Assembly: GCF_029624125.1 (NCBI RefSeq)
Contig: NZ_JARSBN010000009.1
Span: 58,433 to 122,432 of the forward strand
Direction of reading: 5' to 3'
From: Winogradskyella marincola
Lineage (GTDB): Bacteria; Bacteroidota; Bacteroidia; Flavobacteriales; Flavobacteriaceae
DNA: 64,000 nucleotides
The notes beneath the pieces were generated by a model that was given only the letters and a program-made list of their open reading frames with translations, had not been told where the DNA came from and did not search any database. The translations under genes and the position numbers were made by a program. Positions 1 through 64,000 of the stretch are shown piece by piece; position 1 is the first letter of the stretch, and the number at the start of each line of letters is the position of its first letter.

Positions 1-415
1 TCGGCTCCAGCAGGTCCTTGAGGCCCTTGAGGTCCAATAGGTCCAGTTGCTCCATCAGCGCCATCAGCACCAGCAGGCCCTTGAGGTCCTACAGGTCCAG
101 TTGCACCATCAGCACCATCGGCTCCAGCAGGTCCTTGAGGCCCTTGAGGTCCAATAGGTCCAGTTGCTCCATCAGCGCCATCAGCACCAGCAGGTCCTTG
201 AGGTCCAATAGGTCCAGTTGCGCCATCAGCACCATCAGCGCCATCGGCTCCAGCAGGTCCAGCAGGTCCTTGAGGTCCAATAGGTCCAGTTGCACCATCA
301 GCACCATCAGTGCCATCGGCTCCAGCAGGTCCAGCAGGTCCTTGAGGCCCTACAGGTCCAGTTGCACCATCAGCACCATCGGCTCCAGCAGGCCCTTGAG
401 GTCCAGTTTCTCCGA
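1..415 (-). repeat. Tandem repeat coding for Gly-X-Y collagen triplets
   Basis: The DNA is built from nearly identical blocks of about 45-63 bases, each coding GATGP(I/V)GPQGP, an optional QGP or AGP, then AGADGADGA. The blocks differ in triplet number and in third-position changes, which suggests expansion by slippage or unequal recombination. The repeat continues past the left edge. Its regular spacing could be mistaken for an array, but it is in frame throughout and has no unique spacers. Confidence 0.9.
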
Positions 416-836
416 TTGGTCCAGGTGTAGAACTACCAGACGTTTTTGCATATAGTGCATAAGGCACACTCATAAGTTGACTTACTCCAGTAATAGTGTA
501 AGAATTACCTCCTGTTGGATCTATTTCGGTTTTTATAAAATAGGTGTTATTTCCCCAATCTATAGTATTAAATGTACCAGTAATAGTATTACCTGTTCCA
601 ATTTCAATTGAAATTAGACCGTTTGAGTTTGTTGTAGGATTTTGAGTTTCTACATACACAGCACTTCCGTTAGTAGATCCTTCAATAAGACTAATTTGTA
701 TTCCTATACTTTGGTTGATTAATAGGTCATTATCAGAATTTCTAACAATAGCTTGGTAGCTCATTTTATCTGGAGCTTGAGCCATACCAGAAAGTGTACT
801 TACAATTAAAATAAGTATTAGAGTAATATTTTTCAT
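1..836 (-). CDS. Secreted collagen-like triplet-repeat protein, cut by the left window edge
   Basis: Reads leftward from an ATG at 836 and is still open at position 1, so the C-terminus is missing. Residues 1-19 are a signal peptide ([20 protein letters not shown]). Residues about 20-135 form a conserved Bacteroidota module (MSYQAIVRN near the start, SVPYALYAK near the end) that precedes repeat tails. From about residue 140 the protein is pure Gly-X-Y collagen repeat with units such as [19 protein letters not shown]. Six bases separate it from the upstream T9SS gene, so the two are probably co-transcribed. Function is inferred to be an extracellular fibre or adhesin; the true C-terminus may carry a sorting or binding domain. 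Confidence 0.85.
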
Positions 837-842
837 TTCAAT

Positions 843-1361
843 TTAGTTTTTGATGATTTTGAAGGTTTGAGATGTTTTCTTGTCAGTGTTTTCAATTTTT
901 AGCAGATAGGTTGCAATATCTAATTCTGAAACATTAATTGATGTTGTTTTACCTGTAATGTTACCTTCTTCAATTAATTGGCCTAATGTGTTGAATAGCT
1001 TATAAGAAAGTAGATTGGGTTTAAAATCATTAATGGTAATGTTTAAGTTTGAAGATGCTGGATTTGGAAATGTTGTAATTTCTAATTTTGTATCAACATC
1101 TACAATACTTAAAGAATTGTCATCGATATAGAATTGAATACCTTGTAAAACAGTGGTGTCTCCATCTGTTATTGTGTTTTGTGTTATCTGCCCAACAGAA
1201 TAACTAACAGACCCAGTTGTACTAGTGATGTCACCACCAGAGCTTAAGACTACTTCTTGAGCTGCAGATGAACCGTAGCTAGATAGCAAAACTCCTAAAA
1301 CTAGAGAAGGTAAGGGCTTAAATGCCTTTAACCTTAAATTCAAAAATTTGGTTTGTTTCAT
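843..1361 (-). CDS. Small secreted protein with type IX secretion (type A) sorting domain
   Basis: A 172-residue protein. An N-terminal signal region (hydrophobic stretch about residues 17-34, ending SSAAQE) leads to a short mature domain with VVLSSGGD and SVGQI segments typical of small flavobacterial T9SS proteins. The last ~75 residues are a C-terminal sorting domain: FPNPASSNLNI, then YKLFNTLGQLI, then LDIATYLLKIE. By family knowledge such domains direct export by the type IX system and surface attachment. It lies 6 bases upstream of the collagen-like gene and probably leads that operon. The mature domain is too short to assign a function. Confidence 0.85.
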   Translation of the reverse strand: MKQTKFLNLRLKAFKPLPSLVLGVLLSSYGSSAAQEVVLSSGGDITSTTGSVSYSVGQITQNTITDGDTTVLQGIQFYIDDNSLSIVDVDTKLEITTFPNPASSNLNITINDFKPNLLSYKLFNTLGQLIEEGNITGKTTSINVSELDIATYLLKIENTDKKTSQTFKIIKN

Positions 1362-1423
1362 TTAGTAGGTTTTTAGATTTATTAAAATATGATTTCATCG
1401 ATTAAGTGATGCTTTTGTTGGAC

Positions 1424-1431
1424 CAAATGTA
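1424..1431 (-). promoter_or_regulatory. Possible -7 promoter element for the T9SS/collagen operon
   Basis: On the minus strand this reads TACATTTG, matching the Bacteroidota -7 consensus TAnnTTTG, about 63 bases upstream of the ATG at 1361. No well-spaced -33 TTTG is present (CAAA copies on the plus strand give spacings of 15 and 23), so support is partial. Confidence 0.35.
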
Positions 1432-1560
1432 ATTAAATTTTACAAACAAAAAAACAAATTAATAATTTAACATAAAGATTATTAGGGTTTTAGTTCTTGT
1501 GGTTGCAATTTTTTCTTACAAAATAAGGGGTTCAAGCTCAAAAAAAGATTTTTGGTGCTT

Positions 1561-1596
1561 AAAAAAAATAAAAGAAGTGATAATTTTCACTTCTTT
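1561..1596 (-). terminator. Rho-independent terminator of the rlmD operon
   Basis: A perfect 10-bp stem (AAAGAAGTGA at 1571-1580 with TCACTTCTTT at 1587-1596) closes a 6-base loop. On the minus strand it is followed by TATTTTTTTT (1570-1561). It lies about 140 bases past the stop at 1734 and ends the leftward operon running from 4461. Confidence 0.75.
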
Positions 1597-1733
1597 TCAG
1601 AGTAGATTTAATCTAAAAAAATAATTTTAGAACTAAATATTGTAATGCAATATTGGTTTATAATAGTAGTTTTCTAGAAGAGATGTTAGAGATTATTTAG
1701 TATTAATATTAAGATTGTTAGGATAGGAACGTA

Positions 1734-2489
1734 TTATTCTTTTTCCTTTTCCTGAACCACGACTTTGTCTTTCTTAAAAATAGGAACTAAGTACGATAAG
1801 TTAAAACCAAAGCCTACACCAAAACGACCACTGTCGTAAGTACGATTGAAACCAGGTATGTAAAGATTTTCAAAATTATCGGGAGCTGTTTCGGTTATTA
1901 AGCCTTTAAGTTGTGCATTGATACCTGCATAAAAATTATTAAATAATTCGGCTTTTATACCCACAATAATTTCGGCCCAAATTGCTGTAAGACCAGAGAA
2001 CTCTGTACCTTCTTCAACATTAAACTGCTCATTCCAATATTGATTATAGACATTATATATGCTATAATTATTCAAAGTTTGGCTAAACGTACTGGCACCA
2101 CCTCTAAAACCAATATAGATCATGTTTTCCATATCTAGCCAGTTTTTGTAGAAATTAATATCTATTCCACCTTTAAAATAACTTCCCTTGGTGGTATTGC
2201 TTAAGACTTCGTTTTCTATGGTGCGCTCTTCGTTACCAATTTCTCCAGCTAAATAGATTCTTTTGGTAAGACGATAGTCTCCCATAATTTCAAAACCTGT
2301 GTAATTATCATCTGCAAATGTTCTGGCTAGCTTACTTACATCTGCACCTAAGCGAAGTCCATACTTTTGCTTATAAATTAAAGTATCCTTTACGGTTTTC
2401 TTTTTGTCTTGAGCCATTGCTATTGTAGAAAACAATAGCAGTATAATAATACTTTTAGTGTAAGATGCGTACATGTACTGTGTTTTCAT
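1734..2489 (-). CDS. DUF6048-type outer-membrane protein
   Basis: A 251-residue protein with a signal peptide (hydrophobic SIIILLLFSTIAMA, mature start near QDKKK) and a body of alternating amphipathic strands rich in Gly and aromatic residues (YGLRLGADVSK, GVGFGFNLSYLVPIF), as expected of a small beta-barrel. I recognise the family as DUF6048, whose role is unknown. Its start overlaps the 3' end of the preceding lipoprotein gene by 35 bases; a second Met five codons in gives a tidier signal peptide and a 20-base overlap. It is the last gene of a leftward rlmD-lipoprotein-barrel operon. Confidence 0.75.
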   Translation of the reverse strand: MKTQYMYASYTKSIIILLLFSTIAMAQDKKKTVKDTLIYKQKYGLRLGADVSKLARTFADDNYTGFEIMGDYRLTKRIYLAGEIGNEERTIENEVLSNTTKGSYFKGGIDINFYKNWLDMENMIYIGFRGGASTFSQTLNNYSIYNVYNQYWNEQFNVEEGTEFSGLTAIWAEIIVGIKAELFNNFYAGINAQLKGLITETAPDNFENLYIPGFNRTYDSGRFGVGFGFNLSYLVPIFKKDKVVVQEKEKE

Positions 2490-3006
2490 TTTCTACTATT
2501 TCTACTGTGTCAACAACTTCAATGCCACTAATCCAAGCTCCATCATCTGAAATTTCATAGCTTACCTGTATATTTTTAAATATACTTTTATATCCACATG
2601 CTCTTGATACGTATACAAATTCTGTTTCATAAGAGATTTCAATGATATCAATATTAGACTCAGTGTCTACATCATCATCTAGTCTATGATCTGTATCTTT
2701 TTCTAAAATAAAACGCGATGTAGTTATCTCACCTTCATTTCCAATAATTAGTGGTAATTCTATTGATGTTGAGTTGATATTGTAAACGAGCGTACCTTCT
2801 GTATTATCGTTTGTTGGGTTGTCGGCTAAACCTTCACCATAAACTGTTAGACGAGTTACAGGACTAATATCATCTGGTTCGTTAACATCATAAAACTCTA
2901 CTATGAGTCTAGGTGTTGTAGGTGTGGTTTCTGCACAGATATCGTCGCGCTCGCAACTAATGAGTACCACTAAAAGTGATAAGAGTGTAAATTTTAACTT
3001 TTTCAT
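2455..3006 (-). CDS. DUF6452-type lipoprotein
   Basis: A 183-residue lipoprotein. The signal MKKLKFTLLSLLVVLISC ends in a lipobox, and the mature part starts CERDDICAE. I place the start at the ATG (3006) and not the TTG one codon upstream, because the ATG gives a standard lipoprotein signal. The body is beta-rich and lacks a catalytic motif. I recognise it as DUF6452, normally paired with the DUF6048 barrel encoded next; the overlapping genes suggest translational coupling and perhaps a lipoprotein-barrel complex. It begins 3 bases after the rlmD stop. Function unknown. Confidence 0.75.
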   Translation of the reverse strand: MKKLKFTLLSLLVVLISCERDDICAETTPTTPRLIVEFYDVNEPDDISPVTRLTVYGEGLADNPTNDNTEGTLVYNINSTSIELPLIIGNEGEITTSRFILEKDTDHRLDDDVDTESNIDIIEISYETEFVYVSRACGYKSIFKNIQVSYEISDDGAWISGIEVVDTVEIVENENTVHVRILH

Positions 3007-3009
3007 CAA

Positions 3010-4461
3010 TTATTTTTCAAACAAAACCACAGTTTCAATATGCGATGTATGTGGAAATTGATCCACAAGACTTAGCTTTTTTATCTCATAGCCAGCTTGC
3101 ATTAATTGCTCGGTATCTCTGGCTTGTGTGGCTGGGTTACAAGATACATAAACCAAACGTTCTGCACCTAGGTTTATTATTTTATTTAAGGTTTTTGGCG
3201 TAATACCAGCTCTGGCAGGATCTAAAATTATGGTTCTAATTTTAGTTTTGAATTCGGGATGCTCTGTTAAGAACTTACCTACATCTGCAGCATAAAATTC
3301 TAAACCTTCAATATGGTTTCGTTTGGCATTTTCTTTAGCGTCTTCTATAGCTGAAGCAACAATATCAACACCAACAATTTTGGCATTATTAGATTTGCTG
3401 GCAACAATTTGACCAATAGTTCCGGTACCGCAAAATAAATCGAGAACAACTGTATTGTCTATAGCGTCTTTATTTTCTAAAGCATAGTCCACTACTTTAG
3501 AGTATAATTTTTCGGCACATTTTGGGTTGGTCTGAAAAAAGCTTTTCATGCTAATTTCAAAATTAAGACCTAATAGTTCTTCAACGATTTTATCTTCACC
3601 GTAAATTAAACTGATGCTTCCTGTAGTGGCAATGGTTCTATCTCCAATTTCATCATTAATGGTGTGCAATAATCCCGCAACTCTATCACCAAATAATTCA
3701 ACTAAATAGTTGGCAAATGCATCTAGATCAAACTTGTCTAAATCATAAGATGTGGTTACTAAATTGAAAAGCAGTTGATTGGTTTTATAAGATTTTCTAA
3801 CCACAAAATAGCGAAAGAAACCTTCCTTTTTTGGTGCATGCCAAGGTTCTAAGCCTGTATTTTCACAGTAAACTCTTATGGTTTTTAGATGGTTTTCTAG
3901 CTCAGCATCAAATAAGCCAGAATCGCTATTTAGGTTGTCTCCACACCACCAAAGACCACGACGTTTGAAGCCTAAAGTAAACTCGTCTATATCTGTTTTT
4001 GCTTCTCTGTCGTATCCAATTGCAGAAAAACCATATTCCATTTTATTGCGATAATGAAACGTGTTTGGGGAACTTACAAATTCATCAAATTTGGTTTCTA
4101 TATCTTTTACTTTACCAATACGCTTGAAAAGCTCTAAAGTACTTTGCTTTTTATAATTGTGCTGTTTATCTATTGGTAACTGAATGTAAGGTGCACCAGG
4201 AATATCTTGGTATGGCATTTCTACTTCATCTTCCGAAGGTTTTAAAACATCAAGAAGTTTGCATTCGGCATATTTTTTACTCGATTTTTTTACCTGAGCT
4301 TTTACCAATTGACCTGGTAATGTATTGGGTACAAAAACTACAAATTCGCCATGCTCGTTTCTAATTCTACCTATACCTTTTCCTCCAAAAGCATAATCTT
4401 CTATTAAGATTTCTATTGTTTCACCTCTTTTTACAAACTTATTGCGTTCTCGTCTTGGCAT
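3010..4461 (-). CDS. rlmD: RlmD/RumA-family 23S rRNA uracil-C5 methyltransferase
   Basis: A 483-residue SAM-dependent RNA methyltransferase. An N-terminal TRAM domain (about 10-70) is followed by a linker, and the C-terminal half has the SAM motif VVLDLFCGTGTIG, the ILDPARAG motif and the catalytic cysteine in YVSCNPAT. Family knowledge predicts m5U in 23S rRNA (U1939 in E. coli numbering). Odd feature: the segment after TRAM that normally carries the four iron-sulfur cysteines has none (PYQDIPGAPYIQL where relatives have a CxxC segment), so this is a cluster-free member and the exact target uridine is uncertain. First gene of the operon with the two envelope genes downstream. Confidence 0.85.
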   Translation of the reverse strand: MPRRERNKFVKRGETIEILIEDYAFGGKGIGRIRNEHGEFVVFVPNTLPGQLVKAQVKKSSKKYAECKLLDVLKPSEDEVEMPYQDIPGAPYIQLPIDKQHNYKKQSTLELFKRIGKVKDIETKFDEFVSSPNTFHYRNKMEYGFSAIGYDREAKTDIDEFTLGFKRRGLWWCGDNLNSDSGLFDAELENHLKTIRVYCENTGLEPWHAPKKEGFFRYFVVRKSYKTNQLLFNLVTTSYDLDKFDLDAFANYLVELFGDRVAGLLHTINDEIGDRTIATTGSISLIYGEDKIVEELLGLNFEISMKSFFQTNPKCAEKLYSKVVDYALENKDAIDNTVVLDLFCGTGTIGQIVASKSNNAKIVGVDIVASAIEDAKENAKRNHIEGLEFYAADVGKFLTEHPEFKTKIRTIILDPARAGITPKTLNKIINLGAERLVYVSCNPATQARDTEQLMQAGYEIKKLSLVDQFPHTSHIETVVLFEK

Positions 4462-4601
4462 GTACTAAAATTTTGAATGCAAAGATAGTGGCATTTTGTA
4501 AAACTCTATGCTTAAAATTGATTGCGATTATTTATAAATCGTACAGAAATTACTAAATTTACAACCTCTAGGGATGATTTCTCTCCCACGCTGCTTTTTC
4601 T

Positions 4602-4640
4602 AGGCTTCACCATAACTTCAAAAATGGTTACGCAAAGCTT
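4602..4640 (+). other. Possible structured leader upstream of rocD
   Basis: In the 237-base gap before rocD, AGGCTT (4602-4607) can pair with AAGCTT (4635-4640, one G-U), and ACCAT (4609-4613) with ATGGT (4624-4628), around a 10-base loop. The surrounding ~100 bases are less A/T-rich than neighbouring spacers. No T-run follows, so it is not a simple terminator. Could be chance. Confidence 0.25.
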
Positions 4641-4698
4641 AAGAAGGAATAAAGGTAGAGCAGGAATGGTTATTTTTTCACAATTAAATTATTTTAAA

Positions 4699-5940
4699 AT
4701 GGCTGTTTTAGACCAATTAACATCGCAAGAAGCGATAGATTTAGAAAACAAGTATGGAGCACATAACTATCATCCATTACCAGTAGTATTGAGTAAAGGT
4801 GAAGGTGTGCATGTATGGGACTTAGAAGGGAAACAATATTACGATTTCTTATCTGCATATTCTGCAGTAAACCAAGGACATTGTCATCCTAAAATTGTTG
4901 GTGCTATGACCAACCAAGCGCAAACGTTAACCCTAACGTCCAGAGCTTTTTATAACGATATGTTAGGTAAGTACGAGAAATTTGCAACCGAGTATTTTGG
5001 TTTTGATAAATTATTACCAATGAATACTGGTGCTGAAGCTGTAGAAACTGCGTTAAAGCTTTGTAGAAAGTGGGCTTATGAAGTAAAAGGTATTGAAGAA
5101 AACGAGGCAGAAATTATAGTTTGCGAAAACAATTTTCATGGCCGTACAACTACTATAATTTCATTTAGTAATGATCCTGTGGCTCGCAAAAACTTTGGAC
5201 CTTATACAAAAGGGTTTATTAAAATAGAATATGACAATTTAGAGGCTTTAGAAACAGCTTTAACAAGCAATAAAAATGTTGCAGGATTTTTAGTAGAACC
5301 TATTCAGGGTGAAGCTGGAGTTTATGTACCGAGCGAAGGCTATTTAGCTAAAGCTAAAGCATTGTGCGAGGCGCATGGTGTGCTTTTTATTGCAGACGAA
5401 GTACAAACTGGCATTGCCAGAACAGGAAAGTTGCTTGCAGTAGATCATGAAAATGTTAAACCTGATATTTTAATTTTAGGTAAAGCACTTTCTGGTGGAG
5501 CATATCCTGTTTCTGCGGTATTGGCAAATGATAATGTAATGAATGTTATAAAGCCAGGTAACCACGGAAGTACTTTTGGAGGTAATCCTGTTGCTGCTGC
5601 TGTTGCTATTGCTGCTTTAGAGGTTGTTAAAGACGAGAGTTTGGCAGAAAACGCAGAGCAATTAGGTCAACTTTTTAGAAGTGAATTAAACAAGTACATC
5701 GAAACAAGTACTATAGCTAAATTGGTAAGAGGAAAAGGATTACTTAATGCTGTAGTTATTAATGATGATGAAGAAAGTGATACAGCTTGGAATATTTGTT
5801 TAAAACTAAGAGACAATGGTTTGTTAGCAAAACCAACTCATGGTAATATTATAAGATTTGCACCGCCTTTAGTAATGAATGAAGATCAGTTGCTAGATTG
5901 TGTGTCTATAATTACAAAAACACTTCAAGAATTTGAATAA
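4699..5940 (+). CDS. rocD: Ornithine aminotransferase
   Basis: A 413-residue PLP-dependent class III aminotransferase converting ornithine and 2-oxoglutarate to glutamate semialdehyde and glutamate. Visible family motifs are [21 protein letters not shown], the Asp in [14 protein letters not shown] and the PLP-lysine in [16 protein letters not shown]. The start [12 protein letters not shown] at 4699 fits the family length. The frame is open 59 codons upstream (to a TTG at 4522), but that stretch has no family similarity and is treated as leader. Single-gene unit ended by the hairpin at 5957-5993. Confidence 0.93.
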
Positions 5941-5956
5941 GAATTTAATGTTTCAA

Positions 5957-5993
5957 TAAAAAAAAACCACGATTTTAAATCGTGGTTTTTTTT
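5957..5993. terminator. Bidirectional terminator between rocD and the CCC-motif gene
   Basis: CCACGATTT (5967-5975) and AAATCGTGG (5977-5985) form an inverted repeat flanked by an A-run on the left and a T-run on the right, so it can end rocD rightward and the gene at 6008 leftward. Confidence 0.85.
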
Positions 5994-6007
5994 AAACTTT
6001 TTTCAGG

Positions 6008-6370
6008 TTATCTACATCCAGCTCTTTCGGCAGCTTCATAAAGCTGTTCAAGACTTTCTTCCGGAATGTTAGGATTGTTTTCAAATAAACCAATGTACCA
6101 ATCAAAGAACTCACACGGATTAACCAATACCCATATTATGAAAGCAAGTCCAATAAAAGAGATAAATAATGATACGATGGCAAATATTTTTGCATTTTTC
6201 ATTGCAGGTCCATTACTATATTCTTCAGGATTAGCGTTATATTTTTTTAGTTCTTGAGTGGCAATTATTATGGCTACAATTGCAGAAATTGTTCCGAGAC
6301 CATAGATACAACAGCATATTATTCCTACTACAGATAAAATATAAACTAATGTTGTGTTGAGTTTTTGCAT
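6008..6370 (-). CDS. CCC-motif membrane protein
   Basis: A 120-residue protein with two hydrophobic segments (about 8-37 and 60-86). The first contains VGIICCCIYGLG, the triple-cysteine signature of a small flavobacterial membrane family, followed by a charged loop ELKKYNANPEEY and a second segment before an acidic tail. Thirteen bases separate it from the upstream DUF2752 gene, and such proteins often sit beside DUF2752 genes. Function unknown; the three adjacent cysteines lie in the membrane segment. Confidence 0.75.
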   Translation of the reverse strand: MQKLNTTLVYILSVVGIICCCIYGLGTISAIVAIIIATQELKKYNANPEEYSNGPAMKNAKIFAIVSLFISFIGLAFIIWVLVNPCEFFDWYIGLFENNPNIPEESLEQLYEAAERAGCR

Positions 6371-6383
6371 GAATTAAATTGAG

Positions 6384-6683
6384 TTAGTTGACAAATAGTT
6401 TTAAAATATAGTTAGTTACAGCAGCTATAAGTATAAGGCTTGCTAATCCAAGTTTTATTTTTTCACTATGCTCTATTTTTTTGAACATATCAAAAATAAG
6501 AAAAACAAAAAACAGTAGCATAGGATAAAGTGCAGGATACATTAAAAATGCATCTAAAAACTGACCTTTTATGAAAAACACAGCAGAGCGTTGCAAACCG
6601 CAACCAATACAGTCAAAGCCAAAGTGTTCTTTTATAACACACGGTAACATGTAATCTTCTATGCTTTTTATAAGTAGAAACAT
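6384..6683 (-). CDS. DUF2752 membrane protein
   Basis: A 99-residue protein with the DUF2752 signature: LPCVIKEHFGFDCIGCGLQRS, a CxxCG-x2-R motif just before the first membrane segment (YPALYPMLLFFVFLIFD), then a second segment (LGLASLILIAAVTNYI). A downstream Met (MLPC, codon 12) is an alternative start. Function of the family is not established. Upstream partner of the CCC-motif gene in a two-gene leftward unit, divergent from the gene at 6773. Confidence 0.8.
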   Translation of the reverse strand: MFLLIKSIEDYMLPCVIKEHFGFDCIGCGLQRSAVFFIKGQFLDAFLMYPALYPMLLFFVFLIFDMFKKIEHSEKIKLGLASLILIAAVTNYILKLFVN

Positions 6684-6772
6684 AAGGCTAAATTAACCAT
6701 TTACAATTATACCATATAATATAAAAATAACTATTGTTTGCCTTACTTTTGCATAAAACTATTTAGTAAAGT

Positions 6773-7000
6773 ATGAATATTTCTAGGCTAGTCAATCTTA
6801 TTTTTATCATTGGAGGTGGTATTATAGCAATCTATGCTCAAGCAGGAGAAAAACAAAACACTTATTTGTTAATAGCAGGTATTGTTTGTTTAATGCTCGG
6901 TATTTACAGAACATCACGTAATATTCCAAGCAAGTTTGAAAACCAGGAGGAGGAATCTTTTGTAAAATCAGAACCAATAGAGGACGATGAAAAAAGGTGA
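6773..7000 (+). CDS. Small two-helix membrane protein
   Basis: A 75-residue protein with two hydrophobic helices (about 5-24 and 31-45: LVNLIFIIGGGIIAIYA and YLLIAGIVCLMLGIYR) and an acidic cytoplasmic-looking tail. It overlaps the start of the Smr-domain gene by 14 bases, which implies translational coupling. I do not recognise a family and assign no function. Confidence 0.65.
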   Translation: MNISRLVNLIFIIGGGIIAIYAQAGEKQNTYLLIAGIVCLMLGIYRTSRNIPSKFENQEEESFVKSEPIEDDEKR

Positions 7001-7538
7001 TATTGTTGAAACTATTGATGATGCAATAAGAGGTACTGTTACTAAAGTTTCTGGCACTACCATTACTATTGAAGATACTGATGGTTTTGAGTTTCATTTT
7101 GAAAAAAACGAATTGATGATAGTATCATCTAGTCAAAAGCTTGATAATGCTATCTATGATGCAGACATTGAGTCTGTAAAAAGAGAGAAGGAAATACCAA
7201 GGCGTAAAACATCGTTATCTGTTAAGCCAAAAGAGCGTCATGCGCCAAAATTTGAAGTCGATCTACACATACATGAACTAACCGATTCTACAAAAGGCAT
7301 GACTAATTTTGATATGATGAACTTGCAACTAGATACTGCCAGAAAACAATTAGAGTTTGCCATTCGTAAGCGTATTCCTAAAATGGTTTTTATCCATGGA
7401 GTAGGAGAAGGAGTACTGAGACAAGAGCTAGAAACACTTTTAGGGCGTTACAACAATATTCAGTTTTACGATGCAGACTATAAAACCTACGGCATAGGTG
7501 CTACTGAAGTCAGAATTTTTCAGAATATAGAATCTTAA
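6987..7538 (+). CDS. Smr-domain protein (MutS2-like C-terminal domain)
   Basis: A 183-residue protein. The N-terminal ~45 residues (MKKGDIVETIDDAIRGTVTK) resemble a small SH3-like barrel. The C-terminal ~90 residues are an Smr domain with VDLHIHEL and the HGVGEGVLR signature, where family knowledge places the nuclease/nucleic-acid-binding site. Stand-alone DUF2027/Smr proteins of this design are common in Bacteroidota and their substrate is not settled. Overlaps the upstream membrane gene by 14 bases and the convergent lipoprotein gene by 4. Confidence 0.85.
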   Translation: MKKGDIVETIDDAIRGTVTKVSGTTITIEDTDGFEFHFEKNELMIVSSSQKLDNAIYDADIESVKREKEIPRRKTSLSVKPKERHAPKFEVDLHIHELTDSTKGMTNFDMMNLQLDTARKQLEFAIRKRIPKMVFIHGVGEGVLRQELETLLGRYNNIQFYDADYKTYGIGATEVRIFQNIES

Positions 7539-8479
7539 TCCTCGTCACCTGTTACATTAAACGAATAGGTTAGGGTGCCAAAATCTATAGCATCAGAAGA
7601 CAATATCTCAAGATTAAAGTCTATGATTAAGAAATTTACGGTTACTGTTCTTGTGTAAATATTACCTCCAATATGTTCTATTGGACCATAATTGGTGCTT
7701 TCTAAAGTATTAAGATAATGGTACTCTAATTCATCATCGTTTTCGCCATAGTTACGGTTTGCCAAATCTCTTGGGTTCTGGTTATCAGTACTATCTTCAT
7801 CTATCGTTGGTACACCATCGCCATCATCATCTTTATCTAAATAATCAGGATTACCATCACCATCTGTGTCTAGAGGATTTGTAGTTGGGTCATCATCACC
7901 ATCTAAATCATCTGTATCAATCTCGTTTATTGTTGGTACATTATCGTTATCATCATCTTGGTCTAAATAATCCGGAGTGCCATCTTCATCCCAATCTTGA
8001 GCATTAGGATAATCACCATTTTCATCCATTTCACCTCTACCTTCTAAATCTGAAGGAATACCATCGTTGTCATCATCTTCAATAGTCACTGTTGCAAAAG
8101 CAGTTCCAGAAGGTGCTTCGTAGTCATTTGTAATAGTTAAATCAGACGGAGGTATAGGGTCGCACAACTCACTACTGGTTAGATTTCTGTTGTAAGTTCT
8201 ATATAAAAATCGAATAGAAGATCCGTTAATAGAAAAAGTTGTAGGTTCATCAATAGGAGTAGGCTCTGTAAACGGATATTCTTCATTACTGCCACGAGGT
8301 ATTATTAAGGATAGGGATTCACTAGGATTTTCTCTGGTATCGTAGATTAGAAACGACTCTGTATTATTAGAACATAAGTCTAACTCTTTGTCAAAAACAA
8401 GATCTACAGTAAAAATATCGCCATCATCACAAGCTGTTAAAAGTAGAAGGGCAAAAATTATATAAAAGAAACGCGTCAT
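7535..8479 (-). CDS. Lipoprotein with acidic calcium-binding (thrombospondin type 3-like) repeats
   Basis: A 314-residue lipoprotein: the signal MTRFFYIIFALLLLTAC ends in a lipobox, followed by DDGD. Residues about 135-225 carry several Asp-rich loops of the thrombospondin type 3 kind (DDDNDGIPSDLEG, DEDGTPDYLDQDDDNDNVP, DTDGDGNPDYLDKDDDGDG), known to bind calcium. The flanking regions are beta-rich with no catalytic signature. Calcium binding is inferred from the motif. Ends 4 bases inside the convergent Smr gene. Confidence 0.8.
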   Translation of the reverse strand: MTRFFYIIFALLLLTACDDGDIFTVDLVFDKELDLCSNNTESFLIYDTRENPSESLSLIIPRGSNEEYPFTEPTPIDEPTTFSINGSSIRFLYRTYNRNLTSSELCDPIPPSDLTITNDYEAPSGTAFATVTIEDDDNDGIPSDLEGRGEMDENGDYPNAQDWDEDGTPDYLDQDDDNDNVPTINEIDTDDLDGDDDPTTNPLDTDGDGNPDYLDKDDDGDGVPTIDEDSTDNQNPRDLANRNYGENDDELEYHYLNTLESTNYGPIEHIGGNIYTRTVTVNFLIIDFNLEILSSDAIDFGTLTYSFNVTGDED

Positions 8480-8566
8480 AAACTTACATTTTGAACAAAA
8501 ATAATGGATTTGTAAAATTATAACGTTGCATTATCTAAATAATTTTATTTGCGATATTTTTGTAGC

Positions 8567-9712
8567 ATGAAGCAAGTGTATTTAGATAATGCGGCTACAA
8601 CAGCCTTACGACCAGAAGTTATAAACCGTATGACAGAAGTGCTTACCAATAGTTATGGTAATGCTTCTTCTACGCATAGTTTTGGACGTTCATCTAAAGC
8701 GTTATTAGAGCAATGTCGTAAAAACATTGCTGGTTATTTTAATGTGTCGGCTTCTGAGATTGTGTTTACTTCAGGTGGTACCGAAGCAGATAATTTAGCT
8801 TTGCGTAGTGCTGTTAGAGATTTAGGAGTTACTGAAATCATTACTTCAAAAATAGAGCATCATGCAGTTTTACATACTGTAGAACAATTACAGCAAGAAT
8901 ACAATGTAAAGCTTAGCTTTGTTGAGTTAGATGAACTAGGCACTGTAAACTATACACATTTAGAGCGCTTATTGAAGAATTCTGAAAAAGCCATCGTAAG
9001 CCTAATGCATGTTAATAATGAAATAGGAAATATTTTAGACATTGAGCATGTGGCTAAGATGTGTAAAGAAAATGATGCTTTGTTTCATTCCGACTGTGTG
9101 CAATCTGTAGGTCATTTTAAGCTAGACTTGCAACAAATTCCAATAGATTTTTTTGCTGCAAGTGCACATAAGTTTCACGGACCAAAAGGTGTTGGTTTTT
9201 GTTTTGTTAGAAAAGAATCTGGATTAAAACCACTGATTTTTGGAGGCGAGCAGGAGAGAGGTCATAGAGCAGGTACAGAGGCTATCCATAATATAGTTGG
9301 TATGGATGAAGCGTTAAAAATAGCCTACACAAATATTGAAGTTGAAGGCGAAAAAATATCTTCAATTAAAACATATTTTATAGACCAAGTAAAAAAGGTT
9401 TTGCCAACCGTAGGTTTTAATGGCGCAAGTGTAGACAATTCAAAAAGCACCTATACTTTAGTTAATGTTTGCTTACCGTTAGATCCATCTAAAGCGGCTA
9501 TGCTTCAATTTCAACTCGACCTTAAAGGTATTGCTTGCTCTAGAGGTAGTGCTTGCCAAAGTGGCAGCAGTCAACAATCTCATGTGCTCACAGAAATTCT
9601 GGATGATGAAAAATTAAAGCATCCTTCGGTACGATTTTCCTTTAGTATTTTTACAACTAAAGAAGAAATAGACTATACAGTTAATGTTTTAAAAGATATT
9701 GTTAATGCTTAA
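8567..9712 (+). CDS. Cysteine desulfurase (NifS/IscS family)
   Basis: A 381-residue PLP enzyme that releases sulfur from cysteine for Fe-S or thio-cofactor synthesis. Visible are the N-terminal VYLDNAATT motif, the PLP-lysine in SAHKFHGPKGVG (K202) and the catalytic cysteine in SRGSACQSG (C330). I choose the ATG at 8567, which puts LDNAATT at the usual position; a TTG six codons upstream is in frame but unnecessary. No scaffold or SUF gene is adjacent, so the acceptor is unknown. Its end overlaps the convergent T9SS gene by 11 bases. Confidence 0.9.
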   Translation: MKQVYLDNAATTALRPEVINRMTEVLTNSYGNASSTHSFGRSSKALLEQCRKNIAGYFNVSASEIVFTSGGTEADNLALRSAVRDLGVTEIITSKIEHHAVLHTVEQLQQEYNVKLSFVELDELGTVNYTHLERLLKNSEKAIVSLMHVNNEIGNILDIEHVAKMCKENDALFHSDCVQSVGHFKLDLQQIPIDFFAASAHKFHGPKGVGFCFVRKESGLKPLIFGGEQERGHRAGTEAIHNIVGMDEALKIAYTNIEVEGEKISSIKTYFIDQVKKVLPTVGFNGASVDNSKSTYTLVNVCLPLDPSKAAMLQFQLDLKGIACSRGSACQSGSSQQSHVLTEILDDEKLKHPSVRFSFSIFTTKEEIDYTVNVLKDIVNA

Positions 9713-11528
9713 TAATAATCTTTTCAGATTTTACAGCATTAGCTTTTGAAGTTACATTAACAATATACACACCATCACTTAAGTTTACCGTTGATAATTG
9801 GTAACGATTAGAAACAGAATCGTATAGTTGATTTAACATTCGTTTACCAGCCACATCAAAAACCTCAATTGTTTTTACATCTAAACCATTAGGATTTAAA
9901 ACAGATAATTGATGAATATCATTATCCTGACGAATGGTTAAATCACTAACATCAAAATCATCTACTCCAAGAGATTGTCCAGGAATAAATACAATTTCAA
10001 AACGGTCAGTGTAATTGCCTGGTTCTACGTTTAAGTCGTAGTCTTGGGTTCTTAAGTCTACGTATAGGTTATTTTCAATATCGTGAATATAAATAGCTTG
10101 GGTATCTTCAAAATTTTGAATATCAAAAATTCTAAAACGTAGTGGTTGTTGTTCTTCAATATTTACAATTAAAGGAATTGTAAGAGCTTCGTCAAAAGCA
10201 TAGGCTTGACAACCGTAAGCCTTATTTTGTAAATCGAAATAAGCATCAGAGTTATAAACCTGAGCAAGTTTTAATTCTAAACCTCTATCATAATCGGGTG
10301 TAGCAGAATCATGAAAATTAAGTACTAGTTGCCTTGTGTATTGGCTTTCACCTACTGTAAAATCAACATTAATCCTGAATCTTTTAAAATCCTCAGGAAC
10401 TAAAGACAAACCGTTGTCTTGATACTCAATTTGGTTATTATTAGACGCAGATTCGTTTTCGCTACTATAGTTGGCCGTTCTGAAGAAGTAACTAGTTGTG
10501 CCATTTTCTTTTACAAATTCTCTCATTGAATTATTAACAGTAACTTCACTATTAGGTCCATTAATACCTTCAACCATGAAACCTTGCCCAACAGGAATAT
10601 ACCTTCCAGCAACTTTTGAGCCTTCAGCCTGAACAGGACCAGGAGGTGGAGTCAAGACAGGAGTTGAGTTGTCTTGAGCGTCGTAAGTAAAAAAGAGCGC
10701 ATAATTAAAAGTCTCATTAGTGCCTGTAGCATCAATTGTGTAAGTAGCATAACCACCAACATAATTTTGTAATACGTGTGACGCTACATTACCATTTTGT
10801 TCCCAATAGAAAAGTGTACCATCAATTTCATTTACATTTGCAGGATCATGAATGAAGTCTCTGGCGTCTATGGCACTTGGATAAGGATTTCCGATTAATG
10901 TAAATTGAGAATCTAATACTGGGTTTGTTATTACTCCATTATTTGGTTTGCCTCTAAAGTCATATATAGTATTACCAGTTGTTGCAGTTCCATGTCCTTT
11001 CATTGTAAAACCTAGGCCTGGATTTAGGTCATTGTTAAATCCAAGATAGATCCATTCAGCATATTGGTCAGAAGCAACAAATGAATATAACCATCTTGTG
11101 GATATAACTAAAGGATCTGCTGTACCTTCGTATGCATTCGTTGGTGTGCTATTACTACTGGCTATAGGATCTGCATCACCAATAAGAGAATCATCTATTA
11201 GATTCACATGGAAAGGATTATTAATGTTACTAGGTAAAATATCTCCAACTGGTGAGCACCAATAATTGTAAGCCCATTGATTAACAGTTCCGTTTTGATA
11301 AACACTCAACTCTCCAACACCAGAATTACCTGTTGTTCCTGAGCCTTGTATTAATTGAGCGTCATCCCTTAAGTAAATTTTAGCTGTTGTTTCTTCAAGA
11401 TTAACATCATCTTCTACAAATAAGACTTGGTCTTTTACAAAAACATACGCATCGTTTCTAACACTAAGTTGAGCTGAGGAAACCATGCTAAAAAATAGCA
11501 ATAGTAACCCAATGAGGGAATTTTTCAT
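9702..11528 (-). CDS. Large T9SS-exported surface protein
   Basis: A 608-residue protein. The signal peptide is residues 1-19 (LIGLLLLFFSMVSSAQ). The body is beta-rich and contains QWAYNYWCSPVGD and FTLIGNPYPSAIDARDFI, segments I have seen in a common family of uncharacterised Bacteroidota secreted proteins. The C-terminal ~70 residues are a type A sorting domain (IEVFDVAGKRMLNQL, LSDGVYIVNVTS, KIIIKH). Single-gene leftward unit. Function unknown; probably cell-surface. Confidence 0.85.
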   Translation of the reverse strand: MKNSLIGLLLLFFSMVSSAQLSVRNDAYVFVKDQVLFVEDDVNLEETTAKIYLRDDAQLIQGSGTTGNSGVGELSVYQNGTVNQWAYNYWCSPVGDILPSNINNPFHVNLIDDSLIGDADPIASSNSTPTNAYEGTADPLVISTRWLYSFVASDQYAEWIYLGFNNDLNPGLGFTMKGHGTATTGNTIYDFRGKPNNGVITNPVLDSQFTLIGNPYPSAIDARDFIHDPANVNEIDGTLFYWEQNGNVASHVLQNYVGGYATYTIDATGTNETFNYALFFTYDAQDNSTPVLTPPPGPVQAEGSKVAGRYIPVGQGFMVEGINGPNSEVTVNNSMREFVKENGTTSYFFRTANYSSENESASNNNQIEYQDNGLSLVPEDFKRFRINVDFTVGESQYTRQLVLNFHDSATPDYDRGLELKLAQVYNSDAYFDLQNKAYGCQAYAFDEALTIPLIVNIEEQQPLRFRIFDIQNFEDTQAIYIHDIENNLYVDLRTQDYDLNVEPGNYTDRFEIVFIPGQSLGVDDFDVSDLTIRQDNDIHQLSVLNPNGLDVKTIEVFDVAGKRMLNQLYDSVSNRYQLSTVNLSDGVYIVNVTSKANAVKSEKIIIKH

Positions 11529-11990
11529 ACTTAAATAAATTTACAACTGTAGTTTAGTAGGGTAACCTAAAGCGGATTGATGTATGCAAAATTATAAATT
11601 TTATACAATGTGAGAAAGTATTACAACGACGATTTAAGCCTTTTACCAAGAAGTTAGAACTAAAATTAACGTTTTAGTTCAAAAATGTTGAAGATTGAGT
11701 TTACAATATTGAATTATTAGTATCAGTTTCATTTCAAAAGTTAAGACAGGTTTGTTTCAGCAATTGTATGTGTTTTTGATATTAAATAAAGAATTATTGA
11801 GGTATTCATAATAAAAATGAAAAGATCAAAATTTTAAAACAATATAATGATAACCAGTTATTTATCTTAGTTTTTTAATGTTGTGATTGTTATTGTTTTT
11901 AATGGTTTTAGCGGTGTTTTTTGAATTTTGGACTAAAAACCCGTAATTTTGATTATATTTTGATAGAAATCCCCTTAAAAACGTTACAAA
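11529..11990. other. Intergenic region, 462 bases, between divergent surface-protein genes
   Basis: Strongly A/T-rich. On the minus strand TAATTTTG (11594-11587) fits a -7 element for the T9SS gene, without a clear -33 box. I see no convincing coding frame or RNA hairpin. Its length suggests it holds both divergent promoters. Confidence 0.55.
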
Positions 11991-13436
11991 ATGCGAATCC
12001 CCTTAATTCTTATTTTAACGCTCTGCTTTTTTATGTCTTATTCTCAAGTTGGTATTGGAACTACAGAGCCAGATCCTTCGTCTATTTTAGAATTAAATTC
12101 AACGAGTCAAGGTTTATTAACACCAAGAATGACAACTGCTCTGCGTACTGCTATTGATAGTCCTGCAGAAGGTTTAATTGTTTACGATACAGATCAATCT
12201 TCATTTTATTATTATTCATCAGGATCATGGATTCCTCTAGAAGGGGCAGATATTAGAAATAATTATAAGCTTGTTAAAAGTGTTGCCGATCTATCCGAAG
12301 AGCTTGACGCTGGAGGAGGTTCAGAGTACTTACTTAACACCAATTTTTTGTATGAAATTAATGGTGAAGTAGCTTTTGATTTTCCAATAAATCTTAATGG
12401 CGCCTATGTAGAAGGAAGAGATACAGGATCTGATATTATAGTTAATGCTAGTGGATCTACACTTTTTACAGGTAGTAATGGAGGTAACTTAAAAACACTT
12501 AGAATAGATGCTGGAGATCAAGAGGTTTTTAATATTACAGGTTCTGGCTCGCAATCTGTTGTTGCTTATACTTTAATCATTAATAATGCATCGTCATTAG
12601 GTACATTGAGTAATTTGTACGCTGTCCTTTTTGATATTTTACAGGTTGTTAATACAGATGATGGTTTAACGGCTTCAGATATGACATCTTTCTTTATGGA
12701 TAAAATATTTTGGACGGATAGCAATACAGGTACATTTTTAACGTTATTAGGCTCTTTTAATAACCTACAAATAGCAAATGGAAGAATAGTGTCTAACGCT
12801 GGTGAAGTAGGTATTGATGTTAGTAGTAACCCAACGATTAATGTATCGGCTTCGATTTCTAAAATAAGTTTTGATGGAGAAGGTACTCGTGTAAATGGCT
12901 ATACAAACGGTACCTATAATGGATATAATTTTACTACCGACTATTTTATTGAAAGTCCTGGTATCCCTAGAGAAACGGATGATAATGCAACAGGAAACAT
13001 AGTTTTAAATGCAGCGTATGGTTCAGGTATATACACAAACTTTACAGGTACAGGAACAGCAAGTCGTAGAAAAATAAATGGTGCCACATCTTCAGATGAT
13101 CTTTTTAGGTTTTCAGCTTCTGGAAATAATAGAATTGTTTACGAAGGAAGAAAGACAAGAAGGTTTACTATAAACGCAAGTTTATCTTTTAGAGGTGATA
13201 CAAACAATGATATTTTTGTGTTTTATATAGCAAAAGGAAATAGTGGTAATGCTACAGCAACTGTAGATGAAAACACAAAGGTCTATAGAGAGATAGGTTC
13301 TAATTTTGATGTAGGAGCTGTTTCTATAACAGGATCTATTGAACTTTCTACAGGCGATTATATCGAAGTTTGGGCAGAAAGACTATTAGGTTCTGGCGAT
13401 TTACTGGTAGCGTCTATGAATATGGTTGCTAGATAA
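11991..13436 (+). CDS. Secreted protein with tail-fibre-like N-terminal module
   Basis: A 481-residue protein. Signal peptide residues 1-18 (IPLILILTLCFFMSYSQ). Residues 19-75 contain VGIGTTEPDPSSILELNS, GLLTPRMTTA and GLIVYDTD, a module found at the N-terminus of many Bacteroidota secreted fibre-like proteins. The middle is Ser/Thr/Asn/Gly-rich beta repeat, and the last ~130 residues (IVYEGRKTRRFTINASLSFRGD to the end) look like a jelly-roll beta sandwich. No sorting domain is visible. Function unknown; surface fibre or adhesin is an inference. Divergent from the T9SS gene at 11528. Confidence 0.75.
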   Translation: MRIPLILILTLCFFMSYSQVGIGTTEPDPSSILELNSTSQGLLTPRMTTALRTAIDSPAEGLIVYDTDQSSFYYYSSGSWIPLEGADIRNNYKLVKSVADLSEELDAGGGSEYLLNTNFLYEINGEVAFDFPINLNGAYVEGRDTGSDIIVNASGSTLFTGSNGGNLKTLRIDAGDQEVFNITGSGSQSVVAYTLIINNASSLGTLSNLYAVLFDILQVVNTDDGLTASDMTSFFMDKIFWTDSNTGTFLTLLGSFNNLQIANGRIVSNAGEVGIDVSSNPTINVSASISKISFDGEGTRVNGYTNGTYNGYNFTTDYFIESPGIPRETDDNATGNIVLNAAYGSGIYTNFTGTGTASRRKINGATSSDDLFRFSASGNNRIVYEGRKTRRFTINASLSFRGDTNNDIFVFYIAKGNSGNATATVDENTKVYREIGSNFDVGAVSITGSIELSTGDYIEVWAERLLGSGDLLVASMNMVAR

Positions 13437-13444
13437 TTATAGTC

Positions 13445-15910
13445 TTAAAATCTTGCTGATAACCTAAGGTTAAAAACACGAGGTGTTAAATAGTTAGGAA
13501 TTGCAAATTGACGTTTGGTATATACATCTCTAACCCAAGTATTGGTTATTGAGTTTTGATTATTAAACATGTTGTAAATCTCAAAACCTAGAGAGAGCTC
13601 TCTAAATTTCTTTTTCCATTTAGTATTGTAGGTCTTAGCAGGATTAACAAGTTGTAATGAAATACCTAAATCTGCTCGTCTATAATCTCTTAGTCTCACC
13701 TGAAAATCGTAAGGATCTGCATAGCTTGGTGAACCACCAGGAACACCTGTGTTGTAGACTAAATTAAGATACATTTTTAGATCTGGCATGTTTGGTACAT
13801 AATCCTGAAACAAAGCACCAAATTTTAATCGTTGGTCAGTAGGTCTGGCTATATAACCACGATTATCTATATTCTCTTCTGTTTTTAAATACCCAAAACT
13901 AAACCAAGATTCTGTACCAGGAACAAACTCGCCATTTAAACGCATGTCTAATCCGTAAGCATAGGCCTTGGCATTATTATCTGCACTGTACCTAACTCTT
14001 ACGTTTTCTAATGTGTAGGTATTAACGTTAGATAAACCTTTGTAATAGGCTTCGGTAACGAGCTTAAATGGTCTGTCCCAAATTTTAAAACTATACTCAT
14101 TACCCAAAACGATATGAAATGACTTTTGAGCCTTTACATTTGGTTGTACAACACCAGAAGAATCTCTCAATTCTCTGTAAAAAGGTGGTTGGTAATATAA
14201 ACCTCCAGCGACTCTAAAAAGCATATCCTTATCCCAATCTGGTTTTATAGCAAATTGAGCTCTAGGACTAACAACAGTTTGTGTATTGCTCTCAAGGTTT
14301 TCTCCGCCAACAGTCCAGTTGTGTAATCTTACACCAGCATTGTAAAACACTTCGTTATTTCCCCATTCTGTACGTTTGCTATATTGAGCAAAGGCTTGCA
14401 CTCTGTCTATTTGTACTCTGTTTAGCGCTCTAATATCTTCAAAAGCAGTTAAAGGCCCTTCGTAGGGTTGATAAGGCTGAAGATTTGGAATGCTAAAATT
14501 TGGAGGACGAATAGAGAAGCCAGCAGAATCAATAATTTCGTATTCTACCAAACGGTCTCTAATATCTTCGTGTGTGTATTTTACAGACCATTCTACAGTA
14601 GATTCTTCATCAATTTTATAGTCTCCTCTGTGCTCTGCATTGACAATAAAGGCATCCAAGTCATTACGCGCATGTGTTAGCTGAGATCCAATACCTTCGC
14701 TAAATTCTACTTCACCTAAATTTTCATCTCCTATGTTGGTGTTAACCTCTCCAAGTCTGTATTGTGCAAAAATATCGAAGTACTCTTGTTCTAGTGTATG
14801 ATATGCAGAACCAATAAACTTTAATGTAAGGTTATCGTTTACAAAATAGTTAGCCTTTAAAGCACCAAAATAAGTCTGATATTCGTCTTCTTCATTACCA
14901 TCATAAAACACTAATAAAGCAACAGGTTCTTGTAGTGTACCGAAATTGGTTTGCCTGTTTTCTGGTTGAAAATTATACTGGTTAAGAGAAATGTTTCCTA
15001 AAAAATTTAAATGAAACTTGTCAGAAAAACGATAGGTTAAATACGTTTGAGCATCTGCAAAAACAGGCTCTACATTACCTTCGGTCTCAAGACTGTTTAG
15101 AATTAAACTATTATCTCTGTAGCGAACACCAGCAATACCTGAGAATTTACCATCTTTAGATACGGCTTCAGCAGCAACACTTCCTCCTAGTAGGCTTAGA
15201 TCTGCACGCATTCCAAAAGCTACTGGATTGCGATATGTAATATCTAATACAGATGATAGCTTATCTCCATATTTAGCCTGAAAACCACCAGCTGAAAAAT
15301 CGACATTAGACACTAAATCTGTATTAACAAAACTAAGTCCTTCTTGGTTTCCAGAGCGTATTAAGAACGGTCTGTAAACTTCAATCTCATTAACATAAAC
15401 AAGGTTTTCATCAAAATTTCCACCTCTTACAGAATATTGTGTGCTTAATTCATTTGATATATTAACTCCTGGTAAGGTTTTTAGAATGTTTTCTATTCCT
15501 GGTTGAGCACCCTTTATAGTACGTAAAGTTTTTGGGTCAATATTTACAACACCATCATCGTTTTGTCTGGTATTGGTAGAAATAACAACTTCAGGTATTT
15601 GCTCTACATCTACTTTCATAACAGGATTAAACTCTAACTCCTGTCCATTTTTTAATTGAAACTTTTGTACAATTCTGCTATGTCCTATATGTGTGAATTC
15701 TACGGTTACTTCAATACCAGAAGGTATTCTAAATTCGTAAAACCCATTTGTATTAGTGGCAGCACCTTCACCAGTAGAAGCTTTAATATTTACACCTTCA
15801 ATTGGCGTGTTGGTTTCGTCGAGGATAACACCTCTTATTATAGCTGTTTGTGAAAAAGAAAGTGCACTAAAAAGTAAGCTAAGGAGCAGTGTGAGTTGTA
15901 AGCGTTTCAA
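13445..15910 (-). CDS. TonB-dependent outer-membrane receptor with carboxypeptidase-like regulatory domain
   Basis: An 821-residue receptor. After the signal peptide (residues 1-20) comes a CarboxypepD-regulatory-like beta domain (about 22-105: IRGVILDETNTPIEGVNI), then the plug (about 120-225, with VLKTLPGVNISNELSTQYSVRGG), then a long beta-barrel ending in FNLRLSARF with a C-terminal Phe as expected for BAM insertion. Imports a substrate energised by TonB; the substrate cannot be read from sequence. No SusD partner is adjacent, so it is not an obvious polysaccharide-utilisation pair. Eleven bases downstream of the M23 gene, likely the same operon. Confidence 0.9.
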   Translation of the reverse strand: MKRLQLTLLLSLLFSALSFSQTAIIRGVILDETNTPIEGVNIKASTGEGAATNTNGFYEFRIPSGIEVTVEFTHIGHSRIVQKFQLKNGQELEFNPVMKVDVEQIPEVVISTNTRQNDDGVVNIDPKTLRTIKGAQPGIENILKTLPGVNISNELSTQYSVRGGNFDENLVYVNEIEVYRPFLIRSGNQEGLSFVNTDLVSNVDFSAGGFQAKYGDKLSSVLDITYRNPVAFGMRADLSLLGGSVAAEAVSKDGKFSGIAGVRYRDNSLILNSLETEGNVEPVFADAQTYLTYRFSDKFHLNFLGNISLNQYNFQPENRQTNFGTLQEPVALLVFYDGNEEDEYQTYFGALKANYFVNDNLTLKFIGSAYHTLEQEYFDIFAQYRLGEVNTNIGDENLGEVEFSEGIGSQLTHARNDLDAFIVNAEHRGDYKIDEESTVEWSVKYTHEDIRDRLVEYEIIDSAGFSIRPPNFSIPNLQPYQPYEGPLTAFEDIRALNRVQIDRVQAFAQYSKRTEWGNNEVFYNAGVRLHNWTVGGENLESNTQTVVSPRAQFAIKPDWDKDMLFRVAGGLYYQPPFYRELRDSSGVVQPNVKAQKSFHIVLGNEYSFKIWDRPFKLVTEAYYKGLSNVNTYTLENVRVRYSADNNAKAYAYGLDMRLNGEFVPGTESWFSFGYLKTEENIDNRGYIARPTDQRLKFGALFQDYVPNMPDLKMYLNLVYNTGVPGGSPSYADPYDFQVRLRDYRRADLGISLQLVNPAKTYNTKWKKKFRELSLGFEIYNMFNNQNSITNTWVRDVYTKRQFAIPNYLTPRVFNLRLSARF

Positions 15911-15921
15911 TTAGTTTAGTT

Positions 15922-17607
15922 TTATTTTCTAAAAAAGGTTGCTTCAAATGTAGAACTATTTCCAACATTATCGGTAACAATTATCTTTAAATCGTTCTTA
16001 GTATCCTTAACGATGTTATCGTTAAAATCGTGTACTAACATTTTGGTTTTATAATCATACTCCATTAAAATCCATTGCCCATTTACTGTGGCTCTGTATT
16101 TGCTTATGCCAGATAGGTCATCATCAATTTTTACTTTGAGATAACGGTATTTGCTCAGCCACTTTTTGTCCTTAAAGTTTATAGGTGTTATGGTTGGTGC
16201 TACAGTATCCATAGCCAAAGTATAAGTGCCTAGTACTTTGCTGCCAGCACTTAAGGTATTGCCTTTGCGTTTGGTGCTTACGTAGCTAGGTTTTTTATAA
16301 TAACCGTATAACCTCGCAATAAACATTTTGTCTAAATCTTTAGGCTTATAATGGCTTAGATCGTAATTGATGTAAAAATTCTTTTGTAATGGGATATTGT
16401 CTTCATGAAGATGAAGCGTGTCTGAGCTTACACTATAATCAATATCCACGTCTTCATAAACAGTATTACTGTAAAAATTCACAGTAACTAATCCAGTCTT
16501 TAGCTCTGTAGCTTGGTTTGCATATATAGTAGTTTTGTTAGAGTAGTCTGCTTCAGGTATTTCAAGAGCTTCTTTTTTGCCTTGTATAGGAATATTTATC
16601 CAAGTTTCATTGCCTTTAAAATCTCGTATTCTGGTTTTGAAAACTGAAGATGTGCTGTCTTCAACCATAATATAACCATTGTCATAAGCATCTTTATAAA
16701 GACTTAAAGGGTTATTTTCTTCAATAAATAATTTTTGAATTCTAGATCTTTTAGTTTTAAAATATTCGTAATCAATAAGACGTTTTATGTGTTTGGTTTC
16801 ATCAAAGCTAAAGCGTTTAAAATCTATTTCTAGACTTTTATTACCATTAAAAAATGTTTGTATGTTGCTAACACCATTATTATTAGGTGCTAAATCTTGT
16901 TTGTCATAAGATGTTACACCAAATCCTATATTGCCATAGGCTGTAATTTCTTCAACTTTATAATCTCCTGTTTTCTGAGGGATTAAACGCAGAGGAACAC
17001 GTTCTTTTTTACCATTAATTGTTGCATTTTCATCTTTCGGGTAGGCATAAACTGCAGATACAAATGGTTGTCTAGAATCTTTAATATCTATACCAAAAAG
17101 CATCGGGTTAATAGGACGCTCTTGGTTGTCTCTTATTTCAAAATGTAGGTGAGGACCACCAGAGCCACCAGTGTTTCCAGAGTAGGCTATAACTTCATTA
17201 GGTGCAATTAATAATTCGTCTGCACTAGGAAAAACTTCAACCTCAAAAGTTTCTTTGTCATATTGGCACTCTTTAATATATTTCTCTAATCTATCAGAAA
17301 ATTTTTGAAGATGCGCATATACAGTTGTATAGCCATTAGGATGCGTAACGTATAAGGCTTTGCCATAACCGTAATGCGAAATTTTTATTCTACTCACATA
17401 GCCTTCTGCAGCAGCATAAACCTTTAAACCTGTTTTTTGTTGTGTTTTAATGTCTAAGCCAGAATGAAAGTGAGCAGACCTTAATTCTGCAAAAGTTCCG
17501 GAAAGCACTAAGGTTATATCTAAAGGATTTCTAAAATAATCTTGAGGGTATTCTGATTGCGAATACATGGAGCTCGTTACTAAAAATAAAAGCAATATTT
17601 TTCTCAT
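15922..17607 (-). CDS. M23-family metallopeptidase (LytM-like)
   Basis: A 561-residue exported protein (signal MRKILLLFLVTSSMYSQ). The zinc peptidase domain is near the N-terminus (about 40-165): HSGLDI, GYGKALYVTHPNGYTTVYAHL and GPHLHFEIRD supply the expected His/Asp ligands. About 390 further residues form beta-rich domains of unknown role. The family cleaves peptidoglycan cross-bridges or acts in cell separation; an intact HLH favours an active enzyme. First gene of the unit with the TonB receptor, and divergent from the zapB/zapA unit. Confidence 0.88.
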   Translation of the reverse strand: MRKILLLFLVTSSMYSQSEYPQDYFRNPLDITLVLSGTFAELRSAHFHSGLDIKTQQKTGLKVYAAAEGYVSRIKISHYGYGKALYVTHPNGYTTVYAHLQKFSDRLEKYIKECQYDKETFEVEVFPSADELLIAPNEVIAYSGNTGGSGGPHLHFEIRDNQERPINPMLFGIDIKDSRQPFVSAVYAYPKDENATINGKKERVPLRLIPQKTGDYKVEEITAYGNIGFGVTSYDKQDLAPNNNGVSNIQTFFNGNKSLEIDFKRFSFDETKHIKRLIDYEYFKTKRSRIQKLFIEENNPLSLYKDAYDNGYIMVEDSTSSVFKTRIRDFKGNETWINIPIQGKKEALEIPEADYSNKTTIYANQATELKTGLVTVNFYSNTVYEDVDIDYSVSSDTLHLHEDNIPLQKNFYINYDLSHYKPKDLDKMFIARLYGYYKKPSYVSTKRKGNTLSAGSKVLGTYTLAMDTVAPTITPINFKDKKWLSKYRYLKVKIDDDLSGISKYRATVNGQWILMEYDYKTKMLVHDFNDNIVKDTKNDLKIIVTDNVGNSSTFEATFFRK

Positions 17608-17730
17608 ATAAAGTGCTATTACAGCTAAAATATCAAATTGAATAAGAAAAGCAAACCTGAAATCTGCATTATTTTTCTGAACGTTTTAATTTTTAAGTTG
17701 TTATCTCAACTAAAAATAATTGTAAAAGAA

Positions 17731-17761
17731 TTGTGTTTTTTAAATAGGTATGTTAAATTTG
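17731..17761 (+). promoter_or_regulatory. Promoter for the zapB-like/zapA unit
   Basis: TTG at 17731-17733, a 20-base spacer, then TAAATTTG at 17754-17761, matching the Bacteroidota TTG/TAnnTTTG consensus. The predicted start site falls near 17768, about 18 bases before the ATG at 17786. Confidence 0.6.
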
Positions 17762-17785
17762 TTTCAACAGTATTGAATTACTTAA

Positions 17786-18076
17786 ATGAGTAAAATAGAA
17801 GAAATTGTTGATGCTTTAGAGAATAAAATTAGCAAGGTTTTACATAAGCAAGAAGTCTTAAAGCAAACTAACGCTAAACTGTCTCAACAGATTGAAGAAC
17901 AGCAACAAAGGCTTCTGGAGCAACAAGAAGAAATTGCTTCTTGGGCAGATAAGTATGAAACACTCAAAATAGCAAATTCAATGCTTGGTAGTGACGATAA
18001 TAAACGAGAAACAAAGCTCAAAATAAATGCACTTATAAGAGAAATTGATCATTGTATAGGTCAACTCTCAGAATAA
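17786..18076 (+). CDS. Short coiled-coil protein, ZapB-like
   Basis: A 96-residue, largely helical protein. Residues about 20-60 are a Gln/Glu-rich coiled coil (KLSQQIEEQQQRLLEQQEEIASW), with a helical C-terminal hairpin (KLKINALIREIDHCIGQL). It sits 19 bases upstream of zapA in the same transcript, the place where flavobacteria keep a small coiled-coil partner. A role with ZapA at the division ring is inferred from position and shape, not from a conserved motif. Such proteins are sometimes mislabelled as phenylalanyl-tRNA synthetase beta chain; nothing here supports that. Confidence 0.7.
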   Translation: MSKIEEIVDALENKISKVLHKQEVLKQTNAKLSQQIEEQQQRLLEQQEEIASWADKYETLKIANSMLGSDDNKRETKLKINALIREIDHCIGQLSE

Positions 18077-18095
18077 AGTTGTAAATTTAGACTAG

Positions 18096-18383
18096 ATGTC
18101 AGATCAATTAAAAATTAAACTTTCAATTGCCAATAGAGTATATCCATTGACAATAAACCCTAAGCAGGAAGAAGGTTTACGTAAAGCCACAAAAAAAATA
18201 GAGGCTATGATTGGTCAGTTTGAGCAGAATTACTCTGTTAGAGATAAGCAAGATGTTTTGGCAATGTGCGCTTTACAGTTTGCAGCTCAGGTAGAGCAAA
18301 AATCGATAGATAAGGAATATGTTAATGAAGAGGTACAAGAGAAGTTAGAAGCTTTGAATGACCTTTTAAGCCAGCATATTTAA
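18096..18383 (+). CDS. zapA: Cell division protein ZapA
   Basis: A 95-residue protein with the ZapA fold: an N-terminal beta-hairpin (KIKLSIANRVYPLTI), the stretch EEGLRKATKKIEAMI and a long C-terminal helix (DVLAMCALQFAAQVEQ). By family it binds and bundles FtsZ at midcell. The order zapA, 6S RNA, then a further gene echoes the zapA-ssrS link seen in other bacteria and supports the call. Confidence 0.85.
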   Translation: MSDQLKIKLSIANRVYPLTINPKQEEGLRKATKKIEAMIGQFEQNYSVRDKQDVLAMCALQFAAQVEQKSIDKEYVNEEVQEKLEALNDLLSQHI

Positions 18384-18416
18384 CTCGTACGTTCTTTAAA
18401 ATACAAAAAGGTTACT

Positions 18417-18597
18417 GCCTACATTAGTTATATTTTTTGATAAACTCAACGTTAATTCTTTAAAAAGGGTGAGTTTAAATTGTAAAAGCATGCTGCTAAT
18501 ACATTATGTATTTGGGCAGATCCTTGATCAGTTTGTTAGCCCTAAACTTGTTTTTAAGGAGTTTATACAAAATCCAAAACTGATGTAGGCTTTTTTT
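18417..18597 (+). ncRNA. ssrS: 6S RNA (6S-Flavo type)
   Basis: The 237 bases between zapA and rny have no coding frame but fold into a long imperfect rod. GCCTACATTAGTT (18417-18429) pairs with AACTGATGTAGGC (18578-18590), 13 bp with one G-U. Inside it TTTTGATAAACTC (18435-18447) pairs with GAGTTTATACAAAA (18559-18572) with one bulge, leaving a large internal region. A T-run (18591-18597) follows the closing stem and acts as terminator. A closed rod with a central bubble downstream of zapA is the hallmark of 6S RNA, which binds the housekeeping RNA polymerase and mimics an open promoter. Ends are approximate. Confidence 0.8.
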
Positions 18598-18620
18598 ATA
18601 TACTAAACTAAACACAAATC

Positions 18621-20198
18621 ATGGACACTAACACGATACTATTTATAGTTGGAGGAGTGGTATTAGGATTAATAATAGGATACGTTATAGCTAAATCTCT
18701 AGAGAAAGGCAAAGCGTCTAAATTAATTGCTAATGCAGAGAACGAATCCAAATCAATTTTAAAACAAGCTAAAGCAGATTCTGAAGCTTTAAAAAAGGAT
18801 AAAATACTGCAAGCCAAAGAAAAATTTATTGAGCTTAAAGCAGAGCACGAAAAGGTAATTTTGTCGAGAGACAAAAAAATGGCAGAAGCAGAAAAGCGTA
18901 TTAGAGATAAAGAATCTCAGGTTTCTAATGAATTATCTAAAGCAAAAAAATCTAATCAATCTTTAGACGATAAAATAAAGGACTACAACTTTAGACTTGA
19001 ATTCTTAGATAAGAAGAAAGACGAAATAGAAAAAGCGCACAAAAACCAAATTAAGCAGCTTGAAGTTATTTCTCAATTATCTGCAGAAGAAGCAAAAGAA
19101 CAATTGGTAGAATCTTTAAAAGAAGAGGCTAAAACCGATGCAATGGCTTATGTGCAAGACAGATTAGAAGAAGCTAAATTAACCGCACAGCAAGAGGCTA
19201 AAAAGATTATCATTAATACGATTCAGCGTATAGGTACAGAAGAAGCAGTAGACAACTGTGTGTCTGTATTTAATATAGAGTCAGATGACGTTAAAGGTAG
19301 AATTATAGGTAGAGAAGGTCGTAACATTAGAGCTATTGAAGCAGCAACTGGTGTAGAAATTATTGTAGATGATACTCCAGAAGCTATTATTTTATCTTGT
19401 TTTGATTCTGTAAGACGAGAAATAGCACGTTTATCGCTTCATAAGTTAGTAACAGATGGTAGAATTCATCCTGCGCGTATTGAAGAAGTTGTTAAAAAGA
19501 CAACTAAGCAAATAGAACAAGAAATTATAGAGGTTGGTAAGCGTACAGTAATAGATCTAGGGATACACGGCTTGCACCCAGAATTAATAAAAATGGTTGG
19601 TCGTATGAAATATCGTTCATCTTACGGTCAAAACCTGCTACAACACTCTAGAGAAGTTGCTAAACTTTGTGGTGTTATGGCTGCCGAATTAGGATTAAAT
19701 CCTAAGTTAGCTAAAAGAGCTGGTTTATTACACGATATAGGTAAAGTACCATCGTCTGAAACAGATGTTGAAACTCCACACGCTATATTAGGTATGCAAT
19801 GGGCAGAAAAGCATGGCGAAAAACCAGAGGTTTGTAATGCTATTGGAGCGCACCACGATGAAATTGAAATGACAACGTTGTTATCTCCAATAATTCAGGT
19901 ATGTGATGCTATCTCAGGCGCAAGACCAGGAGCGAGAAGACAAGTTTTAGATTCTTACATACAACGTCTTAAAGATTTAGAAGATGTAGCATTTGGCTTT
20001 ACAGGTGTTAAGAAAGCATATGCAATACAAGCAGGTAGAGAATTACGTGTTATTGTAGAGAGCGAAAAAGTATCTGATGATAAAGCTGCAAGCTTATCTT
20101 TTGAGATTTCTCAGAAAATCCAAACAGATATGACGTATCCTGGACAGGTAAAAGTTACTGTAATTAGAGAAACAAGAGCAGTGAATATTGCTAAATAA
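18621..20198 (+). CDS. rny: Ribonuclease Y
   Basis: A 525-residue membrane-anchored endoribonuclease initiating mRNA decay. Order: one N-terminal membrane helix (about 5-25, [19 protein letters not shown]), a Lys/Glu-rich coiled coil (about 30-200), a KH RNA-binding domain (about 215-280, [19 protein letters not shown]) and an HD domain (about 330-430) with the metal motif LLHDIGK. Full family length. Follows the 6S RNA with its own 24-base leader and ends at the hairpin at 20223. Confidence 0.95.
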
Positions 20199-20222
20199 AG
20201 ATAACTAACTCAAGTAATGGTA

Positions 20223-20255
20223 AAAGGGTGTTCTATTAGTTTAGAGCACCTTTTT
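20223..20255. terminator. Terminator between convergent rny and xerD
   Basis: AAAGGGTGTTCT (20223-20234) pairs imperfectly with AGAGCACCTTT (20243-20253), one bulge and one wobble, followed by a T-run that runs directly into the xerD stop codon. Confidence 0.6.
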
Positions 20256-21162
20256 ATTTTCTGGGATGAAATGCGTTTAGCACATCACTAAGATGAGAAC
20301 GGTCTACATGCATATACACTTCTGTGGTGGTAATACTTTCGTGGCCAAGCATCATTTGTATGGCTCTAAGATCGGCTCCATTTTCTAATAAGTGCGTTGC
20401 AAATGAATGTCTAAAGGTGTGAGGAGAGACAGTTTTCTTTAAGCCAGATTTTTTAACTAAATTCTTAATTATTGTAAAAATCATGGCTCTGGTAAGTTTG
20501 TTACCTTTATAATTAAGGAATAGAATATCTTTAGATTCTGGATTTACATTAATATGGTTTCTTATATCTTTCCATATAAGTATATATTTTTGTGTAGACT
20601 CACCTATAGGAACAAAACGCTGTTTGTCGCCTTTTCCTGTTACCTTAATAAACCCTTCATCAAAAAACAAATCAGAAATTTTTAATTCTATAAGTTCACT
20701 AACACGAAGTCCGCAACTGTACAAGGTTTCTATAATTGCTCTGTTACGTTCACCAAGATTAATACCTTGGTACTGGTAGCTTAGATCAATAGTGTCTATT
20801 AATAAATCAATGTCATCAATAGATAAGGTGTCCGGAAGCTTTCTGCCTATTTTTGGAGATTCAATTAAGTCCATAGGATTAGAATCTCTGTAATTTTCAA
20901 AAACTAAATAATCAAAAAAGTTTCTCAAACCAGAAATTAACCGTCCTTGAGATCTTGGGTTTATCGTTTTAGATATAGTATATATAAATTGTTTTATAAG
21001 ATCGTTATTTATCTTATCTGGAGATATATCTATTTGATTGTCTTCTAAATAGCTTGTAAGTTTCTTAATATCATAGTTATAATTCTCAATAGAATTTTGA
21101 GACAAACCACGTTCAATTTGTAAATAGTGTCTGTAATCTTTTATTGCTTGAGGCCATTTCAT
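20254..21162 (-). CDS. xerD: Tyrosine recombinase XerD
   Basis: A 302-residue site-specific recombinase that, with a XerC-type partner, resolves chromosome dimers at dif. The N-terminal SAM-like DNA-binding domain (1-100) contains YLQIERGLSQNSIENY. The catalytic domain shows the conserved set: Arg in SCGLRVSEL, His and Arg in HTFRHSFATH, His in LGHESITTTEVY and the Tyr nucleophile in the same segment. Normal family length (~298). It is the last gene of a leftward run with three small envelope genes upstream. Confidence 0.93.
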   Translation of the reverse strand: MKWPQAIKDYRHYLQIERGLSQNSIENYNYDIKKLTSYLEDNQIDISPDKINNDLIKQFIYTISKTINPRSQGRLISGLRNFFDYLVFENYRDSNPMDLIESPKIGRKLPDTLSIDDIDLLIDTIDLSYQYQGINLGERNRAIIETLYSCGLRVSELIELKISDLFFDEGFIKVTGKGDKQRFVPIGESTQKYILIWKDIRNHINVNPESKDILFLNYKGNKLTRAMIFTIIKNLVKKSGLKKTVSPHTFRHSFATHLLENGADLRAIQMMLGHESITTTEVYMHVDRSHLSDVLNAFHPRK

Positions 21163-21187
21163 GGTTTAGTGTTCTAAACTCAGTACT

Positions 21188-21715
21188 CTATAATAAGTTG
21201 TAAATTTTTTCTTTAATTATAGGTAATTTCTTTTTTGATCGTTTTGAAGGTGAGATTTTATTAGAGTCCTTTTCTGAAGTTATAGTTATCGAATGAGTAC
21301 CATTTAATAAATTTTTTAAGTAAAATTCATAAGGTAATTTAATGCTTAATCTATGATTTATAAGGTCGTCGTCTCTTTTTGTAAAAAAAGTAGATATTTT
21401 ATCTGTTTCATAAGTACTAAGACCTTCTTTGATCTCGATATTACTTACCTTGTCATCATTCTTTAGATAAATATTGAAATTGACGGTTACAGAATCTGTT
21501 TTTTTATCTATTCGTCTAAATGTAGCGTCTAATTTAGTTATTTTATAATTTGCGTCTTCATAGTCAATTGGTTTTACGAAGTATTGCATATTTCCGTCAC
21601 CTAGATAAAAGTCTTCAATATATTTAGAAACTTTACCTGTTGAACGTGGTTTAACACCAACACAGCTGTATAATAAAACAATTATTATTGTATATATAAT
21701 ATGTCTTTTATTCAT
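21188..21715 (-). CDS. Lipoprotein of unknown function
   Basis: A 175-residue protein with lipoprotein signal MNKRHIIYTIIIVLLYSC and mature start CVGVKPRS. The body is beta-rich and charged, and the C-terminus is strongly basic (SKKKLPIIKEKIYNLL). Its start overlaps the upstream gene by 8 bases. I do not recognise a family. Codon use is more A/T-rich than in xerD, which fits a lineage-specific gene. Confidence 0.6.
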   Translation of the reverse strand: MNKRHIIYTIIIVLLYSCVGVKPRSTGKVSKYIEDFYLGDGNMQYFVKPIDYEDANYKITKLDATFRRIDKKTDSVTVNFNIYLKNDDKVSNIEIKEGLSTYETDKISTFFTKRDDDLINHRLSIKLPYEFYLKNLLNGTHSITITSEKDSNKISPSKRSKKKLPIIKEKIYNLL

Positions 21716-22154
21716 TTCTTAAATCTTTAAAGGTAAATCTTTTTTTGCTTAATGAATCTTCTGAAAATCTAGAAAAATTAGATTTATTATTTAGAGCAGT
21801 TATACTAGTTATTTCGCTTAAAGAATCTACCATATGTTGATAAAATACAAGCGTGTAATTTGGTTTCTCAATTGTTTTATAGATATTGTCTTTTAGTATT
21901 GTAGAATCTAAATCAATGAATAGGTAGGTGCTGTAGTCTTTATGTGAAATAGTTTTGTAAAGAACAAGTTCTTCTTTTTCAAAAATTTGTTTAAGTTCTT
22001 CAGCTTCATTAACTGAAGCACTATTTTTTTCTATTTCAGTCTCACCTTTCTTTAAAAGGTAAATATGTCCATCAAAAAGATTTATTTCTTTAGTGTTGTT
22101 GCCTCCACAGTTTACAAAAAGATAAAAAAAAATGGGTAAAATAACTCTACCCAT
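21708..22154 (-). CDS. Probable lipoprotein of unknown function
   Basis: With the start at the ATG at 22154, the 148-residue product begins MGRVILPIFFYLFVNCGGN, a short lipoprotein-like signal. A longer frame starts at 22199 but would put 15 extra residues before the hydrophobic segment and overlap the upstream gene. The body (KEINLFDGHIYLLKKGE, YSTYLFIDLDSTIL) has no motif I can place. Overlaps the next gene by 8 bases, so the two are probably translated together. Confidence 0.55.
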   Translation of the reverse strand: MGRVILPIFFYLFVNCGGNNTKEINLFDGHIYLLKKGETEIEKNSASVNEAEELKQIFEKEELVLYKTISHKDYSTYLFIDLDSTILKDNIYKTIEKPNYTLVFYQHMVDSLSEITSITALNNKSNFSRFSEDSLSKKRFTFKDLRNE

Positions 22155-22173
22155 TCTTTTAGTATATGTAAAA

Positions 22174-22455
22174 TTATTCACCAGTGATGATAGTTTCATA
22201 AGTTACAACTAAACCTAAAATACTTTTAGTTTTGATATCTACAGTAGAAATTTTAGAAATTCCTCCTTGCTTTGCAGCACTTTTAATACTAGCATCTTCG
22301 TCAAAAGCAAAACCTAATACAACTGTAGCACTAGATTTACCAACTTTTGAACCTACTGGATTACTTGTAGCTGTAACAGGCATTGTAATAGAACAAGAGC
22401 TAAAAGAAATTGTCATAAGTACTACAAAAGCACATCTTAAAAAATTGTTTTTCAT
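22174..22455 (-). CDS. TRL-like family small lipoprotein
   Basis: A 93-residue protein: lipoprotein signal (FVVLMTISFSSC), then SITMPVTATSNPVGSKVGKS, LGFAFDEDASIKSAAKQGGI and KISTVDIKTKSILGLVVTYE. This Gly/Ser-rich body with AAKQGGI matches the TRL-like lipoprotein family, whose role is unknown. First gene of the leftward run that ends in xerD; a good promoter lies just upstream. Confidence 0.7.
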   Translation of the reverse strand: MKNNFLRCAFVVLMTISFSSCSITMPVTATSNPVGSKVGKSSATVVLGFAFDEDASIKSAAKQGGISKISTVDIKTKSILGLVVTYETIITGE

Positions 22456-22481
22456 TTTATAATTGGTTTTAGATTAAAAAC

Positions 22482-22511
22482 CAAATATATTAATTCTCTC
22501 TAAATAGGCAA
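22482..22511 (-). promoter_or_regulatory. Promoter for the TRL-like gene and downstream lipoprotein genes
   Basis: On the minus strand CTTG (22512-22509), a 19-base spacer, then TATATTTG (22489-22482), matching the Bacteroidota -33/-7 consensus. The predicted start site lies near 22475, giving a leader of about 20 bases. Confidence 0.6.
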
Positions 22512-22767
22512 GTATATTTTTTGTTTATGGCACTGAAAAACAATGTCATAGTGCTCTCTTTGGGGAGTCTGAAGTATTTGTTATTACTATATCTGTTAAA
22601 AAATGTTATCATTTTTTTTGTTTTAAAAAAGTTAAAACTATTATTTAGAGTTAATTAAAATAATGCTGATAGTCAATTGTTTAAGTTTTTTTTCTTGCTT
22701 TTTTAAATATCGACGAAATACAGTTTTTGTTAACATTTTTTTTAAGTTTTAACTGTAGTGTTTAACT

Positions 22768-22775
22768 TACATTTG
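22768..22775 (+). promoter_or_regulatory. Likely -7 element for the beta-barrel gene at 22809
   Basis: TACATTTG matches TAnnTTTG exactly. The -33 position lacks a TTTG (the sequence there is AAGTTTT), so strength is uncertain. Confidence 0.45.
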
Positions 22776-22808
22776 CCGACCAAATTCAAATTTTAAAATT
22801 TAAAAATT

Positions 22809-23429
22809 ATGAAAAAAGTATTACTTACAGCTGCTATAGCAGTATTCGGTTTAACAAACATGAACGCTCAAGAAGATGAAAAAACTTTTGGTTTTTCTGA
22901 AGGTGATTTCTTCGTAGAAGGTAATGTTAGTTTTAACAGTGAAAATGACAAAAATATTGATGAAAAATCAAACGAATTTAACATTAGCCCAAAAGTAGGT
23001 TACTTCATCAATGATGATTTAGCTATTGGTGCTGAGTTATTATTTGCTTCTTCAAAAACTGAATTAGATGGTACTGATACATCTGATTTTTCTGGTTTTG
23101 GTGTTGGTGCTTTTGGACGTTACTATTTCTTAGATTTAGGTGAGCGTTTTAAGACTAATGCAGAGTTCGGTGTTGGTTATGCTAGCATGGAAGATAAACT
23201 TGCTGAAGTAAAAGAAAATTCTTTTGGAGCTGGTCTTGGTTTAGGTATCAACTATTTCGTAACTGAGAAAATTGCTTTAACTTTTGGTTTAAAGAATATT
23301 TTATCTTTCTCTTCTACTAAATTAGATGTTGATGGAGCAGAAGCAGAAACAAGCTTTAACTTAGGTTTTGGTGATGTAGCTAACCCATTTGGAGGTAACG
23401 CATCTTTTGGTTTATTATTTGTATTCTAA
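22809..23429 (+). CDS. Outer-membrane beta-barrel protein
   Basis: A 206-residue protein with signal MKKVLLTAAIAVFGLTNMNAQ. The body is eight or so amphipathic strands of the OmpA/porin-like small-barrel kind (FFVEGNVSFNSEND, FNISPKVGYFINDDLAIGAEL, FGVGAFGRYYF, SFGLLFVF) ending in Phe. Gly- and Thr-rich with strict A/T-ending codons, which suggests high expression. Single-gene unit closed by the hairpin at 23451. Function beyond a structural or transport barrel is unknown. Confidence 0.85.
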   Translation: MKKVLLTAAIAVFGLTNMNAQEDEKTFGFSEGDFFVEGNVSFNSENDKNIDEKSNEFNISPKVGYFINDDLAIGAELLFASSKTELDGTDTSDFSGFGVGAFGRYYFLDLGERFKTNAEFGVGYASMEDKLAEVKENSFGAGLGLGINYFVTEKIALTFGLKNILSFSSTKLDVDGAEAETSFNLGFGDVANPFGGNASFGLLFVF

Positions 23430-23450
23430 GACTACAAAAAACTAAACATA

Positions 23451-23481
23451 AAAAACCGAAGCAGTAATGCTTCGGTTTTTT
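23451..23481 (+). terminator. Terminator of the beta-barrel gene
   Basis: AAAAACCGAAGCA (23451-23463), loop GTAA, then TGCTTCGG followed by a run of seven T. A strong rightward hairpin just before aroQ. Confidence 0.88.
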
Positions 23482-23509
23482 TATGCGCTTATTTTTCTAT
23501 ATTTACTTT

Positions 23510-23929
23510 ATGAAGAAGCTTGTTATAATCAACGGACCTAATTTGAATCTTTTAGGTAAAAGAGAACCCGAAATATATGGTAGTCAAACTTTTGAAGACT
23601 ACTTAGAAGCACTAAAATCTAAATATAATAATGTAGATTTAGAGTATTTTCAATCTAATATTGAAGGTGAGCTTATAGACAAGCTACAAGAGGTTGGTTT
23701 TAGTTATGATGGTATTATCCTTAATGCTGCTGCTTACACGCATACTTCTGTTGGTATTGGAGATGCTGTAAAAGCTATTGAAGTACCAGTTGTAGAGGTT
23801 CATATTTCTAACACATTTTCACGAGAGGAGTTTAGACATCAATCTTATATTTCACCAAATGCAAAAGGTGTAATTCTTGGTTTTGGTCTTAAAAGTTATG
23901 ATTTAGCAATTGAAAGTTTTATCTTTTAA
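23510..23929 (+). CDS. aroQ: Type II 3-dehydroquinate dehydratase
   Basis: A 139-residue shikimate-pathway enzyme converting 3-dehydroquinate to 3-dehydroshikimate. Clear family motifs: IINGPNLNLLGKREPEIYG with the active-site Tyr, EYFQSNIEGELID, LNAAAYTHTSVGIGDA and VEVHISN, with Glu/His near the C-terminal part of the site. The ATG at 23510 gives the usual length; nine extra codons upstream (to 23483) are in frame but hold no conserved sequence. Two bases separate it from the next beta-barrel gene. Confidence 0.94.
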   Translation: MKKLVIINGPNLNLLGKREPEIYGSQTFEDYLEALKSKYNNVDLEYFQSNIEGELIDKLQEVGFSYDGIILNAAAYTHTSVGIGDAVKAIEVPVVEVHISNTFSREEFRHQSYISPNAKGVILGFGLKSYDLAIESFIF

Positions 23930-23931
23930 GA

Positions 23932-24405
23932 ATGAAAACCTTAGCCTTCACTTTATTGGTTGCTTGTTTTTGCACAATACTTTCTGCGCAAACAGAATTT
24001 GGTGTTAAAGGTGGATTAAACTTTACCTTTTTTAAAGTTACCGAAGGAGATTTTGGCACTAATCCAGATACTGAGATTGGTTATTATGGAGGTGTTTTTG
24101 TAGATTTTCCGATAGATAATGGCTTTCATCTACAACCTGAATTGTTGTACAAAGGTGTTGGAGATTTCAAATTTTTAAACGCACCTATTTATCTAAAATA
24201 TGATGTATATGAGAATGTACACATTTTGGTTGGCCCAAGTTTAAACTACTTTTTCGATTTTTTCTCTAATAAGTTTAAAGTACGTGCAGATTTGAGTTTA
24301 GATTATGACTTTTCTTCAGATTTAAGTATGCATATGAAATACACCATAGGATTAGAAGAATTATCTCCCAATGTACTTTTCATGGGACTAGGATATAGAT
24401 TATAA
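23932..24405 (+). CDS. PorT-like outer-membrane beta-barrel protein
   Basis: A 157-residue exported protein (signal MKTLAFTLLVACFCTILSAQ). It begins TEFGVKGGLNFTFF and has YYGGVFVDFPIDNGFHLQPELLYKG, the pattern of the small eight-stranded 'outer membrane beta-barrel' (PorT-like) family. It is short for the family, having lost some loops. Two bases after aroQ, so co-transcribed, without an obvious functional link. Confidence 0.8.
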   Translation: MKTLAFTLLVACFCTILSAQTEFGVKGGLNFTFFKVTEGDFGTNPDTEIGYYGGVFVDFPIDNGFHLQPELLYKGVGDFKFLNAPIYLKYDVYENVHILVGPSLNYFFDFFSNKFKVRADLSLDYDFSSDLSMHMKYTIGLEELSPNVLFMGLGYRL

Positions 24406-24436
24406 AAAAAGCGATTCTTTACGAATCGCTTTTTTA
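24404..24436. terminator. Bidirectional terminator between the barrel gene and lpdA
   Basis: GCGATTC (24411-24417), loop TTTAC, GAATCGC (24423-24429), preceded by seven A and followed by six T. Works for the rightward gene ending at 24405 and for lpdA ending at 24458. Confidence 0.88.
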
Positions 24437-24457
24437 TTTATTATGGTTGTTATTTTA

Positions 24458-25834
24458 TTATAAATGAATGACTTCATCATAAGCATCTGCAACAGCTTCC
24501 ATAACCGCTTCACTCATTGTTGGGTGAGGATGAACTGCTTTTAATACTTCGTGACCAGTAGTTTCTAATTTACGACCTAATACAGCTTCAGCAATCATGT
24601 CTGTAACACCAGCACCAATCATGTGGCAACCTAACCACTCACCATATTTAGCATCAAAAATTACTTTTACAAAACCGTCTTTGTTTCCACCAGCACTTGC
24701 TTTACCAGAAGCAGAGAATGGGAACTTACCAACTTTAATATCGTAACCTTGCTCTTTAGCTTGCGCTTCAGTAAGACCAACACTTGCTATTTCTGGAGTA
24801 CAATATGTACAACCAGGAATATTACCGTAATCTAATGCCTCTACATGCATTCCTGCAATTTTTTCAACACAAAGAATACCTTCAGCAGAAGCAACGTGAG
24901 CTAAAGCTTGACCAGGAGTAACATCTCCAATAGCATAATAGCCAGGTATGTTAGTTTGGTAATAGTCGTTTACTAAGATTTTATCTCTATCTACAGCAAT
25001 ACCTACGTCTTCTAAACCAATATTTTCGATATTAGATTTAATACCCACAGCAGATAATACAACGTCAGCTTCTAAAATTTCTTCGCCTTTTTTAGTTTTT
25101 ACAGTAGCTTTTACACCTTCGCCAGATGTATCTACAGATAATACTTCTGAAGATGTCATTACCTTAATACCATTCTTTTTGAAGCTACGCTCTAGCTGCT
25201 TAGAAACTTCATCATCTTCTACAGGTACAATTTTTGGCATGTACTCAACAATAGTAACTTCTGTACCCATTGAGTTGTAGAAGTAAGCAAACTCTACACC
25301 AATAGCACCAGAACCAACAACTATTAATTTCTTAGGCTGCTTATCAAGACTCATAGCTTGTCTGTAACCTATTACTTTTTTGCCATCTTGTGGTAGGCTT
25401 GGTAATTCGCGAGAGCGTGCACCAGTTGCTACTATAATATGATCGGCAGAATATTCTTTACCATCTACATCAACTTTTTTTCCAGCTTTAAGTTTTCCGA
25501 AACCATCAATAACGTCTATTTTGTTCTTTTTCATTAAGAACTTAACACCATTACTCATACCTTCTGCAACACCACGACTACGTTTTACAACAGCATCAAA
25601 ATCGTGTTCTGCATCTTTAACTTTTAAACCGTAATCTTCAGCATGTTTTAAATATTCAAAAACCTGAGCAGATTTTAAAAGGGCTTTTGTAGGGATACAA
25701 CCCCAATTTAAACATATACCACCAAGATTTTCTTTTTCTATAATGGCTGTTTTAAAACCTAATTGAGATGCTCTAATTGCTGCTACGTAGCCACCAGGAC
25801 CACTTCCTAATACTATGATATCGTATTTACTCAT
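24458..25834 (-). CDS. lpdA: Dihydrolipoyl dehydrogenase (E3)
   Basis: A 458-residue flavoprotein reoxidising lipoamide in 2-oxoacid dehydrogenase complexes and glycine cleavage. FAD motif GSGPGGYVAA at the N-terminus, redox disulfide in GGICLNWGCIPTK (C41, C46), NAD motif VVGSGAIGVEFAYF, second FAD motif YYAIGDVTPG and the catalytic His-Glu in HPHPTMSEAVMEA. Full length. Single leftward gene ended by the hairpin at 24404. Confidence 0.96.
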   Translation of the reverse strand: MSKYDIIVLGSGPGGYVAAIRASQLGFKTAIIEKENLGGICLNWGCIPTKALLKSAQVFEYLKHAEDYGLKVKDAEHDFDAVVKRSRGVAEGMSNGVKFLMKKNKIDVIDGFGKLKAGKKVDVDGKEYSADHIIVATGARSRELPSLPQDGKKVIGYRQAMSLDKQPKKLIVVGSGAIGVEFAYFYNSMGTEVTIVEYMPKIVPVEDDEVSKQLERSFKKNGIKVMTSSEVLSVDTSGEGVKATVKTKKGEEILEADVVLSAVGIKSNIENIGLEDVGIAVDRDKILVNDYYQTNIPGYYAIGDVTPGQALAHVASAEGILCVEKIAGMHVEALDYGNIPGCTYCTPEIASVGLTEAQAKEQGYDIKVGKFPFSASGKASAGGNKDGFVKVIFDAKYGEWLGCHMIGAGVTDMIAEAVLGRKLETTGHEVLKAVHPHPTMSEAVMEAVADAYDEVIHL

Positions 25835-25890
25835 GAGTAATTTTTTTGTTGAATTTTAAGAGTACGAATTTACGAAACCAAAACGTAATA

Positions 25891-26442
25891 TTAAAGGTCT
25901 TCTGTAAAATGTCTTTTGCCTTTGTCTTTAGCAAATTTTTCTTGATTGTAATCCTTTGATTTTCCTTTAGGTATAGATAAGGATTGCCAATTTTTTCCTT
26001 TGACAAGTTTACCTAAAAAAACAATTTGCCCAACATGATAAGCGTAGTGCATCATTTGCCTGTTTATAGCTTCAACTACAGTGTGGCCTTGGTTTCTTAT
26101 GTAAATAATGCGTTCTAAATCTTCATCATTTAAAGGCTTTATTGCGGTGAATAAACAATCCCAACCTTTGTTCCAGGCCTTAAGTAATTCTTCTTTAGAA
26201 TGAAATGAATCTATGAATTCTTGGTCGCGTTGTCGCCATTCTTTCTCACCATCTTCGGTTAAAAAATTGGTCCAGCGACTTAGCATATTGCCCACAATGT
26301 GCTTTATTATGATAGAAATTGAGTTAGAATCGTCTTCAAATTCTTTTTTTAATTCTTCAAAAGTTAATTGGCTAAGGGTTTTATCGCCAAGACTTTTGTA
26401 GTATTCAAATTGTTTTATGCTACTTGCCAGATAACTATTCAT
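25891..26442 (-). CDS. DUF1572 / DinB-like protein
   Basis: A 183-residue helical protein. It has the four-helix DinB-like layout with candidate metal-binding histidines in SIIIKHIVGNMLSRW and MMHYAYHVGQIVFLGKL. I choose the ATG at 26442 (MNSYLASSIKQFEYY), which overlaps the msrB stop region by 8 bases; eight extra codons upstream carry no conserved sequence. The family is related to bacillithiol/mycothiol transferases, but the substrate here is unknown. Translationally coupled to msrB, which hints at redox or thiol stress. Confidence 0.75.
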   Translation of the reverse strand: MNSYLASSIKQFEYYKSLGDKTLSQLTFEELKKEFEDDSNSISIIIKHIVGNMLSRWTNFLTEDGEKEWRQRDQEFIDSFHSKEELLKAWNKGWDCLFTAIKPLNDEDLERIIYIRNQGHTVVEAINRQMMHYAYHVGQIVFLGKLVKGKNWQSLSIPKGKSKDYNQEKFAKDKGKRHFTEDL

Positions 26443-26932
26443 CTTTATTATTGTCTTCAGAAACAAATTTTAATGCTACACCATTAATACAATGGCGTTT
26501 TCCTGTGGTGGCTTTTGGGCCATCATTAAATACGTGACCTAAGTGTCCACCACATGTTGCGCAGTGCTCTTCGGTACGTGCATAACCAATCTCATAATCT
26601 GTAGAAAAGGCAACGTTACCTTCAATCTCTTTATCAAAACTTGGCCAGCCACTACCAGAATCAAATTTATGTTCACTTTTAAATAAAGGAGTGTCACATG
26701 CAGCGCAATGATATACGCCTTTTTCATAATTTTTATTCAAAGCACTGGAAAACGCTCGTTCTGTACCTGCTTCTCTAAGAACATAATATTCCATTTCGGA
26801 TAATTCGGCTTTCCATTCAGCGTCAGTTTTGGTAACAGGAAAATCCTCTTTTTGTTCATTTTCTTTTTTTTGAGCTGAAGAATTACAACTCATAAACAAA
26901 CTCAATACCAGCAATAATGTGATCTTTTTCAT
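26435..26932 (-). CDS. msrB: Lipoprotein peptide-methionine (R)-S-oxide reductase
   Basis: A 165-residue MsrB reducing methionine-R-sulfoxide in proteins. Zinc cysteines are in CAAC (C76, C79) and CATC (C124, C127), the active site is GKRHCING (C148), and SGSGWPSF is the substrate-site motif. The N-terminus MKKITLLLVLSLFMSC is a lipoprotein signal, so the enzyme works in the periplasm or at the outer membrane and not in the cytosol. The common resolving-Cys position near the N-terminus is not obvious. Heads a two-gene leftward unit. Confidence 0.93.
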   Translation of the reverse strand: MKKITLLLVLSLFMSCNSSAQKKENEQKEDFPVTKTDAEWKAELSEMEYYVLREAGTERAFSSALNKNYEKGVYHCAACDTPLFKSEHKFDSGSGWPSFDKEIEGNVAFSTDYEIGYARTEEHCATCGGHLGHVFNDGPKATTGKRHCINGVALKFVSEDNNKDE

Positions 26933-27074
26933 AGCTTAAATTTAAGTAATTTTATTCAGGTCTTCGGTCGAGTTAAGATAACTTTAATTACAGAAAATGT
27001 AATATTTATTTTACGTTGGCATTTATGTTTAGAAGTTATTATTCGTTAACTTTAGGCTTTAATATAAATATACG

Positions 27075-28481
27075 ATGCGTATAATTCATATAAGTGCCGA
27101 GTGTTATCCTGTAGCCAAAATAGGTGGTCTTGCAGACGTTGTTGGTGCTTTGCCAAAATACCAAAACAAACTAGGTGCAGAAAGTGCGGTTATAATGCCG
27201 TTTTACGATAACAAGTTTACAAAAGAAAATACTTTTGAAGCTATATATGACGCTAATGTTAAGTTAGGAGAACAACAATATCCTTTTGCAGTGTTAATAC
27301 TGAAGGATAATACTTTAGATTTTCCTGTTTATTTCATTCATATTGAATCTTTATTGTATAAAGATTATGTCTATTCTGAAGATGATACAGATCGTTTTTT
27401 AGCATTTCAGATTGCTGCTATGGATTGGTTATTAACGTTAGACAAAAAGCCAGAATTTATTCATTGCCACGATCATCATACAGGTTTAATTCCTTTTATG
27501 GCGCAAGAATCATATAAGTATGAATCGCTAAATAAAATACCTGTAGTTACTACCATACACAATGCGCAGTACCAAGGATGGATGTCTTATGAGTATTTAA
27601 ATAAGATACCAGAATTTAATTTAGATCATATTGGACTTTTAGACTGGAATGGTACTATAAATCCTTTAGCAGCAGCAATTAAATGTGCTTGGAGAGTTAC
27701 AACTGTTTCACCGAGTTATATGGAAGAGCTAATGCAAAACGCCAACGGATTAGAAGCATTATTGAGTGCTGAACGGCAAAAAGCTATTGGTATTTTAAAT
27801 GGTATCGATGCTGATGTTTGGAATCCGGAAACAGATCAATTTACAGAAAAGAACTATAAGGTTTCTTCAGTAGTGTCTGGTAAGAAATCTAATAAAAGTT
27901 GGTTGTGCAAAGAATTTAATCTCAATGAATCTAAACCTTTATTTTCTTTTATAGGAAGGCTTGTAGGTGAGAAGGGAGCAGAGTTATTACCAGGTGTTTT
28001 TTATAAAGCTTTACAATCAAAAGATATTTCTATACTTTTATTAGGTTCTGGTATGCCACAAACTGAAGCTGAATTACTATCTTTAAAGAACGTTCAAGTA
28101 GGTAATTATAATTGCTTTATAGGTTATGATGAAAGATTGTCGCATATGATCTATGCTGGATCTGATTTTTTATTGATGCCATCTCGAGTAGAACCATGTG
28201 GATTAAACCAAATGTACGCTCTGCGTTATGGAACAGTACCTGTTGTAAGACGTATTGGTGGTCTTAAAGATACCGTTGTAGATATAAACGATAAAGACGG
28301 TTATGGCATTTGCCACGATGAAGTATCAGAAACTTCTATTCTAGAAGCTATAGACAGAGCAAAAGAATTTTACAAACAAGAAACTGAGTTTAAAAGTAAC
28401 CGAAAAGCAATAATGAGCATAGACAACTCTTGGGGAGTTTCTGCAAAAGCATATATAAATCTATACAATTCAATAACATAA
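27075..28481 (+). CDS. glgA: Glycogen synthase (ADP-glucose type)
   Basis: A 468-residue GT5 glucosyltransferase extending alpha-1,4-glucan chains from ADP-glucose. The nucleotide-sugar loop KIGGLADVVGALPK is at the N-terminus, followed by HCHDHHTGLIPFM, TTIHNAQYQG and LNGIDADVWNPETD. The C-terminal Rossmann domain has FIGRLVGEKGAELL and MPSRVEPCGLNQMYALRYG with the catalytic Glu. Full length. Five bases before glgC; first gene of the glycogen block. Confidence 0.95.
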   Translation: MRIIHISAECYPVAKIGGLADVVGALPKYQNKLGAESAVIMPFYDNKFTKENTFEAIYDANVKLGEQQYPFAVLILKDNTLDFPVYFIHIESLLYKDYVYSEDDTDRFLAFQIAAMDWLLTLDKKPEFIHCHDHHTGLIPFMAQESYKYESLNKIPVVTTIHNAQYQGWMSYEYLNKIPEFNLDHIGLLDWNGTINPLAAAIKCAWRVTTVSPSYMEELMQNANGLEALLSAERQKAIGILNGIDADVWNPETDQFTEKNYKVSSVVSGKKSNKSWLCKEFNLNESKPLFSFIGRLVGEKGAELLPGVFYKALQSKDISILLLGSGMPQTEAELLSLKNVQVGNYNCFIGYDERLSHMIYAGSDFLLMPSRVEPCGLNQMYALRYGTVPVVRRIGGLKDTVVDINDKDGYGICHDEVSETSILEAIDRAKEFYKQETEFKSNRKAIMSIDNSWGVSAKAYINLYNSIT

Positions 28482-28486
28482 AAATT

Positions 28487-29752
28487 ATGGTTAACAATAA
28501 AGTATTATCTATTATTCTGGGAGGCGGTCAAGGATCTAGACTCTATCCACTTACTGAAAATCGTTCTAAACCAGCAGTGCCAATTGCCGGAAAATATAGA
28601 CTAGTAGATATACCTATTTCTAATTGTATCAATTCTGAGATAAAAAGAATGTATGTTTTAACGCAGTTTAATTCAGCATCTCTAAACCGACATATAAAAA
28701 ATACGTATCATTTTAGTTTTTTTAGTTCAGCATTTGTAGATGTGTTAGCAGCAGAGCAAACTATAAAGAGTGATAAATGGTTTCAGGGAACAGCAGATGC
28801 TGTAAGGCAAAGTATGCATCATTTTCTTCAGCACGAGTTTGAATATGCTCTCATACTTTCTGGTGACCAATTGTATCAGATGGATTACAATAAAATGATA
28901 GATGCGCACATCAAAGCCAATGCAGATATTTCTGTAGGAACTTATCCAGTTAATGCTAAAGATGGTACGTCTTTCGGAATTTTAAAGACTGATGATGAAA
29001 ATAGAATCACATCTTTTATTGAAAAACCATCTGCAGATGTTATTGTAGATTGGAAATCTGATGTAAGTGATGAAATGAAACAGCAAGGTAGAGAATACTT
29101 AGGCTCTACAGGAATTTATATCTTCAATAAAGACCTACTTGTTGAGTTGATGAATGATGAAAGTACTGTAGATTTTGGTAAAGAAATTATTCCTCAAAGT
29201 ATAGAAAAACATAAAGTAGTGAGTTATCCTTTTGAAGGGTACTGGACAGATATTGGTAATATAGATTCATTTTTTGAGGCAAACTTAGGCTTAACGGATG
29301 ATATACCTCAATTCAATTTATTTGATTTAGATAATAGAGTTTATACCAATGCACGTATTTTGCCAACTTCAAAGGTTTCTGGTACAACATTAAACAAAGC
29401 CGTTATTGCCGAAGGTTGTATAATACAAGCTGCAACCATTGAAAAATCCGTAATTGGTATTAGGTCTCGTATTGGTAAAGAAACTACAGTTATTAACACC
29501 TATATGATGGGTAGTGACACCTACGAATCTCTGGAGGATATTGAGTCTAAAAAGATTGATGTTTTAATGGGAATAGGCGAACGTTGCTTTATTAAAAATA
29601 CTATATTAGATAAAAACTGTAGAATAGGAGATGACGTTAGAATTAACGGTGGCAAGCATCTGGAAGATACCGAAACAGACCAATACGTCATTAAAGATGG
29701 TATTGTGGTTGTAAAAAAGGATGCTGTAATTCCTCACGGAACTATTATTTAA
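28487..29752 (+). CDS. glgC: Glucose-1-phosphate adenylyltransferase
   Basis: A 421-residue enzyme making ADP-glucose from glucose-1-phosphate and ATP. The pyrophosphorylase loop GGGQGSRLYPLTENRSKPAVP, LSGDQLYQMDY and FEGYWTDIGNIDSFFEANL are present. The C-terminal third is a left-handed beta-helix (hexapeptide repeats). The ATG at 28487 is chosen since 19 upstream codons overlap glgA and lack similarity. Its TAA shares a base with the ATG of the following small lipoprotein gene. Confidence 0.95.
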   Translation: MVNNKVLSIILGGGQGSRLYPLTENRSKPAVPIAGKYRLVDIPISNCINSEIKRMYVLTQFNSASLNRHIKNTYHFSFFSSAFVDVLAAEQTIKSDKWFQGTADAVRQSMHHFLQHEFEYALILSGDQLYQMDYNKMIDAHIKANADISVGTYPVNAKDGTSFGILKTDDENRITSFIEKPSADVIVDWKSDVSDEMKQQGREYLGSTGIYIFNKDLLVELMNDESTVDFGKEIIPQSIEKHKVVSYPFEGYWTDIGNIDSFFEANLGLTDDIPQFNLFDLDNRVYTNARILPTSKVSGTTLNKAVIAEGCIIQAATIEKSVIGIRSRIGKETTVINTYMMGSDTYESLEDIESKKIDVLMGIGERCFIKNTILDKNCRIGDDVRINGGKHLEDTETDQYVIKDGIVVVKKDAVIPHGTII

Positions 29753-29973
29753 TGTTTGGATTTTATTTGAAAAAGATTAGGATGTTATTCAATAGGTTCA
29801 GTAAGATTGTTATTAATTTATTTTTTATTATAATTCTGTTTAGTTGTAATGAAGATGAATGTACTAAAATGGTGAATATATCCAAATGGGATGCCAATTT
29901 AATGACATTTGTTGATGATATGCAAGAGGTGCCTTGTGATTTTGAAGAACCTGTTGATGAGCCTGTGAATTAG
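29752..29973 (+). CDS. Small lipoprotein-like protein after glgC
   Basis: A 73-residue protein overlapping the glgC stop by one base (TAATG). The hydrophobic segment IVINLFFIIILFSC looks like a lipoprotein signal if translation starts at the in-frame Met at codon 11. The mature part is short and acidic with three cysteines (CNEDEC, VPCDFEE). I know no family. Whether it is expressed is uncertain, though coupling to glgC argues for it. Converges on otsAB with 5 bases between stops. Confidence 0.5.
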   Translation: MFGFYLKKIRMLFNRFSKIVINLFFIIILFSCNEDECTKMVNISKWDANLMTFVDDMQEVPCDFEEPVDEPVN

Positions 29974-29978
29974 TTAAT

Positions 29979-32168
29979 TTACTGCGCAAGTTTCTCTAAA
30001 AGCTCACGAACTTTCTCAGTACCTTGTATTTGATATTTGGCTTTCGTTTTAGTGTAACCAACTTTTATGGTGTAAGCTGATTCTGGTGCTTCTTCAAACA
30101 TATATTCATCTGTCCAGTCATCGCCAAAAATGCTAACGAAATCATAATTGTCTTGTGTGAGCAAGCGACTTACAACGCGTCCTTTGTTAACATTACTGCT
30201 CTTTATTTCTATAACCTTATTGCCCTTTAAAATTGATAGACCATTATTGGCAACCATACTTGTAAGTACTGTGTTTAGTTCTATAGTACGGATTTTAGCC
30301 AACTCTGGGTCAGCTTTTCTGTAGTGCCAAGCCAAAGAGTAGTTTTTTGTTTCAATAAATGTACCAGGTGTTCTATCTACAAAGGTTTCTAAGATTGGCC
30401 TTATGTTTTGCATCCAATCTGTTTTTATGCGTTCTAAAGCATTCCACTCTTTGTTTTTGTACAGCCAAACTCCGTGGTCAGTTACTAAATTATAAGGCTT
30501 GTGTCCAAACCAACGTTGAAAAGTATCTTTGTCGCGTCCACTTATAAGTACAAGCGTTGTTTTTTCGTGTAGCTTATCCAACAAACTGAACAAAGCCTCA
30601 TCAGGTTCTGCATCTTGTGGATTGTCTTTAAAACCAACAAGTGTTCCATCATAATCTAAGAGTAGCAGTCTTTTGTTTTTTTCATTAAATGTTGAAATTA
30701 AATCTGCTTCATAGTCTTCAGTAAGCTTTTTCGTTACATTTTCGTTTTTAGAGTTTTTAGTGTCTTCCAAAGACTTTAAAAACTCATCAGCCCATTTCTC
30801 AACATCATAACGCTTTAGACGTTTCTGCAAGAATTTTATTCGTGTTTGTTGTTCTTCCAAAGGCATTGTTAAGGCACGTTTTAGGCTATTTGCAAAATCT
30901 TCGTAACTATTAGGATTTATTAAAAGTGCTTCATTCATTTCTTTAGAGGCACCAGCCATTTCACTGAGTATTAAAACACCATTGCCTTTTGTTCTGGTGG
31001 CTACGTATTCTTTAGCCACTAAGTTCATTCCATCGCGTATTGGCGTAATTAAAGCCACATCAGAAGAGGTGTACAAATCAATTAAATTATTAAAAGGCAT
31101 AGACCTGTAGAAATACCAAATTGGTGTCCAGCTTACTGTGGCAAACTTTCCGTTTATTCTACCAACAAGTTCGTCTGTTTCGCGTTTCAGTTTTTGGTAT
31201 TGTGGAACGTTAGAACGCGATGGAACAGCAAGCATAACCAATCTCACTTTTTCTTTGTATTCTGGGTAATTGTCTAAAAAATACTCAAAAGCCTTGATTC
31301 TGTTTGGGATTCCTTTGGTATAGTCCATTCTGTCAATAGATAAAATCAACTTTTTATCTTCAGAAATGTGTTCTTCCAACCGTTTTCTTAAATCCGACTT
31401 TTCTTCAGAATCATTATCGTGCTCTAGTGCTGCATTATGAAATTTGTCATAATCTATTCCCATCGGGAACGAGTCTACTTTAATTATTCTATCGTGATAA
31501 CTTATTTCATTAAACTGAACTTCCAAACGCATTATTCGTTTTACTGAGCTTAAAAAATGACGCTCATAATCATACGTATGAAAGCCTAGCAAATCTGCGC
31601 CTAACATTCCGGTTAAGATTTCTTCACGCCAAGGAAAGGTTCTAAAAATTTCGTAAGACGGAAAAGGTATGTGTAAAAAGAACCCAATAGTTGTGTTAGG
31701 TTTTCTGTCTTTTATAAGTTGTGGCAACAACAACAATTGATAATCGTGAACCCAAACTGTATCGCCATCCTCTAAGTTGTCAATAACAACTTCAGCAAAT
31801 TTTTCATTCACACGTTTGTAGGCTTCCCATTCCTTTTGCTCAAAATTTGAGTATTCCATAAAATAATGGAATAATGGCCATAAAGCTCTGTTGCTAAAAC
31901 CCTCGTAATATTCCTCAATATCTTCATTTGTAAGCGGAACAGAAACACATTTTTCATCTCTAATTTTTGAATCTATTTCGTCGGAAAGTTCTGGTCTTAA
32001 GTCATTTTCAGGAATTCCAGACCAACCAATCCAAATACCATTGCCTTCTGCGTGTACAGATTTCATACCTGTTGCCAAACCGCCTACACTTGGTACAACT
32101 TTAAAAGAATTATCTTGAATTGATACTTGAAGAGGTAAACGATTAGAAACAATTATGGTTTTATTCAT
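29979..32168 (-). CDS. otsAB: Bifunctional trehalose-6-phosphate synthase/phosphatase
   Basis: A 729-residue fusion making trehalose from UDP-glucose and glucose-6-phosphate. Residues 1-~470 are a GT20 synthase (SNRLPLQVSI, GGLATGM, VWVHDYQLLLLPQLI, FFLHIPFPSYEIFRTFPW, DGMNLVAKEYVATR). Residues ~490-729 are a HAD phosphatase (LLLDYDGTLVGF, ISGRDKDTFQRWF, FGDDWTDEYMFE). Both active sites look intact. The fusion gives direct transfer of trehalose-6-phosphate between domains. Divergent from the GH15 gene, with only 81 bases between the starts. Confidence 0.95.
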   Translation of the reverse strand: MNKTIIVSNRLPLQVSIQDNSFKVVPSVGGLATGMKSVHAEGNGIWIGWSGIPENDLRPELSDEIDSKIRDEKCVSVPLTNEDIEEYYEGFSNRALWPLFHYFMEYSNFEQKEWEAYKRVNEKFAEVVIDNLEDGDTVWVHDYQLLLLPQLIKDRKPNTTIGFFLHIPFPSYEIFRTFPWREEILTGMLGADLLGFHTYDYERHFLSSVKRIMRLEVQFNEISYHDRIIKVDSFPMGIDYDKFHNAALEHDNDSEEKSDLRKRLEEHISEDKKLILSIDRMDYTKGIPNRIKAFEYFLDNYPEYKEKVRLVMLAVPSRSNVPQYQKLKRETDELVGRINGKFATVSWTPIWYFYRSMPFNNLIDLYTSSDVALITPIRDGMNLVAKEYVATRTKGNGVLILSEMAGASKEMNEALLINPNSYEDFANSLKRALTMPLEEQQTRIKFLQKRLKRYDVEKWADEFLKSLEDTKNSKNENVTKKLTEDYEADLISTFNEKNKRLLLLDYDGTLVGFKDNPQDAEPDEALFSLLDKLHEKTTLVLISGRDKDTFQRWFGHKPYNLVTDHGVWLYKNKEWNALERIKTDWMQNIRPILETFVDRTPGTFIETKNYSLAWHYRKADPELAKIRTIELNTVLTSMVANNGLSILKGNKVIEIKSSNVNKGRVVSRLLTQDNYDFVSIFGDDWTDEYMFEEAPESAYTIKVGYTKTKAKYQIQGTEKVRELLEKLAQ

Positions 32169-32249
32169 ACAGATTATTTGTGCTAGTTGAAAGGTTTTTG
32201 TTAATTTAAGGAAAATAAAAGGTTTTACATTTTAAAAAACAAAGATTTA

Positions 32250-34049
32250 ATGAACAATTTAGATTATGGTGTTATTGGTAACTGTAGAAGTGCCGCTTTA
32301 GTTTCAAAAAATGGTTCAATGGATTGGTGCTGTCTACCTCAGTTTGATTCGCCATCTGTTTTCGGAAAACTATTAGATGAAAAGATAGGTGGTTCCTTTG
32401 GGTTTGAAGTAGATGATAGTTACCAAATACAGCAATACTACATTGAGAATACGGTTATTTTGGTAACAAGGTTCAGTAACGGATTAGATACGTTTGAAGT
32501 GAGAGACTTTATGCCACGATACCATAACAATAATGGTGCTTTTAATGCACCACCAGAGTTCATTAGGTATATAAAATACATTTCGGGTAAACCAACGGTT
32601 AAAGCCATATACAACCCAAGATTGGAGTATGCAAAAGGAGAAACCAAAACCTATATAAAAAATGATTTTGTTGTAAGCTTAACCGATAATGAAGCTTATG
32701 ACACCTTGTTTATGTACACCAGTTTTGATAAAGAAAAGGTTATAAAAGGCGAGGAATTAGAAATAAAGTCTGACCATTTCTTTCTTGTTGGTTATCACGA
32801 AAAATTATTCGTACCAACCTTAAAAATGGCATTCTTAGAGCACGAACGCACCAAAGTGTACTGGCTTAATTGGTTAGAACGTACAACATCATATAAAAAA
32901 TACAATAAGCAAATTGCAAGAAGTGCAATGACCTTAAAGTTGCTTAGTTATGATAAAACAGGAGCCATTCTGGCAGCCATAACAACATCGTTACCAGAAA
33001 CCATTGGCGAAGTAAGAAATTGGGATTACCGCTTTTGTTGGATTAGAGATGCCTCAATGGTTATAAAGGTAATGTCTACTTTGGGACATAAAAACATTGC
33101 GAAGCGCTATCTAAAATTCATTATAGATTTAATTCCAGATAAGGATGAAAAGCTTCAGATAATGTACGGTATCAATGGCGAGAAAAAGCTAACCGAAACA
33201 TTCTTAGACCATTTGTCGGGTTACAAAAATTCTAGTCCTGTTAGGATAGGAAATGCTGCTTATATGCAAAAGCAAAATGACATTTATGGTATTCTTATGG
33301 ATATGATTCATCAATTATTGCTGAATTTTAATAACGATATAGAAAATGGAGAAGCACTTTGGAATATTACCAAAGGAATCGTTTGGACAGTTGACAAACA
33401 CTGGCAAGAACCAGATAAAGGTATTTGGGAATTTAGATCGGAAGATCAGCATTTTACATTCTCTAAAGTACTGTGTTGGACAGCTGTTGATAAAGCCATT
33501 AAAGTAGCCAAATTATTAGGAAAGACCTCTAAATTGGCACGTTGGCAATTGTTAGAGGAAACCATTAAGGCAGATATAATGGAAAATGCTTGGAGCGATA
33601 CTGCACAAGCCTTTACGCAGGCTTATGGTACTGACGATTTAGACGCTTCGGTTTTATTAATGGAATCTTACGGTTTTATAGATGCCAAGCATCCTAAGTT
33701 TGTAAGCACAGTAAAAGCCATCGGAAGAGAGTTGTCTTATGAAGGTTTATTGTTCCGATATAAAAATCAAGATGATTTTGGTTTACCATCGTCATCATTC
33801 ACAATTTGCACGTTTTGGTACATTAATAGTCTGTACAAAATAGGAGAGGAGAAAAAAGCCGTTGACCATTTTGAAAAACTATTGTCTTACAGTAACCATC
33901 TAGGCTTGTTTAGTGAAGATTTAGATTTTAAAACCAAACGATTGTTGGGTAATTTCCCTCAGGCATATTCGCATTTGGCATTAATTGAAACGGCTATAAA
34001 TCTATCTAAGACAACAAAAGATGAAAAAGTAAAGGATGCGTTATTTTAA
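32250..34049 (+). CDS. Glycoside hydrolase family 15 protein (glucoamylase or trehalase)
   Basis: A 599-residue protein. The N-terminal beta-sandwich begins GVIGNCRSAALVSKNGSMDWCCLPQFDSPS, and the (alpha/alpha)6 catalytic barrel has VRNWDYRFCWIRDASM and a first catalytic Glu in PDKGIWEFRSED; a second acid would lie near the C-terminus (LGLFSEDLD). GH15 enzymes of this bacterial type include glucoamylases and trehalases. Position next to otsAB suggests trehalase, position next to glgB suggests glucoamylase; sequence alone does not decide. No signal peptide, so cytoplasmic. Confidence 0.9.
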   Translation: MNNLDYGVIGNCRSAALVSKNGSMDWCCLPQFDSPSVFGKLLDEKIGGSFGFEVDDSYQIQQYYIENTVILVTRFSNGLDTFEVRDFMPRYHNNNGAFNAPPEFIRYIKYISGKPTVKAIYNPRLEYAKGETKTYIKNDFVVSLTDNEAYDTLFMYTSFDKEKVIKGEELEIKSDHFFLVGYHEKLFVPTLKMAFLEHERTKVYWLNWLERTTSYKKYNKQIARSAMTLKLLSYDKTGAILAAITTSLPETIGEVRNWDYRFCWIRDASMVIKVMSTLGHKNIAKRYLKFIIDLIPDKDEKLQIMYGINGEKKLTETFLDHLSGYKNSSPVRIGNAAYMQKQNDIYGILMDMIHQLLLNFNNDIENGEALWNITKGIVWTVDKHWQEPDKGIWEFRSEDQHFTFSKVLCWTAVDKAIKVAKLLGKTSKLARWQLLEETIKADIMENAWSDTAQAFTQAYGTDDLDASVLLMESYGFIDAKHPKFVSTVKAIGRELSYEGLLFRYKNQDDFGLPSSSFTICTFWYINSLYKIGEEKKAVDHFEKLLSYSNHLGLFSEDLDFKTKRLLGNFPQAYSHLALIETAINLSKTTKDEKVKDALF

Positions 34050-34116
34050 TAAAGAAAACTCATTTCAACAAAACCGTAAGACGCTAAATTATAACTACCT
34101 TGCATTAAAATTTAGG

Positions 34117-34132
34117 ACGTTAAAGGTAACGT
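34117..34132 (+). other. Small hairpin before glgB
   Basis: ACGTTA (34117-34122), loop AAGG, TAACGT (34127-34132), extendable by two pairs, 24 bases before the glgB ATG. It could affect glgB translation, or be chance. Confidence 0.25.
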
Positions 34133-34156
34133 TCTAACAACTTCAACAATTGGTTT

Positions 34157-36067
34157 ATGGCAGAAGTATCTGTACACAGTTTATTCACGGAATTCGATAT
34201 TAATTTATTTAAGTCTGGTAAGCATTACAAACTTTACGAAAAATTTGGGTCTCACATCACAACCTTAGATGGTGTAGATGGTACTTACTTTGCGGTTTGG
34301 GCACCAAGTGCCAAAGAAGTTTCTGTAATCGGTGATTTTAATTTTTGGACAGAAGGCAAACATAAGCTCAATGTACGTTGGGACCAAAGTGGTATTTGGG
34401 AAGGATTTATTCCAAATGTAGGAAAAGGCAATTTGTACAAGTATAAAATAAGAAGTCATCATAAGGATATTGTAACAGAGAAAGCAGATCCTTATGCTAG
34501 GCGAAATGAGCATCCACCAAAAACAGCATCCATAATCTGGGAAGACGATTACAGCTGGCAAGATAAAGATTGGATGACTTCCAGAAAGTCTAAAAATGCT
34601 TTAGACGCACCGTATTCTGTGTACGAAGTGCATCTTGGTTCTTGGAAGAAAAAGGTTGAAGAAGGTCGTTTCTTATCCTATTATGAAATGGCTGATGAAC
34701 TAGTGTCTTACGTTAAGGAAATGAATTTTACGCACGTAGAATTAATGCCAGTTATGGAGTTTCCTTACGACCCATCTTGGGGCTATCAAATTACAGGTTA
34801 TTTTGCGCCAACATCGCGTTATGGTTATCCCGAAGAGTTTAAGTTGTTGGTTGATAAACTGCATCAAAACGATATAGGTATTATATTAGATTGGGTACCA
34901 TCTCACTTTCCGGAAGATGCACACGGTTTGGGCTTTTTTGATGGTTCGCACTTATATGAGCATCCAGATAGACGTAAAGGCTATCATCCTGATTGGAAAA
35001 GCTTAATTTTCAACTACGGTAGAAATGAAGTAAAATCGTTCTTAATTAGTAATGCTATTTTCTGGTTAGACCAATACCACGCAGATGGTTTGCGAGTAGA
35101 TGCTGTGGCTTCAATGTTGTTTTTAGATTACAGTAGGGAAGATGGCGAATGGGAACCCAATATGTTTGGTGGAAGAGAAAATCTTGAAGCCATATCCTTT
35201 ATGCGAGAAATGAACGAAGCAGTTTACGGAATGTTTCCAGATGTGCAAACCATTGCTGAAGAGTCTACATCGTTTCCTATGGTTTCTAAACCAACATCTA
35301 TAGGAGGCTTAGGCTTTGGTATGAAATGGATGATGGGTTGGATGCATGATACACTTCAGTATTTTGCAAAAGAACCAATTTATAGAAAATACCATCAAAA
35401 CGACCTTACGTTTTCTATGACGTATGCATTTTCTGAAAATTTTATGTTGCCACTAAGTCACGATGAAGTGGTTTACGGTAAACGTTCCATATTAGGAAGA
35501 ATGCCTGGCGATGAGTGGCAGCGTTTTGCCAACTTAAGACTGTTGTATAGCTATATGTTTACGCATCCAGGAACAAAAATCTTGTTTCAAGGTGCTGAGT
35601 TCGGCCAGAATGATGAGTGGGATTTTCAAAATAGTTTAGATTGGCACTTATTACAGTACAAATCACATAAAGGTGTTCAAGAGCTTATAAAGGACTTAAA
35701 CACATTTTATAAGCAGCAACCATCGTTATACGAGAAGCAATTTTCTAACGACGGTTTTGAATGGATAGATTATAACGATTCAGAAAATTCTGTTTTAAGT
35801 TATATTAGAAAAGGGAATACTTCTTCAGAAGATTTGGTAGTTGTTATTAATATGACACCAACGCCTAAAGAACTTTACAAAGTAGGTGTTCCTAGACCAG
35901 GAAAACTTAAAGAGGTTTTTAATAGCGATTTAAAAAAATATTTTGGTACAGGTAAGTATAAAAATACAGTAAAGACTACTAAAGCTCAACCTTGGAATTA
36001 CAGAGATTATTCTATAGAAATTAACCTGCCACCTTTAGGGTTAATTGCTTTTAAATATTCTGAATAA
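34157..36067 (+). CDS. glgB: 1,4-alpha-glucan branching enzyme
   Basis: A 636-residue GH13 enzyme moving glucan segments to alpha-1,6 positions. A CBM48 domain (about 30-120: YFAVWAPSAKEVSVIGDFNFW) precedes the catalytic barrel, with ELMPVMEFPYDPSWGYQ, nucleophile Asp in ADGLRVDAVASMLFLDY, acid/base Glu in TIAEESTSFP and LPLSHDEVVYGK. The C-terminal beta domain ends GLIAFKYSE. It lacks the extra N-terminal domain of longer GlgB forms. Follows GH15 by 107 bases. Confidence 0.95.
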   Translation: MAEVSVHSLFTEFDINLFKSGKHYKLYEKFGSHITTLDGVDGTYFAVWAPSAKEVSVIGDFNFWTEGKHKLNVRWDQSGIWEGFIPNVGKGNLYKYKIRSHHKDIVTEKADPYARRNEHPPKTASIIWEDDYSWQDKDWMTSRKSKNALDAPYSVYEVHLGSWKKKVEEGRFLSYYEMADELVSYVKEMNFTHVELMPVMEFPYDPSWGYQITGYFAPTSRYGYPEEFKLLVDKLHQNDIGIILDWVPSHFPEDAHGLGFFDGSHLYEHPDRRKGYHPDWKSLIFNYGRNEVKSFLISNAIFWLDQYHADGLRVDAVASMLFLDYSREDGEWEPNMFGGRENLEAISFMREMNEAVYGMFPDVQTIAEESTSFPMVSKPTSIGGLGFGMKWMMGWMHDTLQYFAKEPIYRKYHQNDLTFSMTYAFSENFMLPLSHDEVVYGKRSILGRMPGDEWQRFANLRLLYSYMFTHPGTKILFQGAEFGQNDEWDFQNSLDWHLLQYKSHKGVQELIKDLNTFYKQQPSLYEKQFSNDGFEWIDYNDSENSVLSYIRKGNTSSEDLVVVINMTPTPKELYKVGVPRPGKLKEVFNSDLKKYFGTGKYKNTVKTTKAQPWNYRDYSIEINLPPLGLIAFKYSE

Positions 36068-36077
36068 AGTATTGATA

Positions 36078-36119
36078 TTCGGGTTATTATTTGCGATTAA
36101 AGCAAAATTAATACCCGAA
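36078..36119 (+). other. Imperfect 42-base hairpin after glgB
   Basis: TTCGGGT (36078-36084) pairs with ACCCGAA (36113-36119), and inside it TTTGC (36090-36094) pairs with GCAAA (36102-36106) around GATTAAA; a bulged A/T stem joins them. No T-run follows, so it may stabilise or process mRNA and not terminate. It lies between glgB and the GH31 gene. Confidence 0.45.
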
Positions 36120-36219
36120 AACGTTATAGTTGACAATTCTGTATAATTACAATGTTAACCGCTTTCTTAAGTTCTAATTTTTCCGTTTTTTTACATGCCC
36201 TTTTATATTAAATCATGCT

Positions 36220-38637
36220 ATGATAACAAACACAGAATTAGAGAATAAAGGAAATCAGTTTCCTTCAAAAATAATAGGCTTTGAGAAAGATGTTGATAAG
36301 CTTTATTTCTCAACAGATAACGATGTTATTCTTCAATTAACAGTTGTTAGAGATAGCCTTTTAAGATTTAGATATACAACCGTAGGAACGTTTGATAATG
36401 ATTTCTCTTATGCTATAACCAAGTATGCAAGTATTGGATATAACAAGTTAGAAATTAAAGACAATGAAGACAAATACGTTGTAATTACCTCAAAGCTGAG
36501 GTGCGAGATTTCAAAAGAAAGTCTTCGTGTTTCAATCTATGATGTTAAAGATGGTATTTTAATTAATCAAGACGAGATTGGTTTTCATTGGGAAGAAAGT
36601 TATGAGTTTGGCGGAAACATCGTAAAGATGAGTAAAATATCTAACGATGGAGAAAGTTATTACGGACTGGGAGATAAACCAAATCACTTAAATTTAAAAG
36701 GAAAACGTTACACCAATTGGGTAACGGATTCTTATGCTTACGGAAAAGATACAGATCCAATTTATAAAACAATTCCTTTTTATACAGGTCTTCATCATGG
36801 TAAGGCTTATGGAATTTTCTTTGATAATTCATTTAGAAGCTCTTTTGATTTTGCCCAAGAAAGACGAAACGTAACAAGTTTTTGGGCGCAAGGCGGTGAG
36901 ATGAATTATTACTTTTTCTACGGCCCAAAAATGAATGATGTTGTAGAAAGTTATACAGATTTAACAGGAAAACCTCATCATTTGCCACCTTTATGGGCTC
37001 TTGGCTTTCATCAGTGTAAGTGGAGTTATTATCCAGAAAACAAGGTAAAAGAAATAACATCAAAATTTAGAGAGCTTCAGATTCCTTGCGATGCTATTTA
37101 TTTAGATATCGACTATATGGATGGCTTCCGTTGCTTTACATGGAATAAGGAATATTTTCCAGATCCAAAGCGAATGGTAGATGAGCTAAAGGAGCAAGGT
37201 TTTAAAACTGTTGCAATTATAGATCCTGGAATAAAAATAGATAAGGATTATTCAGTTTTTAAAGAAGCCTTAGAAAATGATTATTTCTGTAAACGCGCAG
37301 ACGGTCCTTATATGAAAGGAAAAGTTTGGCCTGGTGAGTGTTATTTTCCAGATTTCACAAATCCGGAAGTTAGAGATTGGTGGTCAGGACTTTTTAAAGA
37401 ACTAATAGAAGAAATAGGTATTAAAGGCGTTTGGAATGATATGAATGAGCCAGCCGTAATGGAGGTGCCTAATAAAACATTTCCAGATGATGTAAGACAC
37501 GATTACGATGGCAACCCTTGCAGTCACAGAAAGGCGCATAATATTTATGGTATGCAAATGGCACGTGCAACGTATCAAGGCTTAAAGAAGTATTCGTTTC
37601 CAAAACGTCCGTTTGTAATCACAAGATCAGCTTATTCTGGTACGCAGCGTTATACGTCCACTTGGACAGGTGATAATGTTGCAACTTGGGAGCATTTATG
37701 GATTGCGAACATTCAGGCGCAACGTTTAGCCATGTCTGGTTTTTCATTTGCAGGAAGTGATATAGGTGGTTTTGCAGAGCAACCACAAGGAGAATTGTTT
37801 ACACGTTGGATTCAATTAGGTGTTTTTCATCCTTTCTTCAGAGTACATTCATCAGGTGATCATGGAGATCAAGAACCTTGGGCTTTTGATGAAGATGTTA
37901 CTGACATCGTTAGAAAATTCATAGAATTAAGATATCAACTACTTCCGTATTTGTACACAGCTTTTTGGAACTATGTTGACCACGGAACACCGTTATTGAA
38001 ATCTTTAGTGATGTTCGACCAAGACGATGTTCAAACACATTACAGAACAGACGAGTTTATATTTGGTGAACAAATTTTGGCTTGCCCTGTATTAGAACCT
38101 AATGCAAAAGGACGCAGAATGTATATTCCTCGAGGAAGTTGGTATAATTTCTGGACGGATGAGATTATAAAAGGCGGAAAAGAGATGTGGGTAGATGCAG
38201 ATATCGATAGCATGCCAATTTATATAAAAGAAGGAGCAATTATTCCAAAGTTTCCAGTTCAGCAATATGTAGGTGAAAAGGAAATAAAAGAGATTACACT
38301 AGATGTTTATTATAAAGAAGGTAAAGAAGTAAGTGAATTGTATAGTGATGCTAACGATGGTTACGATTATACAAAAGGACGTTACAGTCTAAGAAACTTT
38401 AGCCTTACAGGAAGAGAAAATGAGCTCATTATAAATCAGCATAAAGAAGGAAAGTATATTACCGAATATGAAACCTTTAATGTTATTATTCATGGATTGC
38501 CTTTTAATATTTCAGAAATTCAGATAGACAATCAGGTTATTTCTTTAGAACATTTAAAATCCAATGGAACCAACTCTTTTGTTGTAGATAAAAACTTCGC
38601 TGAGCTTCATATTATAGGAGAAGAAGAAAACTCTTAG
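36220..38637 (+). CDS. Glycoside hydrolase family 31 alpha-glucosidase
   Basis: An 805-residue protein with an N-terminal beta-sandwich (about 20-240), the GH31 catalytic barrel and a C-terminal beta domain. Nucleophile Asp is in GVWNDMNEPAVME, the acid/base in STWTGDNVATWEHL, and YLDIDYMDGFRCFTW and FAGSDIGGF are typical family stretches. No signal peptide, so cytoplasmic. GH31 cleaves terminal alpha-linked glucose; with the glg genes it likely processes maltooligosaccharides or glycogen fragments. Exact linkage preference cannot be read. Last gene of the glucan block. Confidence 0.93.
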   Translation: MITNTELENKGNQFPSKIIGFEKDVDKLYFSTDNDVILQLTVVRDSLLRFRYTTVGTFDNDFSYAITKYASIGYNKLEIKDNEDKYVVITSKLRCEISKESLRVSIYDVKDGILINQDEIGFHWEESYEFGGNIVKMSKISNDGESYYGLGDKPNHLNLKGKRYTNWVTDSYAYGKDTDPIYKTIPFYTGLHHGKAYGIFFDNSFRSSFDFAQERRNVTSFWAQGGEMNYYFFYGPKMNDVVESYTDLTGKPHHLPPLWALGFHQCKWSYYPENKVKEITSKFRELQIPCDAIYLDIDYMDGFRCFTWNKEYFPDPKRMVDELKEQGFKTVAIIDPGIKIDKDYSVFKEALENDYFCKRADGPYMKGKVWPGECYFPDFTNPEVRDWWSGLFKELIEEIGIKGVWNDMNEPAVMEVPNKTFPDDVRHDYDGNPCSHRKAHNIYGMQMARATYQGLKKYSFPKRPFVITRSAYSGTQRYTSTWTGDNVATWEHLWIANIQAQRLAMSGFSFAGSDIGGFAEQPQGELFTRWIQLGVFHPFFRVHSSGDHGDQEPWAFDEDVTDIVRKFIELRYQLLPYLYTAFWNYVDHGTPLLKSLVMFDQDDVQTHYRTDEFIFGEQILACPVLEPNAKGRRMYIPRGSWYNFWTDEIIKGGKEMWVDADIDSMPIYIKEGAIIPKFPVQQYVGEKEIKEITLDVYYKEGKEVSELYSDANDGYDYTKGRYSLRNFSLTGRENELIINQHKEGKYITEYETFNVIIHGLPFNISEIQIDNQVISLEHLKSNGTNSFVVDKNFAELHIIGEEENS

Positions 38638-38721
38638 TGACCAACTAAAAAAAGAAGTGTCTTATAGTTACAAATAGATTTTTGTACTTTAGTAAATACA
38701 TAATATTTAAAAATATTAACT

Positions 38722-39552
38722 ATGACTTTTAAAAAAGCATTATCAATACTAGGAATAGTAGCAATCGTTGTATCATGTGCTACTAACCCTTTCACAGGAA
38801 AAAAAACAATGGCATTTGTATCTAACGATCAATTGTTTCCTTCATCTTTTGCTCAATATAATCAGGTATTAAATGAAAGCAAAGTTATAACAGGAACTAA
38901 AGATGCAGAGATGATTACCAGAGTAGGTCAGCGTATAGCTGTAGCTGCAGAACGTTGGTTAAATGCAAATGGACATCAAGGTTATTTAGAAGATTACAAA
39001 TGGGAATATAAATTAATAGAGTCTGATCAAGTTAATGCATGGTGTATGCCAGGTGGTAAAATAGCTTTTTATACAGGCATTTTACCAATTGCACAAAATG
39101 AAACAGGTGTAGCTGCAATTATGGGACACGAAGTTGCTCATGCTTTGGCAAATCATGGTCAACAGCGTATGAGCTCTGGAATGTTACAGCAATTAGGAGG
39201 TATAGGTGTTGCTGTTGCAACCGGAAATGAGAGTCCAGAAAAACAACAATTATGGATGCAAGCTTACGGCTTAGCAAGTAATGTAGGAGGTATGTTACCA
39301 TTTAGTAGAGCACATGAAACAGAAGCTGATAAAATAGGATTGTACTTAATGGCAATAGCGGGTTATAATCCAGACGAAGCGGCAGAATTATGGAAACGTA
39401 TGAAAGCGAATAGCGGAGGACAAGCACCACCAGAATTCTTAAGTACGCACCCAAGCAACGATTCTAGAATTAAAAATTTACAATCACTTTCGTCAAAAGC
39501 TAAAGCTGAAGCGAAAAAATTTGATGTCACAACATTTAGACCAATAAATTAA
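38722..39552 (+). CDS. M48-family metallopeptidase lipoprotein
   Basis: A 276-residue zinc protease of the LoiP/YcaL kind. Lipoprotein signal MTFKKALSILGIVAIVVSC (lipobox Cys 19), zinc motif GHEVAHALANHG (HExxH at 136-140) and third ligand in HETEADKIGLYLM; DSRIKNL near the end. By family it degrades misfolded envelope proteins in the periplasm. Full length. Ended by the hairpin at 39585. Confidence 0.93.
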   Translation: MTFKKALSILGIVAIVVSCATNPFTGKKTMAFVSNDQLFPSSFAQYNQVLNESKVITGTKDAEMITRVGQRIAVAAERWLNANGHQGYLEDYKWEYKLIESDQVNAWCMPGGKIAFYTGILPIAQNETGVAAIMGHEVAHALANHGQQRMSSGMLQQLGGIGVAVATGNESPEKQQLWMQAYGLASNVGGMLPFSRAHETEADKIGLYLMAIAGYNPDEAAELWKRMKANSGGQAPPEFLSTHPSNDSRIKNLQSLSSKAKAEAKKFDVTTFRPIN

Positions 39553-39584
39553 TATTGGGTTAAAGAATATTTATTTACTTTAGG

Positions 39585-39611
39585 AGCTGCTCAATTTGAG
39601 CAGCTTTTTTA
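39585..39611 (+). terminator. Terminator of the M48 peptidase gene
   Basis: AGCTGCTC (39585-39592), loop AATTT, GAGCAGCT (39598-39605) then a run of six T. It sits 11 bases before the next ATG. Confidence 0.85.
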
Positions 39612-39621
39612 ATTTATATCT

Positions 39622-40917
39622 ATGAGCGAACTTAAAAAAGGAAGTAAGAAACTTCTTAATGCATGGGCATTCTACGATTGGGCAAATTCTGTATATACAT
39701 TAACCATTGCTTCATCAATATTTCCAATATTTTATTCATCTTTATTTCTTGCTGAAGTAAAGACTGTTGTGGCTTTTGGTTATGAATTTAAAAGTACGGC
39801 TCTTATTACGTTTGTTACGGCTTTCACGTTTTTAGTTGTAGCTTTTTTATCACCAATTTTATCTGGTATTTCAGATTATATAGGTAATAAGAAGAATTTT
39901 ATGAAATTCTTTTGTTATGTAGGATCTGTAGGCTGTGTAGGCTTGTATTTTTTCGATAAAAGTCCAGATGAAATCCATCTTAGCTTGTTGTTCTATTTTA
40001 TGGGACTTATAGGTTATTGGGGAAGTTTGGTGTTTTACAACTCTTACTTACCAGATATAGCACATGAGGAACAACAAGATAGTATAAGTGCTAAAGGCTT
40101 TAGTCTAGGATACATTGGAAGTGTTATATTACTTATAATTAATTTGGCTATGGTAATGAGTCAAGAAGATGCTGCAGATAAGGTGCAAATGATGCGTTAT
40201 TCATTTATAACCGTAGGTATTTGGTGGGCAGGTTTTAGTCAATATACATTTTATGTACTGCCAAAGGGCGCATCTTCTGGGCATAAAGTAACTAAAGATG
40301 TCATCTTTAATGGTTTTAAAGAGTTAAAAGGTGTTTGGATAGAGTTAAAACAAAACCTAAGGTTAAAACGATATCTCAATGCTTTTTTTGTGTTTAGTAT
40401 GGCTGTGCAAACTATAATGTTAGTCGCTGTTTATTTTGGGGAAGAGGAAATTGCTTGGGGAAGTGATGAGGCAAAAACAACAGGATTAATAGTAAGTATA
40501 TTAGTTATTCAACTTGTGGCAATTGTAGGTGCAATACTAACATCAAAAGCATCATCAAAATTTGGAAATATACCAACATTAATTGCCGTGAATTTTATTT
40601 GGATGTGCTTATGTTTTTATGCATATTTTATGGAAACACCTGTTCAATTTTATATAGCAGCATCTTTAGTCGGATTGGTAATGGGAGGTATACAATCTTT
40701 GGCACGTTCAACCTATTCAAAATTTTTACCAGAAACAGAAGATACAACATCTTATTTTAGTTTTTATGACGTTGCAGAAAAAATAGGTATTGTTATAGGT
40801 ATGCTTATATATGGTTTTATAGACCAAATTACAGGTAGTATGCGCAATTCAATACTGTTCTTATTTATATTTTTTCTTGTAGGTATTATTTTACTCTTTA
40901 GAGTTCCTAAAAAATAG
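39622..40917 (+). CDS. MFS transporter, UMF1/Atg22-like family
   Basis: A 431-residue membrane protein with about 12 hydrophobic segments. The start WAFYDWANSVYTLTIASSIF is the signature of the UMF1 (Atg22-like) group of the major facilitator superfamily; AFLSPILSGISDYIGNKK is the loop 2-3 motif and GGIQSLARSTYSKFLPE the second-half equivalent. Fungal Atg22 exports vacuolar amino acids, but substrates of the bacterial members are not known. Short leader straight after a terminator. Confidence 0.88.
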   Translation: MSELKKGSKKLLNAWAFYDWANSVYTLTIASSIFPIFYSSLFLAEVKTVVAFGYEFKSTALITFVTAFTFLVVAFLSPILSGISDYIGNKKNFMKFFCYVGSVGCVGLYFFDKSPDEIHLSLLFYFMGLIGYWGSLVFYNSYLPDIAHEEQQDSISAKGFSLGYIGSVILLIINLAMVMSQEDAADKVQMMRYSFITVGIWWAGFSQYTFYVLPKGASSGHKVTKDVIFNGFKELKGVWIELKQNLRLKRYLNAFFVFSMAVQTIMLVAVYFGEEEIAWGSDEAKTTGLIVSILVIQLVAIVGAILTSKASSKFGNIPTLIAVNFIWMCLCFYAYFMETPVQFYIAASLVGLVMGGIQSLARSTYSKFLPETEDTTSYFSFYDVAEKIGIVIGMLIYGFIDQITGSMRNSILFLFIFFLVGIILLFRVPKK

Positions 40918-40948
40918 TTTCAAAATTTATTCTTAACTTTAGCATGCT

Positions 40949-41857
40949 ATGGTTAAGAAAATATTTATGCTTTGTGCATTTGCCATTTTATTTATGGCTG
41001 CAAATTGCGATAACGAACCTTATGAAGGTGAAATTATCTTTGAAGACACTGCGTGTATAGAGGCTATAGAGACTACATCTATGGCTCTTGGAAACTTTCT
41101 AAATGCTTCCGAAGAAGACTATTATGAATTTTGTTTAGATTACAAAGAAGCGCTATTAAACCAAATAGAAATCTGTGGTGATGAAGATGGTAGTTTGCAA
41201 TTGTTGTCTGATGAACTAGATGATTGCTATGACGATGATTTATGTGCTGAAGCCATTGCAGCTACAGAAATTGCTGAAGCTAATTATAATAATTATACCG
41301 AAGACGACAGTTACCAACAATTGTGTGAAGCCTACAAGTCTGCTTTAGAATACCAGCAAGAGGTTTGTGGAGAAAGTGCAGTCTTACAATCATTAATTTT
41401 AGGATTAGGAGATTGTCAACAAGAATTTGTAGAAACACCAGGAGATTGGATTCTAGTCAGTTGGATTACAGATAACTTAAGAGATATTGATAATGATGGT
41501 GTTGTTACTAACAATTATTTAGATGAAATAGATTGCTACACCAACGAAACAATGACATTCAATACTGATGGAACAGGTGCTATGTTTTTAAGATCTTATG
41601 CAGATATTACTTTTACTCCCAATGAAGGAGGCGAAGATTTTTTTATAGACTGTAATACTATCATAGAAGATATTGCCTTCACTTGGTATCAAGAAGGGAA
41701 TTCTGTTTTTATAACAGATAATGAGGGTGTTACAAATCAATATTTTAGAAATGGTAACTCGTTATTTGTAGCTATAGATGATGCTTTTTATGCGCAAAGC
41801 ACGGTAGATGATTCTGTGATAACAGAACGTATTACGTTTGTTTATATTAAACTTTAG
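40949..41857 (+). CDS. Exported protein with two tandem four-cysteine helical modules
   Basis: A 302-residue protein. The signal MVKKIFMLCAFAILFMAANC ends in a lipobox-like ANC, so it is probably a lipoprotein. Two tandem ~60-residue modules follow, each with four Cys at matching positions (CIEAI.. FCLDYKEAL.. EICGDE.. DDC and CAEAI.. LCEAYKSAL.. EVCGES.. GDC), which look like internally duplicated helical domains with two disulfides. The C-terminal ~130 residues (GDWILVSWITDN, FNTDGTGAMF) resemble a lipocalin-like domain. No named family known to me for the Cys modules. Confidence 0.75.
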   Translation: MVKKIFMLCAFAILFMAANCDNEPYEGEIIFEDTACIEAIETTSMALGNFLNASEEDYYEFCLDYKEALLNQIEICGDEDGSLQLLSDELDDCYDDDLCAEAIAATEIAEANYNNYTEDDSYQQLCEAYKSALEYQQEVCGESAVLQSLILGLGDCQQEFVETPGDWILVSWITDNLRDIDNDGVVTNNYLDEIDCYTNETMTFNTDGTGAMFLRSYADITFTPNEGGEDFFIDCNTIIEDIAFTWYQEGNSVFITDNEGVTNQYFRNGNSLFVAIDDAFYAQSTVDDSVITERITFVYIKL

Positions 41858-41937
41858 ATTTTTGTTACTATTATTTTCATTTAGGATATATACTTCGTAA
41901 ATATTCTTATATTGCCAGTAACTTAATTTAACATATA

Positions 41938-42489
41938 ATGAAAAAGCTATTAATTCTTTCCATTTTATCTCTAACTGTATTTTCATCTTGTAGTAGTAAA
42001 GTAGATCTTGCTATAGATAATCCTACAGACGTATCTGTTGAAGTTGTAGTAGATACTTTAAGGGTTTTGGTACCACCAAAGGATGTTGTTTGGGTAGAAA
42101 TGGGACCAGGTGAGCATCAGTTAACCTTAGAGAACGATAGCATAATAAAATATAACTTTACAGAGTCTGTATACATGATAAATCCTTCCTTATCTGAGTA
42201 TTTAGTTGCAGACGAATACTATGGTCCACCAGCTTTTCAAGATTCGTATACTTCTTCTTTACCAAATAAAGAAGTTACGTTTTTGGGTATGACGATTGAA
42301 GGAAACTACAATGTCTTAACAGATGTTATTAATAAGGTTACTTGGGATTACGGTCCAAGAGAAACATTACCAGAAATGGTAGAAGTAGATGCTGATGAGT
42401 CTTATACAACATTGGTTAAAGTTTATGATAGTGTAGAATTTATGAACTTAATGCTTAGTTCTTACAACGACTATTCTGAAGACGAATAA
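41938..42489 (+). CDS. Lipoprotein upstream of speD
   Basis: A 183-residue lipoprotein (signal MKKLLILSILSLTVFSSC, then SSKVDLAIDNPTDVSVEVVVD). The N-terminal half is a beta domain (VVWVEMGPGEHQLTLENDS), and the rest is acidic with several Tyr and Trp. No catalytic motif or family I recognise. It ends 15 bases before the TTG of speD, so the two are probably co-transcribed and it may belong to the polyamine locus. Confidence 0.7.
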   Translation: MKKLLILSILSLTVFSSCSSKVDLAIDNPTDVSVEVVVDTLRVLVPPKDVVWVEMGPGEHQLTLENDSIIKYNFTESVYMINPSLSEYLVADEYYGPPAFQDSYTSSLPNKEVTFLGMTIEGNYNVLTDVINKVTWDYGPRETLPEMVEVDADESYTTLVKVYDSVEFMNLMLSSYNDYSEDE

Positions 42490-42504
42490 ATTCAATCAAT
42501 AATC

Positions 42505-42879
42505 TTGAAAACCTCTCTAGGCACACATATTACTTGGGATGTGTATAACTGTAATGCAGATACACTATCATTTATACCTACTGTAAAAACAGTATTAAAT
42601 GCTATTGTTGAAGAATTACAGCTTACCAAGGTTAATGAGTCATACAAACAGTTTGAGCCCATAGGTGTCACAGGATTTATTCTTTTAGAAGAAAGCCATG
42701 TCAGTATACATTCCTGGCCAGAACATCAATTTGCAGCAGTAGATATTTTTTCTTGCAGACCTTTTGACGCTAAGAAAATTCAAGAATTGTTAATGAAGTC
42801 TTTTAGTTCAGATAAAGTTGTTATTAAGCAGATAGAAAGGGGAGAGGCTATCTCAATAATTTCTGAGGACTTAATTTAA
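42505..42879 (+). CDS. speD: S-adenosylmethionine decarboxylase proenzyme
   Basis: A 124-residue small (class 1b-like) SpeD making decarboxylated SAM, the aminopropyl donor. The autocatalytic cleavage site is Glu63-Ser64 in LEESHVSIHSWPE, with His69 and Cys84 (DIFSCRPF) at the expected processing and catalytic places. The start is a TTG: the frame begins MKTSLGTHITWD there and no ATG precedes the conserved region. Its stop codon abuts that of the convergent gene at 42880 with no base between. Supplies the membrane SpeE-like enzyme at 44911. Confidence 0.92.
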   Translation: MKTSLGTHITWDVYNCNADTLSFIPTVKTVLNAIVEELQLTKVNESYKQFEPIGVTGFILLEESHVSIHSWPEHQFAAVDIFSCRPFDAKKIQELLMKSFSSDKVVIKQIERGEAISIISEDLI

Positions 42880-43149
42880 TTAGGACTTATTTTCAATTTC
42901 TCTGGACAAGCCTTCATCATTTTTACCACATATTCCACAAAAAACAGCTTCATTTTTAGTGTTACCACACCAATTACATCCTTTAGGATTCCTTAATCCA
43001 AAAGATGAAATGATAAAATAGCCAATAAGAGGAGTCGTTACTATGCAAATCAATAAAGCTAAAAAGAAATTAATCTTTCTGTTTTTACTTTCTTGATAGC
43101 ACATTAATACTGTTAATATTATTAATATGACTAGTATTACTTTTAGCAA
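42880..43149 (-). CDS. Small membrane protein with zinc-ribbon-like tail
   Basis: An 89-residue protein: two hydrophobic helices (VILVILIILTVLMCY and FFLALLICIVTTPLIGYFI) then GCNWCGNTKNEAVFCGICGK, two CxxC pairs that look like a short zinc ribbon. It lies 17 bases after the ligase gene and may be the last gene of that leftward unit. No family or function known to me. The CxxCG motif recalls small flavobacterial membrane proteins seen elsewhere. Confidence 0.6.
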   Translation of the reverse strand: MLKVILVILIILTVLMCYQESKNRKINFFLALLICIVTTPLIGYFIISSFGLRNPKGCNWCGNTKNEAVFCGICGKNDEGLSREIENKS

Positions 43150-43166
43150 TCTTAAATTCTTATAAG

Positions 43167-44375
43167 TTAAATAATAAAGTGAGACATAAACTCACAATCA
43201 TCGGTAATAATCTTTGATTCTTGTGTTCTTAAGTTTATGGCAGACGCTCTCGATGTGTAGAACATTCCTATTTGATAAAAATAATCTTCTTCATCTTTGT
43301 TCAATGGATAGAATTTTTGAAATACCATATCCTGATGTCCAAAATCACCTTTAGATTTAGCTTCAGAATTACCCATAGCTTCTATAGATATATTTTCACC
43401 CAAACGACCATAAACAGGTTTTTGTACATAATTGTATAAGCTAGGTTCTTTGTTCAAATACGTTTCAGCCAAAATGTTATTCGGGAAGTTTTGTGTGATA
43501 TAGGCCAAAAACTTTTTATTCTGCCAAATCGCTGTGTATGGTGGATTTAAAACTACAACTTTATCATTTAGAATTAAGTCTGAAAGGATGTGTGCCAATT
43601 CAGGCTCGTCATTAAACATCCAATCCCAAGGAATCATTTTAAAAAGCACATCAACATCTTCATATTCATCACCAATTTGATGAAATACACCTTCATCCGA
43701 AAAAACGACATGCTCTAAGTCTGAATAAAATGGTTTATAGCCAGCTTCGTAAGCTATATCTATAATGCAGTTAACGTTTTCTTTGTCTTCAATATAGCCA
43801 AAGGAAGTTCCCAGAAAAACAGGTTTGTCTTTACCTAAATAAGATTTTAGGTTAGATAAAGCATCTTTTATATCAAACTTTAGAGTATTAAAACTTTGCG
43901 GATTGCCTTTTAATTGTTCTAATTGAAGAGGTTGCCACAATAATGTCTCAGGCAATGTGCTGCATGTGTCTGCATTAAACTCTATAATGCGACCATAATC
44001 AGATTTTAAACCTCCATTAATATCAAAACGACCATAGAGAAAAGGATGTTTGTTCTTGTTCTTCCAGCTATGTTCAATACATTTTTGAAACGATAACGGA
44101 ATACCAAGTTCTCCTAACTTGTGCTCGGCAATGATTTTGTCAGTGGCACGTTGAAATAAATAAAACGCTTCATCAGAAATACGACGTAGTTGCTCTACCT
44201 CTGAACGGTAAATACCAAGTAATTCTTCAGAAAAATAGTCTTCTTCTAAATACCAGTGTAAGCGATGTGGAACGTGTTTCTTTTTAAGACGTTTTATTTC
44301 TTTAAAACGACTATCCTCCAAACGATCTAAACGACTTTCCGCTGCCATATCCTCTAGATGATTTTCCTGGTACAC
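43167..44375 (-). CDS. Glutathionylspermidine synthase-like ATP-grasp ligase
   Basis: A 402-residue ATP-grasp amide ligase of the GSP_synth family (YjfC/YgiC-like), without the amidase domain of E. coli GspSA. Motifs seen: LYGRFDINGG, IIEFNADTCSTLPETLLWQP (Glu/Asn/Asp metal-nucleotide site), VVVLNPPYTAIWQNK and YVQKPVYGRLGENI. Family members ligate polyamines or similar amines to a carboxyl group; the real acceptor of the YjfC type is unknown. Overlaps the 3' end of the lipoprotein gene by 65 bases (38 if the start is the ATG at 44348), so the two are translationally coupled. Confidence 0.88.
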   Translation of the reverse strand: MYQENHLEDMAAESRLDRLEDSRFKEIKRLKKKHVPHRLHWYLEEDYFSEELLGIYRSEVEQLRRISDEAFYLFQRATDKIIAEHKLGELGIPLSFQKCIEHSWKNKNKHPFLYGRFDINGGLKSDYGRIIEFNADTCSTLPETLLWQPLQLEQLKGNPQSFNTLKFDIKDALSNLKSYLGKDKPVFLGTSFGYIEDKENVNCIIDIAYEAGYKPFYSDLEHVVFSDEGVFHQIGDEYEDVDVLFKMIPWDWMFNDEPELAHILSDLILNDKVVVLNPPYTAIWQNKKFLAYITQNFPNNILAETYLNKEPSLYNYVQKPVYGRLGENISIEAMGNSEAKSKGDFGHQDMVFQKFYPLNKDEEDYFYQIGMFYTSRASAINLRTQESKIITDDCEFMSHFII

Positions 44376-44871
44376 TTACTCTTCGAGATGTTGCAGAGCT
44401 TCTTAAATCGTTTTTTAATCCTGTAGATTTATTATAAGCAGAAGCATTTTTGTAGTTACTTTGGTTTGGTGTAACGTTACGTAAACTTCTATTAAAATAA
44501 GAAGCTGCTAATGAGTAGTACAGAATGCTTCTTAAACCCGAATGACGACTGTAAGATGACTCGTCATTTTTCATTTTTCTTAAAGATAATGTATCTGTTG
44601 TTCCCTCTAATGTGTGTACAATAGCAAGAGATTTATCTTTATCATCAATTAAACGCTCGTCGATGATTTTATAATCATTTCCTGGTTCTACTTCTTCAAC
44701 CTCAGTGATAACACCTTGTGTAGATTCGTAAACCGTTTCTTGCTGTGCATCTTTAATGCGTGGACTCGGATCGTCGTCGCCACAACTTTGAAGTGTTAAC
44801 GAGGCAACAACAGCTGCAGTCAACGTTATTTTTTTAGTTAAAGCAAGACCAGTTATAATTTTTTTATTCAT
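44311..44871 (-). CDS. UPF0323-like lipoprotein with Ser/Arg/Gly-rich tail ending in Gly-Gly
   Basis: A 186-residue lipoprotein (signal MNKKIITGLALTKKITLTAA.., lipobox LQSC, Cys 30). An acidic mid region (GVITEVEEVEPGNDYKIIDE) is followed by LRSILYYSLAASYFNRSLRN and a basic Ser/Arg/Gly tail (SSRGYGSGKSFRSFGG) ending in Gly-Gly. The layout matches UPF0323 proteins, which I recall lying beside GspS-like ligases in Campylobacter and Helicobacter. Start set at 44871, as eleven upstream codons would precede the signal peptide. Likely substrate or partner of the overlapping ligase (inference). Confidence 0.75.
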   Translation of the reverse strand: MNKKIITGLALTKKITLTAAVVASLTLQSCGDDDPSPRIKDAQQETVYESTQGVITEVEEVEPGNDYKIIDERLIDDKDKSLAIVHTLEGTTDTLSLRKMKNDESSYSRHSGLRSILYYSLAASYFNRSLRNVTPNQSNYKNASAYNKSTGLKNDLRSSATSRRVSVPGKSSRGYGSGKSFRSFGG

Positions 44872-44910
44872 CTTTGACAGGTTAATTTGCTCAAACATAA
44901 TCAATTTTTA

Positions 44911-46437
44911 ATGAATAAAAAAGCACTAATTCCATTTGCTGTATTTATTGCAGGTTTATGCTCAATCATCTACGAATTATTAATTAGTACTACTGCAACT
45001 TATTTTTTAGGAGATGGTGTAAGACAGTTCTCTATTATTATTGGTGTGTATCTGTTTTCTATGGGAATAGGTGCCTTTTTGTCTAAATTTTTTAAGGACA
45101 AGCCACTCACATTTTTTATCAATGTAGAGTATCTGCTTGGTTTTATTGGAGGTATTTCTGTGCCACTCCTTTACATGCTATTTGTGTACGTGTCTCCAAT
45201 GATATTGCAAATTAGTTGTTTGGCTATCATTTTTGTAATAGGATTACTTACAGGTATGGAAGTGCCATTACTAACCTTTGCTTTAGAGGAGAGTAATATC
45301 AAAAACAACTTATCTAATGTATTGTCGTTAGATTACATTGGAGGACTTATTGCCACCTTAATTTTTCCATTCATCATACTTCCGTTTGTTGGCTTGTACT
45401 ATTCGTCGCTAATTTTCGGAATTGTAAATATTGTCTTAGGTATTCTTTTGAATTATACCTTACTCAAAGACAAAAAACGAAACAGCATTTTTGGCTTTTT
45501 GGCCGTTATTGCTTTGGTCGTTTTAGTGTTGTTTGGCGGTAAGCTCTTAAAGGTTTGGGATCAGAAAATTTACAAGCGTCCTATTGTATTGAATGAGCAA
45601 ACACCATATCAAAAAATTGTAATGACCAAAACACAAGGAGATGTTAGGTTGTACCTTAATAGAGTGATACAATTTTCATCTTCAGATGAGCATCGTTACC
45701 ATGAGTCTTTGGTACATATTCCTCTAGCGATGCATTACAATCCAAAGCGTGTTTTAATTCTTGGTGGAGGCGAAAATTTAGCGAGTAGAGAAGTTTTAAA
45801 GCATAGTTCTGTGCAGCGTGTTGATGTTGTAGATATTGATAGTACCATGTTTTATCTGGCAAAAGAGAATAAATATCTAAAGGATATTAACGCAGATGCT
45901 GCAAAAAATGAAAAAGTAAATCTTATACCAGAAGATGCGTTTACTTATCTTTTTAATAATACTGAAAAGTACGATGTAATCATTGCAGATTTGCCAGACC
46001 CAACCAATCAGGCTTTGGCAAGATTGTACAGCAAGCAGTTTTTTTTAATGGCGAAGCGAAACCTTAAAAAGGATGGTGTTTTTGTAACACAATCTGGCGA
46101 AATCTATTTCTCAAATAAAGTCTTTAGTTGTATCAACAATACCTTGGCATCAGTTTTTGAAGACGTACAACCATATCACACGTATATACCATCGTTTGGA
46201 GATTGGGGATTTATTATCGCCAGACATGAAGGAAACGACAGTAAAGTAGATACTAAAGCTTTGCCTGAAGATTTAAAATATCTCAACCCAAACCAAATAG
46301 AACAAGCCTTTATTTTTCCTAAGGATATTGCTATTGCAGACACAAAACAGAATACTTTAGATAACCCAATTATCCTTAACTATTTCTTAGACGAATGGGA
46401 AAAATGGAAAGTAGATTTTGAAGCTGGGACGAAGTAA
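44911..46437 (+). CDS. speE: Membrane-anchored spermidine synthase-like aminopropyltransferase
   Basis: A 508-residue protein. Residues 1-~215 form about seven membrane helices (FAVFIAGLCSIIYELLIS and following). The C-terminal ~270 residues are a polyamine aminopropyltransferase: VLILGGGENLASREVLKH (SAM loop; the canonical GGGDGG is changed), VDVVDIDSTMFYLAKEN, EDAFTYLF and IIADLPDPTNQALARLYSKQFF (active-site Asp). It transfers aminopropyl from decarboxylated SAM to an amine; the amine is unknown. Start set at the ATG 39 bases from the divergent lipoprotein start. Pairs functionally with speD nearby. Confidence 0.88.
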   Translation: MNKKALIPFAVFIAGLCSIIYELLISTTATYFLGDGVRQFSIIIGVYLFSMGIGAFLSKFFKDKPLTFFINVEYLLGFIGGISVPLLYMLFVYVSPMILQISCLAIIFVIGLLTGMEVPLLTFALEESNIKNNLSNVLSLDYIGGLIATLIFPFIILPFVGLYYSSLIFGIVNIVLGILLNYTLLKDKKRNSIFGFLAVIALVVLVLFGGKLLKVWDQKIYKRPIVLNEQTPYQKIVMTKTQGDVRLYLNRVIQFSSSDEHRYHESLVHIPLAMHYNPKRVLILGGGENLASREVLKHSSVQRVDVVDIDSTMFYLAKENKYLKDINADAAKNEKVNLIPEDAFTYLFNNTEKYDVIIADLPDPTNQALARLYSKQFFLMAKRNLKKDGVFVTQSGEIYFSNKVFSCINNTLASVFEDVQPYHTYIPSFGDWGFIIARHEGNDSKVDTKALPEDLKYLNPNQIEQAFIFPKDIAIADTKQNTLDNPIILNYFLDEWEKWKVDFEAGTK

Positions 46438-46446
46438 TTAATTTTT

Positions 46447-46695
46447 ATGAAGAATAGAGAATTATGTTTTCAATTTAAATCCAAGTTTTTAAATCTAAGT
46501 TATGAAGATGAGATAACTGATATTCTGATGGACTTTGCTCTAGACAATAAAGTGTCAGTAGGAGGGAATTTAGATACAGGGTTTTGTTTTTGTGTTGATA
46601 TTGATAATGAGATTCCAATTAATCTAAAAAGTAATTTTATCAACTTTATGTCTAAAAGTTACACACAATTATTTGATGAAATAATATTTAAATAA
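46447..46695 (+). CDS. Small hypothetical protein after the speE-like gene
   Basis: An 82-residue soluble protein with four Cys-free ends and a central GGNLDTGFCFCVDID. No signal or membrane segment. It starts 9 bases after speE and shares its terminator, so it is probably co-transcribed. I recognise no family. A local role with the polyamine enzymes is only positional. Confidence 0.55.
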   Translation: MKNRELCFQFKSKFLNLSYEDEITDILMDFALDNKVSVGGNLDTGFCFCVDIDNEIPINLKSNFINFMSKSYTQLFDEIIFK

Positions 46696-46730
46696 AAAAG
46701 GACAAGCAAACACTTGTCCTTTCTTCTTTT
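46695..46730. terminator. Terminator between the speE unit and the head-GIN gene
   Basis: GGACAAG (46700-46706), loop CAAACA, CTTGTCC (46713-46719), flanked by an A-run and a T-rich tail (TTTCTTCTTTTTT). Likely bidirectional. Confidence 0.75.
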
Positions 46731-46749
46731 TTGGTTGATTGATTGGGCA

Positions 46750-47475
46750 CTAGTTGCTAACGCTACCAGAGCCTGTTACTTTAGTGTCTTTGTTGGTTGG
46801 GTTTCCTGAGTATTTTACATCACCAGAGCCTGTAATTCTTACTTTAAGTTCACCATTACAAACTACATTAGCACCACCAGAACCAGTAATTTTAGCAGTA
46901 ACATTAGTACTGTCTAAATCGCTACCATCAAAATCTCCAGACCCTGTTATTTTTGTAGTCAAATCTGTGGTAGAACCACTTAACTCAATGTCACCTGATC
47001 CAGAAATACTACTTTCAACTGAGTTAGAGCTAATATTTAAATTGATGTCGCCAGATCCTGCAATGGATACATCAAAATGATCTGATTTAATAGTGCCAGA
47101 GTTTTCAATATCACCAGAGCCAGCTAAGGATACAGAGTTAATAGATTCATAAGGAATTGTTACTACGATTGTTTTAGAAGGTCTAAGATTAACACCATCT
47201 TCAACTTTTACAACAAGTTTACCTCCTTCAACTTTGGTAACGATGTGTTCCATAAGGTTAGAATCACCTTCAATGGTAATGTTTCCTTCTTTGCCTTGTA
47301 CCAGCTTAAAGTTCATTGGTCCAGCAGATTTTAAGCCATCATAGTCTCCTGTAGATCTGTTTTCTGTAGTAATGTTTCCGTTGCCTTTAACTTTTTCTGA
47401 TTTTCCCCATTGCGCACAAGATGTTGTAACACTAAAAAGAAAAACTACTAACGTAATTGATTTTAATAATTTCAT
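46750..47475 (-). CDS. Head-GIN (DUF2807) secreted beta-helix protein
   Basis: A 241-residue exported protein (signal ends TTSCAQWG). The mature part is a DUF2807/head-GIN domain: seven repeats around Ser/Thr-Gly-Ser-Gly (SLAGSGDIE, SIAGSGDIN, SISGSGDIE, KITGSGDFD, KITGSGGAN, RITGSGDVK, KVTGSGSVS) spaced ~20 residues, forming right-handed helix rungs. No catalytic residues; such proteins are thought to act as surface adhesins or sensors. Last gene of the sigma-factor operon, with 37 bases to the gene upstream. Confidence 0.88.
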   Translation of the reverse strand: MKLLKSITLVVFLFSVTTSCAQWGKSEKVKGNGNITTENRSTGDYDGLKSAGPMNFKLVQGKEGNITIEGDSNLMEHIVTKVEGGKLVVKVEDGVNLRPSKTIVVTIPYESINSVSLAGSGDIENSGTIKSDHFDVSIAGSGDINLNISSNSVESSISGSGDIELSGSTTDLTTKITGSGDFDGSDLDSTNVTAKITGSGGANVVCNGELKVRITGSGDVKYSGNPTNKDTKVTGSGSVSN

Positions 47476-47512
47476 GATTTTGAATTGTTTGGTTACTGTT
47501 CGTTTTTTTTGA

Positions 47513-48601
47513 TTATTGTTGTTTAAAGCTTACGCTTCCGTACTGTGATTTTATTTTTACATAGTTGCCAGAGCCTTTAGTGCCATGGTAACCATTGTAT
47601 TTTTTTTCAAAAGAATCCACCTCTTTATTGGTGAAATTAAATGTATCTGAATCTCTTAATGAGGCATATTCTAGATCGATATCAAAATCAAAATTGTAAT
47701 TGCTATCGTAGCCAATGGTAATACCCATAAACTCAGAATCGATATCTATAATCTTAGCTTTAGAAGCTATGCGATCTATCTTTAGAGATCCGTAATTAGC
47801 CCTAATTCTTGCATTTTTGTATATGTTGCCTAACCTTAATGATAAGTAGTCTCCATTTCCACTCAGGTTATTAACGTTATCAATTGTTAGAGAGCCATAA
47901 TCACATACATATTCAACATTTTCTGCAGCCTCAACAACAGATTTAGAATAGTCAGCATTGATTTTTAAATTCTCTGCTTTAGCCACAGTAAAGCCACTGT
48001 AATCTGCATTAATTCTCCCACCTTTAATGTATTCAAAGTAACTGTTGTTGGTGTAATCAAAACGTAGTTCGTTATTGCTAGATAACAGCTCTTTAGTGGT
48101 AATTTTGCCATAATCACAGATAATTTTTGCACTGCCTTCTAAACGGTCTAGATTTATAGAGCCATAATCGTTATTAAGATCTACATTGCCAGATATAGGC
48201 ATTTTTACGATGTAGTTAATCTCTAGTTTAAGATTCATTTTTTTGCCCCAATTCCACCAGTTTTTATTATTTTTTCCAATTTTGGTAATGGCAGATACAT
48301 AATCGTTGCTCGAAGAAAAATCAATGTCAATATTGTCTAAACGGTCTTCAACTTTTTCGGCATTATTACCAGTGACTTTTATGATAATATCAAAATCAAT
48401 TTTGTTCTGATCCCATGTAATCACTTCAAGATTACCATAACTGTTACTTATTTTTAGTGTTGCATTAGAGGATACATTAAAAGACTTTTTAATGTTGCGC
48501 TCTTTTGAGGTTTTAATAGCAACAGGCTCTATGTTTGCTAATGCAATAAAGGGCATTAACAAAAGGAGTAGTGCTATTTTAAAATGTATTTTTTGGTTCA
48601 T
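47513..48601 (-). CDS. Exported DUF4097-like beta-helix protein
   Basis: A 362-residue protein with signal peptide (IALLLLLMPFIALAN). From about residue 45 it has repeated rungs beginning with (N/C/A/G)-(D/N)-Y-(G/S): NDYGSINLDRL, CDYGKITTKEL, ADYSGFTVAKA, ADYSKSVVEAA, CDYGSLTIDNV, ANYGSLKIDRI and SQYGSVSF, consistent with a parallel beta-helix of the DUF4097/head-GIN superfamily. I start at the ATG at 48601; a GTG one codon upstream is in frame. Overlaps the anti-sigma gene by 23 bases. Confidence 0.8.
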   Translation of the reverse strand: MNQKIHFKIALLLLLMPFIALANIEPVAIKTSKERNIKKSFNVSSNATLKISNSYGNLEVITWDQNKIDFDIIIKVTGNNAEKVEDRLDNIDIDFSSSNDYVSAITKIGKNNKNWWNWGKKMNLKLEINYIVKMPISGNVDLNNDYGSINLDRLEGSAKIICDYGKITTKELLSSNNELRFDYTNNSYFEYIKGGRINADYSGFTVAKAENLKINADYSKSVVEAAENVEYVCDYGSLTIDNVNNLSGNGDYLSLRLGNIYKNARIRANYGSLKIDRIASKAKIIDIDSEFMGITIGYDSNYNFDFDIDLEYASLRDSDTFNFTNKEVDSFEKKYNGYHGTKGSGNYVKIKSQYGSVSFKQQ

Positions 48602-49142
48602 CACTGTTGGTTTTTAATTCTTTAATAATTTCAATTTGTTCTAGAACTGTGTTTAAAACATCTATTCTGTTCTGAAAGTTGCTAATCATAGCATAGATAA
48701 CACGTTGGTCTTTGTTGCTTTCGGTTAAATCAGTTTTTAATTGTTGATAGTCTTTTTCTAACAGTTCAATTCGGTTAAGCGCATCTGTAATAACTTGCTC
48801 AGTTAATGGAGAGCGCTCATTGTTTAGCTTTTTTAATTCAGCATTAATTGTGGTTGTAAAGAAATCTTGAGTTTCAGACATTTCTGGAGACACACTTGCT
48901 AAATCCATAACTTCTGGCTGTGCATTTGATGTTGTAAATACTGCTAAGCAAATGACTAAAGAAGCTGCTATGGCTAAAAAGGGTTTCCAATTAAAACCAG
49001 AAGACTTCTTTGGCTCAGTAGAAGCTATTGTGTTAGCATTAAGTTTGTCTAAAAAACGACTTTCATGACCTGTATTTGGTTCGTTGATATCAAACTCACC
49101 TCTAAGGTTATCAAATAATTCATCAATGGTATCTTTCTTCAT
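48579..49142 (-). CDS. Membrane anti-sigma factor-like protein
   Basis: A 187-residue protein. The N-terminal ~40 residues (IDELFDNLRGEFDINEPNTGHESRF) face the cytosol, one membrane helix follows (FLAIAASLVICLAVFTTSN), then a periplasmic helical region with a coiled coil (LNRIELLEKDYQQLKTDLTESN). This layout and the place directly after an ECF sigma gene fit an anti-sigma factor, although no zinc-binding anti-sigma motif is seen. Twelve bases after the sigma gene. Confidence 0.75.
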   Translation of the reverse strand: MKKDTIDELFDNLRGEFDINEPNTGHESRFLDKLNANTIASTEPKKSSGFNWKPFLAIAASLVICLAVFTTSNAQPEVMDLASVSPEMSETQDFFTTTINAELKKLNNERSPLTEQVITDALNRIELLEKDYQQLKTDLTESNKDQRVIYAMISNFQNRIDVLNTVLEQIEIIKELKTNSDEPKNTF

Positions 49143-49154
49143 AATTCTTCGTTT

Positions 49155-49709
49155 TTAAGCAGTTGGTACTAACTTTTTACGTAAACTTTCTTTAGCTCTG
49201 GATATCATGGTTCTGCAATTGGCATACGAGATGTCCATAATGTCACAGATTTCATCATAATCATAACCTTCAATAAGGTGTAAGGTTAGACCCAAGTTGT
49301 AATTTGGTTTTAAGGTCTTCATTACTTTTATAATTTCTTTTACCTTATCATCATTGTTTTGGCTATGTGCGTCTATGCCGTTATCATCTTCAACTTTATA
49401 CATTACAGGTTCTAGTGGTACTTCATTTTGTTTTATGGCTTTGTTGTAATGTGCAATACTATTATTTACCACAATACGTTTTAACCATGCACCAAATAAC
49501 TTAGTGTCTTCTAGAGTTTCAAGTTTTGTAAAAGCAGTTAAAAATGACTCTTGCATAATGTCTTCAGCCTTAAAAGAATCTTTTACAATTCTTAACGCTG
49601 TGTTATACATGGCTTTGTTGTATCTATTGTAAACTTCTACCTGCGCACGTTGGTTACGAGATTTACAAAGCACTAATAACTGTTCGATATTTTGATTGGT
49701 TGATGTCAA
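49155..49709 (-). CDS. ECF-type RNA polymerase sigma factor
   Basis: A 184-residue sigma-70-family protein. Region 2 spans about 20-85 (YNTALRIVKDSFKAEDIMQESFLTAF and FGAWLKRIVVNNSIAHYNK), region 4 about 130-180 (EGYDYDEICDIMDISYANCRTMISRAKESLRKKL, a helix-turn-helix). No region 1 or 3, as in ECF factors. The start is the TTG at 49709 (MTSTNQN), because the next Met lies inside region 2. Heads the operon with anti-sigma and two beta-helix proteins; probably autoregulated. Confidence 0.9.
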   Translation of the reverse strand: MTSTNQNIEQLLVLCKSRNQRAQVEVYNRYNKAMYNTALRIVKDSFKAEDIMQESFLTAFTKLETLEDTKLFGAWLKRIVVNNSIAHYNKAIKQNEVPLEPVMYKVEDDNGIDAHSQNNDDKVKEIIKVMKTLKPNYNLGLTLHLIEGYDYDEICDIMDISYANCRTMISRAKESLRKKLVPTA

Positions 49710-49938
49710 AAAAACAATTGCTTTATTCTATAGATGAAGGTGTTTTAATATTGTTACACTTTAGGTAAAAAAACTTTTAAATTTAGTTAAAGGTAATGGC
49801 ATAACAATTGAATTATTATAGATGTGAATAACTTTGATTATCTTGTAATACATTGATAGTCAACATAAAGTTAATTATTAATACTTTTAAATAAATGCTA
49901 TTCTGTTATTTTTTGTGACAGAATGGCTTAAAAATAAT

Positions 49939-52392
49939 ATGAAGAAATCAAATTTTTTAAGTCTTGACAGTTTGTCATTGCAGGATTTTGACGAAAATTC
50001 AGAATTAATTCCATTAATGACTCCAGAGGATGAGGAATTAATTAATAATGAATCTTTACCAGAGTCTTTACCTATTTTACCATTACGAAACACTGTATTG
50101 TTTCCAGGTGTTGTAATCCCTATAACAGCAGGTAGAGATACATCTATAAAACTTATTAATGACGCCAACAAAGGCGGAAAAGTTATAGGTGTTGTAGCTC
50201 AAAAAGACGAATCTGTAGAAAACCCTTCTGCTCAAGATATATACAAAACAGGTACAGTTGCACGCATTCTTAAAGTGCTTAAAATGCCAGATGGTAATAC
50301 AACAGTTATCATTCAAGGTAAAAAGCGTTTTATGGTAAATGAGGTTATTTCTGAAAAACCATACTTAACCGCAACGATTTCAGATTTATCTGAAACAAAA
50401 CCAGAAGCTGGAAACGAAGAATTCTCTGCAATAATAGATTCTATAAAAGACCTGTCATTAGAGATTATAAAAGAGAGTCCAAACATTCCTACGGAGGCTA
50501 CTTTTGCAATTAAGAACATTGAGAGCAATTCATTCTTGGTAAATTTTGTGTCTTCTAATATGAATCTTAAGGTTGAAGAAAAACAAGAACTTTTAAAGAT
50601 TAATGATTTAAAAGAACGTGCGCTTCAGACTTTAAAATACATGAACTTAGAATATCAAAAGCTTGAGCTTAAGAACGATATTCAAAATAAGGTTCAGAGT
50701 GATATGAACCAACAGCAACGTGAGTATTTCTTGCACCAACAGATGAAAACCATCCAGGAAGAATTAGGTGGAGGTGTATCTTCTGGTCAGGAGATAGAAG
50801 ACATGAAAGCACGTGCCAAAGAGAAAAGTTGGGACGATAAGGTAAAAGAGCATTTTGATAAGGAATTAGCAAAAATGCAACGTATGAATCCTCAGGTGGC
50901 AGAGTATTCTATTCAACGTAATTATTTAGATTTATTTTTAGACTTACCATGGAACGAATTCAGTGAAGATAAATTTGATTTAAAACGTGCCATGGAAATC
51001 TTAGATCGCGATCATTTTGGATTAGACGATGTAAAAAAACGAATTATAGAGTATTTGGCAGTCTTAAAACTTCGTAATGATATGAAGTCGCCAATTCTAT
51101 GTTTATATGGACCTCCAGGTGTTGGTAAAACCTCATTAGGAAAATCTATAGCCGAAGCTTTAGGAAGAGAATATGTAAGAATTTCTCTAGGTGGCTTACG
51201 TGACGAAGCAGAGATTCGTGGGCATAGAAAAACGTATATTGGTGCTATGCCAGGACGAATTATTCAGAGCTTAAAGAAAGCAGGTACATCTAACCCAGTA
51301 TTTGTTTTAGATGAGATTGATAAGTTGTCTACAGGTAGCCAAGGCGATCCGTCTTCTGCAATGTTAGAGGTTTTAGATCCAGAACAAAACAATGAGTTTT
51401 ACGATAACTTCTTAGAAATGGGTTACGACCTGTCTAAGGTAATGTTTATAGCAACCTCTAATAGTCTTAATACTATTCAGCCTGCATTGAGAGACCGTAT
51501 GGAAATTATTAATGTTACAGGTTATACTATTGAAGAAAAAGTAGAAATTGCAAAACGTCATTTATTGCCTAAGCAGCTAAAAGAGCATGGCTTAGATAAT
51601 AAAGCACTTAAAATAGCAAAGCCTCAATTAGAAAAAATTGTTGAAGGATACACGCGCGAATCTGGAGTAAGAGGTCTGGAAAAACAAATTGCAAAAATGG
51701 TGCGTTATGCAGCCAAAAACATTGCAATGGAAGAAGACTATAATGTAAAGATTTCTAACGACGATGTTATTGAAGTTTTAGGTAGTCCTAAATTAGAACG
51801 CGATAAATACGAAAATAATAATGTAGCAGGTGTTGTAACAGGTTTAGCTTGGACTAGAGTAGGAGGAGATATTCTTTTTATTGAGTCTATCTTATCAAAA
51901 GGTAAAGGTAGTCTTACCATTACAGGAAATCTAGGTAAAGTAATGCGAGAGTCTGCTACTATTGCTATGGAATATATTAAAGCCAATGCGGATACTTTTG
52001 GTATTAATGCAGAAGTTTTTGATAAGTACAACGTGCATATTCATGTTCCGGAAGGTGCTACACCAAAAGACGGACCAAGTGCAGGTGTTACGATGTTAAC
52101 GTCTTTGGTATCTTTATTTACGCAACGTAAAGTAAAGAAGAGTTTGGCCATGACAGGAGAAATTACTTTAAGAGGAAAAGTATTGCCAGTTGGTGGAATT
52201 AAAGAAAAGATTTTAGCAGCAAAACGCGCAAAAATTAAAGAGATTCTTTTATGTGAAGATAATAAACGCGATATTGACGAAATAAAACCTGAATATCTTA
52301 AAGGTTTAACCTTTCATTATGTGAAAGATATGAGCGAGGTTTTAGATATTGCGATTACAAATCAAAAAGTAAAGAATGCAAAAAAGCTTTAG
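49939..52392 (+). CDS. lon: ATP-dependent protease Lon
   Basis: An 817-residue cytosolic protease. N-terminal substrate domain from about 45 ([19 protein letters not shown]), AAA+ module with Walker [14 protein letters not shown] (about 391) and Walker [11 protein letters not shown], and the C-terminal peptidase with the Ser in [11 protein letters not shown] (about 713) and its Lys partner in [13 protein letters not shown]. An ATG at 49939 fits the family; an in-frame GTG eight codons upstream is not needed. Overlaps the LysM gene by 17 bases. Confidence 0.96.
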
Positions 52393-53158
52393 GTTAGTTG
52401 TTACGGTTAGTCTTATTATCTGTTCGTTTACCAATAGTTTTGGTCAAGTAGAAGGACAGTTTAAGGATGTAGCCTTAGACAATAAACCAGCAAAGCTTAA
52501 TGTGGTTACAGGCGAGATTACTCTGGTTAACTCAGAAGATAAATCAGTAGTAGTTCAGAAAGATTCTCTTACAGAATCATCTAAAAGTGTTTTAAAGGAT
52601 TCTGATATAGGTAACACAGAAACAGATTATCATATTGTAAAAGAAAATGAAACCCTTTTAGATATTGCTAATCGTTATAAAATAACCCTTACAGCTTTAA
52701 AAGAGGCTAATAATTTAGAAACTACTCTTGTAGACAAAGGCCAAAAGCTTAGGGTTAAAAATTTTGAAACACAATCTGAAAATGATAATTCAATGCATGT
52801 AATAACAGTAGATTCATCTTCTACTGTTATTACATCTTCAGATAGAAAAACCGATATTCATATTGTAAAAAAAGACGAAACGTTATTTAGTTTAGCTAAG
52901 CGTTATAATTTAACAGTAGAAGAACTCAAAAGAAAAAACGGTTTGTCATCTAGTTTAATAAAAGTAGGACAAGAATTAAATGTGTCTCACTCTACAAACA
53001 ACAACAATATAACTTCTAAGTCTTTATGGACAGTATCTAAAGGAGATACTTTATACAACATTTCCAAAAGAAATGGACTTACAGTTGATGAATTAAAATC
53101 TCTAAACGGACTTACTAATAATCTTATTTTAGTTGGTCAAACATTGAAGTTAAAATAG
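52376..53158 (+). CDS. Exported protein with three LysM domains
   Basis: A 260-residue protein (signal to about residue 24, SFTNSFGQ). Three LysM repeats at about 84-127, 162-205 and 217-260, each with HIVK/WTVSKG(D/N)ETL, an ANNLE/KNGLS/LNGLT loop and a final VGQ/KGQ, separated by Ser/Thr-rich linkers. LysM binds peptidoglycan; no catalytic domain is attached, so it is probably a wall-binding or scaffold protein. Its start lies inside the lon 3' end, so it depends on lon transcription. Confidence 0.88.
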
Positions 53159-53231
53159 AAATAAAGCACTTCAAAAAAATAAAAAAATCATATCATCGTT
53201 TTAAGATAGATTTGTTTATTTTGCACAATCT

Positions 53232-54263
53232 ATGATAAAGAGGGTTACCCAATTCTGTTTTATGCTTTTAGCGTTGCCTATGTTTGCTCAATTGGGTGGT
53301 GAATCTACTTATCAATTTCTCAACCTTGTATCATCACCAAGACAAGCAGCACTAGGAGGTAAAATTATTACCAACTTCGATCACGACGTTACTGAGGCAT
53401 TATATAATCCTGCATCTTTAAATTGGAAAATGCACAATCAGCTCGCTGTAAATGTGTCTAACTTTTTAGGAGGAATTACTTACGGTACAGCTGCGTATGC
53501 ATATACTTGGGACAGACATTTGCAAACATTTCACTTTGGTGTTACCTACATAAATTATGGAACGTTTGATGGATATGATGTTAATGGTAATTCCACAGGA
53601 ACATTTAGTGGTAATGAAGCTGCTATTTCTGCTGGATATAATTATAATATACCTTATACAGATTTTTACGTAGGTGCCAATGTAAAGATTATCACTTCTC
53701 TTTTAGAGCAATATAATTCTGTAGGTGGAGCAGTAGATTTGGGTGTAATGTATATTAATGAAAAGTTAGATTTTCATGCAGCATTAACCGTAAGAAATTT
53801 AGGAACTCAGTTTACCACGTATGCTGGCCAGAATGAACCCTTACCATTTGAAGTAAATTTTGGAATGTCTCAAACATTAGAGAATGTTCCTATTAGGTGG
53901 CATCTAACGATGGAAAATCTACAAAAATGGCCAATAGGTGTGTCTAATCCAGCAAGAGCAACAACAGATTTAGACGGAAATCAAACACAGGAAAAAGTTG
54001 GTTTTTTTAATAATGCACTTCGACATTTAATTTTAGGAGCAGAGTTATGGCCAGAACGAGGATTTAATCTACGATTTGGTTATAATTTTAGACGAGCAGA
54101 AGAATTAAGAATAGTAGATCAAAGAAACTTTTCGGGTTTATCTGTAGGTGTTGGTATTCGATTAAATTCACTACGATTTAGTTACACACATGCTAGGTAT
54201 ACAAGCGCATCTAACACTAGCTTTTTTGGGCTTCAATTAGACTTAGACGGAAGAAGACGATAA
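53232..54263 (+). CDS. porQ: Type IX secretion system protein PorQ
   Basis: A 343-residue outer-membrane beta-barrel (signal MIKRVTQFCFMLLALPMFAQ). Body LGGESTYQFLNLVSSPRQAALGGK, ALYNPASLNWKMHNQLAVNVSNFLGG and RFSYTHARYTSASNTSFFG match PorQ, which with PorU/PorV/PorZ processes or attaches T9SS cargo in other species. It sits immediately upstream of cmk, a common flavobacterial order. Links to the T9SS-tagged proteins in this window. Confidence 0.9.
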   Translation: MIKRVTQFCFMLLALPMFAQLGGESTYQFLNLVSSPRQAALGGKIITNFDHDVTEALYNPASLNWKMHNQLAVNVSNFLGGITYGTAAYAYTWDRHLQTFHFGVTYINYGTFDGYDVNGNSTGTFSGNEAAISAGYNYNIPYTDFYVGANVKIITSLLEQYNSVGGAVDLGVMYINEKLDFHAALTVRNLGTQFTTYAGQNEPLPFEVNFGMSQTLENVPIRWHLTMENLQKWPIGVSNPARATTDLDGNQTQEKVGFFNNALRHLILGAELWPERGFNLRFGYNFRRAEELRIVDQRNFSGLSVGVGIRLNSLRFSYTHARYTSASNTSFFGLQLDLDGRRR

Positions 54264-54273
54264 TAAAATAAGT

Positions 54274-54957
54274 ATGAGTAGAATAGTTATAGCAATAGAT
54301 GGATTTTCATCTACGGGAAAAAGTACTATTGCAAAGCAATTAGCCAAACACCTAAATTACATTTATGTAGATACAGGTGCCATGTATAGAGCAGTAACTT
54401 ATTTTGCTATGGAGAATGAATTAATTGGAGAAGGTTTTTTTCATTCAGAAAAGCTTATAGAGCGTTTAGATGAAATACATATAACCTTTAAATTTAATGA
54501 AGCTTTAGGTTTTGCAGAAGTTTATTTAAATAACAAGAATATTGAAAAACCAATAAGAACATTAGAGGTTTCAAAATATGTAAGTCCTATTGCAACAATT
54601 TCTGAAGTGCGTCAAAAATTAGTAGAACAGCAGCAATTAATGGGTAAGGACAAAGGCATTGTAATGGATGGCAGAGATATTGGTACTGTTGTTTTTCCTG
54701 ATGCAGAACTGAAAATTTTTATGACAGCTTCTGCCAAAACCAGAGCACAAAGACGTTATAAAGAGTTATTAGAACGTGGTCACAACCTAAGTTATGACGA
54801 AGTTTTAGAAAATGTAACCACAAGAGATCGTATAGATTCTACAAGAGAAGACTCACCTTTAGTGAAAGCAGATGATGCTATTGAGATTGATAACTCGGAT
54901 TTAACGATAGAAGAGCAAATAAAAACACTTTTAGAATTAGCAGAATCTAAAGCATAA
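54274..54957 (+). CDS. cmk: (d)CMP kinase
   Basis: A 227-residue kinase phosphorylating CMP/dCMP. Walker A IDGFSSTGKSTIAKQ (the usual PSG replaced by FSS), YVDTGAMYRAVTYFA, VMDGRDIGTVVFPDA, ASAKTRAQRRYKEL and RDRIDSTREDSPLVKADDA are the expected nucleotide-binding stretches. Ten bases after porQ; ends at the strong hairpin at 54956. Confidence 0.95.
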   Translation: MSRIVIAIDGFSSTGKSTIAKQLAKHLNYIYVDTGAMYRAVTYFAMENELIGEGFFHSEKLIERLDEIHITFKFNEALGFAEVYLNNKNIEKPIRTLEVSKYVSPIATISEVRQKLVEQQQLMGKDKGIVMDGRDIGTVVFPDAELKIFMTASAKTRAQRRYKELLERGHNLSYDEVLENVTTRDRIDSTREDSPLVKADDAIEIDNSDLTIEEQIKTLLELAESKA

Positions 54958-54985
54958 AAAAAGCGACCAATCGGTCGCTTTTTTT
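54956..54985. terminator. Bidirectional terminator between cmk and the LysM/BON gene
   Basis: AAGCGACC (54961-54968), loop AATC, GGTCGCTT (54973-54980), with A-run and T-run flanks. Confidence 0.9.
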
Positions 54986-55001
54986 ATTATATAAATCTAG
55001 A

Positions 55002-55379
55002 TTATAGATTAGGAATCACTAGTTCTTGATCTGGATGAATTAAATCCGGATTTTTAAGAATGTTAGTATTCGCTTCAAAAATTTCTTTGTACTTCATTGC
55101 ATCACCATAGTAGTGCTTAGCAATTTTACCTAAAGTCTCACCAGATTTTACAGTATGTCTGGCATAAACTGATTCGTCAGCAACTTTAATATCTGCCATA
55201 ATATCTGAAGGCTCATCACCACCAATTTCTTTTATCTTGTCCCAAAGTAAGTTTTTTTCGTACTGCGTAGCAGCAGTTCCCCAAACTTTAAGTTGATCAT
55301 TTTCTACTTCAACTTTACCATCTTGAATGTTTAATTGTTCCCCTAAATCTAGAACGTCTTGGTATTTTGCTTTCACCAT
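55002..55379 (-). CDS. LysM/BON-type small protein (Kbp-like)
   Basis: A 125-residue cytosolic-looking protein. An N-terminal BON-like part (about 1-65: VLDLGEQLNIQDGKVEVENDQLKVWG) is followed by a LysM domain (about 74-125: HTVKSGETLGKIAKHYYGDAMKYKEIFEANTN). This order is that of E. coli Kbp (YgaU), a potassium-binding protein. No signal peptide. Single-gene unit. Confidence 0.85.
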   Translation of the reverse strand: MVKAKYQDVLDLGEQLNIQDGKVEVENDQLKVWGTAATQYEKNLLWDKIKEIGGDEPSDIMADIKVADESVYARHTVKSGETLGKIAKHYYGDAMKYKEIFEANTNILKNPDLIHPDQELVIPNL

Positions 55380-55722
55380 GATTGTTTTAATTTTTAAGTA
55401 TTAATAGTTATTGTAAATATACCAATTTAAATGCCAAAATACTGATTTTTAAAGCATCAAATTCGTATTCAATATTAAGACACATAAAATAAATATTGGT
55501 CACTAAATATTTAATATATTGTTATTATACAGCTAATACTTCTATAGTATACAGAATTATGTTAATAATAGTTTGTTAATTGATTGAAAATGATTAATTT
55601 TGCGCTCCTTTTTAGCGGACTTGTGATAGTGAAAAGGTTAGACAAAAACAAATTTTAATTAGCTTCTGTAAATTTATCCGCAATACTTTCTAAAAATACA
55701 GAATACAAATTTTTAATCAGCA
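55380..55722. other. Intergenic region, 343 bases, upstream of rpsA
   Basis: A/T-rich spacer between the divergent LysM/BON gene and rpsA. It holds the rpsA promoter (55572-55602), giving a leader of about 114 bases. I find no strong hairpin in that leader, though its length leaves room for regulation by S1. Confidence 0.6.
55572..55602 (+). promoter_or_regulatory. Promoter of rpsA
   Basis: TTTG (55572-55575), exactly 19 bases, then TAATTTTG (55595-55602), a full match to the Bacteroidota TTTG-N19-TAnnTTTG consensus. Predicted start near 55609. Confidence 0.75.
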
Positions 55723-57561
55723 ATGGCTGAAAACAAAACAAAACAAGCTGAAGTTGAAGCAACTGAAGCAAAAAAGGCTGAAGCTCCAATAGTAGTTTCT
55801 GAAGCTCAAGCAAATCCAGAAAAATTCTTAAAAGAGTTCGATTGGCACAATTACGAAGAAGGAATTGAGCAGGTAGAGGACACAAAACTTGCAGAATTTG
55901 AAAAATTAGTATCTGAAAATTTCGTTGACACTTTAGATGACGAGGTTGTAGAAGGTGAAGTGATCCACATCACTGATAGAGATGCTATTATTGACATTAA
56001 CGCTAAATCTGAAGGTGTAATTTCTCTTAACGAGTTCCGTTACAATCCAGATTTAAAAGTTGGTGATAAAGTAGAAGTATTAATTGATGTACGTGAAGAC
56101 GCTACAGGTCAATTAGTATTATCTCACAGAAAAGCTCGTGTAATTAAAGCATGGGATAGAGTTAATAAAGCTCACGAAACTGGTGAAATCGTTAACGGTT
56201 TTGTTAAGTGTAGAACTAAAGGTGGTATGATCGTTGACGTTTTCGGAATCGAAGCATTCTTACCAGGTTCTCAAATTGACGTTAAGCCAATTAGAGATTA
56301 CGACCAGTACGTAAATAAAACTATGGAATTCAAAGTTGTAAAAATCAACCACGAATTTAAGAACATAGTAGTTTCTCACAAAGCACTTATTGAGGCTGAT
56401 ATTGAGGAGCAAAAGAAAGAAATCATTGGCCAGTTAGAAAAAGGACAAGTATTAGAAGGTGTTGTTAAAAACATTACTTCTTACGGTGTGTTTATCGATT
56501 TAGGTGGTGTAGATGGTTTAATTCATATTACAGACTTATCATGGTCTCGTATCAACCATCCAAATGAGATTGTTGAGTTAGATCAAAAATTAAATGTTGT
56601 AATTCTTGATTTTGATGAAAACAAATCTAGAATTCAATTAGGTCTTAAGCAATTATCTAAGCATCCTTGGGAAGCTTTAGGTGAAGATCTTAAAGTTGGT
56701 GACAAAGTAAAAGGTAAAGTAGTAGTTATCGCTGATTACGGTGCCTTTGTAGAAGTTGCTGATGGTGTAGAAGGTTTAGTACACGTTAGTGAAATGTCTT
56801 GGTCTACACACTTACGTTCTGCTCAAGACTTCGTTTCTGTAGGTGACGAAATCGAAGCTCAAGTATTAACTTTAGATAGAGATGACAGAAAAATGTCTCT
56901 TGGTATTAAGCAATTAACACCAGATCCATGGACTGATATTACATCTAAGTATCCTGTAGGTTCTAGACACACAGGTATAGTACGTAACTTTACTAACTTT
57001 GGTGTATTTGTTGAGTTAGAAGAAGGTATCGATGGTCTTATCTATATCTCTGACTTATCTTGGACTAAGAAAATTAAGCATCCATCTGAGTTCTGTAATG
57101 TAGGCGACAAATTAGAAGTAGTTGTCTTAGAACTAGATGTTGAAGGACGTAAATTATCTTTAGGTCACAAGCAAACAGAAGAAAATCCTTGGGATAAGTA
57201 CGAAACTGAGTTTGCACTTGGTACATCGCACACAGCTGCAATTACTGAGATCGTAGACAAAGGTGCTACAATTGAGTTTAACGAAGATATCGTTGCTTTT
57301 GTACCACAACGTCACTTAGAAAAAGAAGATGGTTCTAAGCTTGCTAAAGGTGAAGAAGCAGAATTCAAAATCATTGAGTTCAACAAAGAATTCAAAAGAG
57401 TTGTAGCGTCTCATACTGCAGTATTTAGAGAAGAAGAAGCTAAAATCGTTAAGCAAGCTGTTAAGAAAGCAGAAGCTCAAGCGGCTGAAGCTAAACCAAC
57501 TTTAGGTGATGCAAACGATGCTTTACAAGCACTTAAAGACAAAATGGACGGAAAGAAGTAA
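55723..57561 (+). CDS. rpsA: 30S ribosomal protein S1
   Basis: A 612-residue RNA-binding protein with six S1 domains at about 70-137, 155-220, 241-310, 326-396, 413-482 and 500-565. Domains 3-5 are the most canonical (GVVKNITSYGVFIDLGGVDGLIHITDLSW-type). The N-terminus is a Glu/Ala/Lys-rich extension, and the C-terminus a helical Ala/Lys tail. S1 recruits mRNA to the 30S subunit; in Bacteroidota, which lack strong Shine-Dalgarno use, it is expected to matter greatly. Own promoter and terminator. Confidence 0.96.
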   Translation: MAENKTKQAEVEATEAKKAEAPIVVSEAQANPEKFLKEFDWHNYEEGIEQVEDTKLAEFEKLVSENFVDTLDDEVVEGEVIHITDRDAIIDINAKSEGVISLNEFRYNPDLKVGDKVEVLIDVREDATGQLVLSHRKARVIKAWDRVNKAHETGEIVNGFVKCRTKGGMIVDVFGIEAFLPGSQIDVKPIRDYDQYVNKTMEFKVVKINHEFKNIVVSHKALIEADIEEQKKEIIGQLEKGQVLEGVVKNITSYGVFIDLGGVDGLIHITDLSWSRINHPNEIVELDQKLNVVILDFDENKSRIQLGLKQLSKHPWEALGEDLKVGDKVKGKVVVIADYGAFVEVADGVEGLVHVSEMSWSTHLRSAQDFVSVGDEIEAQVLTLDRDDRKMSLGIKQLTPDPWTDITSKYPVGSRHTGIVRNFTNFGVFVELEEGIDGLIYISDLSWTKKIKHPSEFCNVGDKLEVVVLELDVEGRKLSLGHKQTEENPWDKYETEFALGTSHTAAITEIVDKGATIEFNEDIVAFVPQRHLEKEDGSKLAKGEEAEFKIIEFNKEFKRVVASHTAVFREEEAKIVKQAVKKAEAQAAEAKPTLGDANDALQALKDKMDGKK

Positions 57562-57583
57562 TTCGATCCTAAATATATCTTTT

Positions 57584-57615
57584 AAAGCCTCTCATTTCTG
57601 AGAGGCTTTTTTTGT
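57584..57615 (+). terminator. Terminator of rpsA
   Basis: AAAGCCTCTCA (57584-57594), loop TTTC, TGAGAGGCTTT (57599-57609), then T-run. An 11-bp perfect stem. Confidence 0.92.
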
Positions 57616-57859
57616 TTTAAAAATCAACTTATTAACATTAATATTAGTTAATTATTAATCTTTTTGTTAAAAAAATATGATTAATATGTTTTTAATGTTA
57701 AAATATTGAGTATTTCATCTAATTGGTTAGTTGATTTCTAATAGTTTTATTAAATTAGGTAATATCAAGTAACCATATAGTTATTTGATGTTAATGTTCT
57801 TCCCCACGTATTAGTACTTATCATAATAATGAAATGTTTAACCCAAAAATTCTATAATT

Positions 57860-58603
57860 ATGAAAAAAATCTTACTCAGTTTTGCATTTTTAACCTTTAC
57901 GGTACTAAGTGCTCAAAGTGGAGACACCATTAATCATGCGATTAATGTAGATGGAACAAATGTAAGTGTTAATCTTGTAGATTTCACTTCGGCAACTGCC
58001 TCAGGATTATTGCCTGAATGTAATACTTCAGAAGATGTCTTTTATAGACATACTGTTAGTGAAGGTGATAATAAAGTTGAAATAGGAATGATTAGTTCTG
58101 GATTAACCTTATTAGCTAATATGGATTATCAAATACTGCTTGCGCCAGGAGGTGATACCAATGCTTTGCAAGAAGTGACTTGCGATTCTTATGCGGTAAT
58201 AGTACTAGCAGGTGGAAGTTTTAATCTTGTGATTGATAATGTTAATGCTTCAGATGAATATTATTTAAGAATATATAAAAACAACGAAGCTCTTATCGAC
58301 TTACAAGGATTACTAGAAGGTACATTAATATCCATGACAAGTAGTTTTGATGCTACACTATCTATTAACGATACAGAAGAAAACCCAATAAATTTTGCTG
58401 TAACAAAAGATCGTATTAATTTATCTGAAGACGCTAATTTTTCTCAATACAAAATTTATAGTATAGAAGGAAGACTTGTAAATCATTCAACAATTATACA
58501 TCAAAGTAATACAATAGATATTACTAATTTATCAAAAGGTATTTACGTATTGAATATAGCTAATGATAAAGGGCTGTATTCGCATAAATTTATTAAGTAC
58601 TAA
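57860..58603 (+). CDS. T9SS-exported protein
   Basis: A 247-residue protein. Signal MKKILLSFAFLTFTVLSAQ; beta-rich mature domain with DVFYRHTVSEGDNKVEIGM and YYLRIYKNNEAL, similar to pre-peptidase-type beta sandwiches but not assigned with confidence. The C-terminal ~65 residues (FSQYKIYSIEGRLVNHS, ITNLSKGIYVLNIAND, SHKFIKY) form a type A sorting domain. The ~270-base gap upstream has no clear promoter. Function unknown. Confidence 0.8.
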   Translation: MKKILLSFAFLTFTVLSAQSGDTINHAINVDGTNVSVNLVDFTSATASGLLPECNTSEDVFYRHTVSEGDNKVEIGMISSGLTLLANMDYQILLAPGGDTNALQEVTCDSYAVIVLAGGSFNLVIDNVNASDEYYLRIYKNNEALIDLQGLLEGTLISMTSSFDATLSINDTEENPINFAVTKDRINLSEDANFSQYKIYSIEGRLVNHSTIIHQSNTIDITNLSKGIYVLNIANDKGLYSHKFIKY

Positions 58604-58631
58604 TACAAGTTTTGTAACTACCCTTTGTATT

Positions 58632-58662
58632 AAAGTCCATGTATTAACATGGACTTTTTTTA
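58632..58662 (+). terminator. Terminator of the T9SS gene
   Basis: AAAGTCCATGT (58632-58642), loop ATTA, ACATGGACTTT (58647-58657), then T-run. It ends just upstream of the pyrR promoter. Confidence 0.92.
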
Positions 58663-58676
58663 TGCTGTTATATTAG

Positions 58677-58707
58677 TTTGAAACTCTCATAATTTACCTT
58701 AACTTTG
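58677..58707 (+). promoter_or_regulatory. Promoter of the pyrR-pyrB-rnz operon
   Basis: TTTG (58677-58680), 19 bases, TAACTTTG (58700-58707): an exact consensus match. The predicted start near 58714 leaves a leader of only about 19 bases before the pyrR ATG, too short for an attenuator. Confidence 0.75.
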
Positions 58708-58732
58708 CTAACCAACAACGTTTGGAAACTAC

Positions 58733-59272
58733 ATGAGTCAAAAAGTATTACTCAATTCTAAGGAAGTCAACATTATACTACATAGATTGGCTTGTCAACT
58801 TATTGAAAACCACGATGATTTTTCTGAAACTGTTTTAATAGGCATTCAACCAAGAGGTAAATTTCTGGCAGACCGATTAGCACAGATGCTTAAGGAAGAT
58901 TATAAGATTAAGAATGTTCAATTAGGGCAACTAGATATTACTTTTTTTAGAGATGACTTTAGAAGAGGTGATAAGCCATTAGAAGCCAATTCTACAGAGA
59001 TAGATTTTATAGTAGAAGATAAAAATGTAGTTTTTATAGATGACGTCTTATATACAGGACGTAGTATAAGATCTGCATTAACTGCAATACAGTCTTTTGG
59101 AAGGCCAAACAATATAGAACTACTAACTTTAATAGACAGAAGATTTAGCAGGCATTTACCAATTCAGCCCAATTACAGAGGCAGACAAGTGGATGCCATA
59201 GACAATCAAAAAGTAAAAGTGAACTGGATTGAGAATGGAGGAGAGGATAGTGTGTATTTAATTGATAAATAG
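58733..59272 (+). CDS. pyrR: PyrR uracil phosphoribosyltransferase / pyr regulator
   Basis: A 179-residue type I phosphoribosyltransferase. PRPP loop VVFIDDVLYTGRSIRSAL, LIGIQPRGKFLADRLAQ, DITFFRDDFRR and LIDRRFSRHLPIQPNYRGRQV match PyrR, which makes UMP from uracil and in Firmicutes also binds pyr mRNA for attenuation. Here the leader is too short for such control upstream of pyrR, so the enzyme role may dominate. Fourteen bases before pyrB. Confidence 0.93.
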   Translation: MSQKVLLNSKEVNIILHRLACQLIENHDDFSETVLIGIQPRGKFLADRLAQMLKEDYKIKNVQLGQLDITFFRDDFRRGDKPLEANSTEIDFIVEDKNVVFIDDVLYTGRSIRSALTAIQSFGRPNNIELLTLIDRRFSRHLPIQPNYRGRQVDAIDNQKVKVNWIENGGEDSVYLIDK

Positions 59273-59286
59273 AAAATTAAAAAAAG

Positions 59287-60216
59287 ATGAGTGAACTAAG
59301 TGTTAAACACTTATTAGGAATAAAATATCTTAACAAACAAGATATAGATCTTATTTTTGAAACAGCAGATCAATTCAAAGAAGTTATCAATAGACCTATT
59401 AAGAAGGTGCCTTCACTTAGAGACATTACTATTGCTAACCTGTTTTTTGAAAATTCTACACGTACCAAGTTGTCGTTTGAGCTAGCAGAAAAAAGACTTT
59501 CGGCAGATGTTATTAACTTTTCAGCATCTCAATCTTCGGTAAAAAAAGGTGAAACTTTAATAGACACAGTAAACAATATTCTATCCATGAAGGTAGATAT
59601 GGTAGTTATGCGCCATCCAAATCCAGGAGCTGGTGTGTTTTTGTCTAAACATGTTAATGCTAGCATAGTTAATGCTGGAGATGGAGCACATGAGCATCCT
59701 ACACAAGCTCTATTAGATTCGTATTCAATAAGAGAAAAATTAGGTACTGTTAAAGGAAAAAATGTAGTTATAGTTGGTGATATTTTACATAGTAGAGTAG
59801 CACTTTCTAATATATATGCTTTGCAACTACAAGGTGCTAATGTAATGGTTTGCGGACCAAAAACCTTAATACCAAAATATATAAAAGATCTGGGAGTAAA
59901 AGTTGAAACCAACTTAAAAAAGGCTCTAGAATGGTGCGATGTGGCTAATATGTTGCGTGTACAGAACGAGCGAATGGATATAAGTTATTTTCCAACAACT
60001 CGCGAGTATACACAGCAATTTGGAGTTAATAAAGAACTTTTAGATAGTTTAAAGAAAGAAATTGTAATAATGCATCCTGGTCCTATAAACAGAGGTGTAG
60101 AAATTACAAGTGATGTAGCTGATTCTAAACAAGCCATAATTTTAGATCAGGTAGAGAATGGAGTAGCAGTAAGAATGGCTGTAATCTATTTATTGGCTTC
60201 TAAAATAAAACAGTAG
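59287..60216 (+). CDS. pyrB: Aspartate carbamoyltransferase catalytic chain
   Basis: A 309-residue enzyme joining carbamoyl phosphate and aspartate in pyrimidine synthesis. FFENSTRTKLSFELAEKRL is the carbamoyl-phosphate motif, VVMRHPNPGAG and DGAHEHPTQALLDSYSI complete the site, and IMHPGPINRGVEITSDVADS binds aspartate. No pyrI regulatory chain is adjacent. Three bases before the next gene. Confidence 0.96.
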   Translation: MSELSVKHLLGIKYLNKQDIDLIFETADQFKEVINRPIKKVPSLRDITIANLFFENSTRTKLSFELAEKRLSADVINFSASQSSVKKGETLIDTVNNILSMKVDMVVMRHPNPGAGVFLSKHVNASIVNAGDGAHEHPTQALLDSYSIREKLGTVKGKNVVIVGDILHSRVALSNIYALQLQGANVMVCGPKTLIPKYIKDLGVKVETNLKKALEWCDVANMLRVQNERMDISYFPTTREYTQQFGVNKELLDSLKKEIVIMHPGPINRGVEITSDVADSKQAIILDQVENGVAVRMAVIYLLASKIKQ

Positions 60217-60219
60217 GTT

Positions 60220-60552
60220 ATGATTGTAGATAGAGATGGAAATATTACCATTATTACACAAGAAAAAGCTTCGGTAAAAACCTTAGTTAATAATATTGAA
60301 CAGGCTTACGATAAATATAAAAGCAACCATATAATAGTTAATTTATCTAGTTTTGATAAAATTAATTTAGAAGATATTATAGAGTTTTTGCGACTTAGCA
60401 ATAATCATAGAGGCGATAAAAAATCGTTTGTTATAGTGTCAGACAAAGCAGATTTAGATCAAATGCCAGATGAGATCGTTGTAGTACCAACACTTCACGA
60501 AGCTTATGATATTATAGAAATGGAAGATATAGAACGCGATTTAGGATTTTAA
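60220..60552 (+). CDS. Small STAS-like protein upstream of rnz
   Basis: A 110-residue soluble alpha/beta protein: IVDRDGNITIITQEKASVKTLV, NHIIVNLSSFDKINLEDIIEFLRLSNNH, KSFVIVSDKADLDQMPDEIVVVPTLHEAYDII. The alternation, with VNLSSF before a helix, resembles a STAS (anti-sigma antagonist) fold, but the usual phospho-Ser site is not clear. Such genes beside rnz are sometimes labelled 'ribonuclease Z', wrongly, as no metal motif exists. Three bases after pyrB. Confidence 0.65.
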   Translation: MIVDRDGNITIITQEKASVKTLVNNIEQAYDKYKSNHIIVNLSSFDKINLEDIIEFLRLSNNHRGDKKSFVIVSDKADLDQMPDEIVVVPTLHEAYDIIEMEDIERDLGF

Positions 60553-60553
60553 T

Positions 60554-60985
60554 TTGAATAATGAAGCTATCATACTAAAAGAAGAGAGAATCTTAGATTT
60601 TATTTGGTTTTTTATTCTTTTGATGGTTTTTGGTATAATTTCTATTTCATTTGAAGGTCTTTTTGAAAAAGAAGCACATAATAAAGCTTTTGATTTAATA
60701 ATTGCTTTTTTGTTTTTTTCTATACTTCATATGACTCGCATATCATTTATTAAAGATGGATATTTAGTTAAAGGAGTAAAATTATCATCACTTATTTTCA
60801 ACAAAAAAAAGATATTAGTTACAGATATAAAGAAGGTAGAAATTAATCAGGATCTTGAAAACTATTTTGTGATTTCTGCAATTCATTATAATAACACTAG
60901 CTTTGAAATAAAGAAAATACCTAATAAAAATCCAGCACTAAAAGAGTTAGATTTAATTAGAACATATTTGAATTTAAATCCTTAA
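60554..60985 (+). CDS. Two-helix membrane protein with PH-like tail
   Basis: A 143-residue protein starting at a TTG one base after the upstream stop (MNNEAIILKEERILDF); the next in-frame ATG is inside the first helix. Two membrane segments (FIWFFILLMVFGIISISFE and AFDLIIAFLFFSILHMTRI) are followed by a beta-rich tail (KKILVTDIKKVEINQDLENYFVIS) resembling a small bacterial PH-like domain. No assigned family. Three bases before rnz. Confidence 0.6.
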   Translation: MNNEAIILKEERILDFIWFFILLMVFGIISISFEGLFEKEAHNKAFDLIIAFLFFSILHMTRISFIKDGYLVKGVKLSSLIFNKKKILVTDIKKVEINQDLENYFVISAIHYNNTSFEIKKIPNKNPALKELDLIRTYLNLNP

Positions 60986-60988
60986 AAT

Positions 60989-61906
60989 TTGAAACTTACA
61001 ATTCTAGGCTGTCATAGTGCTACACCACGGACCAATACAAATCCTACATCTCAGGTTTTAGAGATAAAAAACCATATGTTTCTTATAGATTGTGGAGAAG
61101 GTACTCAAGTAGAGTTGCGTAGAAATAAAATAAAATTCAGTAGAATTAAGCGTATCTTTATTTCTCATCTTCATGGAGATCATTATTTCGGATTGGTAGG
61201 TTTGGTAAGCACATTTCGTCTACTAACTCGCGAAACAGAGCTTCATGTATATGGACCAAAAGGTATTAAGGAGATTATAACTCTTCAGTTAAAGCTTTCA
61301 GATTCTTGGACAAATTTTCCGTTGATATTTCATGAACTCACCTCAAAAGAGTCTGAACTAATCTTTGAAGATGATAAAGTAGAAGTCTATACGATACCTT
61401 TAAAACATCGTATTTATACCAATGGTTTTTTATTCAAAGAGAAAAAAAATGAACGAAAACTAGATATTAATGCGGTTTTAAACGCTAACATAGATAAAGC
61501 TTATTATCAAAAATTAAAACAAGGCGCTGATGTTGTTAATGAGGACGGTTTACTTGTTAAAAACGAGTCTGTAACAAAAGAGCCAATTCCTTCTATGAGT
61601 TATGCTTATTGTAGTGATACAGTATACAACGAAGCGATTATACCTGTTATTAATAATGCTACAGTGCTATATCATGAATCTACATTTTTAGATAAAAATG
61701 AAGATTTATGTGAGCGAACAAAGCATAGTACAGCAAGGCAAGCAGCTACTATAGCAAAAATGGCTAATGTAAAAACTTTAATACTTGGACATTACTCAAC
61801 ACGCTACAATGGCTATGAAGATTTTCGTCTAGAAGCAAAATCTGTGTTTGATAATGTATTATTAGCCAAAGACGGTAAGTTCTTTACTTTTGAGCCTTCA
61901 GTGTAG
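60989..61906 (+). CDS. rnz: Ribonuclease Z
   Basis: A 305-residue metallo-beta-lactamase-fold endonuclease trimming tRNA 3' ends. Zinc motif ISHLHGDHYFGL (H60, H62, D64, H65), IDCGEGTQVELRR near the N-terminus, YCSDTVYNE, LYHESTFL and LILGHYSTRY toward the end. Starts at a TTG (KLTILGCHSATPR follows directly) with no ATG alternative. Its last 94 bases overlap the convergent gene at 61813. Confidence 0.94.
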   Translation: MKLTILGCHSATPRTNTNPTSQVLEIKNHMFLIDCGEGTQVELRRNKIKFSRIKRIFISHLHGDHYFGLVGLVSTFRLLTRETELHVYGPKGIKEIITLQLKLSDSWTNFPLIFHELTSKESELIFEDDKVEVYTIPLKHRIYTNGFLFKEKKNERKLDINAVLNANIDKAYYQKLKQGADVVNEDGLLVKNESVTKEPIPSMSYAYCSDTVYNEAIIPVINNATVLYHESTFLDKNEDLCERTKHSTARQAATIAKMANVKTLILGHYSTRYNGYEDFRLEAKSVFDNVLLAKDGKFFTFEPSV

Positions 61907-62301
61907 TTTGTTGCCCAATATAAAGCTTCTGGCAAAGACGTAAATCTAAATACCTTATTCTTTATAATAATTTGCTCTACCACTGCTAGTCTATGACTTT
62001 TTTCATTATAAGATATTAAAGCACATGCTTTTAAGATAGGGAATTCGTGATCTAGAATGTTAAAAACTACAGGTTCTGTAGAGTAAGAATTAACTCTGTT
62101 AGAGATGCATACAATTTTAGCATCTTTTCCGTAAAAATTAGTTAATTCCTGAAAAATGATTTTTAATTTATTGTAACTAAGATGAACTCCTTCGTTGATT
62201 TCAGCCACATAAAATTTCTTAAATAAATAAAAATTTCCAAAAGGTAATTTAAGTTTAAAATTACTGTTTTCCTTGTAGTAACGCGTTAATTCAATTTTCA
62301 T
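61813..62301 (-). CDS. Hypothetical protein overlapping rnz
   Basis: A 162-residue soluble alpha/beta protein (LPFGNFYLFKKFYVAEINEGVHLS, KIVCISNRVNSYSTEPVVF, RLAVVEQIIIKNKVFRFTSLPEALYWATNY). The pattern recalls the STAS/SpoIIAA-like flavobacterial proteins, with low certainty. Residues after about 130 lie entirely within the antisense of rnz and have low-complexity charged sequence, so they may be a recent extension by stop-codon loss. Ends well inside rnz. Confidence 0.6.
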   Translation of the reverse strand: MKIELTRYYKENSNFKLKLPFGNFYLFKKFYVAEINEGVHLSYNKLKIIFQELTNFYGKDAKIVCISNRVNSYSTEPVVFNILDHEFPILKACALISYNEKSHRLAVVEQIIIKNKVFRFTSLPEALYWATNYTEGSKVKNLPSLANNTLSNTDFASRRKSS

Positions 62302-62350
62302 AGTGTTTTCAATTTGGGTTATTAATTAATAGAGTAGGTGTTGTGTTTTT

Positions 62351-63265
62351 CTAATTCATATTTTTCTCAAACCATTTCCAGGCGTATTCTACAGCCTTGT
62401 TTACTTCGGTTTCTTGGTCATAAAAGTTAAATTGGTGGTTAGGGGTTTCTAAATCTGTTTCTATCCATATAAGTTGCTTTTCTGGTATTTGTAAAGCGTC
62501 ATAAAATTTCTTAACGTTATTTGGTAAAAAAGCACCATCAGAATGTACCAATAGTACAGGTTGACTTATGCTGTTAGCATATGCTATAGGGTAAGTAGTT
62601 AACCATTCTTCCCAACTAGCTACCGCAAATTTGGTGTCATTCCATTCATCTATAGCACCTCTATCAGAATCTAAATAATAGTCGTAAGATTTGTGCATCG
62701 CAGCTTTTTTATCTGTTTTAGATATTGCAGGTATATAGTCTACTTCTCCAGTGTTAGCATATTTTATTTTGGCATTTTGAGCAGCCTTTATTTTAGCATT
62801 TATTTCATCTTCGCCTCCGTAAAAATCTTTCAAAGTTTCTTTGTCATGTAACCAAGAAGCTATTGATACTACTGTTGAAATTCGCTCATCTTCTGAAGCA
62901 GCAATTAGTGTGTACATTGCACCTGCAGAAATGCCTAATACACCTATATTATCGTTACTTATAGATTTATGATTATATAGATAGCTTACGGCGTTTTTAA
63001 TATCTTCTTTTTTTAGTTTTGGACTTTCGTAAAAACGAGGTTGTCCTTCACTTTCACCAAAATTTCTAAAATCAAAAGCTAGAGTTATGTATCCTTTTTG
63101 GGCCAACTTTGAAGCGTAAAGCCCAGCCATTTGTTCCTTTATAGTAGTCCAACTACCAGAAACTATGATGGCTGAATACTTATGTGTATCATCGAAGTCT
63201 TTGGGGTAAAAAAGGTTGCCTTTTAGGTTAAGGCCATTACTTTTAAAAGTAATTTTTTTATACAT
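62351..63265 (-). CDS. Alpha/beta hydrolase
   Basis: A 304-residue soluble hydrolase of the DLH/BAAT-like type. Nucleophile Ser in LGISAGAMYTLIAA, oxyanion region VSGSWTTIKEQM, core strand AFDFRNFGESEG, acid in VLLVHSDGAFLP and a His near the C-terminus (TPNHQFNFYDQ). The usual G-x-S-x-G is intact (GISAG). No signal peptide. It follows the AraC regulator by 76 bases on the same strand. Substrate unknown. Confidence 0.87.
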   Translation of the reverse strand: MYKKITFKSNGLNLKGNLFYPKDFDDTHKYSAIIVSGSWTTIKEQMAGLYASKLAQKGYITLAFDFRNFGESEGQPRFYESPKLKKEDIKNAVSYLYNHKSISNDNIGVLGISAGAMYTLIAASEDERISTVVSIASWLHDKETLKDFYGGEDEINAKIKAAQNAKIKYANTGEVDYIPAISKTDKKAAMHKSYDYYLDSDRGAIDEWNDTKFAVASWEEWLTTYPIAYANSISQPVLLVHSDGAFLPNNVKKFYDALQIPEKQLIWIETDLETPNHQFNFYDQETEVNKAVEYAWKWFEKNMN

Positions 63266-63341
63266 ACTTTTTTTTGTTTTTGTAAAATTCTAATAATCAG
63301 AATGTTTAAAAGAAATAAAAACAAATAAAAAAGTATAAAAA

Positions 63342-64000
63342 TCAAATATTATGATTTTTTCTATAGCTGTTTGGGGTTTTTTTTGTTGCTCTTTTGAAGA
63401 AACTACTAAAGTTGTTAGGAGATTCATAGTGAAGCGAATAGGCAATTTCTTTTACGCTTAGATTAGTGTTTATTAACCTAGATTTAGCCAAATTAATAAT
63501 ATGTATTTGTATTAATTGCTTTGCAGTTTGTCCTGTAATTTGTTTTACAATCCTATTTAAGTGATTAGGATGTATACTTAGTTTATCTGCATAGTAGGAG
63601 GTAGAGTGTGATTTTGAGCTAAGGTTAGTATCGCTATTGTTAAAAAAAGAAGTATCTATGAGTGTTTGAAATCTTCCAAGAATTTTTAAATCAGTTTTTC
63701 TAACTTCTTCAGATACATGTAATGTGGTATCAACTTTTCTAAAATATCGTTTTATGTAGTTTAACAGAAGTAAAACATTAGATTCTATGATATGAAATTT
63801 ATCATCATGATTACTGTGGTACTCTTCAAAAATGTCGTCATATATTTCAATGACTTCGTCAACCTGTTTTTGTTCAATTTCTAGCGGTATATCCTTTTCA
63901 ATTTTCAAAAAAGGAAACCTGTTTAAGATATTGTTTAATGCAGGTGATTTAGATATAAAATCTTGATTAAAAATAATATAGTAGCCTTCCCAATCTGGTA
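63342..64000 (-). CDS. AraC-family transcriptional regulator, cut by the right window edge
   Basis: Open to position 64000, so the N-terminus is outside the window; an in-frame TTG at 63908 is inside the coding region and not the start, because upstream sequence (PDWEGYYIIFNQDFI) is a normal AraC-type effector domain. The C-terminal ~95 residues hold the two helix-turn-helices: YYADKLSIHPNHLNRIVKQITG and VKEIAYSLHYESPNNFSSFFKRATKKTP. Likely controls the hydrolase gene downstream. Effector unknown. Confidence 0.9.
   Translation of the reverse strand, partial: PDWEGYYIIFNQDFISKSPALNNILNRFPFLKIEKDIPLEIEQKQVDEVIEIYDDIFEEYHSNHDDKFHIIESNVLLLLNYIKRYFRKVDTTLHVSEEVRKTDLKILGRFQTLIDTSFFNNSDTNLSSKSHSTSYYADKLSIHPNHLNRIVKQITGQTAKQLIQIHIINLAKSRLINTNLSVKEIAYSLHYESPNNFSSFFKRATKKTPNSYRKNHNI

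Follow-up and report, generated by a model that had tools for sequence, protein, structure and literature searches.

Within the window, by which we mean the whole 64,000-nucleotide stretch of DNA analysed here, four neighbouring genes of a marine Winogradskyella encode an S-adenosylmethionine decarboxylase (SpeD), a 7-TM aminopropyltransferase (SpeE), an ATP-grasp ligase and a lipoprotein. We consider it probable that this module attaches a polyamine to the C-terminus of the envelope lipoprotein. The features of the locus are:

41938-42489, forward strand: second lipoprotein, 183 aa, acidic C-terminus
42505-42879, forward strand: speD, S-adenosylmethionine decarboxylase of Bacillus type, 124 aa (PF02675 E=7.5e-32; TIGR03330 107.7 bits, cut-off 75.65)
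43167-44375, reverse strand: ATP-grasp ligase (GSP_synth) of the YgiC/YjfC kind, putative peptide-polyamine ligase, 402 aa (PF03738 E=4.3e-68)
44311-44871, reverse strand: UPF0323-related lipoprotein, 186 aa, proposed acceptor (lipobox LQSC; tail ends ...SSRGYGSGKSFRSFGG)
44314-44352, reverse strand: lipoprotein C-terminal tail GYGSGKSFRSFGG, with Gly-Gly as the proposed acceptor end
44911-46437, forward strand: 7-TM aminopropyltransferase (SpeE fusion), 508 aa (NF002956 552.1 bits, cut-off 472)
45763-45777, forward strand: GGGEN motif of the 7-TM SpeE

Family-model matches and the lipobox show that the four core genes named in the initial annotation (speD, membrane SpeE, ligase and lipoprotein) are all real. 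The overlap of the ligase and lipoprotein genes and the Gly-Gly end of the tail, both of which it had pointed out, are likewise seen in the sequence, the overlap being about 65 nt given a ligase start at the GTG at 44375. The SpeE gene is divergent from the lipoprotein gene, and the start codons chosen for the two are 39 bp apart. The set was also said to be flanked by two small membrane proteins or lipoproteins, and this is true on one side. The upstream protein (41938-42489) is a lipoprotein conserved beside speD, and homologues of it accompany the module in Winogradskyella, Maribacter, Cellulophaga and Aquimarina; it matches no Pfam or NCBIfam family, and none of the ORFs at the four empty sites read corresponds to it. 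The downstream 82-aa ORF (46447-46695) has no lipobox or hydrophobic stretch that we could see. Neither it nor the 89-aa one-TM ORF at 42880-43149 was retained as part of the module, both being absent from the gene lists of nine congener loci, where other genes occupy some of the corresponding gaps.

PF03738 covers residues 41-401 of the 402-residue ligase, and no other Pfam family matches at E up to 1. At this length, and with PF03738 only, the protein does not contain the amidase domain of glutathionylspermidine synthase (Gss), and its match to NF007801 is partial (83 bits, cut-off 882). Fifteen positions that we take to be in the Gss synthetase active site were checked, our assumed letter at position 537 proving wrong. 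At nine of them the seven sequences compared share one residue (R116, D118, E132, N134, E196, K287, K319, R324 and R383 in the window), while others differ, Gss S335 being Thr and E392 being Asp in the window ligase. The ligase thus has the characteristics of the YgiC/YjfC kind: PF03738 without an amidase, the active-site residues, and an adjacent lipoprotein whose Ser/Arg/Gly tail ends in a small residue. The PDB search alignment contained YgiC and YjfC themselves, and their E-values are therefore by construction. A plain glutathionylspermidine synthase was rejected, on the grounds of the missing amidase domain and the conserved tail.

It is worth considering whether the product of the ligase is a small-molecule conjugate that stays free, such as glutathionylspermidine or a related amide, with the lipoprotein as a sensor or carrier and the tail end serving, for example, export or binding. 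PF03738 does include Gss, and the identity of the nine active-site residues would fit. We nevertheless regard this explanation as unlikely: the conservation described below extends exactly to the free C-terminus, which is needless for a sensor, and 86 of 116 ligase loci encode, in the orientation of the ligase and no more than 900 bp upstream of it, a Gly/Ser/Arg-tailed protein. YgiC is moreover without Gss activity, according to a passage citing Sui 2012. The preferred reading, in which the ligase acts on the lipoprotein tail, carries an export caveat noted at the outset, which stands for the ligase, since no signal peptide is seen in it.

The lipoprotein had been described as UPF0323-like. 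This is correct as distant homology, as profile-profile comparison with the Campylobacter partners gives a probability of 98.7 and E=4e-16, but it does not hold by the single-sequence family cut-off, with 17.8 bits against the 194 required for NF003146 (PRK04081), which we take to represent the UPF0323 family. The lipoprotein matches no Pfam family, and a PDB search with its model returned nothing at E up to 0.001. The predicted structure is confident in the core (about residues 45-165) and of low confidence at the end. For the partner lipoproteins, Tat export was considered and not adopted, because a twin Arg present in Hymenobacter is absent, by eye, in relatives.

The C-terminus is Gly-Gly in all 15 clade members read; one row of this alignment (L121) has the same sequence as the window, and a near copy with the same tail (L127) was left out. 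The wider ligase loci give 88 distinct tails, of which 86 have Gly, Ser or Ala as their last residue and 49 finish with Gly-Gly. The C-terminal conservation on which the initial annotation had staked its proposal is therefore present, although tails from beyond the clade may also end in Ser (29/88) or Ala (6/88), for which reason Gly-Gly was rejected as a universal rule. Of the two exceptions, L057 reflects a wrongly chosen ORF, whose neighbour ends GGRGFGG, and the tail of L141 reads in another frame. The 116 ligase loci consist of the 77 among 80 named loci in which a ligase ORF is present, 37 loci with G handles and two from E. coli; some genomes are represented twice, and tails were made distinct before counting. 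A protein was taken as a partner if its last 30 residues were rich in Gly/Ser/Arg or if it resembled a protein chosen in this way, and none was found in 13 of the 116. When partners were chosen by position alone, 60 of 69 ended in Gly, Ser or Ala and 39 in Gly-Gly, with no upstream ORF in 8 of the 77 named loci.

These counts bear on a further explanation, that the tail is a non-covalent element binding polyanions, metal or polyamine, its small end residues reflecting protease resistance or composition. The tail is indeed low-complexity Ser/Arg/Gly, and over their last 60 residues the partners carry a mean net charge of +8.2. Composition, however, predicts 46 Gly/Ser/Ala ends compared with the 86 observed, and shuffling gives a mean of 4.6 Gly-Gly ends (maximum 12 in 2000 shuffles) compared with 49. 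Together with the adjacent ligase gene, this makes a purely binding role improbable.

The co-occurrence of ligase, lipoprotein and membrane SpeE that the proposal called for is clear. All three genes, together with speD, occur in the same 10 of 37 same-genus genomes. The remaining 27, 24 of them with a completeness of 94% or more, yielded none of the four; this joint presence and absence exceeds chance. At one empty site (L204) the two genes that flank the module directly adjoin. Some observations count against a strict module. Six other genomes of the order have SpeD and SpeE without ligase or lipoprotein; in two of them the SpeE match spans the SpeE domain alone. SpeE-linked ligases fall in one 16-row clade of the ligase tree (which omitted the SpeE-linked L136, because of its short ligase ORF), but three rows inside this clade (L132, L148 and L149) have no SpeE in the locus. 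Of the 60 named ligase loci that extend 3 kb or more to each side, 53 have neither speD nor speE linked to them, and SpeE is therefore not needed for the ligase in general. The proposal of polyamine conjugation on a lipoprotein tail is thus supported by co-occurrence and C-terminal conservation, and weakened by the Ser and Ala ends outside the clade and by the many ligase pairs without speD and speE.

The SpeE protein passes the cut-off of the 7-TM aminopropyltransferase family NF002956, and both the model and hydropathy place seven TM helices before the SpeE domain, the predicted structure showing seven membrane helices and a SpeE fold. In PADLOC it matches mad2 with 58.7 bits, over residues 272-422 only, and viral-contig matches are mostly to the SpeE domain alone. 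The SpeE domain is predicted to face the periplasm, a point that the initial annotation had left out of account, although positive residues directly after TM7 speak partly against this. If it is periplasmic, the route of decarboxylated AdoMet would be left unexplained, which is a point against the module reading.

SpeD and SpeE might alternatively supply the cell at large with free spermidine (or thermospermine), their position beside the ligase being an operon of convenience. Thermus polyamine enzymes and plant thermospermine enzymes are among the best structural matches to SpeE, and the module holds the only SpeD match in a whole-genome search and the only strong SpeE found in the genome, where the PF03738 ligase was also found in single copy. 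Against this, 27 of the 37 same-genus genomes do without SpeD and SpeE, jointly with the ligase and lipoprotein, and the residue at the Glu position of the GGGEN motif is Glu in 19/19 ligase-linked SpeEs and Asp in 17/17 unlinked SpeEs aligned. Such SpeE fusions also reportedly fail to complement a spermidine synthase deletion. We give a general supply of free polyamine little chance. A probable general polyamine route (agmatinase, SpeA-like and DHS-like genes) sits on another contig, and for this reason SpeD and SpeE look dedicated to the module.

Comparison with known systems clarifies what is new. RefSeq names E. coli YgiC and YjfC as peptide--spermidine ligases, and the chemistry is therefore known in kind. 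The ygiB-ygiC and yjfM-yjfC pairs share with the window the ligase family and active-site residues, and YgiB and YjfM are adjacent lipoproteins with a Ser/Arg/Gly tail ending Gly-Gly. However, the ligases are only 23-24% identical to that of the window, YgiB belongs to Pfam DUF1190 whereas the window lipoprotein has no Pfam family, and SpeD and SpeE are not alongside, the E. coli speDE lying elsewhere. The Campylobacter pair, presumably of the Cj0371 type, has a homologous UPF0323 lipoprotein followed by a ligase 29-34% identical to that of the window, and tails ending GG or GS except in L141, but no SpeD or SpeE was found in those loci. The dedicated aminopropyl pair beside the ligase is what is new relative to known ligase systems. 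A Gly-Gly end is also found in SUMO/ubiquitin-spermidine conjugation (PMC12270671), where a C-terminal Gly-Gly carboxylate is joined to spermidine, but this is eukaryotic E1/E2 chemistry with unrelated enzymes.

A different arrangement is seen where the 7-TM SpeE has no ligase. PSP-associated operons of 7-TM SpeE, AdoMet decarboxylase, DUF350 and DUF4178 are described in Ravi (2024). None of the eight scanned proteins of the window locus is a DUF350 or DUF4178 protein. The operons contain the same SpeE family, NF002956 (two scanned), and several have SpeD, but their SpeE motif has Asp where the window has Glu, no ligase was seen, and a different anchored protein is present, which ends in Lys in all 14 loci scored. 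These Lys proteins were read by eye in three frames (L219-L221, L223, L225), found by scans without a Lys requirement (L206-L209, L222, L224), or taken at the RefSeq-annotated place (L227, a protein of 48 aa in Novosphingobium sp. ES2-1); for L228 and L229, counted as orthologues of L222, the pattern required a [GHS]K end. L210, at a contig edge, and L226, with a partial SpeE, were left unscored. Two haloarchaeal SpeE loci have no Lys end (0/2), which contradicts a universal rule, and searching plasmids with DUF350 and with two of the Lys-tail lipoproteins brought no further finding.

The Lys side chain carries an aminobutyl amine, like putrescine. Because the anchored protein ends in Lys throughout the scored loci, these sequences suggest that orphan 7-TM SpeE enzymes may aminopropylate protein tails directly. 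A broader idea, which we put forward tentatively and think rather less likely than not to hold as a whole, is that 7-TM SpeE fusions are protein-tail aminopropyltransferases at the outer face of the inner membrane. The acceptor would be the C-terminal Lys side chain of the small anchored protein in the DUF4178/DUF350 clusters, and in the window type a ligase-supplied, tail-bound amine on Gly, extended by the Glu-type SpeE; both would end in a polyamine-capped envelope protein tail.

For the module itself, we infer the bond, the donor polyamine, the order of steps and the biological role as follows. Using ATP, the cytoplasmic ATP-grasp ligase would activate the carboxylate of the last Gly in the exposed tail, and would couple this carboxylate to a polyamine through one of its primary amines. 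SpeD would supply decarboxylated AdoMet, and the 7-TM SpeE would extend the amine by aminopropyl units, either while it is still free or once it is bound to the tail. With the lipoprotein exported and lipidated, the envelope would bear a basic, flexible tail some 18 residues long that has a polycation as its cap.

The module links two unsolved families, the YgiC/YjfC ligases, in need of a natural peptide substrate, and the 7-TM SpeE fusions, in need of a natural acceptor. It offers concrete and short candidate substrates for both: a tail ending Gly-Gly for the ligases, and a tail ending Lys for the SpeE fusions. To our knowledge, C-terminal polyamine capping of envelope lipoproteins is hardly known in bacteria. 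If the proposal is true, this would be a dedicated bacterial system that caps envelope lipoproteins with C-terminal polyamines.

The initial annotation was right in its core observation, that a Gly-Gly-tailed lipoprotein gene overlaps the ligase gene within a polyamine module, and the genes and their families are as follows.

41938-42489, +, second lipoprotein (183 aa), upstream of speD
42505-42879, +, speD (AdoMet_dc, E=7.5e-32; TIGR03330 above cut-off)
43167-44375, -, ligase (GSP_synth, E=4.3e-68)
44311-44871, -, tail lipoprotein
44911-46437, +, 7-TM SpeE (Spermine_synth, E=8.7e-45; NF002956 above cut-off)

The ligase is 98% identical to that of Winogradskyella sp. SP247. The tail lipoprotein matched no family in a Pfam scan, and profile-profile comparison shows it to be homologous to the partners (tail-bearing lipoproteins beside the ligase) of Campylobacter (98.7% probability, E=4e-16) and of the Spirosoma/Dyadobacter type (99.9%, E=2.5e-31). 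C. jejuni Cj0371 is a relative, with two papers on it among the matches listed; the words polyamine, spermidine and lipoprotein are absent from one of the two, PMC6104132. The gaps beside the module (42880-43149 and 46447-46695) are variable spots, where congeners have different small genes or none; occupants include a lipoprotein-like gene and one for a 182-aa protein that is HNH/NUMOD-like by eye. The PADLOC mad2 model matches SpeE residues 272-422 (58.7 bits), which is probably similarity at fold level.

The four core genes behave as a unit. Ligase, SpeE, SpeD and tail lipoprotein were each searched for in one set of 60 genomes (E up to 0.001), and the co-occurrence implied by the initial annotation was borne out: all four are present in 10 of the 37 same-genus genomes (W. 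marincola included) and none in 27, of which 24 are at least 94% complete. Gene order and the lipoprotein/ligase overlap are conserved in nine congener loci, and the module genes are missing from the corresponding site in four module-less congeners; in one of these empty sites (L204) the MFS-type flanking gene lies 45 bp from the 241-aa gene found at 46750-47475 in the window. Among the 23 genomes outside the genus, one has a distant ligase (G019), six have SpeD and SpeE (the SpeE match covering the SpeE domain only in two), and none has the tail lipoprotein at the same threshold. Ligase matches are uncommon nearby (14/246 order-level and 18/395 phylum-level genomes). The 183-aa lipoprotein is present also in modules of Winogradskyella, Maribacter, Cellulophaga and Aquimarina.

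Conservation of the lipoprotein C-terminus, on which the proposed acceptor depends, is extensive. A Gly-Gly end is found in all 15 clade rows (the window and 14 named loci, one row being identical to the window), and is kept in proteins from outside Flavobacteriaceae that are only 28-37% identical to the window lipoprotein. More widely, partners found in 103/116 ligase loci gave 88 distinct last-25 tails, ending in G (51), S (29), A (6), L (1) or K (1). Gly-Gly ends 49 of these, against a mean of 4.6 (maximum 12) in 2000 per-tail shuffles, and G/S/A ends 86, against a mean of 46 (maximum 61). Control ORFs from the ligase loci (n=1045) are G/S/A-ended in 17% of cases and Gly-Gly-ended in five; no Gly-Gly end occurs in the 126 lipobox-like ORFs among the other ORFs of these loci. 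Partners picked by position alone gave 60/69 G/S/A ends, 39 of them Gly-Gly. E. coli YgiB and YjfM end in SRSMGG and RGHWGG. In L141 (Campylobacter showae) the partner tail lies in another frame, with an RRIK end unlike its relatives. The model of the window lipoprotein has a confident core (approximately residues 45-165), and the low confidence of its last 16 residues (pLDDT 46-47) would, as expected, fit a free tail.

The solved relatives of the ligase are YgiC (7uk8, 7uka) and YjfC (7uk6, 7uk7), both named 'peptide--spermidine ligase' in RefSeq. The paper behind this name is Pederick 2023 (Biochemistry 62:899). As early as 2009, Iyer et al. reportedly predicted that ligases of this sort modify peptides. 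Of 15 positions assigned to the synthetase site of Gss (glutathionylspermidine synthetase/amidase), nine are identical across seven aligned sequences and others vary; Gss S335 and E392, for example, correspond to Thr and Asp in the window ligase. On the ligase tree, 13 SpeE-linked and three unlinked sequences (L132, L148, L149) form one supported 16-row clade, for which the program warned of long branches; SpeE linkage requires two label changes, against a shuffled mean of 12.4.

In the SpeE model (mean pLDDT 86.8), an aminopropyltransferase fold comes after seven membrane helices; the structures that match the model best are the Thermus polyamine aminopropyltransferase and plant thermospermine synthase. 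Seven hydropathy segments were found in 12/16 relatives (8/9 at a laxer threshold), the remainder having five or six, with one sequence incomplete at its start. Over eight seven-segment relatives taken together, Lys/Arg residues number 84 in loops N, 2, 4 and 6 and nine in loops 1, 3 and 5. The positive-inside rule thus predicts an N-terminus inside and a SpeE domain outside, on the side where the lipoprotein tail lies. Two points speak against this topology: 21 Lys/Arg (summed) occur in the 18 residues past the last segment, and decarboxylated AdoMet would have to be supplied on the outside. The GGG(D/E) motif has Glu in 19/19 ligase-linked SpeEs and Asp in all 17 unlinked ones aligned (15 bacterial and two haloarchaeal; two carry GAGD). 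In the available text of PMC11107197, Glu here is typical of thermospermine synthases, with two exceptions, and such motifs do not separate spermidine from aminopropylagmatine synthases; Glu therefore suggests, but does not prove, that the acceptor is a different one.

The 3.5 Mb genome has a single SpeD match and one strong SpeE match; a second SpeE match (41 bits) is over the Pfam cut-off and far under the NCBIfam aminopropyltransferase cut-offs. No nspC match was found in the genome. Adjacent genes on another contig encode agmatinase (TIGR01230, above cut-off) and SpeA-like and DHS-like proteins, the last two scoring under their NCBIfam equivalog cut-offs. We infer from these a homospermidine route, so the module probably does not serve as the general source of polyamines for the cell, which agrees with 27 congeners lacking it; its SpeD and SpeE seem to be dedicated ones.

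The available text of Ravi et al. (2024, PMC11237479) describes operons in which PspA-type genes are accompanied by the ligase, a DUF1190 lipoprotein and DUF350, including variants with AdoMet decarboxylase (a link it credits also to Li et al., 2019), and separate operons of 7-TM SpeE with DUF350, DUF4178 and a lipoprotein; it mentions aminopropylation of other substrates. Another paper uses the phrase 'bacterial peptidylpolyamine synthetases'. Among the matches listed in a partly accessible literature with few subscription papers, none describes an acceptor role for a conserved Lys or Gly at the C-terminus, or a cluster that combines 7-TM SpeE with the ligase; given that coverage, the Gly-tail idea could well have been published already.

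The scored ligase-less bacterial SpeE clusters have DUF4178 and/or DUF350 genes (DUF350 in L219 by BLAST only; L221 assigned by likeness to L227, from Novosphingobium sp. ES2-1; L228 and L229 outside the domain scan). The anchored protein beside them ends in Lys in 14/14 loci from nine genera (L206-L209, L219-L225, L227-L229), for example:

L206, 11761-12459, Lys-ended anchored protein
L207, 4839-5615, Lys-ended anchored protein
L208, 3095-3823, Lys-ended anchored protein
L209, 8656-9393, Lys-ended anchored protein
L224, 10195-11727, Lys-ended anchored protein
L227, 4629-4775, Lys-ended anchored protein

Four order-level relatives have a Ser/Arg/Gly-tailed lipoprotein ending in SGGFGK or GSGFGK, and the Alteromonas protein ends in GPSSGK. 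Five further genera have tiny anchored proteins (about 47-78 aa, starts picked by eye), ending in GPSHK or GPTHK (Novosphingobium), RHGK (Gemmatirosa), NRVK (Tritonibacter), PESGK (Ensifer) and GSHK (Burkholderia); in L227 the gene for this protein (48 aa) is annotated by RefSeq and lies between those for DUF4178 and DUF350. Of the ORFs with 150 aa or more in these loci, 8/42, 1/11 and 6/94 have a C-terminal Lys; the longer of the Lys-ended anchored proteins are themselves among those counted. Within a single region, L206 carries two 7-TM SpeE genes that have diverged (5174-6715 and 9303-10844), one with GAGD and the other GGGD. Neither of the two haloarchaeal SpeE loci has a Lys end; each encodes a lipobox-like protein (L230, 4164-4874; L231, 3975-4667) whose Gly/Ser/Arg stretch is internal, not terminal, and DUF2617 is annotated in L231.

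Chemically, the side chain of Lys is an aminobutyl amine and corresponds to half of putrescine, the usual acceptor for enzymes with the aminopropyltransferase fold. On the basis of this resemblance and the 14/14 Lys ends we propose, as our boldest reading, that the 7-TM SpeEs of ligase-less clusters aminopropylate protein tails directly. Li et al. reportedly found in 2019 that the SpeE fusion does not make spermidine, and the Lys-ended protein is a possible acceptor for this orphan enzyme.

The initial reading, in which a polyamine would be joined to the C-terminal Gly of the lipoprotein, is favoured by co-occurrence and tail conservation; the putative tail-polyamine conjugation is supported as far as comparative genomics reaches. 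The ligase-tail pair is of a kind already known, and what appears new is that a dedicated SpeD and a 7-TM SpeE of the Glu type are combined with it. Of the leads from this analysis, the most novel is the Lys-tail counterpart.
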